Under the pieces are notes generated by a model. It was not told where the DNA came from. It saw only the letters and a program-made list of their open reading frames with translations, and did no database searches. Shown here piece by piece: positions 1 to 49,859 of a DNA stretch of 49,859 nucleotides; position 1 is the first letter of the stretch; every line of letters begins with the position of its first letter. Location of the stretch: assembly GCA_020847635.1 (NCBI GenBank), contig JADLBQ010000070.1:1-49859 (forward strand), in the 5' to 3' direction. The stretch comes from Bacteroidia bacterium. GTDB lineage: Bacteria; Bacteroidota; Bacteroidia; AKYH767-A; OLB10. A program made the position numbers and the translations under genes.

Positions 1-128
1 GCGTCCCCGAAATTGCAAAGATTATTGCTTCCTGTATTCCCTGATTCAAAATGAAACCGGAATAATTAATGCCGGTCATATCAATTCTTCAATTACCTTT
101 GCCTATATTACAACCATATACTTCAATC

Positions 129-407
129 ATGAGTAAGCATCACTATTCAGAAGAGGATCTGTCGAAACAACTCGAAGAGAATAAGAACCTGCATAAATTG
201 ATCTTATACAACGATGATGTCAATACATTTGATTTTGTAATTGAATCACTGGTTGATGTCTGCGGGCATAATCTGATTCAGGCCGAACAATGTACCATGC
301 TGGTTCATTATAAAGGCAGATGTGCCGTTAAGGAAGGATCGTATCAGTCGCTGCGCCCCTTGTGCGAGGCATTGTTGGACCGGGGACTTTCATCAGTGAT
401 TGAATAA
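129..407 (+). CDS. clpS: ATP-dependent Clp protease adaptor ClpS
   Basis: ClpS binds the N-domain of ClpA/ClpC-type unfoldases and hands over N-end-rule substrates. The 92-residue product has the single ClpS fold: a charged N-terminal tail, then the family signature LILYNDDVNTFDFV, a cysteine/histidine-containing middle helix, and the VHYKGRCAVKEG strand-turn seen in the family. The frame is open from 69, but the 20 residues before the ATG at 129 are low-complexity and hydrophobic, unlike ClpS, so I start at 129 (MSKHHYS). The stop codon abuts the ruvA ATG with no gap, which suggests co-transcription and translational coupling. Confidence 0.92.
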   Translation: MSKHHYSEEDLSKQLEENKNLHKLILYNDDVNTFDFVIESLVDVCGHNLIQAEQCTMLVHYKGRCAVKEGSYQSLRPLCEALLDRGLSSVIE

Positions 408-995
408 ATGTACGAATATATAGCTGGTAAGATTATATTAAAATCTGCTACAAATCTGGTTGTTGATTGTGGTGGTATCGGATACAATCTGAATATTTCA
501 CTGAATACATTTAGCAAAGTTGAATTAAATGCAGTTCAGAAAATATATACTCATCTGGCAATTAAAGAAGATTCACACAGCCTGTATGGCTTTGCTGATG
601 AAGAAGAGCGAAGGTTATTCCGACTGCTGATTACTGTAAATGGGATCGGTGCCTCAACAGCCAGGATGATACTCTCATCATTAAATCCGGCTGAGTTGCA
701 GGAAGCAATTGTCCAGGGGAATGCCCCGGTTTTACAGAGTATAAAAGGAATTGGTTCAAAAAGTGCTCAGCGAATTATTATTGACTTAAAAGATAAAATT
801 CTGAAAACCGACAGTACTTCAGTTGCAGCACCCATTGCTACTGCACCTTCAATAAGACAGGAAGCACTGAGTGCCCTTCTTACACTTGGCTTTGCCAAAA
901 ATGCAGCTGAAAAATCAATTGATTCTGTTCTACGCAATAAAGGCACTTCACTCAGTGTTGAAGATCTAATCAAATCAGCACTCGTCCATCTGTAA
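408..995 (+). CDS. ruvA: Holliday junction branch migration protein RuvA
   Basis: RuvA is the junction-binding subunit of the RuvAB branch-migration motor in recombinational repair. The 195-residue protein has the usual length and order: an N-terminal OB-fold (residues 1-65, starting MYEYIAGKI), two helix-hairpin-helix motifs (GIGASTARMI near residue 80 and GIGSKSAQRI near 115), and a C-terminal RuvB-binding helical domain (about 145-195). The ATG directly follows the clpS stop. The next gene, an ABC permease, begins 14 bases downstream, so the three genes look like one transcript. Confidence 0.96.
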   Translation: MYEYIAGKIILKSATNLVVDCGGIGYNLNISLNTFSKVELNAVQKIYTHLAIKEDSHSLYGFADEEERRLFRLLITVNGIGASTARMILSSLNPAELQEAIVQGNAPVLQSIKGIGSKSAQRIIIDLKDKILKTDSTSVAAPIATAPSIRQEALSALLTLGFAKNAAEKSIDSVLRNKGTSLSVEDLIKSALVHL

Positions 996-1009
996 AGCAA
1001 CATCACTTG

Positions 1010-2098
1010 ATGAAACAGAAAAACAAGCCGTATTCACAAAGGCAGGCCATGTGGGCAATTGTAAAAGCTGCATTTCGAAGTATAACACGAAGCCCGTCAG
1101 CCGTTGTTTTCAGTATTGCCTTTCCACTTACCTTCATTCTGGTGTTTGGTTTTATTTCAGGAGGTACGACTCACCTGAAACTGGGTGTTACAACAGAAGC
1201 AAACCGGCATCCTTTTGTTGAATCTTTGCATCAAGTCCCGGCCATTACCTTTACAGTATCATCAGATACAACAGCCCTGCTTAAAGAGTTGTCAACAGCC
1301 CATCTGGACGGACTGATTGAACTAACCGGTGATAAGAAGAATGTCAGACTCAGAACAACCACCGCTTCTCCAGAAAAGGGTGAGTTATTGGTTATTTTGG
1401 TTGAAAATAACCTGTTAAAGTTTAACCTCTCACAAGCTCACCTGGAGGGAAAGGAGATGAAGTTAATAGCCGGGAAGGTTGAAGGGAGGGCTTATAAAAC
1501 AATTGATTTTATTCTTCCGGGTCAGCTTGGTTTTGCCTTACTCAGTACCGGTGTTTTCGGAACAGCATTTGTCTTTTTCAGCCTGAGGCAAACACTGGTC
1601 ATCAAACGTTTTTTTGCAACACCGGTTAACCGGGCTGCTATTGTAATGGGTGAATGTATTGCCAGAACTGCTTTTGCCCTGATCGGAGCAGTCTTTATAA
1701 TTGTACTAGGGTACTTCTTTTTTGGTTTTACGCTCATCCATGGCTGGATAACAGCCTTAGTGATGCTGGCTATTTCTTTATTCGGACTGATTGTTTTTAT
1801 GGGTTTTGGGTTTATTGTTTCAGGACTTGCAACCTCCGAAAGCGTCATTCCCCCAATTGCCAATATTATTACACTGCCTCAGTTTCTACTAGCCGGTACC
1901 TTTTTTAATATTGATGTTTTTCCGCAGTGGCTGCAGCCATTGTGCCGCATCCTTCCGCTTACCTGGCTGAATGATGCATTGCGGTTAGTTGCCTTTGAAG
2001 GGGCTTCATTAACTCAAGTTCTTCCTAAGCTGGGAGCTATCGCAGTCTGGGGAGTTATTGTTTATGCTGTTGCTTTCCGTACATTTAAATGGGAATAA
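1010..2098 (+). CDS. ABC-2 type transporter permease
   Basis: Membrane subunit of an ABC-2 (drug/lipid exporter type) transporter. It has one transmembrane segment near residues 25-45, an extracytoplasmic domain of about 120 residues, then five hydrophobic segments from about residue 165 to the end, the usual ABC-2 layout. The segment around PLTWLNDALR near the C-terminus is the conserved ABC-2 signature. The frame can start at a TTG at 1007, but the adjacent ATG at 1010 is the better start. No ATPase gene is next to it. The closest candidate partner is the ATPase at 5642-6406 on the other strand; that pairing is inferred from proximity. The substrate is unknown. Confidence 0.85.
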   Translation: MKQKNKPYSQRQAMWAIVKAAFRSITRSPSAVVFSIAFPLTFILVFGFISGGTTHLKLGVTTEANRHPFVESLHQVPAITFTVSSDTTALLKELSTAHLDGLIELTGDKKNVRLRTTTASPEKGELLVILVENNLLKFNLSQAHLEGKEMKLIAGKVEGRAYKTIDFILPGQLGFALLSTGVFGTAFVFFSLRQTLVIKRFFATPVNRAAIVMGECIARTAFALIGAVFIIVLGYFFFGFTLIHGWITALVMLAISLFGLIVFMGFGFIVSGLATSESVIPPIANIITLPQFLLAGTFFNIDVFPQWLQPLCRILPLTWLNDALRLVAFEGASLTQVLPKLGAIAVWGVIVYAVAFRTFKWE

Positions 2099-2171
2099 GT
2101 TGGTCGGACAAATCGGGCAGTTATCCGGTTGTCGGTAATATTTAAATGGAAGCAGGAATACAGAATCAGTT

Positions 2172-3251
2172 ATGAAAAGAGCGCTGAGGATATTAAAAAT
2201 AACAGGAGCAAATTTTGTTATTCTGCTCTCAGGATTGGTAATTGTTGAATTGATTTTTGGAGGATGGTTTCAAAAGAAGAATAAAATAAGATTCCTAAAT
2301 CTTGTTCAGGATAAAGAGGTGGTTTACTATTCGGACCTGTACTCTGATTCATTGATTGAAATTACGTATAAAAGAGACAAATTTGGATTCAGGGGACAAC
2401 ACATATTTAATAAGCCGAATACGATTGATATACTGACGTTAGGCGGGAGTACGACCGATCAGAGGTTTATTACTGAGGGACAGACATGGCAGGATAATCT
2501 TGAAGAATTATTTTTAAAACTGAATAAAAAAGTACGAATAGCCAATGCAGGTGTAGATGGTCAGAGCACAGTTGGGCACATCAAAGATTTTGAGATCTGG
2601 TTCCCTTCAGTACCCGGACTAAAACCCCGGATTCTGTTGTTTTATATTGGTATCAATGATGTTGCACGAATTGTTGGTGAGGTTACCTATGATGATTTGA
2701 ATGATAACAACCTTGTAATGCGAATTAAAGAAAATTCTGTCTTTTACAATTTATTTCGTACGATTAAAGGAATAAACTCAGCACAAAAGGAAAATTTAAG
2801 AAATATCCGGATAAATTTCCCGGAAGTCCGGTATACAAAATCAGGAATTGCTGCTCCAGAGTTATTCGAATTGTTCAGCATACAATTAAAGGACTTTGAA
2901 AACAGGCTTAAAAAGCTAATTGACTATTCAGCCCGGCTGGGTGCTGAGCCTGTATTTATTACTCAGCCATGCCTAACATTCAAATGGAATGAACAAGGTG
3001 AGCTGATTGGAGTTGCTGATACCAGTTATTTTGGTAAATTGTTGTATAATGGAGTTGACTATTATACTCTGCTGACACTCTTAAATCATTCAATTGAAAA
3101 GGTTGCCGGGAACAACTATTTGGTTATAGATCTGACGTCAGAAAGAATATGGAGAGAGGTAGATTTTTACGATTTTATCCATAACACCCCAAAAGGTTCT
3201 GAGAAGATAGCAAATGAAATTTTTAAAAGATTAAATCCTAAGTTCAGATAG
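2172..3251 (+). CDS. SGNH/GDSL-type hydrolase family protein, membrane anchored
   Basis: 359 residues with one N-terminal hydrophobic anchor (about 12-30) and an SGNH hydrolase domain. Block I is seen as LTLGGSTTD, with nucleophile Ser about 93. The glycine block is NAGVDGQST, the asparagine block is IGINDVAR, and the catalytic His lies in DFIHNTPKG near residue 338. Related proteins act as esterases or as acyl/acetyl hydrolases on envelope polysaccharides. The substrate here cannot be read from the sequence. It lies 73 bases after the ABC permease on the same strand and is convergent with the asparaginase gene. Confidence 0.8.
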   Translation: MKRALRILKITGANFVILLSGLVIVELIFGGWFQKKNKIRFLNLVQDKEVVYYSDLYSDSLIEITYKRDKFGFRGQHIFNKPNTIDILTLGGSTTDQRFITEGQTWQDNLEELFLKLNKKVRIANAGVDGQSTVGHIKDFEIWFPSVPGLKPRILLFYIGINDVARIVGEVTYDDLNDNNLVMRIKENSVFYNLFRTIKGINSAQKENLRNIRINFPEVRYTKSGIAAPELFELFSIQLKDFENRLKKLIDYSARLGAEPVFITQPCLTFKWNEQGELIGVADTSYFGKLLYNGVDYYTLLTLLNHSIEKVAGNNYLVIDLTSERIWREVDFYDFIHNTPKGSEKIANEIFKRLNPKFR

Positions 3252-3295
3252 TGACCGTACCGTATTTGAATTCAAAAGAATAAAAGGTCAGCAGA

Positions 3296-4273
3296 TTATT
3301 TTAATTCTGACTCTGATTCGAACTTTTTATTTTCACCATGCTGGTAAACCGTATATGGAAATACAGGCCTGATCGAAAAGGCACCAAATTCTCCTTTTTT
3401 ATTTAATGCAAGGTATCCAACCTGATTGTTGCGGGCTTCAGGAATTTTTTCAACAATTCTCTGAATGGCATGCTTACAGGCATCCAGGGGAGATAATCCA
3501 TAACGCATCAATTCAACAATCAGAAAGGAACCAAGGGTTTTCATAACATACTCACCTACACCGGTTGCACAGGCACCCCCAACCTCATTATCTACATACA
3601 TACCTGCCCCGATGATCGGGCTGTCACCAACCCGCCCATTCATTTTAAATGCGAGGCCACTGGTTGAACAGGCACCTGCCACATTCCCTTGTTTGTCAAT
3701 TGCAAGGATTCCGATCGTGTCATGGTTGTTGCTGTTAACCGGATTGTAATGTTGCTCTTCTTTCCATTTTTTCCATCTCTCTTTGGCTTTATCTGTAAGC
3801 AGGTTTTCCTTTTTAAAGCCATGCTCAAGGGCAAATCGTAATGCGCCTTCACCACTCAGCATCACATGTGGGGTTTTTTCCATTACCAGCCTGGCTACTG
3901 AAACAGGATGTTTGATATGCTGAAGAAAAGTAACCGATCCGGCATTGCCCAAATGATCCATGATACTGGCATCAAGAGTTACATTTCCGTCACGATCCGG
4001 CATACCACCGTAACCCACACTGGTATCATCGGGATCACTTTCCGGAACCCGGGCACCTGCTTCAACCGCATCCAATGCTGTTTTTCCTGCAATAAGCTCT
4101 TTTGTGGCTGTTTCAACTGCTCTTTGATTATCCCATGTGGCAATTACAACAGGAAAATTTTCCGGCTTATTGATAAAAGTCAGTTTTTTAAGAATAGTTG
4201 ATTTTGCTATAAAAGGAAGACCTGCTAATCCCAATGTTGAAAGCAGGAACTTTTTGCGATCAATCATTTTCAT
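3296..4273 (-). CDS. Glycosylasparaginase-like N-terminal nucleophile hydrolase (isoaspartyl peptidase/asparaginase family), exported
   Basis: Family members are made as a precursor that cuts itself before a threonine, which then becomes the N-terminal nucleophile that hydrolyses N4-glycosyl-asparagine or isoaspartyl bonds. The autocleavage motif HDTIG is present with Thr186 as predicted nucleophile, followed by the substrate-binding RVGDSPIIGAG and ACATGVGE segments. HDTIG favours glycosylasparaginase over the plant-type asparaginases. The N-terminus (DRKKFLLSTLGLAGLPF) looks like a Tat-type signal with RK in place of RR, so export to the periplasm is likely. The gene starts 3 bases after the superoxide dismutase stop, so the two are probably co-transcribed. 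An ATG at 4267 is an alternative start. Confidence 0.86.
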   Translation of the reverse strand: MKMIDRKKFLLSTLGLAGLPFIAKSTILKKLTFINKPENFPVVIATWDNQRAVETATKELIAGKTALDAVEAGARVPESDPDDTSVGYGGMPDRDGNVTLDASIMDHLGNAGSVTFLQHIKHPVSVARLVMEKTPHVMLSGEGALRFALEHGFKKENLLTDKAKERWKKWKEEQHYNPVNSNNHDTIGILAIDKQGNVAGACSTSGLAFKMNGRVGDSPIIGAGMYVDNEVGGACATGVGEYVMKTLGSFLIVELMRYGLSPLDACKHAIQRIVEKIPEARNNQVGYLALNKKGEFGAFSIRPVFPYTVYQHGENKKFESESELK

Positions 4274-4276
4274 TGG

Positions 4277-5041
4277 TTATTTTTTTGCTGTTTGATAGCG
4301 TTTCATGACTTCGTCCCAGTTAACCACTTTCCACCAGGCATCAACATATTCATTCCTGAGATTCTGGTATTTCAGGTAGTACGCATGCTCCCAAACATCA
4401 AGGCAGAGAATCGGAGTCCCTTTTTTGGCTGCAATGTCCATCAGCGGATTATCCTGGTTGGGGAGCGAGAATAAGTTTAACCTTCCGGTATTGGTAACTA
4501 CCAGCCAGGCCCAGCCTGAGCCAAAATGAGAGAGTGCAACGGTTGCAAATTTTCTTCTGAAGTCTTCGATGTCATCAAACTGGGCATGGATGGCATCCAG
4601 TAGTTCTCCTTCTGGATGTTTTTTCCCGCCAGGCTTCATGATGTCCCAGAATATGGTATGATTCCAGTGACCTCCTGCATTATTTCTGAATGCAGCTGGT
4701 TTGGGTCCCACTTCCCGAATGAGTTCGTCTAAGCTCAGATCACCTGCTAATTGATACTCATGTATGGCTTTATTAAGGTTTGAGACATAGGCCTGGTGAT
4801 GCTTGTCGTGATGAATACGCATGGTTTCTGTATCAATAAAAGGTTCCAAAGCATCATAAGCATAAGGTAAGGGAGGTAACTGAAAACCGGGAGTTTGTTG
4901 TGATTGTGATGCAGGATGAGTTCCGGAATTTTTTTTCTGTGGAACTGCTGATGAAATTAAAGGTAAGATTGAAGCTGCAGCTGCTACACAGGCACTTTTC
5001 CTGAGGAATTCTCTTCGGGTTGAAAATAGAGTCTTATTCAT
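4277..5041 (-). CDS. Superoxide dismutase, Mn-type of the Fe/Mn family, with Tat signal
   Basis: Converts superoxide to peroxide and oxygen. The metal ligands can be placed: His77 (MRIHHDKHH), His128 ([10 protein letters not shown]), Asp215 and His219 ([10 protein letters not shown]). Gln196 in PNQDNPL is the position that favours manganese over iron in this family. The mature enzyme begins after about residue 50. Residues 9-32 form a twin-arginine signal (RREFL followed by an Ala-rich hydrophobic stretch), so the enzyme should be exported already folded and metal-loaded. At 254 residues it is about 50 longer than cytoplasmic homologues because of this leader and a Ser/Gln-rich linker. It is followed after 3 bases by the exported asparaginase-like gene. 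Confidence 0.93.
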
Positions 5042-5049
5042 GGTTGTTA

Positions 5050-5556
5050 TTATTGAAACTGGATGAGTACTTCATTTTTCTCAACTGCTTGCTGAGGATT
5101 GACTTTAATCTTACCAACAATCCCTTCACCCGAAGCTTTCAAGACATTTTCCATTTTCATTGCTTCAAGTGTGATCAGGGGTTCACCGGATAAAACCTGC
5201 TGTCCTTCTGTTACATGAATTGTAACAACTAAGCCGGGCATAGGCGCTTTAAGATCATTTGCTTTATGTGCAGCAGGGGTATCCATTCCCAGGCGGCTTA
5301 GCAATTCATCGTATTGATCTTTAATTTGAACATCATGGATAGTACCGTTTATGGATAAGGTTATTGTTTTTGCTTTCTGATCCTTTTTCAGGATTTCTAT
5401 CCGGTAGGATTGATTGTCCAATATCAGGTGATAGCTCTCTTCTTTTAGCCGGATGATATCCGGTTGAATGGCCTTTCCGTCAATCTTCCAGGAATCACTG
5501 TCTGAGCCTTTTTCAAGCTTAACGGTTTTTCCGTTGACAAGAGCTTTATAAATCAT
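5050..5556 (-). CDS. Biotin carboxyl carrier protein (biotin/lipoyl attachment domain)
   Basis: Carries biotin between the carboxylase and carboxyltransferase halves of an acyl-CoA carboxylase or biotin-dependent decarboxylase. The biotinylation site EAMKM is at residues 131-135 with Lys134 as the modified lysine, inside a C-terminal biotinyl domain (about 102-168, beginning APMPGLV). The N-terminal 80 residues form a small beta-rich domain, as in carriers of propionyl/methylcrotonyl-type carboxylases. No biotin carboxylase or transferase gene is adjacent. A methylmalonyl-CoA epimerase at 27 kb makes a propionyl-CoA carboxylase role plausible, which is inference. It starts 85 bases after the upstream ABC ATPase gene. 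Confidence 0.88.
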
Positions 5557-5641
5557 ATCAGGTGTTGACGGTTGCTAAAATAGCAGATTTCAGCAGCATA
5601 TTAATTGTTAATGGTCAAACAGAATTTAGAGAAGCCAGGTG

Positions 5642-6406
5642 CTAGTCTTCGTTTTTCCATTCATGCCCGGTAAGTGAAAGGAAGACATCTTCCAAGGTAG
5701 CTTCCTTCACTACTGTTTTTCTGTGGAAACCTGAATTCAGGAGATTGTCAATCAGTTTCTCGGGAGAATCAAGAGCAATAACTTCTCCTTTTTCAATGAT
5801 TGCAACCCGGTCACATAAGATTTCGGCTTCTTCCATGTAATGAGTTGTCAGCACTACTGTTGTTCCTTTTTTTCTTACATCCAGGATCAACTCCCATAAA
5901 TTTCTTCTGGCGTGGGGGTCAAGCCCGGTTGTAGGTTCATCCAGAAAAACAATTTCTGGATCATTAATTAATGTGGTTGCAATGGAGAAGCGTTGTTTCT
6001 GCCCACCCGACAGTCCCTTAAATTTTGCTTTTGATTTTTCTCTGAGCCCAACTGAAGCAAGCAATTGAACTGGATCAACTTTCTGGTTATACAATCCGGA
6101 AAAAAGGCGGATTAGCTCGCTCAGATTGAGGTTTGGATAATAGCCGGCTGATTGCAGCTGAACACCAATAATCTGCTTAATGCTGTTCTTATCTTTATCT
6201 GTATCTAAACCGCTAACTTTAATTTTACCTGAAGTTTTCTCACGCAGGGTTTCGATAATTTCAAGTGTGGTTGTTTTGCCAGCACCATTAGGGCCAAGTA
6301 ATCCGAAAATTTCACCTTCAAAAACATCAAATGAAATACCTTTAACTGCATGAAAATCTCCGTAGCTCTTGGTAAGGTTCCGGACTGAGATAATCGGTTC
6401 GCTCAT
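5642..6406 (-). CDS. ABC transporter ATP-binding protein (ABC-2 exporter type)
   Basis: 254-residue nucleotide-binding subunit. It has Walker A GPNGAGKTT, the C-motif LSGGQKQR, Walker B VFLDEPTTGLD and the switch His in LTTHYMEEAE. The C-terminal helical tail ending EDVFLSLTG is typical of ATPases paired with ABC-2 permeases. The frame is open further upstream, but that extension is antisense-like sequence from inside secA. The ATG at 6404-6406 (MSEPIIS) lies one base after the secA stop (TGA-T-ATG), which decides the start and implies translational coupling to secA. The likely partner permease is at 1010-2098 on the other strand, by proximity only. Confidence 0.92.
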   Translation of the reverse strand: MSEPIISVRNLTKSYGDFHAVKGISFDVFEGEIFGLLGPNGAGKTTTLEIIETLREKTSGKIKVSGLDTDKDKNSIKQIIGVQLQSAGYYPNLNLSELIRLFSGLYNQKVDPVQLLASVGLREKSKAKFKGLSGGQKQRFSIATTLINDPEIVFLDEPTTGLDPHARRNLWELILDVRKKGTTVVLTTHYMEEAEILCDRVAIIEKGEVIALDSPEKLIDNLLNSGFHRKTVVKEATLEDVFLSLTGHEWKNED

Positions 6407-6407
6407 A

Positions 6408-9400
6408 TCAGATTGCTGCACCTGCACCTGCACCATGGCAGTTTTTATATTTCTTCCCGCTGCCGCATGGACATGGATCATTACGACCAATTTTCTGTTC
6501 AACTCTCACTGGCTGTACTCGTTGTTTTGTTGCCTGAGCAGGTTGTGGTGAAGCTCCGGGTGTACTGTCAGACCGGCTGGTCTGCATACGGCTCATATCC
6601 GTACGTTGTGGAGACTGTGCTTCTTTAACATTGGCAGAATCCTGGACAGCAATGACTCCTTTAAATAAAAATGGAAGTATATCTTTATTGACTTTATCCA
6701 CCATCATTTTAAATAATTCAAATGATTCGAATTTATAAATCAACAACGGATCCTTTTGTTCATACACTGCATTCTGGACGGATGTTTTCAAATCATCCAT
6801 TTCACGCAAATGTTCTTTCCAAGCATCATCAATAAGAGCTAGGGTCACCATCCGCTCAAATGAACTGATCAGTTCATATCCTTTTGTGTCAAATGCTTTT
6901 TTCAGATTTGAAACAACCTGAATAACTCGTCTCCCGTCTGAAAAGGGAACAACAATGTTTTCATAAGTTTTACTCTGGTTCAGGAAAACATCTTCAATAA
7001 CCGGGAATGCCTTTTCTGCGATTAGTTTTGATTTAACTTTATAATGCTGCTGGGCATGTTCAAATACTTTCATTGCAAGGGTATCCACATTGCCCTGCAT
7101 GAATTCATTTTCATCTACAGGTGATTCAATTGCAAAATAGCGGATTAGATCAAGTTTAAAATCATCAAAAGAACGGGCTTCAATATGATGAGTCACCAGG
7201 CTTTCAGCAGTATCATAAATCATATTAATCAGATCAACCGATAGGCGCTCTCCAAACACAGCATGCCTTCGCCTGGTATAAATCAGATTTCGCTGCTGGT
7301 TCATCACGTCATCGTATTCAATCAGTCGTTTACGAATACCGAAATTATTTTCTTCTACTTTTTTCTGTGCCCGTTCAATGGATTTTGTAATCATTGAATG
7401 CTGAATAACTTCACCTTCATCAATTCCCATTCTATCCATAAGTTTGGCAATCCGGTCTGATCCGAATAACCTCATCAGGTCATCTTCGAGTGAGACAAAG
7501 AATTGAGAAGATCCCGGGTCTCCTTGTCTGCCTGAACGGCCTCTTAACTGGCGGTCAACTCTTCGAGATTCATGGCGTTCGGTCCCGATGATGGCCAAAC
7601 CTCCTGCTTCTTTAACTCCCGGTCCGAGTTTAATATCAGTACCCCGGCCAGCCATGTTCGTAGCAATAGTGACTGTTCCGGCCAGCCCGGCTTCAGCTAC
7701 AATTTCAGCTTCTCGCTGATGTTGCTTTGCATTCAGAACATTGTGCTTGATGTTGCGTAACTTTAAGGTACGGCTTAACAATTCAGAAACTTCAACTGAA
7801 GTAGTCCCTACAAGGACAGGCCTTCCGGCATCCCGCAGTTTGGCAATTTCCTCAATCACTGCATTGTATTTTTCACGTTTACTCCGATAAACCAGATCCT
7901 GCATATCTTTTCTGATTACAGGTTTATTTGTCGGAATGACAACTACGTCAAGTTTGTAAATCTGCCAAAATTCATTTGCTTCGGTTTCAGCAGTTCCAGT
8001 CATCCCTGCAAGCTTATGATACATCCGGAAATAATTTTGAAGTGAAACGGTTGCATAAGTCTGAGTTGCAGCCTCCACCTTAACGTTTTCTTTAGCTTCA
8101 ATTGCCTGATGCAATCCGTCAGAATAACGTCTTCCTTCCATTACCCGCCCGGTTTGTTCATCAACAATCTTCACTTTACCGTCAGCTATGATATACTCTA
8201 CATCCAGTTCAAAAAGGGTATATGCTTTCAGCAGTTGGTTAATCGTATGAATCCGTTCGCTTTTAACTGCAAAATCACGCATCAGCACTTCTTTACGTTC
8301 AGCTTTTTCAGAATCCGTAATTTTTGCTTTCTCAATATCTGCAATGGAAGCACCAACATCAGGCATAACGAAGAATCCAGGATCTTCATTTGCAGCGGTA
8401 ATAAGCTCAATGCCTTTCTCAGTAAGTTCAACCGAATTATTTTTTTCATCAATGACAAAAAACAATTCTGCATCTGCTTTATGCATTTCCCGGTTCTGAT
8501 CCTGCATGTAGTAGTTTTCTGTTTTTTGTAACAGGGCTTTTACTCCCGGCTCACTCAGGAATTTGATCAATGGCTTGCTCTTCGGTAAGCCGCGGTAAGC
8601 ACGAAGTAATGCCAACCCGGCTTCTTTGGAGTTATCATCCTCAGCAAATTTTTTGCGGGCATCTGACAGAACCGTAGTGAGATAGTTCCGCTGGGCATTC
8701 ATCAGAATTTCTACCTTAGGCTTCAATGCATGAAACTGCTGATCGTCTCCTTTAGGTGTAGGCCCGGAAATAATCAGCGGGGTCCTGGCATCATCAATCA
8801 GAACGGAATCAACTTCATCAACAATGGCATAATGATGTTCGCGCTGAACCATGTCTTCAGGATTTCGTGCCATGTTATCACGCAGGTAATCAAAACCAAA
8901 TTCATTATTGGTTCCATAGGTGATGTCTGCCCGGTAAGCTTTTCGTCTCTCATCGGAGTTTGGTTGATAACGGTCAATGCAGTCAACCGTGAGGCCCAGA
9001 AACTCAAAGATTGGTCCATTCCATTCACAGTCACGTCTTGCCAGATAATCATTTACAGTAACAATGTGAACTCCTTTGCCCGCTAAGGCATTTAGATAAA
9101 CAGGCAGGGTAGCAACCAGGGTTTTACCTTCACCCGTTGCCATTTCAGCAATCTTACCAGAGTGCAGAACCGTACCTCCGATTAATTGAACATCATAATG
9201 AATCATGTTCCATACAACTTCATTACCGGCAGCCATCCAGTTGTTTTGATAGATAGCCTGGTCTCCGTTAATTATAACATTAGTTTTTCTTGAAGCAAGG
9301 TTGCGGTCATGTTCAGTAGCAGTAACTTTAAGTTGTTCGTTTTCGGTAAACCGTTTGGCTGTTTCTTTAACAACTGCAAAAGCTTCGGGAAGGATCTCGT

Positions 9401-9725
9401 TCAATACTTCTTCAATCTTTGAGTTAAGCTCTTTTTTCAGCTTGTCAATCTGATGGTATAAATCCTCTTTTTCACGAAGTTCAAGATTTTCGTCTTGTTC
9501 TGCCTGTAATGTCAGGTTGCTGATTTCTTGTTCTGTTGAAGAAATATGCTGACGGATACGCTCTTTAAACTGGTAAGTTTTGTTTCTTAACTCATCATTT
9601 GAGATCGAAGCCAGTGAAGGGTAAACAGCAGAAATATTCTGTATAAAGGGGGTCACTGCCTTCAGGTCAGAGTCAGATTTACTACCAAAAATTTTTGTAA
9701 CTGTTTTACTGAATAAGCCAATCAT
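6408..9725 (-). CDS. secA: Preprotein translocase ATPase SecA
   Basis: Motor ATPase that drives unfolded preproteins through SecYEG. At 1105 residues it has the long Bacteroidota form. A charged coiled segment is inserted at about 60-115, Walker A MATGEGKT is near 195-202, the DEVD box and [12 protein letters not shown] follow, and the second ATPase half carries [10 protein letters not shown] and [11 protein letters not shown]. The wing and scaffold domain follows, and the C-terminal zinc site is made by Cys1085, Cys1087, Cys1096 and His1097 in a [13 protein letters not shown] context, which binds SecB or ribosomes in homologues. After the zinc site comes a short Gly-Ala tail encoded by repeated GGTGCA-type hexamers. 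The stop is one base from the start of the ABC ATPase gene. Confidence 0.98.
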
Positions 9726-9748
9726 GAGATGATTTAAAAAGTGGATGA

Positions 9749-9772
9749 CAAAGGTAATGAGAATGCTGCCAA
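9749..9772 (-). promoter_or_regulatory. Candidate secA promoter (weak)
   Basis: Read on the minus strand, 9756-9749 is TACCTTTG, a full match to the Bacteroidota -7 box TAnnTTTG. It lies 24 bases upstream of the secA ATG. The nearest TTG, at 9772-9770, is only 13 bases upstream of the box, which is shorter than usual, so only the -7 element is convincing. Confidence 0.4.
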
Positions 9773-9946
9773 CCCGTTATTGAGGATGTTTAATAGGGGG
9801 AGGAGTTTCTGGCTGTTGAAAAAGGAGTTTGAACCATTCAAATGAACAGTAAAACTAGGTGTCGTTTCTGAACTTGAAATGAGTTACCATAGCTAATAAA
9901 TGGCTTGACCAGCTGGTTTGAGGTTGGACCATTGGAAACAATTCAA

Positions 9947-10333
9947 TTATTCAGAGACAGTGCTTCTTGCCTCTGGCAGCTTTATCTCGTCTCTGACAAG
10001 GAATGCATTTGGAAAGTCTTTTCTGATGAGTTCCCGTATTTTCAATGCTTCAAGCCTTGTGCGACAATCACCCACTCTTACTTTAAAATTTGGCTGCTGA
10101 TAAATCAGGTAGGAACTAATATCAGGGTAATGACCTAAGAATAAGGATCTTGCTTCATTTGCAGGAATCCGCTGATTGGCCGAAAAAATCTGAATTCTGA
10201 ATCCAGGTGTTGATAAGCGTTCAGAATTATAAGTAATGTGTTTTTTCACCAGTAACTGTGCCAGGCTATCCTGATTCTGAGCACTGGCTACGGATACAAG
10301 TAAAACCATGTATAATGTGCAGAAGACTCTCAT
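9947..10333 (-). CDS. SPOR domain-containing periplasmic protein
   Basis: 128 residues: a signal peptide (about 1-18, hydrophobic core ending VASA before QNQ) and a single SPOR-type domain (about 43-115), recognised by the FRIQIFSANQR strand and the later FKVRVGDCRTRLEALK strand-helix with conserved Gly and Arg spacing. SPOR domains bind denuded peptidoglycan glycans and place proteins at division or remodelling sites. The protein has no other domain, so it may act as a small cell-wall-binding factor. Its ATG overlaps the lysS stop by four bases (ATGA), so it is translated from the lysS message. Confidence 0.82.
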   Translation of the reverse strand: MRVFCTLYMVLLVSVASAQNQDSLAQLLVKKHITYNSERLSTPGFRIQIFSANQRIPANEARSLFLGHYPDISSYLIYQQPNFKVRVGDCRTRLEALKIRELIRKDFPNAFLVRDEIKLPEARSTVSE

Positions 10334-11880
10334 CCTTGTTCAGATTTTTGGGTTTCTACCTCAAAGATTTCAGGTCGCATCTGAGGGAAGAAAAGAACAT
10401 CCTGGATAGAAACCTGGTTACACAACAGCATAGCCAAACGATCAATTCCGAATCCGATTCCTGAAGTAGGGGGCATTCCGTATTCAAGTGCTCTTAGAAA
10501 ATCAAAATCAACAAACATGGCTTCTTCGTCACCCCTGTCTTTCAATCTCACTTGTTCCATGAATCGTTCGCGCTGTTCAAGCGGGTCGTTTAATTCGGTA
10601 TAAGCATTTGCTATCTCCTTACCATTAATCATGAGTTCGAATCGTTCAACAAGGCCGGGCTTGGTACGATGCTTTTTGGTAAGAGGGCTCATCTCAACCG
10701 GATAATCAATAATAAAAGCAGGCTGGATAAAATGTTTTTCGCAGAAAGCTGAAAAAATTTCATCAATCATCTTGCCTTTGCCCATAGCATGATCAACATG
10801 CAAGTTGAGTGTGTTACAGATTTTTTGCAATTCATCTTCTGTTTTCCCCTCCACATCAACACCGGCAAATTGTTTAATGGCATCATAAAGAGTAATTCGT
10901 TTAAAGGGAGCTTTAAAACTAATTTCTTTATCGCCAACACGCACCTCTGTAGTTCCGTTTATAGCAATTGCCGTTTGCTCAAGCAGTTGCTCAGTGATAT
11001 CCATCATCCAGAAATAATCTTTATAAGCGGTATAAAATTCGAGGATGGTAAATTCCGGGTTATGCGTACGGTCCATCCCTTCGTTTCTGAAGTTACGGCT
11101 GAATTCATAGACCCAGTCGAAGCCACCGACAATGAGCCTTTTAAGGTAAAGCTCATTGGCAATTCTCAGATAAAACGGAACATCCAGAGCATTGTGATGA
11201 GTAATGAATGGCCGGGCAGCAGCTCCGCCAGGAATATTCTGAAGTACCGGAGTGTCAACTTCTAAAGCTCCATGCCTGTTGAGAAATTCCCGCAATGCAT
11301 TAATCATTTTGGTTCTTTTAATAAAAACCTCTTTTATGTGCGGATTGATAATTAAATCAGCATATCGCTGACGATAGCGGAATTCCGGATCGGTAACAGC
11401 ATCATAAACTTCGCCTTCCTTTTCTTTAATGATTGGCAGCGGGCGCAGTGATTTACAAAGTAGTTTGAGGGTAGAAACATGAATTGAGGTCTCACCGGTT
11501 TTAGTTTTAAAAACATAACCGGTTACACCTATAATATCTCCGATATCAGTTAGTTTTTTCCAGATCCGGTCATACAGGGATTTATCCTCTCCTTTACAGA
11601 TTTCATCCCGTTTAATATAAAGTTGAATTCGCCCGGTTGAATCTTGAATGACCGCAAAACAGGCTTTTCCCATGTCGCGGATACTCATAATCCGGCCGGC
11701 AATGGAAATATTTTTTGCCCAGGGTTCATCTGCTTTCGACTCTGAGAAACCAGAATGAATCAATGCAGCTGTACTGTTTACATCAAAAGCTTCAGGCGGA
11801 TAAGCGTTGATTCCCTGGCGGATCAGTTCATTAAGCTTATCTCTGCGCAAAAGTTCCTGTTCAGATAAATGAAGTACCAT
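10330..11880 (-). CDS. lysS: Lysyl-tRNA synthetase, class II
   Basis: Charges tRNA-Lys. From the ATG at 11880 the protein has 516 residues. An N-terminal OB-fold anticodon-binding domain covers about 50-170. The class II core shows motif 1 around RHGALEVDTPVLQ, motif 2 RNFRNEGMDRTHNPEF and motif 3 GIGFGIDRLAM, and the lysine-pocket segments EFTILEFY and ELNDPLEQ are present. The frame is open 10 codons further upstream, but that stretch is hydrophobic and overlaps a likely promoter element at 11896-11903, so the start at MVLHLSEQELLRRDKL is preferred. The stop overlaps the start of the SPOR gene. Confidence 0.97.
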   Translation of the reverse strand: MVLHLSEQELLRRDKLNELIRQGINAYPPEAFDVNSTAALIHSGFSESKADEPWAKNISIAGRIMSIRDMGKACFAVIQDSTGRIQLYIKRDEICKGEDKSLYDRIWKKLTDIGDIIGVTGYVFKTKTGETSIHVSTLKLLCKSLRPLPIIKEKEGEVYDAVTDPEFRYRQRYADLIINPHIKEVFIKRTKMINALREFLNRHGALEVDTPVLQNIPGGAAARPFITHHNALDVPFYLRIANELYLKRLIVGGFDWVYEFSRNFRNEGMDRTHNPEFTILEFYTAYKDYFWMMDITEQLLEQTAIAINGTTEVRVGDKEISFKAPFKRITLYDAIKQFAGVDVEGKTEDELQKICNTLNLHVDHAMGKGKMIDEIFSAFCEKHFIQPAFIIDYPVEMSPLTKKHRTKPGLVERFELMINGKEIANAYTELNDPLEQRERFMEQVRLKDRGDEEAMFVDFDFLRALEYGMPPTSGIGFGIDRLAMLLCNQVSIQDVLFFPQMRPEIFEVETQKSEQG

Positions 11881-11895
11881 GATTGTAATGGATGC

Positions 11896-11928
11896 GAAGA
11901 TAATAAGCAATCTAACTAATGCGGTTCA
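11896..11928 (-). promoter_or_regulatory. Candidate lysS promoter
   Basis: On the minus strand 11903-11896 reads TATCTTCG, one base off the TAnnTTTG -7 box. A TTG lies at 11928-11926, 22 bases upstream. Transcription would begin close to 11889, just before the ATG at 11880. The -7 box lies inside the optional N-terminal extension of lysS, which argues for the shorter start. Confidence 0.35.
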
Positions 11929-12169
11929 ATTTAACTTAAGCTCGGATCAATAACCACCCGTAATCGAAGTTTCTCATTAGAAAATCACTATAGAATTAGA
12001 ATACAATTCAACTAACTTGTGTGAAACTAACCGGATCAGGGTAAATCATTAAAATGGTTAATCCGTATTTTCATTTAATAAAGTCAGAGGAATCAGGTAT
12101 AAGCCCTTTGGGATGTCAGTTTCACAGAATCGGGATTGTTGTTAAATGAGTTATAACGAAGATACATTT
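11929..12169. other. Non-coding spacer between lysS and the CPBP protease gene
   Basis: Together with the lysS promoter this forms a 289-base gap. No ORF of useful length, tRNA or clear intrinsic terminator is seen. The only structure noticed is a 9-bp inverted repeat, TGTGAAACT at 12020-12028 and AGTTTCACA at 12118-12126, separated by 89 bases. Confidence 0.5.
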
Positions 12170-13105
12170 TTAATTAGTTGGATTCTTAATAAAATTTCTT
12201 CGTGAACGATATAATAAGTAGATTAAGGATGCTGTAAGAACAGCAGACAGAAGGACCAGTACGTTTTCGTCCTTTTGAACTCCCAGGTCATCAGGATTAA
12301 ATGTGATTTTATGATTAAAGGTGAGATAGGCTGTGATAACTGCAAGTGTATTATTGAGAAAATGAGCCACAATCGGAAGCCAGATGCTCTGACTCCAGAT
12401 CAGCATATATCCAAAAATTCCACCCAGTAACAAGCGCGGAATAAATCCGAAAAACTGAAGATGAATTGCACTGAAGATAGAAGCTGTAATCCAGATTGCC
12501 AGGTGAGAATTTTTTAACCAGTCATAAAAAATTCTTTGTATAACTCCCCTGAACAGAAATTCTTCTCCTATAGCAGGTAGTAATGCAATAACAATGATAT
12601 TGACTATCAGACCGGAAAAGGTTGTAACATGAACAAACGCTTCCGTCAGTTTTTCAGCATCATTTTCTTTTGTCTGCATCCAGGTTTCTATAGGTTTCAG
12701 CAACTCAGGAAAGTTCAGGTTGCTATTCCAGTCAACAATCAGGTTTGTAAAAGGAATCCAGATGACTGTCAGTAGTAAAATAAGGATGAATTGTTTTAGT
12801 GTAAAGAGCTGGTCTGCCTGTAAGTAATGAAAAACAGTTTTGCCAAACAACCAGGCTGCAAATACGGAAGTAATGATAAACGTACCCAGCCCGGCACCAA
12901 CAGCCTGAATGATCTTCAATACACTGACAACATCGGGATTATCTAATTCTGTGAGTGAATGCTGATCTGGAATTCTAATGCCGTAAACTGCTGTGCCAAT
13001 CAGTACGCTGAGGAAATAAAAGATAACAGTGAATATAAGAGCAAGGCCGAGAACAATAAGTAATTTCCGCCATCCGGGCAGTTGTGCAAGAATACCTTCT
13101 TTCAT
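12170..13105 (-). CDS. CPBP family intramembrane glutamic endopeptidase
   Basis: Membrane protease of the CAAX-processing/bacteriocin-processing (Abi, CPBP) family. 311 residues with about seven to eight hydrophobic segments. The catalytic motifs are complete: EEFLFRG with Glu181-Glu182 and Arg186, His215 in the FSAIH segment, and His248 in the VAHFLNN segment. In eukaryotic relatives these residues remove prenylated tripeptides. In bacteria substrates are mostly unknown. A short cytoplasmic tail rich in Arg/Lys ends the protein. It is divergent from dusB, 34 bases away. Confidence 0.87.
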   Translation of the reverse strand: MKEGILAQLPGWRKLLIVLGLALIFTVIFYFLSVLIGTAVYGIRIPDQHSLTELDNPDVVSVLKIIQAVGAGLGTFIITSVFAAWLFGKTVFHYLQADQLFTLKQFILILLLTVIWIPFTNLIVDWNSNLNFPELLKPIETWMQTKENDAEKLTEAFVHVTTFSGLIVNIIVIALLPAIGEEFLFRGVIQRIFYDWLKNSHLAIWITASIFSAIHLQFFGFIPRLLLGGIFGYMLIWSQSIWLPIVAHFLNNTLAVITAYLTFNHKITFNPDDLGVQKDENVLVLLSAVLTASLIYLLYRSRRNFIKNPTN

Positions 13106-13109
13106 TCTT

Positions 13110-13117
13110 TATTTTTG
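13110..13117 (+). promoter_or_regulatory. dusB promoter, -7 element
   Basis: TATTTTTG fits the Bacteroidota -7 consensus TAnnTTTG and ends 22 bases before the dusB ATG. The nearest upstream TTG, at 13082-13084, is 25 bases from the -7 box, a little long. The element sits between the divergent dusB and CPBP starts, so the dusB promoter reads out of the CPBP translation start region. Confidence 0.5.
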
Positions 13118-13139
13118 CAACGAAGATAGAAACAACACC

Positions 13140-14126
13140 ATGATCAGGATTAAGAATCTTTCATTGGGAGACTTTCCGTTGCTGCTGGCTCCGATGGAGG
13201 ATGTAAGTGATCCTCCGTTTCGAATGGTCTGCAAGGAACAAGGTGCTGATCTGATGTTTACTGAGTTTATTTCTTCAGAAGGCTTGATACGGGATGCAAG
13301 AAAAAGCAAAGCAAAGCTGGATATTTTTGAATATGAGAGGCCAATTGGAATTCAGATTTTCGGCAGTGAGGTTGAAACCATGAAGCAAGCAGCTGAAATT
13401 GCTGCCAGTGTAAAGCCTGACCTGATTGATATTAACTTCGGTTGTCCGGTTAAAAAAGTAGCATGCAGAGGTGCCGGTGCAGCATTGCTTCAGGACATTC
13501 CCAAGATGACCGCGATTACAAGGGCTATTGTGCGATCAGTTGATGTACCGGTCACTGTTAAAACCAGGCTAGGCTGGGATGATCAAACAAAGAATGTGAT
13601 TGAAGCTGCTGAACGTTTGCAAGATGCCGGAATCGGGGCAATTACTGTGCATGGAAGAACAAGAGCACAGATGTATAAAGGGCAGGCTGACTGGTCATTA
13701 ATTGCCGGAATTAAAAATAACCCGAGGATGCACATTCCTGTTTTCGGCAATGGAGATATTGATTCACCCGAAAAGGCATTAGAATATAAAAACCGATTTG
13801 GTGTTGATGGAATTATGATTGGAAGAGCAGCTATTGGGAATCCATGGATTTTTAAAAAAATTAAAAATCATTTACAAAGTACTTCACCAGCGTTTGAATT
13901 AACACTTCAGGATAAAGCAGCTGTTTGCCAGAGGCATCTTGAGTTCAGTGTAAGGTGGAAAGGGGAAATACTTGGAATCCTGGAAATGAGAAAACATTAT
14001 TCAAATTACTTCAAAGGGATTCCTTTTTTTAAAGATTACCGTATCAGGCTTGTGACTGAAGATTCCTACATGGAACTGGTTTCCTTATTAAATAAAATTG
14101 CTTTGATGGAAGTTGTTGCTGATTAA
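13140..14126 (+). CDS. dusB: tRNA-dihydrouridine synthase (DusB type)
   Basis: FMN enzyme that reduces uridine to dihydrouridine in the tRNA D-loop. 328 residues. The TIM-barrel half begins LLLAPMEDVSDPPFR. Catalytic Cys109 is in the conserved NFGCPVKKVACRGAGAAL stretch, KTRLGWD and the ITVHGRTR segment follow, and FGNGDI and GIMIGRAAIGNPW mark the phosphate-binding end. A C-terminal helical tRNA-binding domain follows. The frame is open from 13029, but the first 37 codons are antisense to the CPBP gene and precede the promoter, so the ATG at 13140 is chosen. Confidence 0.95.
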   Translation: MIRIKNLSLGDFPLLLAPMEDVSDPPFRMVCKEQGADLMFTEFISSEGLIRDARKSKAKLDIFEYERPIGIQIFGSEVETMKQAAEIAASVKPDLIDINFGCPVKKVACRGAGAALLQDIPKMTAITRAIVRSVDVPVTVKTRLGWDDQTKNVIEAAERLQDAGIGAITVHGRTRAQMYKGQADWSLIAGIKNNPRMHIPVFGNGDIDSPEKALEYKNRFGVDGIMIGRAAIGNPWIFKKIKNHLQSTSPAFELTLQDKAAVCQRHLEFSVRWKGEILGILEMRKHYSNYFKGIPFFKDYRIRLVTEDSYMELVSLLNKIALMEVVAD

Positions 14127-14159
14127 AAAACTATTTAGTCAGAAGAACTTACTGACTAA
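14126..14159 (-). terminator. Intrinsic terminator of the DUF502 gene, minus strand
   Basis: TTAGTCAG (14135-14142) pairs with CTGACTAA (14152-14159) around a 9-base loop that contains the DUF502 stop codon. Downstream on the minus strand lies a run of six T (complement of the A run at 14125-14130). The run is on the minus side only, so the element serves the DUF502 gene and not dusB. Confidence 0.6.
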
Positions 14160-14739
14160 TATCTGTAACACCTCCGGAAATAATAAATTTCATTATCTCT
14201 GTTCCAGAAGCGTTTAGGGCAGTTACACTGTCAGATGGTACAATAAAAAGCTGACCATTAAACCCGTATGAGAATGGAAAGTAAACAGCAATCTTCCCGG
14301 AAGGCAGCCCGAGTTTGGTCAAATCGTCTTCAGTGACAAAACCGATCCGCTGTAAATCAGAATCTTTATTGACCTGGACTAAAACCGGTTTGGTGAACCG
14401 TTTCTTTTCGCCAACAAAAGCTTCAATCAGATCTTTTACTGATGAGTAAACAATCTTGATTAAGGGAGTCCGGTTAAACAGTCTTTCAAATAAAATAAAA
14501 GCAGGATTGGCAACAAGTGAAGAAGCAAAATAACCGACAATGGTTATTATGATAAAAATGGCAAATATGCCAAAACCATGAAGCCCGACCTTCCCCAGTA
14601 ACGGGATTTTAACGGAAAAGTTGAATGGGAACAGGTTGTCAAGCCAGATAATTAATGCATATAAAATATAAACAGTAACCAGAACCGGAACAGTAATCAG
14701 AACTCCCTGAAGGAAATAGTTAAATACCTTTTTCATCAT
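14149..14739 (-). CDS. DUF502 family membrane protein
   Basis: 196 residues with two N-terminal transmembrane segments (about 8-30 and 55-78), then a soluble domain. The family pattern is clear: PLIKIVYSSVKDL in the middle, then the IGFVTEDD and LPSGKIAVYFPF segments, ending with SGGV. DUF502 proteins are widespread inner-membrane proteins with no fixed biochemical role. Here the gene lies downstream of an envelope cluster, 60 bases after a DUF6089 gene, and ends in a hairpin terminator. Confidence 0.85.
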   Translation of the reverse strand: MMKKVFNYFLQGVLITVPVLVTVYILYALIIWLDNLFPFNFSVKIPLLGKVGLHGFGIFAIFIIITIVGYFASSLVANPAFILFERLFNRTPLIKIVYSSVKDLIEAFVGEKKRFTKPVLVQVNKDSDLQRIGFVTEDDLTKLGLPSGKIAVYFPFSYGFNGQLFIVPSDSVTALNASGTEIMKFIISGGVTDISQ

Positions 14740-14799
14740 TATTAAAAAGTTTGATGCAAATATGTTAAGAAGAATATTGACCGCTGCTTTACGAAGGGA

Positions 14800-15648
14800 T
14801 CACTTAAACTTTTCCCGGAAAGGTTTACAGCTGTCAGTGTATTTTTTTGACAAGGTAAAACTCAAATGAATTCCGGCAAACATATACCAGTCATTATGAG
14901 CAGCATCACCCCGCTGGCGGTCATCATTATGATCTGTTAACTGGTCAACAGAACGGTCAGAAAGAATCACTGCAAGCGGACCGTTTTGTGTCAGCAATAA
15001 ATCCTTTCTGGGATAAGTTGTGCTAATATCATCCAGGTAATCTGTAAATGTTCTTCGAACACCAGCTTCGAACGCTATTCCGATCCGCTGAGCTAATTTA
15101 ATTTTTAAACCTCCGCCAAAGGGTATAGACATCTGAAATCTCTTATACTTTTTTCGTTCATATCCGGCTAGCCCCTGTCCTTCAGTACCTAATGGCTGTA
15201 ACTCAACCCAGTCATCACCCAGGCTTGCTTTAGGATTAAATTTGTAAAATCCGATTCCGCCTAAAATATAAGGAGACCAGGTGCTGACCGGGTTTGCTGT
15301 TTGGTATTCAAAAAAATTAAATTCAAAAATCAGTGAGCCTTCTAGAATGCGTGATCTGAAATTCAGATTGCGGTACAATTGAAACGGATCGTCACTTTGA
15401 GCATCATCTCCGCCAATGGTTCCATAATGAACACCCAGCCTGTATGACCAGTGATTACTAACGGATCTTCTCCAGTAAATGCCACCGGCAGGATGGAATC
15501 CTGAAGGGTCAAAAACACTATGAATAATATCTCCTTTATAAGAAGACACGCCCAATATCAGCCCTACTTCTGAACTTTGTGCAATTCCTCTAATTGAAAT
15601 AAATAGAAAAATAGCCGTAATCCAGGCAGCAACCGGTTTGAGATTCAT
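14800..15648 (-). CDS. DUF6089-type outer membrane beta-barrel protein, copy 1
   Basis: 282 residues with a signal peptide (about 1-23, ending RGIAQS) and alternating beta-barrel strands. It matches the DUF6089 porin-like group by the VGLILGVSSYKGDI start, the long TEGQGL loop, and the TFTDYLDDIS segment. It is 25 codons shorter than the neighbouring copy at 15707-16630 and shares several blocks with it, so the two arose by tandem duplication. In many Bacteroidota one such gene sits beside NAD kinase and bamA. The function is unknown. Confidence 0.82.
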   Translation of the reverse strand: MNLKPVAAWITAIFLFISIRGIAQSSEVGLILGVSSYKGDIIHSVFDPSGFHPAGGIYWRRSVSNHWSYRLGVHYGTIGGDDAQSDDPFQLYRNLNFRSRILEGSLIFEFNFFEYQTANPVSTWSPYILGGIGFYKFNPKASLGDDWVELQPLGTEGQGLAGYERKKYKRFQMSIPFGGGLKIKLAQRIGIAFEAGVRRTFTDYLDDISTTYPRKDLLLTQNGPLAVILSDRSVDQLTDHNDDRQRGDAAHNDWYMFAGIHLSFTLSKKYTDSCKPFREKFK

Positions 15649-15706
15649 GAACTGAGAATTCTGCCGCTAATAAACGGTAATATTTAAAATAAATTCTACA
15701 AAAAAC

Positions 15707-16630
15707 TCAGAATAACGGGTACGAAGTGCGCCCGGTTCGTATTTTATAGTTGATGGTTAACAGGCCAAACATATAGGTATCTGTATACCGGGGGTCACCA
15801 CGCTGAGATCCGGGTGAAGAGATCGTTGGATATACACCGTTTGAACGATCAGAGAGGACATAAGATTCATAACCAACCTGAGTGAGCAGAATGTTCTTAT
15901 CATAATAGGTTCTGCTTACATCATCAATATAATCGGTGAATGTTTGCCTGACACCATATTCAATGCCGATTCCCCATCTTCGGTTGATTGAGTACTTGAA
16001 ACCAACACCAAAAGGAATGCAGAACTGAGTACGACTGTATCTTTTCCGGCTGTCAACTAATCCCTGACCTTCGGTACTCAAATCGTACAGATTAATCCAT
16101 TCTCCTTTTTCAGTCATTTTAGTTTTTGGATTAAAATGGAAAACTCCTGCACCGATAAAACCATAACCCATAATTTCAAATCCTCTCATTCCTTTTACTT
16201 TCCTTAATCTGTAACGATGCCCGATCTGTTCTTTAATAAAAGCAAATTCAAGATTTGCATTCAGTTCATAGATTGGAGAGGTGAATGATAAATTTCTGTA
16301 ATTTCTGAAGAACTCTTCCGTAAGTTTATCATCTCCTGATACTCTTGCATAAGTAAAATGAGGGTTTATGGCAATTGTCCTCGAAAGTTTATACCGGTAA
16401 CCAATCGAAAAAGCAGGTTTTGTTTGTGAAAATTCAAAATCTTTAAAAAAGTGTGTACCAACCTGATTGGCACCACCTAACTCACCAAGAAAGTTTGAAG
16501 CTCCAAGGCCGATATTTAATTCTCCACGCATTGACCGCCATCTGTTTTTCAATATCTGCGAATAGCTGAACAGGGGTAAACTGAATAAAATAAATAAAAG
16601 AAAAATTGTGGTTTTCTTCATGACACTCAT
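15707..16630 (-). CDS. DUF6089-type outer membrane beta-barrel protein, copy 2
   Basis: 307 residues, signal peptide ending near residue 24 (core LLFILFSLPLFSYS). It then shows GELNIGLGASNFLGELGG, which is the standard opening of DUF6089 proteins, and the shared TEGQGL, FCIPFGVGF, TFTDYIDDVSRTY and SQRGD/TDTYMFG blocks. An internal ATG at 16621 (MKKTTIF) is an equally good start. This copy looks closer to the usual family member than copy 1. It begins 63 bases after the nadK stop, in the same direction, so it probably belongs to the CBS-Omp85-nadK transcript. Confidence 0.84.
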   Translation of the reverse strand: MSVMKKTTIFLLFILFSLPLFSYSQILKNRWRSMRGELNIGLGASNFLGELGGANQVGTHFFKDFEFSQTKPAFSIGYRYKLSRTIAINPHFTYARVSGDDKLTEEFFRNYRNLSFTSPIYELNANLEFAFIKEQIGHRYRLRKVKGMRGFEIMGYGFIGAGVFHFNPKTKMTEKGEWINLYDLSTEGQGLVDSRKRYSRTQFCIPFGVGFKYSINRRWGIGIEYGVRQTFTDYIDDVSRTYYDKNILLTQVGYESYVLSDRSNGVYPTISSPGSQRGDPRYTDTYMFGLLTINYKIRTGRTSYPLF

Positions 16631-16693
16631 TGAATTAGTACGTCAAAAGTAAAGTCTTTTACAGGATTAAAAAAATTTTTGTTACATGATGTA

Positions 16694-17572
16694 TTAATTT
16701 CGGGAATCAAAGCCCCAATTTAGCTTGTTTCGTAAGGTTTTTTGAAAGTTATCATCATACAAACGTACGATATAGAATTCGAAATCAGCTCGCCACACTG
16801 CAAATTGTGTTGATGAATCTACCGTTACTGATCTCGAATCAAGTGCTGCAAGAAAGAATTGGCTCCGACCTTCTACTTCAAGTGAGATAACATTCTGATC
16901 AGACACAACCATTGGTCTGACATTCAGATTATGAGGTGCAATTGGAGTAATAACAAAATTGCCTGACTGAGGTGCTAAAATCGGTCCACCACAGCTCAGG
17001 GAATACCCGGTAGAACCAGTTGGAGTTGATATAATTAAGCCATCAGACCAGTAAGTAGTCAGGTATTCACCGTTAAGGTAGGTATGAATTTTTATCATTG
17101 ATGAACTGTCCTTTTTATGAACCGTGAATTCGTTTAATGCAAAATTTAAATCACCGTACAGGTTTTTATTTGTTTTAAGTTTCAATACAGCCCGGTTATC
17201 AAGAGTATAATGACCTTTGATTATTTCTTCAATAGCTGAGCGTGTCTTTTCGGCAGAAGCACCTGTAAGAAAACCCAGGCGACCAGTATTTAATCCAAGC
17301 ACCGGCACCTTGCTGTCCTGTACCAGTGTCAGGGTATCTAATATAGTTCCATCACCACCAATGCTAATCAGAAAATCAATGTCGGATTTCAATTGCTGAG
17401 CAGATGAAAAGGGATTCATTTTATAATTATGAATACCGGCTGTTTTCAACTGGCTGATGCAGGTGTCATAAATAAAAATCTCACAATTGCCTTCAACCAG
17501 AGCTTTAAAAGCTTCCTGGAAGCACTGCATGACTTCGCTGTTGAGTCCTCTGAAATAGATTGCTGCTTTCAT
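16694..17572 (-). CDS. nadK: NAD kinase
   Basis: Phosphorylates NAD to NADP. 292 residues with the diagnostic GGDGT motif at 72-76 (catalytic Asp74), the LGLNTGRLGFL segment, the NE pair in FALNEFTVHK, and the glycine-rich TPTGSTGYSLSCGGP motif that shapes the NAD site. The C-terminal domain has IAPHNLNVRP. The gene follows the Omp85 gene after 9 bases and precedes the DUF6089 pair. A nadK-CBS-DUF6089-Omp85 neighbourhood is common in Bacteroidota. Confidence 0.96.
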   Translation of the reverse strand: MKAAIYFRGLNSEVMQCFQEAFKALVEGNCEIFIYDTCISQLKTAGIHNYKMNPFSSAQQLKSDIDFLISIGGDGTILDTLTLVQDSKVPVLGLNTGRLGFLTGASAEKTRSAIEEIIKGHYTLDNRAVLKLKTNKNLYGDLNFALNEFTVHKKDSSSMIKIHTYLNGEYLTTYWSDGLIISTPTGSTGYSLSCGGPILAPQSGNFVITPIAPHNLNVRPMVVSDQNVISLEVEGRSQFFLAALDSRSVTVDSSTQFAVWRADFEFYIVRLYDDNFQKTLRNKLNWGFDSRN

Positions 17573-17581
17573 ATCCCGTCT

Positions 17582-19009
17582 TCAGAATATAGGGGCTGTA
17601 AAATGAATAAAAAATCCGTGCTCTCCAAATTTATTGTAACTGTATTCAACTCTTAAAACCATATCGTAATAGGTAACATAATCCAGTCCGATTCCATTCC
17701 CTGACAGCCATTGATTGGCAAGCGGATTGAGTTGTTGAAACTGTTTGTCGTGAACATAACCCAGGTCTGAGAAAAGGTTCAGATAGAAGGCATAGGGGAT
17801 CAGATTGAATTTCTTTGAAGGCAGAAATCCAAGTTTAAATACTCTTTCAGGAACCAGAGAAAATTTAAGATTGGTTTTAAACAAAAGAAAGTCAGTTCCG
17901 GTGATTGCATAATATTCGTAGCCTCGCACAAAGTCATTTCCGTATCCCAGACCACGCTGATTGTAATAGGGAGTAAAACTTTTTCCGGATAGTTTCCCTT
18001 TAACTCCGGCTGCTGCATGCCACAGCCGGGAGAGTTTCCAGTATTTTCTATAATTTGAGGTCAGGCTGATTAAATCAGGCTCATTATCAAATACCCCTAT
18101 ACCTTGCTTGGTAAAAACTACATCAAAATAATAACCTTTCAGCGGATATACTTTTATGTCACGATGATCATCTTTGTATTCAAAAGTTAGAAAGAAGATT
18201 TTTTGAGTATTCAAGTTACGTAAAAAATAATTATTGTTTAAAGTCAGAATGGTGTCAGCTATGTGGCTATTCTGAAATTCGACTCCGGCTCCATAATATT
18301 GATTGATGCCCTGGCGATGGGTATATTTTATACCAGCACCTAATTGTTTTCTGACATAAGATTCAGGATCTTTAAAAAACTGGACTTTACTTCCCTGAAG
18401 TCCATAGCCAATTTCATGATTCCGGGTGTAGCTTATTCCGAATGCCAGACCGTTGTTTTTTGAATGATTAAGATATGGAACCGTATAGTATAGCCCCAGG
18501 CGCTGCGAATATCCCAGCCTGATAAGAATGCTAAGCCTTTCTTTTCTCCCTCTGAAATTTTCATGGGTGATATACGCACCGTAATTAGTTCTAGAGAAGT
18601 CCTTCCGCAGCCACCATTCATTAAAATTCCTGTCAACTGCTTCAAAAACAGGTAAAGGCCAGAGATACCAGCGCTCCAGCAGATTAAAAATTACAAATAC
18701 CCTTGATGAGTCATTCGCATCAGTTTGAATTGACGTGGTCACAAAATTGAACAGCGAAGTGTTCATCAGATTCTCTCTGCTGCGTTCAACAGCTCTGGCT
18801 AATGCAAAGAAAGGAAGCACATCTCCCTGATGAATGATAATTTCCCTTTTAACAATAGAGGTCTTGGTTAAATCATTTCCTGTAATAATAATTTCCTGAA
18901 CGGTTACCGGCTGGTCAGCTCCCGGTATGGTATCAACCTGGGCAAAACCCGTATGTAAAATGAGGAACAGATAAAAAAATAAATTCAGCAGGATCAGCCT
19001 GAATGGCAT
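17582..19009 (-). CDS. Omp85/BamA-type outer membrane protein with short POTRA region
   Basis: 475 residues from the ATG at 19009. A signal peptide (about 1-24) is followed by one recognisable POTRA-like unit (EIIITGNDLTKTSIVKREI, about residues 35-100) and a 16-strand-type barrel with the FVRGYEYYAI loop, similar to the VRGF/Y lock of Omp85 proteins, ending in an aromatic-rich strand. It is about half the length of BamA, so it is not the main BamA; TamA-like or patatin-less surface transport roles are possible. A GTG at 19030 would overlap the CBS gene stop; the ATG at 19009 gives a clean signal peptide. Confidence 0.82.
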   Translation of the reverse strand: MPFRLILLNLFFYLFLILHTGFAQVDTIPGADQPVTVQEIIITGNDLTKTSIVKREIIIHQGDVLPFFALARAVERSRENLMNTSLFNFVTTSIQTDANDSSRVFVIFNLLERWYLWPLPVFEAVDRNFNEWWLRKDFSRTNYGAYITHENFRGRKERLSILIRLGYSQRLGLYYTVPYLNHSKNNGLAFGISYTRNHEIGYGLQGSKVQFFKDPESYVRKQLGAGIKYTHRQGINQYYGAGVEFQNSHIADTILTLNNNYFLRNLNTQKIFFLTFEYKDDHRDIKVYPLKGYYFDVVFTKQGIGVFDNEPDLISLTSNYRKYWKLSRLWHAAAGVKGKLSGKSFTPYYNQRGLGYGNDFVRGYEYYAITGTDFLLFKTNLKFSLVPERVFKLGFLPSKKFNLIPYAFYLNLFSDLGYVHDKQFQQLNPLANQWLSGNGIGLDYVTYYDMVLRVEYSYNKFGEHGFFIHFTAPIF

Positions 19010-19026
19010 TATGAGGAGTTTTATTG

Positions 19027-19692
19027 TCACACCTTCAGATAACTCATTAAGGAATCATACCTGTCTTTAATAACTGATGAAAATTCAGACTGCTGATAAT
19101 AGCCAGTAACCGTGTAATCATTGCGGGCTAGTGCTGCAAGAATCCGTGTGAGATCAATCCGGTTAACTTTCAGAATAACTTCCAGGGTTTTCCCGTCTTC
19201 AGATGGATAACTACTCAGGCTTACAATCGCAGCATCATTTGATTCTACAATACGGGCTAACGATGAGAAAATATATTCAGAAGGCTGAATTTGCAAATGA
19301 ATAATTCCTCCGGGAATCATAACCCCGTTTGCAATGGCAAATGAATCAATCAGGTCGTTAACCGTTATGATGCCGGCATATTCATTCTGCAAGCTCAAAA
19401 CCGGTACAATCGGGTAATTAAATTGTGAAACGAACCGGATGGCATCAAAAAGATGTTGATTCTCATAAATGTAAACTTTGTTAAGCGGTAATTCTGCTTT
19501 TTCAATTGTAACGGAGTGATCCTCCATCTTCAGGATGTCTGATTCTGACAGTAATCCCAGAAACTCTTTATTTCTTATCACCGGAAGAAAGCGAACCCGA
19601 AATTCCTCCATCCAAGCTAAAGCCCGGTTACCATCATCGCTTACCTTTAATGGAGGTACAGTGTCCTTTATTAGTTCCTTTGCCAGCATCAT
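19027..19692 (-). CDS. CBS-pair and ACT-like domain protein
   Basis: 221 residues. Two CBS motifs occupy about 1-120 (VPPLKVSDDGNRALAWM and the YPIVPVLSLQNEYAGIITVNDL block), followed by a C-terminal region (about 130-200) with the alternating pattern of an ACT-like domain. CBS pairs usually sense adenine nucleotides or S-adenosylmethionine. Its place immediately upstream of nadK-associated genes suggests a regulatory role there, which is inference. The frame is open to an ATG at 19740, but that ATG lies within the -7 promoter element, so the start at 19692 (or 19689) is correct. Confidence 0.8.
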   Translation of the reverse strand: MMLAKELIKDTVPPLKVSDDGNRALAWMEEFRVRFLPVIRNKEFLGLLSESDILKMEDHSVTIEKAELPLNKVYIYENQHLFDAIRFVSQFNYPIVPVLSLQNEYAGIITVNDLIDSFAIANGVMIPGGIIHLQIQPSEYIFSSLARIVESNDAAIVSLSSYPSEDGKTLEVILKVNRIDLTRILAALARNDYTVTGYYQQSEFSSVIKDRYDSLMSYLKV

Positions 19693-19733
19693 AATGCTTT
19701 TACGATTAGAAAAAAGTATAGTTTTGAACGCAG

Positions 19734-19741
19734 CAAACATA
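19734..19741 (-). promoter_or_regulatory. Promoter -7 element of the CBS-Omp85-nadK cluster
   Basis: The minus strand reads TATGTTTG at 19741-19734, a full TAnnTTTG match, about 42 bases upstream of the chosen start at 19692. The long-frame ATG at 19740-19738 is part of this element, so translation cannot start there if the promoter is used. No strong TTG is found at the expected distance. Confidence 0.5.
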
Positions 19742-19778
19742 AGAACTTTGTTATGTTGAAAATTGTTTTCCCTTAAGA

Positions 19779-20501
19779 ATGATCCGGCTAAGTGTCAATA
19801 TTAACAAAATAGCTACCCTTCGAAATGCCAGAGGGGGTAATATTCCTGATGTATTGGAAGCAGCAGTACGGATACAGCAATTTGGAGCCGATGGAATTAC
19901 CGTTCATCCCCGGCCTGACGGAAGGCACATCCGCTATTCAGATGTAACAGATCTGGCCCCACTGATTTCAACAGAGTTTAATATCGAAGGCTATCCCGGA
20001 GATGATTTTGTTAAACTGGTTGAAGCAATTAAACCCGTGCAGGTGACGCTTGTCCCCGATCCACCTGGTGTTTTAACTTCCGATGCAGGCTGGAATACGA
20101 TTCAGCAAAAATCATTTCTGAAGGAAATAATTTCCTACTTCAAGTCATTTGGCTGCAGGGTTTCCGTTTTTCTGAATGCAGATGTTAGACTTGTAACTCA
20201 TGCGGCAGAAACCGGAACTGACCGGATTGAGCTTTATACAGGTCCTTATGCGCAGGCTTATCGTCAGAATCGCCAGCAGGCAATCGCTTCTTATATTACA
20301 ACAGCAGAGGAAGCATTGAGGTGTAATTTGGGAATTAATGCCGGCCATGATTTAAATCTTGAGAATCTTCGGTATTTTGCCGGAGAAGTACCCGGTTTGC
20401 TTGAAGTTTCAATTGGCCATGCACTGATCTGTGATGCCCTGTATTATGGACTTGAGAATGTAATTGGTATGTATAAGCACTTACTAAAAGGCGGTAATTA
20501 A
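19779..20501 (+). CDS. pdxJ: Pyridoxine 5'-phosphate synthase
   Basis: Condenses 1-deoxyxylulose 5-phosphate with 3-amino-2-oxopropyl phosphate, the last ring-forming step of DXP-dependent vitamin B6 synthesis. 240 residues, normal length. The opening LSVNINKIATLRNARGG, the catalytic ITVHPRPDGRHIR region (two His), the VTLVPDPPGVLTSDAGW segment (Asp where proteobacterial enzymes have Glu), the RIELYTGPYA phosphate site and the closing SIGHALICDALYYG block are all present. It is divergent from the CBS gene and followed after 33 bases by the WD40 gene. Confidence 0.97.
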   Translation: MIRLSVNINKIATLRNARGGNIPDVLEAAVRIQQFGADGITVHPRPDGRHIRYSDVTDLAPLISTEFNIEGYPGDDFVKLVEAIKPVQVTLVPDPPGVLTSDAGWNTIQQKSFLKEIISYFKSFGCRVSVFLNADVRLVTHAAETGTDRIELYTGPYAQAYRQNRQQAIASYITTAEEALRCNLGINAGHDLNLENLRYFAGEVPGLLEVSIGHALICDALYYGLENVIGMYKHLLKGGN

Positions 20502-20534
20502 CTTATACAATAGAAAATTGTTATCTGATCTGAA

Positions 20535-21440
20535 TTGATAAATGTCCGTAAGTTGGGTGAATTAACAGGTCATAGGGGACCTGTTTATTCAATTATATCT
20601 TTTAAGAATGGTGTCATTTCAGGAGGAAGTGACCGGATGGCAGTTTACTGGGAAAATGTTTCAGTAGATTCCGGAAGAGTACTTGCCCGGACGACTGGTT
20701 ATATTTTTTCATTGTTCTATCTGGCGGAAAAAGAGTTGTTACTGGCTGCTAATAGTGAAGGAGGCGTACATGTAACAAATCTTGCTACTAATGAGGAACT
20801 GCGGCTGCTGAAATTTCATTCAGCAGCTGTTTTTGATATGATTCCTATTCCGGAGCATAATTTATTTGTTACTGCCGGAGGAGACGGGACCATTGCATTT
20901 TGTGCGTTGAATGATTTCTCAATTAAATATCAAGTTCAGATTTCAGAAAAAAAGACCCGTTGCCTGCTGTATCATCCGGTTGAGGAATGGGTAGCTGCCG
21001 GGAGTAGTGACGGGAGAATTACAATTATTAATCTGGGTGACCTGAAGATTATTAACCAGTTTCATGCACATCATCCTGACTTCTCAGTTAACACAATGGT
21101 TTTGTCGCCAGACGGAAAAACATTAATTACGGGCGGGCGGGATGCATGTATCAATTATTTTAACATACAAGATAATTTCAGAAAAATCAGCTCGGTACCG
21201 GCTCATAATTATTCGGTGTATTCTATTGTATTCAGTCCTGATGGGAGCATGATGGCATCTGCTTCACGGGATCGAACCATAAAAATTTGGGATACACGAA
21301 CCGGTTCAGTTATAATGAGGATAACGGATGCAACCCATGGTTCACATAAGTATTCAGTTAATCGAATTCTATGGACCAGAGAATACCTTATTTCAGGAAG
21401 TGATGACCGTAAGGTTATCGTCTGGAAGATAAATCAGTAA
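20535..21440 (+). CDS. WD40 repeat protein, seven-bladed propeller
   Basis: 301 residues, composed entirely of seven WD40-like units of about 40 residues. The clearest is HNYSVYSIVFSPDGSMMASA ending in IKIWDT; the first and last (ending VYWEN and VIVWKI) close the ring. There is no signal peptide, so it is likely a cytoplasmic scaffold. The start must be TTG at 20535: an in-frame TGA lies at 20526-20528 and the next in-frame ATG is well inside the first blade. It follows pdxJ by 33 bases. The binding partner is unknown. Confidence 0.8.
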   Translation: MINVRKLGELTGHRGPVYSIISFKNGVISGGSDRMAVYWENVSVDSGRVLARTTGYIFSLFYLAEKELLLAANSEGGVHVTNLATNEELRLLKFHSAAVFDMIPIPEHNLFVTAGGDGTIAFCALNDFSIKYQVQISEKKTRCLLYHPVEEWVAAGSSDGRITIINLGDLKIINQFHAHHPDFSVNTMVLSPDGKTLITGGRDACINYFNIQDNFRKISSVPAHNYSVYSIVFSPDGSMMASASRDRTIKIWDTRTGSVIMRITDATHGSHKYSVNRILWTREYLISGSDDRKVIVWKINQ

Positions 21441-21441
21441 T

Positions 21442-21945
21442 TCAGTCAACAAAATGGGCTAACTGAGCTTTTAAAATCTGCCTGGCTGTATGAATTCTGA
21501 TTTTAACGGTTCCCAGCGGGATGTTTAGCTGCTGAGCAATCTCTTCGTATTTAAAACCCATATAACTCATCATAAAAGGCTCACGAAGATTTTCTTTCAG
21601 GTTGTTTATTGCTGTTACAATTTCCTCAGCCCCAAGATTGGCTTCTGCATGATTTGACTCAGTATTCCTGGCCGAATTAATGTAGAATTGAGTGTCTGTG
21701 TTGTCCGAAAAAATATGGCTGTTAACCAGTCTGCGGTAGTGATTAATAAATGTATTCTTCATGATGGTATAAAGCCATCCTTTGAGGTTTGTACCTGCAA
21801 CAAACTTATCCTCATACTTCATTGCCCGATATACAGTTTCCTGAACCAGGTCATTTGCTTCTTCCTGGTTATGAGTTAATTTCAGTGCAAAACTTCTCAA
21901 CTTCCCGTATTCTTCCTGAACAAGATTTCTAAAAAGAATTTTCAT
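21442..21945 (-). CDS. ECF-type sigma-70 family RNA polymerase sigma factor
   Basis: 167 residues with sigma region 2 (EEANDLVQETVYRAMKY and GWLYTIMKNTFINHYRR, about 27-80) and region 4 (about 115-165, with the HTH segment YEEIAQQLNIPLGTVKIRIH). The linker between them lacks region 3, as in extracytoplasmic-function sigma factors. No anti-sigma gene lies next to it. It is convergent with the WD40 gene, with one base between the stops. A TAACTTTG element 27 bases upstream may be its promoter. Confidence 0.92.
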   Translation of the reverse strand: MKILFRNLVQEEYGKLRSFALKLTHNQEEANDLVQETVYRAMKYEDKFVAGTNLKGWLYTIMKNTFINHYRRLVNSHIFSDNTDTQFYINSARNTESNHAEANLGAEEIVTAINNLKENLREPFMMSYMGFKYEEIAQQLNIPLGTVKIRIHTARQILKAQLAHFVD

Positions 21946-21971
21946 TTGAATATTGATCCTTTAAGTCTGAA

Positions 21972-21979
21972 CAAAGTTA
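21972..21979 (-). promoter_or_regulatory. Candidate promoter -7 element of the sigma factor gene
   Basis: The minus strand reads TAACTTTG, matching TAnnTTTG, 27 bases before the sigma factor ATG. No TTG was found at normal spacing upstream, so housekeeping use is uncertain. Confidence 0.35.
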
Positions 21980-22069
21980 ATTCATAATCATAAAATTTCA
22001 GAAGTTTATTATGAAGAATGGCTTAATTATGTATTTTTCAGATAGCTAACTGCCTGGCAACTAACAAAA

Positions 22070-22095
22070 GAGAGCCTTGCCAGAGCAAGGCTCTC
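22070..22095 (-). terminator. Intrinsic terminator downstream of the LTxxQ protein gene
   Basis: A perfect 11-bp stem, GAGAGCCTTGC (22070-22080) with GCAAGGCTCTC (22085-22095), and a 4-base loop. On the minus strand it is followed by TTTTGTT. It lies 26 bases after the stop of the gene at 22122-22508. Confidence 0.8.
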
Positions 22096-22121
22096 AAACT
22101 ATTAATACATAACAAATCAGA

Positions 22122-22508
22122 TTAATGATCGCAATGCGCTTTGCCAGAACCTTTACCCCGATTCAGGTTTTTAGCCTTCTCCATCCGTTCACTTCTGTTT
22201 GCTTTTAATTTCTCCATTTGTTCGGGAGTTAATACCTCTGATAATTTTTTGTCCATTGCATCCCTTTCTGCTTTTCTGGTTACTTCTGCCTTTTCACGAG
22301 CTTGTTGATTTTCTAAAATGATGTCGTACACTTTCTGGGATTGCTGATCAGTCAGTTCAAGCCGGTCTTTCATACCGGCAGCTATTTTTTCTGCACGTTG
22401 TTCGGGAGTGGCACTGGGATTTTGATGCAGGTCTTGCTGAGCATGAACAACGAGTACTGAGAAAAGTATTAGTACCAGAACAGGAATTCTTAAAATGATT
22501 TTTTTCAT
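22122..22508 (-). CDS. Small periplasmic helical protein with LTxxQ motifs (Spy/CpxP-like)
   Basis: 128 residues: a signal peptide (about 1-23, ending VVHAQQ) and a highly charged helical body. Two LTxxQ motifs (LTDQQ near residue 53 and LTPEQ near 93) are the hallmark of the Spy/CpxP superfamily of periplasmic chaperones and stress sensors. The C-terminus is a Gly/Lys-rich tail ending HCDH, a possible metal site. It is followed by a strong terminator and stands as a single-gene unit. The function is inferred from motifs only. Confidence 0.7.
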   Translation of the reverse strand: MKKIILRIPVLVLILFSVLVVHAQQDLHQNPSATPEQRAEKIAAGMKDRLELTDQQSQKVYDIILENQQAREKAEVTRKAERDAMDKKLSEVLTPEQMEKLKANRSERMEKAKNLNRGKGSGKAHCDH

Positions 22509-22604
22509 AATTTTTATGTTTTAGATTCTGTGATTATTGACTTCCTGTCATATCAAAGGTTTAAAGAATATTTGGCCTTCCTGGCCAACTTCAACAAATA
22601 TTCA

Positions 22605-22641
22605 CAAAAGAAAAAAGCCTCTGCAAAACTTACAGAAGCTT
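22605..22641 (-). terminator. Intrinsic terminator of the rplM-rpsI-rpsB-tsf operon
   Basis: AAGCCTCTG (22615-22623) pairs with CAGAAGCTT (22633-22641) with one mismatch and a 9-base loop. Read on the minus strand the stem is followed by TTTTTTCTTTTG. It lies 25 bases after the tsf stop. Confidence 0.72.
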
Positions 22642-22665
22642 AAATTCTTACTGGATTGGAAAGAA

Positions 22666-23502
22666 TTACCCTAACTGCACTCTCTTAAATGCTGTTACAG
22701 TCAAACCTTTTTCAATACTCTCAAGATATTGGCGAACAGTCTTTTTGTCTTCCTTAATATAGGCTTGATTGAGCAGGGTTGATTCCTGATAAAATTTATT
22801 AAGTTTTCCTAAAGCAATCTTTTCGATCATATGCTCAGGTTTACCATCAGCTCTTGCCTGTTCTTTTCCAATTTCAATTTCACGTTCAAGTGTTTTCGGA
22901 TCAACATCATTTTTATCAATTGCTACCGGATTCATTGCTGCAATCTGCATTGCGATATTCTTACCGGCATCTTCGGTATTTAAGGCATTACTTAATCCGA
23001 GCATGGATACTACTTTATTACCCGGATGAATGTAAGCAATAACTCTTGGTGCTTCAATCGTTTCATAGCAGGTGATGTCAATCTTCTCTCCAATTTTACC
23101 AACAAGATCAATAAGCTTTTCACCTAAAGTTGCTCCTTCCATTGGAAGGGCTTTCAGTGCATCAATAGAAACAGGACTATTCTGCACAGCCAGATTCAGT
23201 GCATCTTCAGCAAACTTTATAAAATCAGCACTTTTAGCTACAAAATCAGTTTCACTGCTTAAAGCCAGCATCCAGCCTTTGGTATGTTCATTATTGGTTT
23301 TTGCCGTTGCATAACCTTCTTTTGCCTCGCGGTCTGCTCGGTTTGCAGCTACTTTCTGACCTTTCTTTCGAAGTTCGTCAATCGCCTTTTCAAAATTACC
23401 ACCGGTTTCAATAAGCGCTTTTTTGCAATCCATCATTCCTGCCCCGGTGATCTGACGGAGTTTATTTACATCGGATGCGGAAATAGTTACTGTTGTTGAC
23501 AT
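22666..23502 (-). CDS. tsf: Translation elongation factor Ts
   Basis: Nucleotide exchange factor that recycles EF-Tu-GDP. 278 residues. The N-terminal UBA-like domain has VNKLRQITGAGMMDCKKAL, the core has the TDFVAKS segment that contacts EF-Tu, and the dimerisation half carries IAMQIAAMNP. It is the last gene of the ribosomal operon, separated from rpsB by a 78-base gap that contains a terminator-like hairpin, so its level may be set partly by readthrough. Confidence 0.97.
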   Translation of the reverse strand: MSTTVTISASDVNKLRQITGAGMMDCKKALIETGGNFEKAIDELRKKGQKVAANRADREAKEGYATAKTNNEHTKGWMLALSSETDFVAKSADFIKFAEDALNLAVQNSPVSIDALKALPMEGATLGEKLIDLVGKIGEKIDITCYETIEAPRVIAYIHPGNKVVSMLGLSNALNTEDAGKNIAMQIAAMNPVAIDKNDVDPKTLEREIEIGKEQARADGKPEHMIEKIALGKLNKFYQESTLLNQAYIKEDKKTVRQYLESIEKGLTVTAFKRVQLG

Positions 23503-23544
23503 AATAAATAAAATGAATAGTTATTAATTAAAAATGGTATGATT

Positions 23545-23575
23545 TAAAAAATCCCTCCCGATGTCGGAAGGGATT
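23545..23575 (-). terminator. rpsB-tsf intergenic terminator or attenuator
   Basis: AATCCCTCCCGA (23550-23561) pairs with TCGGAAGGGATT (23564-23575), 11 of 12 positions, and on the minus strand is followed directly by a T run then AAATC. It has the form of an intrinsic terminator between two genes that are normally co-transcribed, so it probably reduces tsf expression relative to rpsB. Confidence 0.7.
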
Positions 23576-23580
23576 CAGAT

Positions 23581-24462
23581 TCAGGATTGTTTTTTTCTGC
23601 TCCCACCCGCAGAAGGTTTCCTTGGACGACTAGATTTTTTTGAAGTTCCGGATAACTCAGATGCTGGTTCAGTTTCGTCATCATTTGATTCATCTCTGTG
23701 GTGGGATGCAAGTACTGCATCTTCAGATTCTTCATCCATGGCTATTTCTTTTTCGCGTTCCATCTCCTTATCAACTTTTCTTTCAGCCATTCCTTCTTCA
23801 ATTGCCTTTACAATAGCATTCATAATAAGTTCAATGGACTGGCTTGCATCATCATTGGCCGGAATCGGGAAGTCAATCTGGGTCGGATCAGAGTTGGTAT
23901 CACAAATGGCAATGGTTGGGATGTTCAGTTTTGCGGCTTCTGCTACTGAAATATGTTCTTTAACCACATCTACAATAAATAAGGCAGAAGGCAAACGAAC
24001 TAAATCGGCAATGCTGGAGAGAAATCTTTCCATTTTAACTTTCTGCCTGGACACCTGTAGTTTTTCTCTTTTTGACATATTGTCAAATGCTGCATCAGCC
24101 ATTAGTTTTTCATAGCCCTGCATTTTCTTAACAGATTTACGCTGAGTAGCGAAGTTGGTCAGAAAACCACCTGGCCAGCGTTCTGTGATATAGGGCATAT
24201 CAACGGATTTGGCAGCTTTTGCAATGATATCTTTTGCTTGCTTTTTGGTAGCCACGAACAGAATCTTTTTGCCTGATTTTGCGATTTGTTTAACCGCTGC
24301 TGCAGCTTCTTCCAGTTTTGCCTGAGTTTTATTAACATCTATCAAATGAATGCCATTGCGCTCCATTAATATGTAAGGAGCCATTTTTGGATTCCATTTT
24401 CTTTTCAGGTGGCCAAAATGTACACCTGCTTTAATCATCTCGTCCTGTACAGTATTGTTCAT
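23581..24462 (-). CDS. rpsB: 30S ribosomal protein S2 with charged C-terminal extension
   Basis: Universal small-subunit protein bound near S1 and the 16S head. Residues 1-230 are a standard S2 core (AGVHFGHLKRKWNPKM near the start, ITERWPGGFLTNF, and AICDTNSDP near 188). The protein has 293 residues because of an added tail of about 60. The tail is first acidic (EESEDAV, DESNDDE) and then Ser/Arg/Lys-rich to the stop (SSRPRKPS, GGSRKKQS). The tail is probably disordered. It lies 25 bases after rpsI. Confidence 0.97.
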   Translation of the reverse strand: MNNTVQDEMIKAGVHFGHLKRKWNPKMAPYILMERNGIHLIDVNKTQAKLEEAAAAVKQIAKSGKKILFVATKKQAKDIIAKAAKSVDMPYITERWPGGFLTNFATQRKSVKKMQGYEKLMADAAFDNMSKREKLQVSRQKVKMERFLSSIADLVRLPSALFIVDVVKEHISVAEAAKLNIPTIAICDTNSDPTQIDFPIPANDDASQSIELIMNAIVKAIEEGMAERKVDKEMEREKEIAMDEESEDAVLASHHRDESNDDETEPASELSGTSKKSSRPRKPSAGGSRKKQS

Positions 24463-24487
24463 TTGTGTTGATTTCCGGATTAATAAA

Positions 24488-24874
24488 TTAACGTTTGCTA
24501 AACTGGAATCTCTTACGGGCTTTTTTCTGTCCCGGCTTTTTTCGTTCTACCATTCTTGAATCACGGGTCAACAGACCATTGCTTCTGAGTATGGGTTTAA
24601 GTTCTTCATTGGTCTTAACCAGTGCACGTGCAATGGCTAACCGAATGGCTTCTGCCTGGCCGGTAATTCCGCCTCCTTCGACATTAGCTTTAACATCAAA
24701 AGCATCTTTTTGTCCAGCAATTTCAAAAGACTGGTTGATTTTGTATTGAAGTGGCAGTGAAGAGAAGTAATCTTTGTAGTCGCGGTTGTTTACCTTAATT
24801 TCACCGCTGCCTGCTGTCATGTAAATTCGTGCAATGGCGGTTTTTCGTCTTCCAATGGTATGAGTTACGTCCAT
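24488..24874 (-). CDS. rpsI: 30S ribosomal protein S9
   Basis: 128 residues with the full S9 pattern: TIGRRKTAIARIYM at the N-terminus, the GGGITGQAEAIRLAIARAL helix, and the basic tail RMVERKKPGQKKARKRFQFSKR whose last residues reach the P-site tRNA. It starts 6 bases after the rplM stop. Confidence 0.98.
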   Translation of the reverse strand: MDVTHTIGRRKTAIARIYMTAGSGEIKVNNRDYKDYFSSLPLQYKINQSFEIAGQKDAFDVKANVEGGGITGQAEAIRLAIARALVKTNEELKPILRSNGLLTRDSRMVERKKPGQKKARKRFQFSKR

Positions 24875-24880
24875 GAATTC

Positions 24881-25330
24881 CTAGTTTGAGAGGTTTATTT
24901 TTTTTGGTTGTTGAGCCTGATGCGGGTGTTCAGTTCCGGTATAAATAAAGAGATTTCGTTTTAACTTATTTCCAAGTTTTGTTTTCGGCAACATGCGGTG
25001 GATAGCATATTCAAGAATTAATGTCGGATCTGTTTGAATTAATTTTTCGGGTGTAGAGGTTCGCTGACCGCCAGGGTAACCTGTATGGCGAACATATTCC
25101 TTCTCAGTAAGTTTGTTTCCAGTAAAGCGAACTTTTTCGGCATTGATGATAATGACATTGTCACCACAGTCAACATGAGGTGTAAAGGAAGGTTTTGTTT
25201 TTCCGCGCAAAATTTTTGCTATTTCTGATGCAAAACGACCTACTGTTTGGTTTTCAGCATCAACCAAAACCCACTGTTTATCAATAGTGTTTTTGTTGGC
25301 TGAGACGGTTTTATAGCTTAACGTATTCAC
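24881..25330 (-). CDS. rplM: 50S ribosomal protein L13
   Basis: 149 residues, first gene of the rplM-rpsI-rpsB-tsf operon. Family features: WVLVDAENQTVGRFAS near the start, GDNVIIINAEKVRFTG, the KEYVRHTGYPGG loop, and AIHRMLPKTKLG. A typical Bacteroidota promoter lies 26 bases upstream. Confidence 0.98.
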   Translation of the reverse strand: MNTLSYKTVSANKNTIDKQWVLVDAENQTVGRFASEIAKILRGKTKPSFTPHVDCGDNVIIINAEKVRFTGNKLTEKEYVRHTGYPGGQRTSTPEKLIQTDPTLILEYAIHRMLPKTKLGNKLKRNLFIYTGTEHPHQAQQPKKINLSN

Positions 25331-25355
25331 AGTATTGCTTTTTATTTAGGGGTCG

Positions 25356-25385
25356 CAAATGTAATGTTTTAAAACGTATCAACAA
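25356..25385 (-). promoter_or_regulatory. rplM operon promoter
   Basis: On the minus strand TTG at 25385-25383 is followed by 19 bases and TACATTTG at 25363-25356, a full TTG-N19-TAnnTTTG match. The predicted transcript start is about 25348, giving a leader of roughly 18 bases before the rplM ATG. Confidence 0.75.
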
Positions 25386-25395
25386 GCTTACTTTC

Positions 25396-25403
25396 TACTT
25401 TTG
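25396..25403 (+). promoter_or_regulatory. Candidate promoter -7 element for the fused ABC ATPase gene
   Basis: TACTTTTG matches TAnnTTTG and points away from the rplM promoter, 74 bases before the ABC ATPase ATG. There is no TTG at standard distance upstream, so support is partial. Confidence 0.35.
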
Positions 25404-25477
25404 TTTAATTGCAGGTATTGTTGAAAAGCTTCGGACTAGTAGAAATACAGGAAGAAATGAAAATGTAAATTAGCCAT

Positions 25478-27163
25478 ATGAGTGAAAAGCTATTGGAAGT
25501 AAGGCAGTTATGCATAAGTTTTCAATCAGCTAAAGGGCTGGTCCCAATAACTACCAATCTCTCGTTTTCAATTAATAAGGGTGAAATAGTAGGTCTTGCC
25601 GGTGAATCAGGTGCAGGAAAATCAGTTACGGCCCTCGCTCTGCTCAGATTACTCCCTTTTAAGGCATTGACCTCAGGTGAAATTTTTTTTGGTAACCTGG
25701 CAATTCATCAATCAGATGAGAAATTAATGCAGCAAATAAGAGGTAAAAGGATCTCCCTCATACTTCAGGAATCGTTGAATGTACTTAATCCGGTGTTTAC
25801 ATGCGGTGAACAGCTTCTGGAAATTGTAATGCAACATCAAAAAGTAAAACGAAAAGAAGCTTACAACCGCTCTATTGAACTGTTAAATAAAACAGGTTTG
25901 CAGCCTGCTGAGCATGTATTTAAGTCCTACCCTCATCAGCTTTCCGGAGGTCAGCGACAAAGAGTTTTAATTGCAATTGCAATTTGCGGGTATCCCGAAC
26001 TCCTGATTGCCGATGAGCCAACCAGTGCATTAGACAGTTCAGTTCAACGATCCATTATACAGTTGCTGCAAATGCTGTGTGCAGAACGTAAAATGGCAAT
26101 GATTCTGATATCTCATAACCTTCATTTATTGTCATGCATTGCTGACCGGCTGGTGATTATGCACAAAGGGAAAATGGTTGAATCCGGGAATGTAAAGGAA
26201 TTGCTTACTCACCCGGGTCATAGCTATACTAAAAAATTATTAGCGTGTAATCCTCCGTTAACTATCCGATTAAGAAGACTAAATGAAGGCGAAGAAGTGA
26301 GCTCAGGAACTGCAAAGGATCACTATTTTAAGCTAGGTGAACTAGAGGCTAGAACTGAGAAGATTTACCAAACTCAACCTTTTCTTCAAGTCAGATCAGT
26401 TTCAAAAAACTATGCTGTACGGAGCAGGTTTGGGCAACAGAAGAGACTAAGCGAGGCTGTTAGAAATGTTTCATTTGAAATGTATCCCGGAGAAACACTG
26501 GGCATCATCGGAGAATCAGGCTCGGGCAAAAGCACCCTGGCACAAATAGTTGCTGGTCTGATAAAACCCGATTCGGGGGAGGTACTTCTAAACGGGAATA
26601 ATTTACACAAGCTGACAAGAAAAGAAGATAAGGGAATAAGGCAACGAATTCAAATAATTTTCCAGGATTCCTACTCTTCACTGAATCCCTATACAACGGT
26701 TGGATATTTGCTAATGGAGCCAATGAAAGTCCATAAGCTTTATAAAAACCATAAATATCAAAAGGAAAAAGCTGTAGCATTACTTGAACAGGTTGGACTG
26801 ACTGCCGATTACCTGGTGCGTTTCCCGCATGAACTTAGCGGAGGGCAGCAACAACGGATTGCCATTGCACGTGCACTTACCGTTAATCCTGAGTTTATTA
26901 TTTGTGATGAAATTGTTTCCTTTCAGGATGTTTGTCTACAGTCACAGATTCTTAACCTGATCAATCAACTGAAGAATAGTTACGGTTTTTCCTGTCTGTT
27001 TATTTCACATGATCTTTCAGTTATTCGTTTTATGAGTGACCGTGTAGGAGTTATTCATCAAGGTGAAATAATTGAAACCGCATTGTCTGACCGCTTTTTT
27101 AAATATCCTGAAACTGAGATTGCCAGGTCAATGCTTAGTTCTGCGGAGTATTTTATGAATTAA
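25478..27163 (+). CDS. Fused double ATP-binding protein of peptide/nickel-type ABC importer
   Basis: 561 residues with two complete oligopeptide-type nucleotide-binding domains in tandem, as in YejF and GsiA. Domain 1 (about 1-260): Walker A GESGAGKSV, LSGGQRQRV, Walker B LIADEPTSALD. Domain 2 (about 305-561): GESGSGKST, LSGGQQQRI, and a Walker B region reading FIICDEIVSFQDV. The usual CDEPVSALDV is altered at three positions there, including the D-loop, so domain 2 may be catalytically weak. No permease or binding-protein genes lie nearby, so the rest of the transporter is elsewhere. Its end overlaps the epimerase gene by four bases, tail to tail. Confidence 0.9.
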   Translation: MSEKLLEVRQLCISFQSAKGLVPITTNLSFSINKGEIVGLAGESGAGKSVTALALLRLLPFKALTSGEIFFGNLAIHQSDEKLMQQIRGKRISLILQESLNVLNPVFTCGEQLLEIVMQHQKVKRKEAYNRSIELLNKTGLQPAEHVFKSYPHQLSGGQRQRVLIAIAICGYPELLIADEPTSALDSSVQRSIIQLLQMLCAERKMAMILISHNLHLLSCIADRLVIMHKGKMVESGNVKELLTHPGHSYTKKLLACNPPLTIRLRRLNEGEEVSSGTAKDHYFKLGELEARTEKIYQTQPFLQVRSVSKNYAVRSRFGQQKRLSEAVRNVSFEMYPGETLGIIGESGSGKSTLAQIVAGLIKPDSGEVLLNGNNLHKLTRKEDKGIRQRIQIIFQDSYSSLNPYTTVGYLLMEPMKVHKLYKNHKYQKEKAVALLEQVGLTADYLVRFPHELSGGQQQRIAIARALTVNPEFIICDEIVSFQDVCLQSQILNLINQLKNSYGFSCLFISHDLSVIRFMSDRVGVIHQGEIIETALSDRFFKYPETEIARSMLSSAEYFMN

Positions 27164-27570
27164 TCAAGTGTCTTTTCCTGACACAATTCAATTAATACTC
27201 CACCTGTTGATTTTGGATGGATAAAGCAAACCAGTTTATTGTCAGCGCCATCTTTAGGTTCATCATTTAATAATCTGAAGCCTTCATTGCTAAGCTTTCT
27301 CATTTCTGCTTTGATATCATCAACATCAAAAGCAACATGATGAATTCCTTCTCCTCTTGATTCAATAAATTTTGCAATGGGGCTGTCAGGCCGGGTTGCC
27401 TGCAACAACTCAATTTTATTAGTACCGGTTTTAAAAAATGCAGTAATGACCCCTTCACTCTCTACCTGTTCTGTTTTATAGCAAGGCTGACCAAGAAGTA
27501 ATTCATATTTTGAAATAGCTTCTGTGAGGTTTTTGACAGCAATCCCCAGGTGTTCAATTTTGTTCATCAT
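27160..27570 (-). CDS. mce: Methylmalonyl-CoA epimerase
   Basis: Interconverts (R)- and (S)-methylmalonyl-CoA in propionate metabolism. 136 residues of the vicinal-oxygen-chelate fold in two beta-alpha-beta-beta-beta halves. Metal ligands fit the family: His in EHLGIAVKN near the N-terminus, His in GIHHVAFDVDD, and Glu in VLIELCQ near the C-terminus. The start overlaps the rhomboid gene end by 17 bases; a second ATG three bases downstream is an alternative. Works with methylmalonyl-CoA mutase and a biotin-dependent carboxylase, neither complete in this window. Confidence 0.93.
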   Translation of the reverse strand: MMNKIEHLGIAVKNLTEAISKYELLLGQPCYKTEQVESEGVITAFFKTGTNKIELLQATRPDSPIAKFIESRGEGIHHVAFDVDDIKAEMRKLSNEGFRLLNDEPKDGADNKLVCFIHPKSTGGVLIELCQEKTLD

Positions 27571-28264
27571 CAGTCTGATTGTTCTCTTGCGGCTTGTAAA
27601 TATACCGGATTACAGGTTGGTGAGATTCAGGAAGAATTGAATTATTTGTTTCTTCCGGATTGTTGAGATCCTCCTCTTCATTTTCCCAGTCATATTGCTG
27701 CCTTTGTAATCCAACTCTCCGGTAATAGAAGGCTATAAGAGTGCCAGCCATTAATCCGGAAAGATGTGCCTCCCAACTCATTTTAACCATAAAAGGTAAA
27801 ATACCCCAAATCAGGCCTCCATATAAGAAAACCACAACCAGTGAAACAGCCATTAGTCCGGTATGTCTTCTCAGTATACCGCTGATAAACAAAAAAGCAG
27901 TAAGTCCATAAACAATACCGCTGGCACCAATATGAAAAGCATCCCTGCCACTCAACCACAGCCAGAATCCACTCAGCATATAGATCCAGATGAAGCTACG
28001 CAACCAAAGTTCATGATAGAAATAAATAAGCAATGCTCCAAGTATAAACAGCGGAATGCTATTGGAAATCAGATGTTCCCAGTCTTCATGAATCAAAGGT
28101 GAAGTAAGAATACCTTTTAAACCTGAAGCAATTCTTGGGTAAACTCCCCAGGATACAAAGGAAAGGTTAGTATAGACTTCAATAATCTTAATAATCCAGA
28201 GCAAAGTGATGAAAAGCAGAGGAAACAAAATACTTGCAATAATTTTATGTTTTTCAGAAGTCAT
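27554..28264 (-). CDS. Rhomboid family intramembrane serine protease
   Basis: 236 residues with six or so transmembrane segments in the first 190 residues. The catalytic pair is visible: Ser115 in the HIGASGIVYG motif (GxSG) and His167 in SWEAHLSGLMAG. His64 and Asn68 in HEDWEHLISNS form the usual oxyanion region. A cytoplasmic tail of about 50 residues, rich in Glu, Asn and Pro, follows. Bacterial rhomboids cleave membrane proteins within or near the bilayer; the substrate is unknown. It overlaps mce by 17 bases and is divergent from the Omp28 gene. Confidence 0.92.
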   Translation of the reverse strand: MTSEKHKIIASILFPLLFITLLWIIKIIEVYTNLSFVSWGVYPRIASGLKGILTSPLIHEDWEHLISNSIPLFILGALLIYFYHELWLRSFIWIYMLSGFWLWLSGRDAFHIGASGIVYGLTAFLFISGILRRHTGLMAVSLVVVFLYGGLIWGILPFMVKMSWEAHLSGLMAGTLIAFYYRRVGLQRQQYDWENEEEDLNNPEETNNSILPESHQPVIRYIYKPQENNQTDDEQN

Positions 28265-28310
28265 TAATCGGATTAAACACGAAATTAGCCAATCGGTTTA
28301 ATCTGTCATG

Positions 28311-28352
28311 TAACTTTGGTGGCTGAAATCTGACGAAAGAATTTTACTTTTG
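28311..28352 (+). promoter_or_regulatory. Two candidate -7 elements before the Omp28 gene
   Basis: TAACTTTG (28311-28318) and TACTTTTG (28345-28352) both fit TAnnTTTG. The second ends only 5 bases before the first ATG (28358), which would make that ATG almost leaderless. The first leaves a normal leader of about 35-40 bases. Neither has a well-spaced TTG. Confidence 0.35.
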
Positions 28353-28357
28353 CTCAA

Positions 28358-29257
28358 ATGACTATGATAAATAAGAGATTACTCTACTTGTTTTTTCTAC
28401 TTTTAGTTCTGACGGGCTGCGATGTCATTGATGGCCCAACACGACAGGAGGCAAATAACCAGAATCCGCTGCCTCAGGATTCGGTTGTCAAGAAGGTCTT
28501 TCTTGAGGATTATACAGGTCATACTTGCGGAAATTGTCCTGCAGCAGCCAGGTTAATTTATAATACCATTAAGCCGATGTACGGAGATAGGGTGGTTTCC
28601 CTGGGAGTTCATGCTGGTTATTTTGCTGAAACCTGTCCGCCACATACATATCCAAGTAATTCGGCCTGGCCTGCTTATTCTACAGATTTTAATACTCCGG
28701 CAGGCACCCGGTGGTTTGATGATTACAATATTCAGTTCAGTCCTAATGGAATGGTTAACCGGGTTAAAGTGGGCGGTAATTTTGCTGTTGCTACACCACA
28801 ATGGACTGTACGGGTAGCTGCTCTTCTGCAACTGCCGCCTGAAATGGGAATTCAAATTACAGCTGATTATGATGCTTCAGATCGCTTAGTATCAACAACA
28901 GCAGTTGTAAAAACAATAAAGGACATTAATGCAACTTGTAATTTGGTCCTTTGCATTGCCGAAGATAATGTGAAAGACTGGCAACTGGATTATGACATCA
29001 ATCCGTCAGTTCCTCCAAATTATAAAAATAATCCTGATTACATTCATCGGTTTGTATTAAGGGCAGCGGTGAATGGTACAGAAGGATTCGGTGAGCAAAT
29101 TATTGCCGGTAATGCTTCAACAGGAACAGTTGTTTCAAAATCATACAGTTATACACTGCCTGTCTCATGGAATGCAGATGAATGCTACATAATTGCATTT
29201 GTTTATGATGCAACGACTAAGGAAGTCTTGCAGGTAGAAGAAATCCGCTTGAAGTGA
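28358..29257 (+). CDS. Omp28-related outer membrane lipoprotein
   Basis: 299 residues with a lipoprotein signal: hydrophobic core and lipobox LTGC with Cys near residue 22. The mature part starts with a CxxC-containing segment, EDYTGHTCGNCPAA, which is the hallmark of the Omp28 family and resembles a thioredoxin-type active site, and continues as a beta-rich domain. In the Porphyromonas relative the protein is surface exposed; its role is not settled. The second ATG at 28364 gives an equally good signal. The next gene overlaps by four bases (GTGA), indicating a two-gene operon. Confidence 0.82.
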   Translation: MTMINKRLLYLFFLLLVLTGCDVIDGPTRQEANNQNPLPQDSVVKKVFLEDYTGHTCGNCPAAARLIYNTIKPMYGDRVVSLGVHAGYFAETCPPHTYPSNSAWPAYSTDFNTPAGTRWFDDYNIQFSPNGMVNRVKVGGNFAVATPQWTVRVAALLQLPPEMGIQITADYDASDRLVSTTAVVKTIKDINATCNLVLCIAEDNVKDWQLDYDINPSVPPNYKNNPDYIHRFVLRAAVNGTEGFGEQIIAGNASTGTVVSKSYSYTLPVSWNADECYIIAFVYDATTKEVLQVEEIRLK

Positions 29258-29862
29258 TTCGAATTACACTGCTGTTTCTACTATTGACCTTTTACGGGAA
29301 TGCTCAGCGATTTGACTCAGGAATTCAGATTGGGGCAATTGCCAGTCAGCTATCAGGTGACCAGGCAGCAGGCTATGATAAACCTGGCTTTGAAGTTGGA
29401 GGGATGGTGTCAACCCAACTTAATGATAAATCTAATTTAGGCTTTCAGCTGATGTATATCCAAAAAGGAAGCCGTAAAGCACAGCACCCTGAAATCGGAG
29501 ATTATACATTTTACCGTTCACGTTTAAATTATGTCCAGGTGCCTTTATTCTTTCAATACCAATTCTCGAATAAAATTTCATTTGAGGCTGCTACCGGACT
29601 GGCAATGTTGCTGGGTAGTGAAGAAGAAGATCAGTACGGAAAAATTGAAGACCGCAAAGCTTTTTCAAGACTTGAGTGGATAGCAACTATCAGTATGAAT
29701 TATTTACTGTTTGAAAATTTCCAGCTTATTCTGGGAGCTGAGAATTCTGTATTACCCGTACGCAGATATGACGGAACTGAACTTTACCGTCTTGACAAGG
29801 ATCAGTATAATTCATTGCTGCGCTTTGCAGCAAGGTTCAAAATTAAACCAACGCAAGAATAA
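29254..29862 (+). CDS. Outer membrane beta-barrel protein (PorT-like porin family)
   Basis: 202 residues: a signal peptide (about 1-17, ending YGNAQ) and an eight-strand-type barrel with repeated alternating hydrophobic strands, including GFQLMYIQKGSRK and VQVPLFFQYQFSNKISFEAATGLAM, typical of the outer membrane protein beta-barrel 2 group. The start is GTG at 29254, overlapping the Omp28 stop by four bases. Product likely acts with the Omp28 lipoprotein at the cell surface; this is inferred from coupling. Confidence 0.8.
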   Translation: MIRITLLFLLLTFYGNAQRFDSGIQIGAIASQLSGDQAAGYDKPGFEVGGMVSTQLNDKSNLGFQLMYIQKGSRKAQHPEIGDYTFYRSRLNYVQVPLFFQYQFSNKISFEAATGLAMLLGSEEEDQYGKIEDRKAFSRLEWIATISMNYLLFENFQLILGAENSVLPVRRYDGTELYRLDKDQYNSLLRFAARFKIKPTQE

Positions 29863-29878
29863 TCGGGAAATAGATCAC

Positions 29879-30928
29879 TCAGACTCCTTTTTTTATAAAG
29901 GCATCCCATCCCAATGCTTTTAAATCAATTTCCTGTTTTTGCTGGTCAAGCATCTTGTATCCCTTACTGGATTCAGTTATTGATCCAATAATGTGAACAT
30001 CCTTCAGTGTTTTTATCTTTTCCTTATCATCAGGATGAACTGTGAATAGCAATTCGTAGTCTTCTCCGCCATTCAGAGCACAGGTGACAGGATTAATATT
30101 AAATTCTTCAGCAAGTTCAGCAGTCTTCATGTCAATTGGAATTCTGTTCTCCAGGATTTGGCAGCCAGTTCTGCTTTGCGTACACAGATGAAGCAATTCA
30201 CTTGCAAGCCCGTCACTGATGTCAATCATTGAAGTAGGCCTAATGCCTGTTTGTTTCAACAGTTCAATAATGTCTTTACGAGCTTCAGGTTTAAGCTGCC
30301 GTTCTAATAAGTAATCATAGCCGGTAATATCTGGTTGAATTTCAGGATTTTCAAGAAATATTCTTTTTTCTCTGGTTAATAACTGTAATCCCAGATAGGC
30401 AGCTCCCAGATCACCTGTTACACAAATAAGATCTTGTAATTTAGCTTGATTACGGTAAACGATATCTTCACTTGCAGCCTGTCCGATGGCTGTAATTGAA
30501 AGAACCAGCCCGGATGCAGATGAATTTGTATCACCGCCAGCCAGGTCAACTTTATATTGAGAACAAGCCAGGTTAATCCCTGAATAAATTTCTTCAATCG
30601 CTTCTAATGAAAAACGGTTAGACACAGCAATGGACACCAGGACCTGTTGAGGGATAGCATTCATAGCATAGATATCCGACAAGTTAACGACAATTGCCTT
30701 ATATCCCAGGTGCTTTAAGGGAGTAAATGACAGGTCAAAGTGCACATTTTCTAATAACATATCAGTGGTAATGACGGTCATCTGGCTCTTGTTGTCTATC
30801 ACAGCAGCATCGTCTCCAATTCCTTTTATAGTTGAACGGTTATGAACTTTTACACTTTTGGCAATCAGGTTAATTAATCCAAACTCACCCAGTGAACTCA
30901 GTTCTGTGCGGTTATTCTGTTTTGTCAT
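29879..30928 (-). CDS. thiL: Thiamine-monophosphate kinase
   Basis: Phosphorylates thiamine monophosphate to the active diphosphate. 349 residues of the PurM/AIR-synthase fold: KGIGDDAAVID near residue 37, TTDMLLENVHFDL, NLSDIYAMNA with GGDTNSS downstream, and the later DISDGLASELLHLC and LNGGEDYELLFTV blocks all match ThiL. It is convergent with the beta-barrel gene and divergent from the suf operon. Confidence 0.95.
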   Translation of the reverse strand: MTKQNNRTELSSLGEFGLINLIAKSVKVHNRSTIKGIGDDAAVIDNKSQMTVITTDMLLENVHFDLSFTPLKHLGYKAIVVNLSDIYAMNAIPQQVLVSIAVSNRFSLEAIEEIYSGINLACSQYKVDLAGGDTNSSASGLVLSITAIGQAASEDIVYRNQAKLQDLICVTGDLGAAYLGLQLLTREKRIFLENPEIQPDITGYDYLLERQLKPEARKDIIELLKQTGIRPTSMIDISDGLASELLHLCTQSRTGCQILENRIPIDMKTAELAEEFNINPVTCALNGGEDYELLFTVHPDDKEKIKTLKDVHIIGSITESSKGYKMLDQQKQEIDLKALGWDAFIKKGV

Positions 30929-31005
30929 AATCTATGGCGAAAGTAGCAAAGCAGATCTGATAATTCCTTGAACAGCAACAAAGACCAAAATATCTGTAAC
31001 TGCCC

Positions 31006-31037
31006 TTTTGACTGTTTAAGTTAATGAATTATCTTTG
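31006..31037 (+). promoter_or_regulatory. suf operon promoter P1
   Basis: TTTTG (31006-31010), a 19-base spacer, and TATCTTTG (31030-31037): a near-perfect Bacteroidota promoter. Transcription should start near 31044, giving a leader of about 140 bases before sufB that includes a 24-codon ORF and an inverted repeat. Confidence 0.75.
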
Positions 31038-31116
31038 CGATGAATTTATAATAATGAGCAGTGAGATAAACAGCTGTTCATCCGGGATGGTTGATGTTAA
31101 AGTGAAAAATTTCAGA

Positions 31117-31144
31117 TTGACAAGTTAGATCAGCCATAATTTTT
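31117..31144 (+). promoter_or_regulatory. Possible second suf promoter P2
   Basis: TTG (31117-31119), 17 bases, then TAATTTTT (31137-31144), one base off the TAnnTTTG box. Transcription would start near 31151, so the inverted repeat at 31162-31176 would lie just downstream of the start. Confidence 0.3.
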
Positions 31145-31161
31145 TTATCTGAATTTAAATA

Positions 31162-31176
31162 TTAGAACAATTCTAA
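31162..31176 (+). promoter_or_regulatory. Fur/PerR-like 7-1-7 operator before sufB
   Basis: TTAGAACAATTCTAA is a 15-base inverted repeat with 7-1-7 geometry (one mismatch in the seventh pair), the form known for Fur/PerR boxes. It ends 10 bases before the sufB ATG. Iron- or peroxide-responsive repression of a suf operon is a known theme in bacteria; that this site binds a Fur-family protein is inference. Confidence 0.4.
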
Positions 31177-31186
31177 ATAGTAAAAA

Positions 31187-32629
31187 ATGAGTGAAGACCA
31201 GAAAATACTTGACAGTGTTACGCAAAGTGAGTATAAATGGGGTTTCGAATCAAAGATTGAGGTTGAAACAGCACCTAAGGGGCTGAATGAAGATATCATT
31301 CGTTTTATTTCACAAAAGAAAAACGAACCGGAATGGATGCTTGAATTCAGACTGAAAAGTTACCGTTCATGGCTAAAAATGACTGAACCCGACTGGGCAC
31401 ATATTCAATATCCAACGATTAATTTTCAGGATATTATCTATTATGCAGCTCCAAAACAGCAGCCGCAGCTGAAGAGCCTGGATGAACTGGATCCTGAAAT
31501 AAAGAAGACTTTTGATAAACTGGGAATTTCATTAGAAGAACAAAAGCGGCTTTCCAATGTTGCCGTTGATGCCGTTATAGACTCGGTGTCTGTGAAAACA
31601 ACATTCCAGTCAAAGCTGGCTGAGTTGGGTATAATATTCTGCTCTTTTAGCGAAGCTGTTCAGATGCATCCGGAGCTTGTAAAAAAATACCTGGGAAGTG
31701 TTGTGCCTCCAACAGATAATTTTTTTGCAGCACTGAATAGTGCTGTATTCACCGATGGCTCATTTTGCTATATACCCAAAGGCGTACGTTGCCCGATGGA
31801 ACTGAGTACTTACTTCCGGATCAACACAGCCGGAACAGGTCAGTTTGAAAGAACATTAATAATAGCCGATGAAGGAGGGTATGCAAGTTATCTTGAAGGG
31901 TGCACTGCCCCTAAGAGAGATGAGAATCAGTTGCATGCAGCAGTGGTTGAAATTTATGCCCATAAAGATGCAGAGGTAAAATATTCAACCGTTCAGAACT
32001 GGTTCCCGGGAGATAAAGAAGGTAAGGGAGGAGTTTTCAATTTTGTGACTAAGAGAGGTATGGCACTTGAAAATGCAAAAATCAGCTGGACACAGGTTGA
32101 AACCGGAAGTGCTATCACCTGGAAATATCCAAGCGTAATTTTGAAAGGTGATAACAGTGTAGGTGAGTTCTATTCTGTTGCTGTTACCAATAACTGGCAG
32201 CAAGCTGATACCGGTACAAAAATGGTTCACCTGGGTAAGAATACTCGGAGCACAATTGTTAGCAAAGGAATTAGTGCAGGCAGAAGTAATAACAGCTACC
32301 GCGGTTTGGTACGAGTTAACCGAAAGGCTGAGAATGCCAGAAATTTTTCGCAATGCGATTCATTGCTTATAGGCGATAAATGTGGTGCACATACATTCCC
32401 TTACCTAGAAATAGCTAATCCAACTGCACAAGTTGAACATGAAGCAACAACAAGCAAAGTTGGCGAAGATCAGATCTTCTATTGCAATCAACGGGGTCTT
32501 TCAACCGAAGATGCCGTTAATCTTATTGTAAACGGCTTCTGTAAACGGGTTTTAAACGAACTGCCAATGGAGTTTGCGGTTGAAGCCCAGAAGCTGTTAG
32601 CTGTTTCACTTGAAGGAAGTGTCGGATAG
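31187..32629 (+). CDS. sufB: Fe-S cluster assembly scaffold SufB
   Basis: SufB forms with SufC and SufD the SufBC2D scaffold on which Fe-S clusters are built. 480 residues, the family's usual length. The SufB beta-helix core contains [19 protein letters not shown], the LEGCTAP block, and the C-terminal cysteine/histidine region around [13 protein letters not shown]. It is the first of five genes in the order sufB-C-D-S-E; there is no sufA and no visible regulator gene beside it. Confidence 0.98.
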
Positions 32630-32671
32630 AATAATTTAGAATCCTGAATTAAATTTTATAACTTTACAAAT

Positions 32672-33433
32672 ATGATGTTAGAAATAAGAAATCTGCATGC
32701 TTTAATTGAAGGGCGTGAGATTCTGAAAGGACTTGGGCTTACAGTTAAACCAGGAGAAGTGCATGCCATTATGGGGCCTAATGGCTCTGGGAAAAGCACA
32801 CTTGCCTCAGTTATTGCTGGTCGTGAAAATTATGAAGTAACAGAGGGTGAAATTCTTTTTAATAATGAAAATCTTCTCGAACTTGCTCCTGAAGAAAGAG
32901 CACAGAAAGGAATTTTTCTGGCTTTTCAGTATCCGGTTGAAATTCCCGGTATCAGCAATGCTACTTTCCTTAAAGAGGCAGTGAATTCCATTCGCAAAGC
33001 AAAAGGAGAAAAGCCAATGGATTCAAAACACTTCCTTCAGTTGATGCAGGAAAAAATGAAGTTGGTGAATATTGACAAGACAATGACCCAGCGTAGTGTG
33101 AATGAGGGATTCAGTGGGGGTGAGAAAAAGCGGAATGAAATATTTCAGATGGCTATGCTGGATCCCAGGTTATGTATTCTGGATGAAACCGACTCCGGTC
33201 TTGATATTGATGCATTGCGTATAGTAGCTAATGGCGTTAATGCAATGAGAAGTAAAGACAGATCATTTCTGGTGGTAACTCATTACCAACGATTGCTTGA
33301 CTATATTGTACCTGACTTTGTACATGTCTTATATGAAGGGAAAATTGTAAAAAGCGGAACTAAAGAGCTTGCCCTTGAACTTGAAGAGAAAGGCTATGAT
33401 TGGATTAAATCACACGAAACGGTTAGTCAGTAA
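32672..33433 (+). CDS. sufC: Fe-S cluster assembly ATPase SufC
   Basis: ABC-type ATPase that drives shape change of the SufBC2D complex. 253 residues with Walker [11 protein letters not shown], the Q-loop FLAFQYP, signature [11 protein letters not shown], Walker [13 protein letters not shown] (typical of SufC, with DETDSGLD) and the switch His in VTHYQR. The start can be either of two consecutive ATGs at 32672 and 32675. It follows sufB by 42 bases and precedes sufD by 3. Confidence 0.98.
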
Positions 33434-33436
33434 GTT

Positions 33437-34720
33437 ATGGAAGTATCTCCCGAAATATTTGTAGAACAATTTAAAAAAGCAGGGAATCCGTTAGGAAAAA
33501 TCCAGCAGGAAGCAATTGAATCATTTAAAAAAGCAGGTATTCCGCATGTTAAGCTGGAAGAGTTCCGACACACCAATATTGTACCTGCATTTGCAAAGAA
33601 TTTTTCATTCGAACAAAAGGAACATACTTATTCAGCTGAGAGCCTGATTAAAAAACTTCCGGTTAGCAGCATTGAGAATACAGTTATCATTGAAAACGGA
33701 GAACTTAGCAAAGTCCTACCAACAGCCAGCGGAATTGAAGTTGTTTCACTCAATAAAAATACAAGCCATCAGCAGTTTGAAAAACATTTTTCAAAATATG
33801 CTGACCTGAAGAGTGATTCATTAGCTGCATTAAATACGGCCATGGCCAAATCCTGCATTCTGGTCGGTATTGCAGCAAATCAGCAGGTTGAAAAACCCTT
33901 GAATATTGTTTTAATCTCTTCTGCAACGGATCAGGCTTCCTTTATACCGGTTAGATTACTGTTTCTGGCAGATAAAAACTCATCAACCCTGGTTCATCTT
34001 TTCCAGATTTCAGCTTCTGAAAATGGTGAAACACTAACCAGCATCGTTACAGAAGCCTTCACCGATGAAAATGCCCGGCTTGAGGTAGAATACATTCAGC
34101 AGGAGAATAATAAATCCAATACACTGAGTAACACTTATGTTGAATCAGCAGCCAATTCATTTTTCAAAATTCACACCATTACTCTTGGAGGAGTTCTGGT
34201 GCGGAATAAGCTGCGAATTCGATTGAACGGGCAGGGAAGTGAAGCTTATTTTAACGGTCTTTATTTACCGGATGATAGAATGCATGTTGATAATTATACC
34301 AATGTTATCCATGCAGTTCCCAATTGCACCAGTAACCAGACTTACCGGGGAGTGATTTCAGACGAAGCACATGGCGTATTTTGCGGAAGAATTGTTGTTG
34401 AACAGGATGCTCAGAAAACTCAGGCATATCAGTCAAATAAAAATATTCTTGTTGGGAACCATGCGATGGTTAATTCTAAGCCCCAGCTTGAAATTTATGC
34501 TGATGATGTGAAGTGTACCCATGGTGCAACAACGGGCCGGTTAGACAGTAATGCCCTGTTTTATCTTCGGGCCAGGGGTATTAATGAGCAACGTGCCCGT
34601 GCCTTATTAATAACTGCTTTTGCTTCGGATGTTCTTCAGCAAACAACAGATCCTGCGCTGCATCAGTTCCTGATTGAACAGATTACGCTCAAGCTTTCGG
34701 TTAATAATCTATGCAAATGA
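33437..34720 (+). CDS. sufD: Fe-S cluster assembly protein SufD
   Basis: Structural paralogue of SufB in the SufBC2D complex, required for iron entry. 427 residues: a helical N-terminal part, with EEFRHTNI near residue 40, then the beta-helix, including YFNGLYLPDDRMHVDNYT and the conserved SNQTYRGVISDEAHGVF and HGATTGRLD blocks. The end overlaps the start of sufS by 10 bases, supporting one operon. Confidence 0.97.
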   Translation: MEVSPEIFVEQFKKAGNPLGKIQQEAIESFKKAGIPHVKLEEFRHTNIVPAFAKNFSFEQKEHTYSAESLIKKLPVSSIENTVIIENGELSKVLPTASGIEVVSLNKNTSHQQFEKHFSKYADLKSDSLAALNTAMAKSCILVGIAANQQVEKPLNIVLISSATDQASFIPVRLLFLADKNSSTLVHLFQISASENGETLTSIVTEAFTDENARLEVEYIQQENNKSNTLSNTYVESAANSFFKIHTITLGGVLVRNKLRIRLNGQGSEAYFNGLYLPDDRMHVDNYTNVIHAVPNCTSNQTYRGVISDEAHGVFCGRIVVEQDAQKTQAYQSNKNILVGNHAMVNSKPQLEIYADDVKCTHGATTGRLDSNALFYLRARGINEQRARALLITAFASDVLQQTTDPALHQFLIEQITLKLSVNNLCK

Positions 34721-35970
34721 CTGCTGAAACGATCCGGAGTTTAACAAATGAGGAAATCAGTCTGATTCGAAAAGAATTTCCGGTACTTCAGCAGAAGATA
34801 TACGGTAAACCGTTAGTTTATTTCGATAACGCAGCAACAGCTCAAAAGCCTGATGCAGTCATTAAATCACTGACAGAATTTTATTCTGAATATAATTCCA
34901 ATATTCATCGGGGAGTTCATTTTCTTAGCCAGAAAGCATCGGATGCATATGAACAGGTTCGTGAGAAAGTACGCAACTTTATTCATGCTGAAAGTGAATC
35001 AGAAGTAGTTTTTACTAGAGGGACAACAGAAAGTATAAATCTGGTTGCCCAGTCATTCGGAAAGGCATTTGTAACAGAAGGGGATGAAGTAATAATTTCA
35101 GCCATGGAACATCATAGCAATATTGTTCCCTGGCAAATGATGTGTGAAGAACGAAAGGCGGTTTTGCGGGTAATTCCGATAAATGAAAAGGGCGAGTTAC
35201 TGACTGATGAACTGGAGAAGACCTTGAATTCAAAAACAAAAATTATTTCAGTAGTTCATATCTCAAATTCACTAGGAACGGTAAATCCGGTTAAGAAGCT
35301 GATAGCGCAGGCTCATCGCAGGGAAGTTCCTGTCCTGATTGATGCTGCACAATCCATAGCTCATGAGCAGATTGATGTTAACGACCTTGATTGTGATTTC
35401 ATGGCTTTCAGCAGTCATAAAATGCTGGGACCTACCGGTGTTGGTGTATTATATGCAAAGAGAAAATGGCTTGAAGCACTTCCACCTTACCAGGGTGGAG
35501 GGGATATGATTTCAGGAGTTTCTTTTGAGAAGACAACCTATAATGAAATTCCGTTCCGGTTTGAAGCAGGCACTCAGAATATTGCAGATGTTATTGCATT
35601 TGGTACATCCATTGACTACCTGCAGTCACTTGACAGAAAAAGGCTGTTGTTCTATGAGCATCAGTTGCTCAGCTATGCCACTGAAAGAATTAAGGAGGTT
35701 GAAGGGATTCGAATAATCGGAACAGCTTCAGAAAAATCCGGAATTTTATCTTTTTTGATCAAAGGTGGTAATGCAATGGATATCGGAATGTATCTGGATA
35801 CCCAGGGAATTGCAGTTAGGACGGGTCATCACTGCACCCAGCCGGTAATGAATTTCTTTAAGATTCCGGGAACAATCCGGGCATCATTTCTGTTTTATAA
35901 TACGATCTCTGAGATTGACATCTTTATTGAAGCTTTAAAAAAAGCTGCGCGGTTATTTCATAAAAAGTAA
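34711..35970 (+). CDS. sufS: Cysteine desulfurase SufS
   Basis: PLP enzyme that takes sulfur from cysteine and passes it to SufE as persulfide. 419 residues, type II desulfurase. The PLP lysine is in FSSHKMLGPTGVG, the His/Asp pocket is at AMEHHSNIVPWQ and LIDAAQS, and the persulfide-carrying Cys is in VRTGHHCTQPV. The reading frame starts within the end of sufD. A sulfur-acceptor gene, sufE, follows without a gap, the usual SufS-SufE pair. Confidence 0.97.
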   Translation: MQMTAETIRSLTNEEISLIRKEFPVLQQKIYGKPLVYFDNAATAQKPDAVIKSLTEFYSEYNSNIHRGVHFLSQKASDAYEQVREKVRNFIHAESESEVVFTRGTTESINLVAQSFGKAFVTEGDEVIISAMEHHSNIVPWQMMCEERKAVLRVIPINEKGELLTDELEKTLNSKTKIISVVHISNSLGTVNPVKKLIAQAHRREVPVLIDAAQSIAHEQIDVNDLDCDFMAFSSHKMLGPTGVGVLYAKRKWLEALPPYQGGGDMISGVSFEKTTYNEIPFRFEAGTQNIADVIAFGTSIDYLQSLDRKRLLFYEHQLLSYATERIKEVEGIRIIGTASEKSGILSFLIKGGNAMDIGMYLDTQGIAVRTGHHCTQPVMNFFKIPGTIRASFLFYNTISEIDIFIEALKKAARLFHKK

Positions 35971-35973
35971 TTG

Positions 35974-36384
35974 ATGAAATCATTAGCTGAAACGGAACAG
36001 GAAATTATTGATGATTTTACATTCTTTGAGAACTGGGAGGATAAGTATAATTATATAATTGAAATCGGCCAGCAACTACCTTCGCTCAATGACAAGTATA
36101 AGATTGATGAACTCAGGATACAAGGTTGTCAGAGCAGTGTTTGGCTTCATTGCTCAGAAAAGGATGGCCGAATCTATTTTGAGGCTGACAGTGACTCGGT
36201 TTTTGTTAAAGGAGAAATTGCCCTGCTGATTAAAGTTATGAGTGGAAAATTACCTGACGAGATCGTAAATGCAAAGCTTGGTTTTATTGATACCATCGGT
36301 CTTCGTCAGCAATTGTCAATGACCCGGGCTAACGGGCTGGCTAGTATGATTAGACGAATGAAGCAGTTTGCAGCAGGTGCCTGA
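35974..36384 (+). CDS. sufE: Cysteine desulfuration protein SufE
   Basis: Sulfur acceptor that stimulates SufS and hands sulfur to SufB. 136 residues. The acceptor cysteine lies in the conserved ELRIQGCQSSVWL segment near residue 49, and the C-terminal GLRQQLSMTRANGL block is also family-typical. The frame starts with TTG at 35971, but the adjacent ATG at 35974 is preferred. It is the last suf gene, convergent with the sigma-54 regulator gene with four bases between stops. Confidence 0.96.
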   Translation: MKSLAETEQEIIDDFTFFENWEDKYNYIIEIGQQLPSLNDKYKIDELRIQGCQSSVWLHCSEKDGRIYFEADSDSVFVKGEIALLIKVMSGKLPDEIVNAKLGFIDTIGLRQQLSMTRANGLASMIRRMKQFAAGA

Positions 36385-36388
36385 GACA

Positions 36389-37720
36389 TTATATTTTTTC
36401 TTCTTTTAGTAACCGGTAAATTGTAGATTTCCCGATACCCAGTTTCTGAGCGGTTAACACAACATTATTATCATATTTCTTTAAATAATGCCGGATGATT
36501 TGTGTGTTGTATTCTTCCAGTGTCATTTCTTCTAAAAGCAGCCTGTTCAGCAGGTTTGAGTTTCCAAAAGTTATATCAGCAGTAGTTATTTCACCACTGC
36601 TCATAACCGCTGCCAGTTCAATCACAGATTTCAACTCTCTGATATTTCCCGGAAAAGGATAAGTCAGAAGTTTTTTCTGAGCTTCACAATTGATGGATTT
36701 AACCGGTAGTTTGTTTTCATTACAGAACAGCTTAATAAAATGATGAGCGAGCAGCAGTACATCATTACCACGCTCACGGAGAGGAGGAAGCTTAATCTGC
36801 AAACCAAGAAGCCGGTAATATAAGTCATCACGAAATACACCTTTTTTTACTTCTTCTGTTAGATCCCGATGTGTTGCTGTAATGATCCGGCAGTTAAACT
36901 TTACAGGGTTGTTGCTTCCAATTCTTACAACTTCTCTTTCCTGGAGAGCACGTAATAATTTAACCTGAAGGGTTAAAGGCATTTCAGCAATCTCATCAAG
37001 AAATAAAGTTCCTCCATGAGCTTCTTCAAACTTACCGGCTCGTTGGGTTAAAGCACCGGTAAAGGCTCCTTTCTCATGTCCGAATAGTTCACTCTCTGCC
37101 AGCTCTGAAGGAATAGCACCCATATTAACGGCTACAAATTTTCCTTTACTGAATTTTGAATTATGGTGAATAGCTTTTGCAACTTCCTCTTTTCCAGTAC
37201 CGGTTTCACCGGTAATCATTACATGAATATTCGTATTTGCTGCTTTATCAATAAGATTAAAAACTGCGGTAAATGGTTCACTGCTTCCAATTAGGGTTTT
37301 TCTGAAATCATATTTTTTCTTAACTTCATTCTCAAGATATTCAATACGCTGATGTAAGGTCAGTTTAGTTTGTAATCGGTTAAAGGTACTCAGCAGCCGC
37401 TCTCGCATATCTTTTGATTTAACCAGGTAATCGTAAGCTCCGTTTTTCAGAAGCTCAACGGCAGTATCAATTTTATCCTGTTCTGAAATAATGACTGCTT
37501 CGGTTTGAGGGCTCGGGTCTTTTATTTTCTTCAGAAGTACAGCTCCGTCTGTATCCGGCAGCCGGAAGTCGAGTGTAATTGCATCGGGTTTCTGATTCAT
37601 AGCATTCAATACTTCTTTTCCTGTTTCAAATGAAGTGACTTCGAATGAAGCATTCAGTGAAAGGGTATATGTAATGAACTCTCTGAACCAGGGATCATCT
37701 TCAACAACAAAAACTTTCAT
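36389..37720 (-). CDS. Sigma-54-dependent response regulator (NtrC family)
   Basis: Activates sigma-54 promoters after phosphorylation. 443 residues in the full NtrC order. Receiver domain (1-115) with Asp8/Asp9, phospho-acceptor Asp51 (TLDFRLPD) and Lys101. AAA+ domain (about 140-380) with Walker A GETGTGKE at 171-178, the sigma-54-contacting GAFTGA loop at 218-223, and Walker B GGTLFLDEI at 236-244. A C-terminal Fis-type helix-turn-helix follows (about 400-440, GIGKSTIYRLLKE). It is encoded 5 bases after the sensor kinase stop, so the two form a cognate pair. Targets are unknown; the palindrome upstream of the kinase gene is a candidate binding site. Confidence 0.95.
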   Translation of the reverse strand: MKVFVVEDDPWFREFITYTLSLNASFEVTSFETGKEVLNAMNQKPDAITLDFRLPDTDGAVLLKKIKDPSPQTEAVIISEQDKIDTAVELLKNGAYDYLVKSKDMRERLLSTFNRLQTKLTLHQRIEYLENEVKKKYDFRKTLIGSSEPFTAVFNLIDKAANTNIHVMITGETGTGKEEVAKAIHHNSKFSKGKFVAVNMGAIPSELAESELFGHEKGAFTGALTQRAGKFEEAHGGTLFLDEIAEMPLTLQVKLLRALQEREVVRIGSNNPVKFNCRIITATHRDLTEEVKKGVFRDDLYYRLLGLQIKLPPLRERGNDVLLLAHHFIKLFCNENKLPVKSINCEAQKKLLTYPFPGNIRELKSVIELAAVMSSGEITTADITFGNSNLLNRLLLEEMTLEEYNTQIIRHYLKKYDNNVVLTAQKLGIGKSTIYRLLKEEKI

Positions 37721-37725
37721 TTCTT

Positions 37726-40209
37726 TTATGATTGAGTAAAACCGATAAATTCTTTATCCATGCTGGTTTTGATTTCACGGAAATGATTTTGCAGCTCTTT
37801 GATTTTCTTTTTTATTTTATTCCAGTCGATTTCGTTTGGAGAGGTAGCATGTTCTTCGATCCATTTTAGCCGGTCTGCCATATAATCAATAGAAAGTTGT
37901 CGGCAGGAAGGGGCTAACCGGTGAGCCGTTGCTACAAGCAGTTCAAGTTGTTTTTCAGAGACCGCTTTCTCGAGCTTTCCAATCATGCTTTCAGCACTAA
38001 AAAGAAAAATCTTCATCATCCGGTGAACAAAATCTGAATTTCCGCGTGAGGTCAATTCGAGTTCACGGGTATCATATAGCTTTTCAGAAACGGTAGAATC
38101 AATAATTTTATCGCTCAGAAGGGAAAGAATACATTTTGTCAGCTCTGCCTCAGAAAACGGTTTAACAAGAACTTGTTTAAATCCGGAAGATGTAAGGTTT
38201 TCACTGTCTGTAATAACCGGGTTGGCAGTTGTAGCAATCAGAGGCATATCAGCATCCAGTTCTTCATGAATCTTTTTTGCAGTTACAGGACCTGAAAGCC
38301 CGGGCATCTGTAAATCCAGGATAACAACATCTACTTCACCGGGATGCTGCCTGAGGTATTCGATAATTGCATAGCCTGAACCGGCAGTTTCAACTTCTGC
38401 ACCTGCCTGCTCAAGAACCTCTTTCTGAAGCAATCTGTTTATGAATACATCATCAGCAAGCAATACTTTAATACCATTAAGGGTTTGTGTTTTTAATTTG
38501 ATTTCTTTTTGCTTATCTTTTTCAGTAACCTTTAATGGCTGTGAAACGGTATATGGAATGCAAACAGTAATTTCTGTTCCCATTTTTTCAATACTTTTCA
38601 CTTTAATGCTTCCGGCATGTAAAGTCACCAGTTTATGGGTAATACTTAAACCAAGACCCGAACCTCCGAATCTTCTTGAGATGGTTTCATCGGCCTGATT
38701 GAACTCAGAGAACAAATTATTAAGCTGTTCCTCAGCCATTCCAATACCTGTATCCCGTATAATAAATTTCAAGTTGGTTTGCAATTCTGTTTCTTTCTCC
38801 GGCAAGCATTCAAGGGTAACCGAACCCTTCTGTGTAAACTTAACCGCGTTGCCAATCAGGTTAAGAAGTATCTGGCGAAGTTTGAAAGGGTCGCCTCCAA
38901 CAGTAAGATTCTGAATGGCAGAAGTGCCACAGCTCAGAATAACGTCCTTTTCATTTGCTTTTAGCCGTAGTAGGTCACAGACATCCTCAGCTACAGCAGC
39001 CGGTGAGAATGGCGTTTTTTCTAGCTTAAGTTTACCGGAATCAAGCCGTGAGAGTTCAAGAATGTCATTGACAATTTTGAGCAAATGATCGGCAGAATCA
39101 TTGATGAAATCCAGATATTGTGACTGCTGCTTATTTAAAGGAGATTTTGAAAGCAAGTTGCTGTAACCTGAGATTGCTGTGAGCGGAGTCCTGATTTCAT
39201 GACTCATGGTGCTCAGAAACTGCTGCCGTGCATGTGCCATATCTTCTGCTTTCTTTTTAGCAGCATCGAGATCTTCCCGGTAAAGATCGGCTTTAATGGT
39301 ATCGCGAATAAGGAGAAGAGTCAGCAACAGAATGAGTACTGAACCTGAAATAAGAATCCATTGAATTGATGATGAAGAATGGAAAACAAAACTCCGGGCT
39401 GTATTAATCCGCTTTTCATTTTGTTGTTGTCTTAATTCTTCAAGGTCTTTGGTCAGATTGTTGATTTTGGCTGAAACTTTCTTGTCATCTTCCAGTAGCT
39501 GCAATTCCTGCCTGTTTAAATTTTGCAACCTGAGGTATTGTTTATTGAGGGTTTCGGTAATATGCTTATTGGTCTCAACATGTTTAATTAATTCTGCTTG
39601 TTTTTTTTCGCGGTCAAGTTCTGCTTTCTCAATTAATGTCCTCAGTTCATTCTGTTTCTTTTTATCACTTGTAAAGAGCCGGTTAAAAAAACTTCTCTTC
39701 TGTTCGTTGGTTCTGAACAGGATGTCCATATTTTGTTCTGAAAGGGAATCCGGAATATAAATTGAATCCGTTCCTGTTACTTCAAGAATACGGGTTAATG
39801 CAGTATCGGTGATCCTTTGGTGTGTAATATCAAGGAGTTTGTCATAATGATTTAGTTTTAGATGAAGTAGTTCAGCCAGGGTATCGGTTATTTGCCGGAG
39901 TTCCGGATTTGAATGGGTGCTGCTGCGGATAAAGGCAACCCTCTTTCCGATTTTCTCTTTAAAATCATCATACAAATTTGAATGAACGGTATCCTGAGAA
40001 AGTGCAAAAGCACGTACACTGCTTTCTGCCAGATTAATATCATCATTCAGGTTCCGGATCTGGACAAGTAATTCATCCGGACGGGTTGCCTCATCAACTT
40101 TTGCCAACAGGGTATTGTTGTTCTTGATAAACAAGAAATAAGCAACACCTAATAAGGAAATGGAACCAGTTAATATCGCAATTATCTTTACGTATGTATA
40201 ACGATTCAT
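37726..40209 (-). CDS. Hybrid sensor histidine kinase with receiver and Hpt domains
   Basis: 827 residues. Two transmembrane segments (about 8-27 and 283-302) bracket a 255-residue, mostly helical extracytoplasmic domain with long coiled-coil character. Then comes a coiled linker and a HisKA domain with phosphorylated His337 (FLSTMSHEIRTPL), followed by an ATPase domain with N454, DTGIG at 486-490 and GGSGLGL at 515-521. A receiver domain follows with Asp586/587, Asp632 and Lys683, then a C-terminal Hpt domain with His763 (TAHRLAPSCRQL). This is a complete in-molecule phosphorelay ending in Hpt, which likely passes phosphate to the NtrC-type regulator encoded 5 bases downstream. The ligand is unknown. 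Confidence 0.95.
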   Translation of the reverse strand: MNRYTYVKIIAILTGSISLLGVAYFLFIKNNNTLLAKVDEATRPDELLVQIRNLNDDINLAESSVRAFALSQDTVHSNLYDDFKEKIGKRVAFIRSSTHSNPELRQITDTLAELLHLKLNHYDKLLDITHQRITDTALTRILEVTGTDSIYIPDSLSEQNMDILFRTNEQKRSFFNRLFTSDKKKQNELRTLIEKAELDREKKQAELIKHVETNKHITETLNKQYLRLQNLNRQELQLLEDDKKVSAKINNLTKDLEELRQQQNEKRINTARSFVFHSSSSIQWILISGSVLILLLTLLLIRDTIKADLYREDLDAAKKKAEDMAHARQQFLSTMSHEIRTPLTAISGYSNLLSKSPLNKQQSQYLDFINDSADHLLKIVNDILELSRLDSGKLKLEKTPFSPAAVAEDVCDLLRLKANEKDVILSCGTSAIQNLTVGGDPFKLRQILLNLIGNAVKFTQKGSVTLECLPEKETELQTNLKFIIRDTGIGMAEEQLNNLFSEFNQADETISRRFGGSGLGLSITHKLVTLHAGSIKVKSIEKMGTEITVCIPYTVSQPLKVTEKDKQKEIKLKTQTLNGIKVLLADDVFINRLLQKEVLEQAGAEVETAGSGYAIIEYLRQHPGEVDVVILDLQMPGLSGPVTAKKIHEELDADMPLIATTANPVITDSENLTSSGFKQVLVKPFSEAELTKCILSLLSDKIIDSTVSEKLYDTRELELTSRGNSDFVHRMMKIFLFSAESMIGKLEKAVSEKQLELLVATAHRLAPSCRQLSIDYMADRLKWIEEHATSPNEIDWNKIKKKIKELQNHFREIKTSMDKEFIGFTQS

Positions 40210-40250
40210 GTCAGTATATTTTCATGGTTAACGATAGAGATGGTTCAAAA

Positions 40251-40280
40251 TTGGGAATCATTTCCCAAAATTGGAAAAAT
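40251..40280. promoter_or_regulatory. 18-bp palindrome between the sensor kinase gene and the lipoprotein gene
   Basis: TTGGGAATCATTTCCCAA (40251-40268) has 7-bp perfect arms around TCAT. Its right arm overlaps a second, weaker repeat, TTCCCAAAATTGGAA (40262-40276). It lies 41 bases upstream of the kinase start and about 190 bases upstream of the lipoprotein start, positions that suit an activator or autoregulator site. Use by the adjacent NtrC-type regulator is inference. Confidence 0.5.
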
Positions 40281-40457
40281 CATTCAATTGTCAATTAGTA
40301 CAAGCTGCTTCTTTTTCAAAACAATCACATTCTATAAAATACTCATTTACAGTGAGCTATATCAGTTACGAACAGGCTGTAAGGCGTAATTACCAGCGTT
40401 GAATGGTTTTGTGGCATGCGATTGTTATAACCCTAATTAAACTAAAAACAAATCACA

Positions 40458-41324
40458 ATGAAAAAGAGCCTTTTAATCATCACTGCAGTTACCGGATTAT
40501 TTTTAACTGCCTGCAATCAGAAAGAAAAACAGGAAATAGCTAAGCTTACTTCCGAGCGTGATTCAATCTCGGCATTAGCGTTCCAAAAGGATCAGACAAT
40601 CAATGATTTTCTCTCCTCTATTTCAGACATTCAGCAAAACCTGGCACAGATTACCGAAAAAGAAAACACCATTTCAATGAGTGCTTCATCACATCCGGAA
40701 ATGGTTCGTACCTCAAGGGAAGTCATTCAGAACCAGATCAGCGACATCCGCAACCTGATGGATGAGAGTAAAAAGAAAATCAGCGATTTATCTGCAAAAC
40801 TGAAGAGTTCGAATATCAGGATGGCAAAGTTTGAAAAAATGGTTGCATCGTTGAATGAACAGCTCTTGCAGAAAGATCAGCAGATTACATTGTTGAATGA
40901 GCAAGTAAGTTCACTTACTGCTTCCGTTTCAACGCTTGAAACTTCGCTGAAAGATGCTACTGATCAGAATGCAGCCAAAGCACAGATTATCCAGGATCAG
41001 ACAACACGTTTAAATACCGCCTATGTTGCTGTGGGCAAATACGATGAATTGAAAAACAAAAAAGTGATAACAAAAACGGGTGGATTACTTGGAATTGGCC
41101 GCTCAACCCGGATAGTTCCCGGTACTCAGAGCGCTTATAACAAGATTGATATTACCCAGACTCCAAGTGTTCCGGTAAATGCAAAGGATGCCAAGATTAT
41201 TACTTCACATCCGTCTGACTCTTATAAAATTGAACATGAAGGGAGTATAGTCAGTCAGGTTGTAATTACTGATCCGGAAAAATTCTGGAGTGAATCAAAG
41301 CAACTTGTTATCGTTACAAAATAG
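40458..41324 (+). CDS. Coiled-coil lipoprotein, resembling the Cbp1-type adhesin family
   Basis: 288 residues. A lipoprotein signal with lipobox LTAC and Cys19, then a long heptad-rich coiled coil (about 24-190) with repeated Leu, Glu and Gln, ending in a compact C-terminal domain. That domain has TAYVAVGKYDELK, TKTGGLLGIGR, KIDITQTPSVPV and a final PEKFWSESKQLVIVTK strand pattern, which I recognise in Bacteroidota proteins annotated as Cbp1-family collagen-binding adhesins. The adhesin function is unproven for most members. Divergent from the kinase/regulator pair, 248 bases away, and followed by a terminator. Confidence 0.72.
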   Translation: MKKSLLIITAVTGLFLTACNQKEKQEIAKLTSERDSISALAFQKDQTINDFLSSISDIQQNLAQITEKENTISMSASSHPEMVRTSREVIQNQISDIRNLMDESKKKISDLSAKLKSSNIRMAKFEKMVASLNEQLLQKDQQITLLNEQVSSLTASVSTLETSLKDATDQNAAKAQIIQDQTTRLNTAYVAVGKYDELKNKKVITKTGGLLGIGRSTRIVPGTQSAYNKIDITQTPSVPVNAKDAKIITSHPSDSYKIEHEGSIVSQVVITDPEKFWSESKQLVIVTK

Positions 41325-41351
41325 TGGTTAAGGTTAAATAGGGTTTTAAAA

Positions 41352-41379
41352 ATGCCGCTTATACAGCGGTATTTTTTTT
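41352..41379 (+). terminator. Intrinsic terminator after the coiled-coil lipoprotein gene
   Basis: ATGCCGCT (41352-41359) pairs with AGCGGTAT (41365-41372), with one G-T pair and a 5-base loop, followed by a run of eight T at 41372-41379. It ends at the stop codon of the convergent glycosyltransferase gene. Confidence 0.82.
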
Positions 41380-42574
41380 AAACATTCCGCTGGGTAGACT
41401 GCCAGACATTTGTTTTTATACCTTTAAAAAACATAATCATGCCCTTCAGCAAGGCAAAGTTCATCATGTAGAAATAGGCAATAAACCGGAGCATCCTGAA
41501 ATGAATTCCTGTTTTTTTTAGCATCCAATCAAACAACGGAGAAAGCAGCAGCAGGAATTGAATAATCAGGGTAAGTCGGAAAAAAGAATTTTCATTTACC
41601 AGTAACAGGTTTGATATAAAAAGAAATAAAATCAACAGGGGGCCGAACCAACGGATGACCTTATGAGAAAAAAAACAAAATGAAACAGCATTAAAGCGGA
41701 GCAAAAGGGGATAATAAGCTTTCAGATTCTGGAAGTTACCCGCCTGAATCCGGGTTTTTCGTTTCACTTCTTCACTCACTTCATTCGATACATCTTCATA
41801 ACAAACTGCCTGCATTTCTTTGATTGCCTTTAAATTCAAAGAGAGTACGTTCATGCTGAGGTAGAAATCCTCCATTAAAAAATTGGGAGGAATGGTTTTC
41901 CAGCAGTTCGGCCGGATAGCATGGCAGGCACCAAAAGCACCCATCATTGAACCCCAAATAATTCCTTCATAGAACTTGATTTTATTTTCCCGCTGGATGT
42001 ATGATTTCTCCTGAAACGAGATTCCATCCTCTTTTACTCCTTTATTTACAATATTAGCACCAACCTGACCGATTCGTGGATTCTTAAAATGCTTGGCAAG
42101 ATGATAAATGGTATCAGGAGAAAACATTACGTTGGCATCAGTCATAACAATTACTGAGTTATCCCATTCACTTAATTTTTCCTGTGCTGAGTTCAGCATC
42201 GCATTCAGAATATTGGACTTCCCGTTTCTACCTTCAAATTTTCTGAAAATGATCCTTTTGTTTTCTTCTGCCTTTGCTTCAATGATTTCATTTGTTCTGT
42301 CAGTGCTGTTGTCCGAACCGATATAAAATCTGATTTTATTACCCGGGTAACTAGAATTGAAAACACTTTTAATTTTCTCTGCGATTACACTCTGTTCGTT
42401 ATAAGCAGAACAAAATATTAAAACGAAGGGGAGCGCATCATCATGTTTATCCCAATATTCCTGATTTAGTTTCTTGTTTTTGGCAAGAATCTGTAACAGA
42501 ATTGGGTATAGCGCATACGAATATACAATCAACCCTGCTGACAGAAAAAACAAGATATAAGCAATGACCATCAT
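41378..42574 (-). CDS. Glycosyltransferase family 2, membrane-bound
   Basis: 398 residues. One N-terminal transmembrane segment (about 2-24), a GT-A catalytic domain (about 48-280) with FCSAYNEQSVIAEKI, the TDANV (DxD-like) motif near residue 142, and MEDFYLSMNV, then three or four C-terminal transmembrane segments. The fold resembles processive or polysaccharide-forming GT2 enzymes. The acceptor is unknown. Start: two consecutive ATGs at 42574 and 42571. It is divergent from HU, and no other polysaccharide genes lie next to it. Confidence 0.85.
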   Translation of the reverse strand: MMVIAYILFFLSAGLIVYSYALYPILLQILAKNKKLNQEYWDKHDDALPFVLIFCSAYNEQSVIAEKIKSVFNSSYPGNKIRFYIGSDNSTDRTNEIIEAKAEENKRIIFRKFEGRNGKSNILNAMLNSAQEKLSEWDNSVIVMTDANVMFSPDTIYHLAKHFKNPRIGQVGANIVNKGVKEDGISFQEKSYIQRENKIKFYEGIIWGSMMGAFGACHAIRPNCWKTIPPNFLMEDFYLSMNVLSLNLKAIKEMQAVCYEDVSNEVSEEVKRKTRIQAGNFQNLKAYYPLLLRFNAVSFCFFSHKVIRWFGPLLILFLFISNLLLVNENSFFRLTLIIQFLLLLSPLFDWMLKKTGIHFRMLRFIAYFYMMNFALLKGMIMFFKGIKTNVWQSTQRNV

Positions 42575-42854
42575 CGTAAGGAGAATTTGTTATGAGTCAA
42601 AGAGGCCATTCAGGAATACCGGGTGGAAACAATTGTTTCATAGCTGGAGCAGGAAGTATTGCAGCCAGTTGTATTTAACTGAAGGTAACTTCTATTACAT
42701 GACATAGCTTAAGCATACATCAGTCAAACGAATCAACATTTTTACTGGGTTTATTGATGAACAGGAACATTTTGCAATATTAGAAGTTTATCAGTTGAAC
42801 CAATAATCCGGCTTAAAGTCTGAATGCAGTTTTGTTTCTGATGCACAATGCCTC
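42575..42854. other. Intergenic region between the glycosyltransferase and HU genes
   Basis: With the HU promoter and leader this is a 354-base gap. It contains a 28-codon ORF at 42592-42678 (starts MSQRGHSG, ends AASCI) preceded by AAGGAG 8 bases before its ATG. Apart from the HU promoter at the right end no other structure is seen. Confidence 0.45.
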
Positions 42855-42886
42855 TTTTTGTTTTGTCAGTAGTTCCATTATATTTG
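42855..42886 (+). promoter_or_regulatory. HU gene promoter
   Basis: TTTTTG (42855-42860), 18 bases, TATATTTG (42879-42886): a full match to the Bacteroidota promoter. Transcription should begin near 42893, giving a leader of about 36 bases before the HU ATG. The upstream in-frame ATG at 42848 lies before the promoter and cannot be used. Confidence 0.75.
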
Positions 42887-42928
42887 CCGTTTGAACTCAT
42901 TAATTGTCAACCAAATAAACCCGAAAAA

Positions 42929-43240
42929 ATGACAAAATCAGAAATAGTTGAGAATATTTCAAGTAAAACCGGAATTGAAAGAATGATTGTACAATCAGTC
43001 ATAGAATCATTTATGAATGAAGTGAAAGACCGCTTATCGGAAGGTGAAAATATTTACCTACGCGGATTTGGCAGCTTTATTTGTAAAAAGCGTGCACAGA
43101 AGACCGGGCGGGTAATATCTACTGGTCAGCAGGTTATTATCCCTGAGCATTATTTTCCTACTTTCAGACCAGCTGAAGAATTTATTGTCAGGGTTAAGGA
43201 AAATGTCAAACAACTTAAGCCTTCAAAAGAAGACAGGTAA
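42929..43240 (+). CDS. HU family DNA-binding protein
   Basis: 103 residues of the HU/IHF fold: MTKSEIVENISSKTGI at the start, the dimerising VQSVIESFMNEVK helix, the IYLRGFGSFICKKR strand, then the DNA-binding arm and PTFRPAEEF near the end. It bends and compacts DNA. The reading frame extends 27 codons upstream but the promoter at 42855-42886 lies inside it, so the ATG at 42929 is used. First gene of an HU-TPR-small ribosomal protein-RNase G run. Confidence 0.94.
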   Translation: MTKSEIVENISSKTGIERMIVQSVIESFMNEVKDRLSEGENIYLRGFGSFICKKRAQKTGRVISTGQQVIIPEHYFPTFRPAEEFIVRVKENVKQLKPSKEDR

Positions 43241-43246
43241 TTGAAA

Positions 43247-44089
43247 ATGAATGGTAAAACAGCCAAAATAATTGCTATACTGGCTGCCTGTGTTCTTACC
43301 CTGGTGATTTATCTTTTCCCGAAAAAGACAATGTTGGATACAAATCCGGCAGTTGTTGAATTACCATCGCTCAATTCAGAGGATTATTTTTCTGAACTTG
43401 AAGAACATCAGGAAGCTAACCTGGACCAGAAAGAGAAAGAAAAGCTTGCAGGCTGGAAACAGTTGGTCTCTGAATCAGGAAGCAAAAGAACAGATCTCTA
43501 TGATTCGATTTCTTCAATCTGGGATACTCATAAACTATTTTCACTTTCAGCATTTTGGTATGAACAAAAGGCAAAGAAAGATGGCACAGAGAAGAGCTAT
43601 CTCAATGCTGCATACCGTTATTTTGATGCCCGAAAACAATCAGTTGATACCTCAGTAAAACGGATGATTACTGAAAAAACAATTGCTGCTTATAATAAAG
43701 TGCTGGACCTTAATCCTGAAAATCTGAATGCAAAATCAGATTTGGGGGTACTTTACACGGAAGATGGCAGTAACCCGATGAAAGGAATCAAAATGTTACA
43801 GGAAGTTGTGGCTGCAGATCCTGATCATGAAATGGCACAGCTGAATCTGGGACTTCTTGCTTACAGGTCTAATCAGCTTGACAAAGCATTAGAGCGATTT
43901 GACAAAGTTCTCCAGATCAATCCTGACCGGATTGATATGCATATCTATAAATCACAGGTTTATCGGGAACAGGGCAAAAGCAGTAAGGCTATAGATGAGA
44001 TTGAAAAATTTATAACATCTGCCAAAAATCCGGAGATGATCAATGAAGCTGTAAAAATGATTGATGAAATAAAAGGAGAAGCTAAGTGA
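43247..44089 (+). CDS. Membrane-anchored TPR protein
   Basis: 280 residues. One N-terminal membrane segment (about 7-25), a linker, then TPR-like helical repeats from about 120 on (DLNPENLNAKSDLGVLYTE, NLGLLAYRSNQLDKALERF, YKSQVYREQGKSSKAIDEI). The protein should face the periplasm as a protein-binding scaffold. The frame begins at a TTG at 43241, right after the HU stop, but the ATG at 43247 is preferred. The HU-TPR-RNase G order recurs in Bacteroidota, to my knowledge. The partner is unknown. Confidence 0.82.
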   Translation: MNGKTAKIIAILAACVLTLVIYLFPKKTMLDTNPAVVELPSLNSEDYFSELEEHQEANLDQKEKEKLAGWKQLVSESGSKRTDLYDSISSIWDTHKLFSLSAFWYEQKAKKDGTEKSYLNAAYRYFDARKQSVDTSVKRMITEKTIAAYNKVLDLNPENLNAKSDLGVLYTEDGSNPMKGIKMLQEVVAADPDHEMAQLNLGLLAYRSNQLDKALERFDKVLQINPDRIDMHIYKSQVYREQGKSSKAIDEIEKFITSAKNPEMINEAVKMIDEIKGEAK

Positions 44090-44153
44090 TCAGGAGTAGG
44101 GTCAATCTGAATTTACTTAATAAATGAAAATAAAACAGTAAAAACATAAAAAT

Positions 44154-44243
44154 ATGCCTAGTGGTAAAAAAAGAAAGAGACATAAAATGTCAACCCATAA
44201 ACGGAAGAAGCGTTTAAGAAAGAACAGACATAAGAAGAAATAA
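44154..44243 (+). CDS. Tiny basic ribosomal protein, bS22/mS38 (AURKAIP1/COX24 domain) type
   Basis: 29 residues, nearly all Lys, Arg and His: MPSGKKRKRHKMSTHKRKKR then a similar basic end. The KMxxHKRKKR core is the signature of the COX24/AURKAIP1 domain, which in mitochondria is mS38 and in actinobacteria bS22, both bound to the small ribosomal subunit. I read the gene between the TPR gene and RNase G, where Bacteroidota genomes commonly place it. It is too short for most ORF cut-offs. ATG and TAA are clear; codon usage is rich in AAA, AAG and AGA. Confidence 0.8.
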   Translation: MPSGKKRKRHKMSTHKRKKRLRKNRHKKK

Positions 44244-44310
44244 TGTCTTCATCAGAGAGGCAGACTCTGAACGCTGCCTTCAATTTCTTTCAGTATAAAT
44301 AAATATAAAG

Positions 44311-45867
44311 TTGAACACAGAATTGATTATAAATTCGACTGAGGGAGATGTACAGATTGCTCTGCTTGAAGACAAGCGCCTGGTCGAATTAAATAAAGAA
44401 AGAAAGGACAGCAACTATTCAGTTGGTGATATCTATTTGGGTAAAGTTCGGAAACTCATGCCCGGACTTAATGCTGCATTTGTAGAAATTGGATACGAGA
44501 AAGATGCGTTTTTGCATTACCTTGATCTTGGCCCCCAATTCCAATCATTAAACAAATATATTAAAGGTGTTCTGAATAACCGAATCCAGGATGGATTTCT
44601 GAGAAATTTTACTGCTGAACCCGATATTGAGAAAACCGGCAAGATTACCCAGGTAATGACAGCAGGGCAATGGCTTATGGTGCAAGTTGCAAAGGAGCCG
44701 ATAAGTACAAAAGGTCCAAGAATCACTACCGAACTTTCAATACCCGGCCGGTACCTTGTTCTGGTTCCGTTTTCAGAAACCATATCGGTTTCCTCAAAAA
44801 TTAAAAGCATTGAGGAGCGAAGCCGGTTAAAGAAGCTTGTTTATGGAATAAAGCCAAAGCATTTCGGACTGATAATCCGTACGGTAGCAGAAGGTAAAAG
44901 GACAGAAGATCTTGAAAAAGATGTACAGGATCTGTTAGGTAAATGGCAGGCATGTTATTCAAAACTGAAGACTTCCAAGCCACCGTTTAAATTACTTGGT
45001 GAAATGGACAGAACCAGCACAATCCTTCGGGATATGCTGAATCCGCAGTTTAATGCCATTAATGTAAACGATCAGGCATTAGCCAATGAAATCAGGCATT
45101 ATATTGAAAATATTTCACCTGAGCAGAAGGATATAATAAAAGTTTACAAAGGGAAGGAACCAATCTTTGAATTTTATGGAGTTGATAAGCAGATAAAATC
45201 GGTTTTTGGAAAAACAGTGAATCTGCCAAACGGTGCTTATCTTATAATTGAGCATACCGAAGCAATGCACGTCATTGATGTCAATAGCGGAGGCAGAAAC
45301 AAGAACAGTGAAGACCAGGAGAACTCAGCACTTGCCGTAAATGTAGCAGCTGCAAAAGAAATTGCCCGTCAGTTGAGACTTCGTGATATGGGAGGCATCA
45401 TCATTGTTGATTTTATTGATCTTCATACACCTGAGAATAAACGAGAGTTGATTGCATGCCTAAAGGCAGAAATGAAAAAAGACCGGGCACGGCATACTGT
45501 ATTGCCTCCGACAAAATTCGGGCTGGTTCAGATAACCCGTGAGCGGGTTAGGCCTGAGGTAAAAGTTGAAACAATTGAAAAGTGCCCGTCTTGTGACGGG
45601 ACCGGAAAGATTAAACCGGCTATTCTGATTGTAGATGACATTGAAAACAATATCCGCTATTTTATTCAGCAACAAAATGAGAAGAAATTAAGCCTGAAGG
45701 TTCATCCTTTTATTGAAGCCTATTTGAAAAAGGGTGGATTCTTAAGATCTGTTAAATGGAAATGGTTACGAAAATTCAGACACAAGATTAAAATTGAGGC
45801 GGTTTCTTCATACCATTTTACTGAATACCATTTCTTTAACAAAAGTGGTGAAGAAATCAAGATATAG
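44311..45867 (+). CDS. rng: Ribonuclease E/G
   Basis: Endoribonuclease for rRNA 5' maturation and mRNA turnover. 518 residues. An N-terminal S1 domain (about 38-130) contains VGDIYLGKVRKLMPGLNAAFV, followed by the 5'-sensor and the DNase I-like catalytic region with Asp ligands in HVIDVNSGG and IIIVDFIDLH. A zinc-link CPSCDGTG motif comes near residue 428. Start is TTG at 44311: an in-frame stop lies at 44296-44298 and the family begins with the same NTELIINST segment. The gene follows the small ribosomal-protein gene by 67 bases. Confidence 0.95.
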   Translation: MNTELIINSTEGDVQIALLEDKRLVELNKERKDSNYSVGDIYLGKVRKLMPGLNAAFVEIGYEKDAFLHYLDLGPQFQSLNKYIKGVLNNRIQDGFLRNFTAEPDIEKTGKITQVMTAGQWLMVQVAKEPISTKGPRITTELSIPGRYLVLVPFSETISVSSKIKSIEERSRLKKLVYGIKPKHFGLIIRTVAEGKRTEDLEKDVQDLLGKWQACYSKLKTSKPPFKLLGEMDRTSTILRDMLNPQFNAINVNDQALANEIRHYIENISPEQKDIIKVYKGKEPIFEFYGVDKQIKSVFGKTVNLPNGAYLIIEHTEAMHVIDVNSGGRNKNSEDQENSALAVNVAAAKEIARQLRLRDMGGIIIVDFIDLHTPENKRELIACLKAEMKKDRARHTVLPPTKFGLVQITRERVRPEVKVETIEKCPSCDGTGKIKPAILIVDDIENNIRYFIQQQNEKKLSLKVHPFIEAYLKKGGFLRSVKWKWLRKFRHKIKIEAVSSYHFTEYHFFNKSGEEIKI

Positions 45868-45879
45868 CAATTTTTCAGG

Positions 45880-46605
45880 ATGAATGAGGTGAAAAAGTTA
45901 TCTGTTATAATTCCTGCTTATAACGAAGGCAAGACCATCAGTCTTATTCTTGATAAAATACTTTCAGTAAAACTGCTTAATGAGATCAGTAAAGAAATAA
46001 TAATTGTGAATGACTGCTCGAAAGATAATACAAGAGAAGTTATTGAGCAGTACATTCAGGCTTACCCCGATGCAGATATCAGGCTTTTTAATCAGCCGAA
46101 GAATATGGGTAAGGGCGCAGCATTACATAAAGGAATTGAACTGGCAACCGGTGATTACCTGATTATTCAGGATGCAGATCTGGAGTATGATCCGGAAGAA
46201 TACAACCTTTTGTTAAAGCCGGTTATTGAAGGAGTGGCAGATGTTGTTTACGGTTCAAGGTTTATTGGAGGCAATCCTCACCGGATTCTGTTTTTCTGGC
46301 ATACGATCGGAAACAGATTTCTGACTTTTATAAGTAATCTGATGTCCAATCTGAACTTGACAGATATGGAGACCTGTTATAAACTCTTCAATTCTGCCGC
46401 CATTCAGTCTGTTAAGTTGAAAGAAAAGCGGTTTGGATTTGAGCCAGAGGTAACAGCGAAAATTGCCAGAATTCCAGGAATCCGGATTTATGAGGTAGGA
46501 ATCTCTTACTATGGGCGTACCTATGAAGAAGGAAAAAAGATAGGCTGGAAAGACGGCTTCAGGGCACTTTGGTGTATTTTTAAGTATGGTTTGCTAAAAC
46601 TGTAG
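45880..46605 (+). CDS. Glycosyltransferase family 2 (DPM1-like)
   Basis: 241 residues, soluble GT-A domain without C-terminal membrane segments. [15 protein letters not shown] at the start, nucleotide-binding [10 protein letters not shown], the DxD motif in [11 protein letters not shown], and [10 protein letters not shown] near residue 165 match dolichyl-phosphate mannosyltransferase-like enzymes that move a sugar from a nucleotide donor to a lipid phosphate carrier. It begins 12 bases after rng and may share its message. The sugar and acceptor are not readable from the sequence. Confidence 0.88.
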
Positions 46606-46627
46606 GGTGTAAACCGGAAGTGTTTAC

Positions 46628-47317
46628 TTAGGTGTTAATCTGCAACCAGAATGATCCGCCATGTTGCTCAACATTCTTCATATTAGGATGTTGCCAGAAA
46701 GGAGAAATAAATTCGGCCTGTTCCTGATCTTCAGAAATAAAATAATTCGGAAGAATGGCCTTATATTGTTCAGGATTACCTAAAATAAATATAGCCAATC
46801 CGTATTGTGCTGAATAAGACCGGTCACACATAAACTGTGGGTAGTCATACGGCAGGTAAATATCGTGCATGTGTACCACCACATCTTTTTTTAACCTTGG
46901 CAGTACCTCGAGAAAGAAGGCTATCGAATCGGAGTTAGGTAAGATCCTGTGTGGATTATCAACAAAAAGAATATCATTCTTATTCAGTACATTCATGATA
47001 CTGATATCAATATTCTCAAATGGTTCTCTGAAAATCTTATCAGCCAGGCTGTCAATTTCAGCACGTGGGATTGGATCGATTGAGTTGATCTGAGTATTTC
47101 TGCTTTGCTCATTTCTTGCTTTAAAAGCAACTTTAGTAGAATTACCAAAACCGATCTTAATATATTTTCGGAGCTTCAGTTCAGCTATTAAAATATTTAT
47201 TCCGATAATGTCTAACCCGGGTAAGAAACCATTGTTTCAGGTTGGTTTAAGGGAATCTATTCCTCTACTGGAATCCTCAATTGACCAGATTGAAGATTTC
47301 AGACAAGGGACATTTCA
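46628..47317 (-). pseudogene. Broken class I SAM-dependent methyltransferase gene
   Basis: Read on the minus strand, the frame from 47236 to 46628 is open for 202 codons. It encodes a motif-I-like segment (IGFGNSTKVAFKA), an IDPIPRAEIDSLADKIFRE block and the conserved DILFVDNPHRILPNSD and HMHDIYLPYDYP segments of a methyltransferase. The only usable ATG is at 46996, after motif I. Going upstream, the same frame continues with protein-like sequence interrupted by TGA at 47237-47239 (a likely former Trp codon, before NNGFLPG) and by TGA at 47315-47317. A shortened but functional product is possible, but loss of the SAM site makes decay more likely. Confidence 0.7.
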
Positions 47318-47507
47318 AAAGGATTTTTAGAATCAGAACGGTAGCGATTAATGATTCTGAATAATTAGGGGTGTGGAGGTTTTCCATGACCCCACCTTGG
47401 GCGGAATTGTACTTTATACTCAAGAAACTGTTTCTGATATTTTGGATTTATGATCCTGTAAACTTATTTCAGTTTGTCAATCATGAATTGTTTGAAATGC
47501 TTAAAAG
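47318..47507. other. Short intergenic stretch before the second large glycosyltransferase
   Basis: A short minus-strand ORF (starting at 47386) overlaps the decayed methyltransferase region, and a plus-strand frame overlaps the neighbouring glycosyltransferase; neither looks like a gene. No clear promoter or terminator is seen. Confidence 0.4.
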
Positions 47508-48431
47508 TTACACCCTAATTTCCTTAATTACATACAAAGGTCTGTTTCTTACATTGGCACTTATACGACTTATATATTCTCCGATAATTCCGATACAAAT
47601 CAATTGTACTCCTCCAAGAAATAAAACCACAAGCATTAAGGATGCCCAACCGGGGACAACATTGCTTAATATAAATTTAGAGTAAAGGACATAAAGACTG
47701 ATAATAAATGCTGCTACGGAAACAAAGAATCCGAGTGCAGAAGCAAACTTCAGAGGTAATGTAGAGAAGGAAGTAATTCCATCCAAAGCAAAACGGATCA
47801 TTTTTTTGTAGGTATATCCGGTTTCACCAGAGTTCCGGACATCACGGTCATATTCAATAAAGGTTTGGTTAAAACCTACCCACGAAATCTGTCCCCGAAG
47901 AAATTTTTGTTGTTCCGGCATTTGTTTCAGAATATTGACAATGTTGCGGTGCATAATTCTGAAATCACCAGTATCAAGCGGGATATTAATGGAAGTAATA
48001 GATGCGAGAATCCGGTAAAAATATTTTGCTGTGGTTCGTTTCATCCAGCTTTCTCCTTTCCGGTCTTTTCTCCGGGCATAAACAACTTCAAAGCCTTCAT
48101 TCATTTTCTGGTACAATGCTGCAATCAGTTCCGGAGGATCCTGCAAATCGGCATCAATAATAACAACGGCATCTCCTTTACAATGATCTAGTCCGGCAGT
48201 TACTGCAATCTGATGGCCAAAGTTACGACTGAAATCAATGTAGCCTACCGCTGAATCTTTTCCAGCTAACTCTTTTATAAGTTGCAGTGAATCATCCCGG
48301 CTCCCGTCATTTACAAACAACAATTCATAGTCAGCAGTAATTCTTTTAATAACCGATGTTAACCTCTCATACAAGGATTGAATATTCCCCGATTCATTAT
48401 AAATCGGAATTACGACCGAAATGGCAGTCAT
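47508..48431 (-). CDS. Glycosyltransferase family 2 with C-terminal membrane segments (GtrB/ArnC-like)
   Basis: 307 residues. The GT-A domain (1-220) has SVVIPIYNESGNIQSL, NDGSRDDSLQ, the DxD motif in IIDADLQDPPE and the RDVRNSGETGYTY segment near residue 205; two transmembrane helices follow (about 228-252 and 263-287). Enzymes of this type transfer a sugar from UDP- or GDP-sugar to undecaprenyl phosphate for envelope polysaccharide or lipid modification. Product orientation suggests the sugar is loaded on the cytoplasmic face. It stands alone between the methyltransferase remnant and the T9SS protein. Confidence 0.88.
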   Translation of the reverse strand: MTAISVVIPIYNESGNIQSLYERLTSVIKRITADYELLFVNDGSRDDSLQLIKELAGKDSAVGYIDFSRNFGHQIAVTAGLDHCKGDAVVIIDADLQDPPELIAALYQKMNEGFEVVYARRKDRKGESWMKRTTAKYFYRILASITSINIPLDTGDFRIMHRNIVNILKQMPEQQKFLRGQISWVGFNQTFIEYDRDVRNSGETGYTYKKMIRFALDGITSFSTLPLKFASALGFFVSVAAFIISLYVLYSKFILSNVVPGWASLMLVVLFLGGVQLICIGIIGEYISRISANVRNRPLYVIKEIRV

Positions 48432-48456
48432 TTGTTTCAGTAATAAAATGTGTCTA

Positions 48457-49859
48457 TCAATATTTCATGAAAGAAGCACTGTAGGTCTTATCTCCGGAAT
48501 AAAGAATAGCTCGGTAAATTCCTTTTTCAGCAATATTTACAGGAACACTCAGTGTGGCTGCAATTGGATGAACCTGTTGCTCTGAAACAGTACTACCTTT
48601 CATATCAATAATTTTTAGAGTAACGTTGTCAGCAATATTTTCAGGAAAAGTAATTTCAAGTGAGTTGAGTGAATTGTTAAAATGCAGATTTAACAATGCA
48701 TTTGAATGTTCAATTACTTCCAGGGTACCGCTGCTAAGTTTTGTAAGAAATTGTTGCCAAATAAATTGAGGAGCAGTCAGAGTCGTGCCGCTTAAAGTCA
48801 TATTTCCGGTAAACTCCCCCATGATATAAACAATTCCACCACCTTCATTACATAAAATCGATTTTCCTCTGTCGTTTCCAATACTACCAAATGCAGTTCC
48901 GAAAATGAGGCCACCGCTGCTATTGTAATGAAGTATAAGAACATCATTTCCCCCTGACCCAACAACATTGACTCCGTTGAAATTAGATGTCCCGCCTATA
49001 TAACCGGTAACATAGCTGTGACCTGAGGGATAAACAGCAATATCAAGGGCTGAATCATTAAATGGGCTTCCACCAGCTTTAAACCATTGAAATACACCTG
49101 ATGAATTGTATTTCACAATAAATAAATTTCCATAACCATTGTCAGGCAAAGTTACGTTGCCGAAAGTAGCTGTATCTCCGATACTCCCGGTAATATAGTA
49201 ATTGTTTTGCTGGTCGAATCCAACAGCTTCTGCAAAATCATTACCACGGCTGCCTCCGGAACGAACCCAGAGATTAGTGCCTGAATTTGTGTATTTGGCC
49301 AGAAATGCATCACCTGCTTTTACACTGGTAACAGAATTAGAACCAAAAGTTGCTGTTAAATTAAAAATTCCGGATACAACCAGGTCACCATTATAGTCTG
49401 CTTTAATATCCAAACCCAAATCATCTCCGGAACCTCCTGCCGGTACAACCCAATTACAAGAACCATTGCCAGCATCAAACGAAGCTATAAATATATCCTT
49501 ATCGCTTGACCCGGTAGCTGTTATGCTGTGGGTTCCAAAAGTACTTGTACCAACGAAATAACCAGTCATGTATATTTTATTGTTATGAAAATAGATTGCT
49601 GAGGGTTCATCAAATGAAGTACCACCTGCACTTACCAGCCATATCAGGTTCCCGGTTGAGTTCATCTTTGCCAGAAAGATGTCAGTAAGGCCTACTGATT
49701 GAATTGTCTGACCGTCTATTATTACCTGGTAGATATAATAACCACATACGTACATATTTCCTACATTATCTGCAGCTATAGATCTGGCATAAACTGATGA
49801 GAAAGGCGCTCCAATCCTTTTTGCAAATACAAATGTGCCTGCTGTGTCATAGCTGGTAA
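48457..49859 (-). CDS. T9SS-secreted SBBP-type repeat protein, C-terminal part
   Basis: Partial: the frame is open to the window end, so the start lies outside. The visible 467 codons contain about seven repeats of some 50 residues (pattern: ...GNDVLILHYNSSG, DKDIFIASFDAGN, GDAFLAKYTNSG), as in SBBP beta-propeller proteins. The last 80 residues (from about VIEHSNALLNLHF) are a type A sorting domain, which directs secretion through the type IX system and surface attachment. An internal Met at 49755 is not the start. The ligand or surface role is unknown. Confidence 0.85.
   Translation of the reverse strand, partial: TSYDTAGTFVFAKRIGAPFSSVYARSIAADNVGNMYVCGYYIYQVIIDGQTIQSVGLTDIFLAKMNSTGNLIWLVSAGGTSFDEPSAIYFHNNKIYMTGYFVGTSTFGTHSITATGSSDKDIFIASFDAGNGSCNWVVPAGGSGDDLGLDIKADYNGDLVVSGIFNLTATFGSNSVTSVKAGDAFLAKYTNSGTNLWVRSGGSRGNDFAEAVGFDQQNNYYITGSIGDTATFGNVTLPDNGYGNLFIVKYNSSGVFQWFKAGGSPFNDSALDIAVYPSGHSYVTGYIGGTSNFNGVNVVGSGGNDVLILHYNSSGGLIFGTAFGSIGNDRGKSILCNEGGGIVYIMGEFTGNMTLSGTTLTAPQFIWQQFLTKLSSGTLEVIEHSNALLNLHFNNSLNSLEITFPENIADNVTLKIIDMKGSTVSEQQVHPIAATLSVPVNIAEKGIYRAILYSGDKTYSASFMKY

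Follow-up and report, generated by a model that had tools for sequence, protein, structure and literature searches.

The bS22 locus

The window analyzed here, a 49,859-nucleotide stretch of contig JADLBQ010000070.1 from a Bacteroidia bacterium, carries a short open reading frame on its forward strand at positions 44154–44243. The frame opens with an ATG at 44154, closes with a TAA at 44241–44243 and encodes the 29-residue peptide MPSGKKRKRHKMSTHKRKKRLRKNRHKKK, which we assign to the small-subunit ribosomal protein bS22 (also annotated as AURKAIP1/COX24 domain protein) on the basis of PDB matches, conservation, and codon pattern. A preliminary description of this DNA had reported clear start and stop codons and 29 residues, as found here, along with a KMxxHKRKKR string, which is present as KMSTHKRKKR. 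It had counted 19 Lys, Arg, or His residues; on recounting there are 20 of 29 (11 Lys, 6 Arg, and 3 His).

The same description had placed the ORF between a TPR gene and RNase G, and this location is confirmed. Upstream lie genes for an HU-family DNA-binding protein (42929–43240, forward strand; PF00216, 89.5 bits), which is a conserved upstream neighbor, and a TPR-repeat protein (43247–44089, forward strand; TPR_19, 53 bits), which is found at this position in much of the class Bacteroidia. Downstream is a gene for an RNase E/G family protein with a TTG start codon (44311–45867, forward strand; PF10150, 331 bits), a neighbor that recurs across the class. The TPR gene and the ORF are separated by an A/T-rich leader (44090–44153, forward strand) with no Shine-Dalgarno sequence directly before the ATG. 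Comparable A-rich leaders precede bS22 in other Bacteroidia, and AGGAG-like sites are found before the gene in many relatives outside the class.

A frame so short, and of such low-complexity basic composition, might be thought spurious, the chance reading as Lys and Arg codons of intergenic sequence rich in A and G. However, in the whole window this ORF is the only open stretch with at least 15 Lys, Arg, or His per 29 residues, and the best value in 20 Markov-simulated windows was 15, reached in a single one of them. What shows the ORF to be coding, beyond its composition, is conservation: the peptide is kept throughout the phylum while its codons drift synonymously, and chains of the same protein exist in the PDB. 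Conservation and solved structures together refute the spurious reading, to which we give a negligible probability. The 29-residue ORF is a real gene.

Conservation and genomic context

In a sample of 296 genomes drawn across Bacteroidota, bS22 is present in 290, and it is present in 59 of 61 relatives, in both cases nearly always as a single copy. The two relatives without it are represented by assemblies that are 80% and 58% complete, and the source genome has one copy. Codon differences among 75 relatives comprise 995 synonymous versus 156 nonsynonymous changes, and by codon position 1101 differences fall at third positions versus 65 at second positions. These counts indicate that bS22 is under purifying selection at the codon level.

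A scan of contigs with a degenerate nucleotide pattern representing the K20 variant matched Borrelia/Borreliella, Karelsulcia, and one metagenome-assembled genome. The symbiont Candidatus Karelsulcia muelleri, whose genome measures 285 kb, retains a bS22 of 29 residues (L087:1534–1623, reverse strand; MPNGKKRKKKKIATHKRKKKSRKNRHKKK), with flanking genes that differ from those in the other loci.

The preliminary description had made its reading depend on conservation at the same locus in related genomes, and in this respect it was borne out. Among 58 loci compared (40 from class Bacteroidia and 18 from outside it), an HU-type gene lies upstream of bS22 in 56, including 39 of the 40 Bacteroidia loci. 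RNase G lies directly downstream in 40/40 Bacteroidia loci and in 0/18 loci outside the class. Within the class, this adjacency suggests possible co-expression of bS22 with an rRNA-processing function. The RNase G genes beside bS22 appear to start with TTG (16) or GTG (6), and never ATG, in all 22 loci with a readable N-terminus (44311 in the window; L002 and L034–L058 elsewhere), an assignment limited to codons no more than a few residues from a conserved motif.

Such a constant arrangement, together with the TTG and GTG starts, could also be explained if the ORF encoded a leader peptide or peptide regulator of the RNase G gene and not a ribosomal component. Outside the class, however, the peptide is kept with no RNase G nearby, its neighbors are different again in Karelsulcia, and its orthologues are located in the ribosome. 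Because bS22 persists outside the class without an adjoining RNase G, it is not merely a leader for that gene, and we regard this explanation as very unlikely.

Matches to ribosome structures

A phmmer search of the product against solved structures gave full-length matches to PDB 9i5v chain 10 (E = 5.1e-10), an AURKAIP1/COX24 domain protein identical at 26 of 29 residues in the printed alignment, and to Flavobacterium johnsoniae 7jil chain 5 (E = 1.5e-9), as well as a match to Borrelia bS22, 8fmw chain V (E = 4.2e-6). All three alignments are ungapped and span residues 1 to 28 or 29. A profile built from 13 family members (A1) retrieved the 9i5v, 7jil, and 8fmw chains from the solved structures and no others. 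The F. johnsoniae protein comes from the same phylum and aligns without gaps over 29 residues, differing by four substitutions (M12V, S13A, L21A, and K23A). The Borrelia burgdorferi protein (PMC10618245) shares length and register, with the pattern KxSTHKRKKxxRKNRHKK, but belongs to a different phylum and is read from a GUG start.

Because the matches to ribosome chains are full-length and the gene is conserved at its locus, the product is almost certainly bS22, of the type found in Bacteroidota and spirochaetes. The ribosomal identity proposed in the preliminary description thus stands, and the ribosome density that it had suggested looking for is already represented by the orthologous chains in the 9i5v, 7jil, and 8fmw ribosomes. 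It had called such genes poorly studied in Bacteroidota; the protein has, in any case, been seen in this phylum, where structures of the F. johnsoniae ribosome already include bS22. The protein is therefore known from this phylum as elsewhere, the gene itself is not new, and the finding is correct but ordinary. Its interest lies in the confirmation of a gene small enough to escape annotation, and in showing that this ribosomal protein occurs in almost all Bacteroidota and keeps a conserved position beside HU and RNase G.

No NCBIfam model matches the 29-residue product. This, like the Pfam score below cut-off described in the next section, can be expected for a protein of 29 residues. A separate source of confusion is found in the PDB, where one F. 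johnsoniae chain sequence (7jil chain 5; also 9oz9, 9ozn, 9ozz, and 9p0e) has been deposited under two names, 30S S22 and 50S L38, a double naming that can mislead annotation transfer.

Relation to COX24/mS38 and actinobacterial bS22

The preliminary description had gone further, ascribing one common sequence core to this peptide, actinobacterial bS22, and mitochondrial mS38, and here the profiles lend no support. Pfam COX24_C (PF08213) scored 12.2 bits against the product (E = 0.17), below its curated cut-off of 23 bits, and was matched by 4 of the 13 family members at E values up to 1, the best being 0.022. A COX24_C search of the whole source genome did not recover the bS22 gene and gave two matches elsewhere, both below the cut-off. 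Alignment with hhalign to a profile of actinobacterial bS22 returned a probability of 3.8% over 6 columns, the profiles being very short and shallow. A Mycobacterium smegmatis bS22 sequence, used only as a look-up, matched PDB entries exactly. For short, compositionally biased peptides, a failed profile match is no evidence against homology. No significant sequence-profile relation to the ORF product was found for actinobacterial bS22 (M. smegmatis and Cutibacterium acnes) or mS38/COX24, but they occupy the same rRNA pocket in published structures, and it is on this shared pocket that the link rests (PMC10618245, PMC10085706).

Binding site and proposed role

In Borrelia, F. johnsoniae, and mycobacteria, bS22 is described in a pocket formed by 16S rRNA helices h2, h27, h44, and h45 together with 23S rRNA helix H68 (PMC10618245). 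In C. acnes, the contacts are with 16S h27, h44, and h45 and with 23S H67 (PMC10085706), and that study also mentions bS22 in F. johnsoniae.

In the mechanism that we propose, bS22 would be a constitutive small-subunit protein, a very basic peptide lying as a bent helix in the 16S rRNA pocket (h2, h27, h44, and h45), close to the decoding region and at the base of the 30S neck. From there it would reach 23S rRNA (H67/H68) and provide an extra intersubunit contact, which would stabilize the 70S ribosome and probably also the neck and decoding region. Orthology points to the same binding role in the source organism.

A peptide this cationic might instead act as a free antimicrobial, and in vitro the C. 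acnes bS22 does inhibit both bacteria and cell-free translation (PMC10085706). The sequence, however, has no signal peptide, and it is conserved both across the phylum and in the minimal genome of a symbiont. The peptide is moreover known as a component of the ribosome, so that any antimicrobial effect would be secondary; we consider a primarily antimicrobial function extremely improbable and retain the assignment as a ribosomal protein.

Absence of bS22 in two genera

The six genomes without bS22 in the phylum sample are near-complete and fall into two genera, three in genus g80 (family f24) and three in genus g100 (family f36). A search of all six with the family profile found no bS22 either. 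When family f24 was surveyed, 51 of 58 genomes had the gene and all 7 negatives belonged to g80, in which 7 of the 12 surveyed genomes lack bS22 and 5 other species keep it. At the g80 loss loci, HU and its convergent neighbor are still adjacent and are 71–95% identical to those of a bS22-positive g80 species (L099, L100, and L101 from genomes G273, G282, and G226, compared with the positive loci L076, L095, and L096). In these three genomes, the gap between the two genes is shorter and no frame for bS22 is present in it.

It is probable that one living lineage can do without bS22: several g80 species would have lost the gene by clean deletion from the HU-linked locus, while sister species keep it. 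Since some lineages dispense with it, bS22 is not universally required. The loss from part of a genus at the usual locus, together with absence from a second genus, may be new. Natural losses of this kind offer a route to function without genetics, since, if the deletion reading is true, there are natural pairs of ribosomes, one having bS22 and the other lacking it, that could reveal what the protein does. In genus g100, where bS22 is absent from 3/3 sampled genomes (L102, L103, and L104), a zinc-ribbon-like ORF with the motif CPSCG...CNQCG comes directly after the HU gene.
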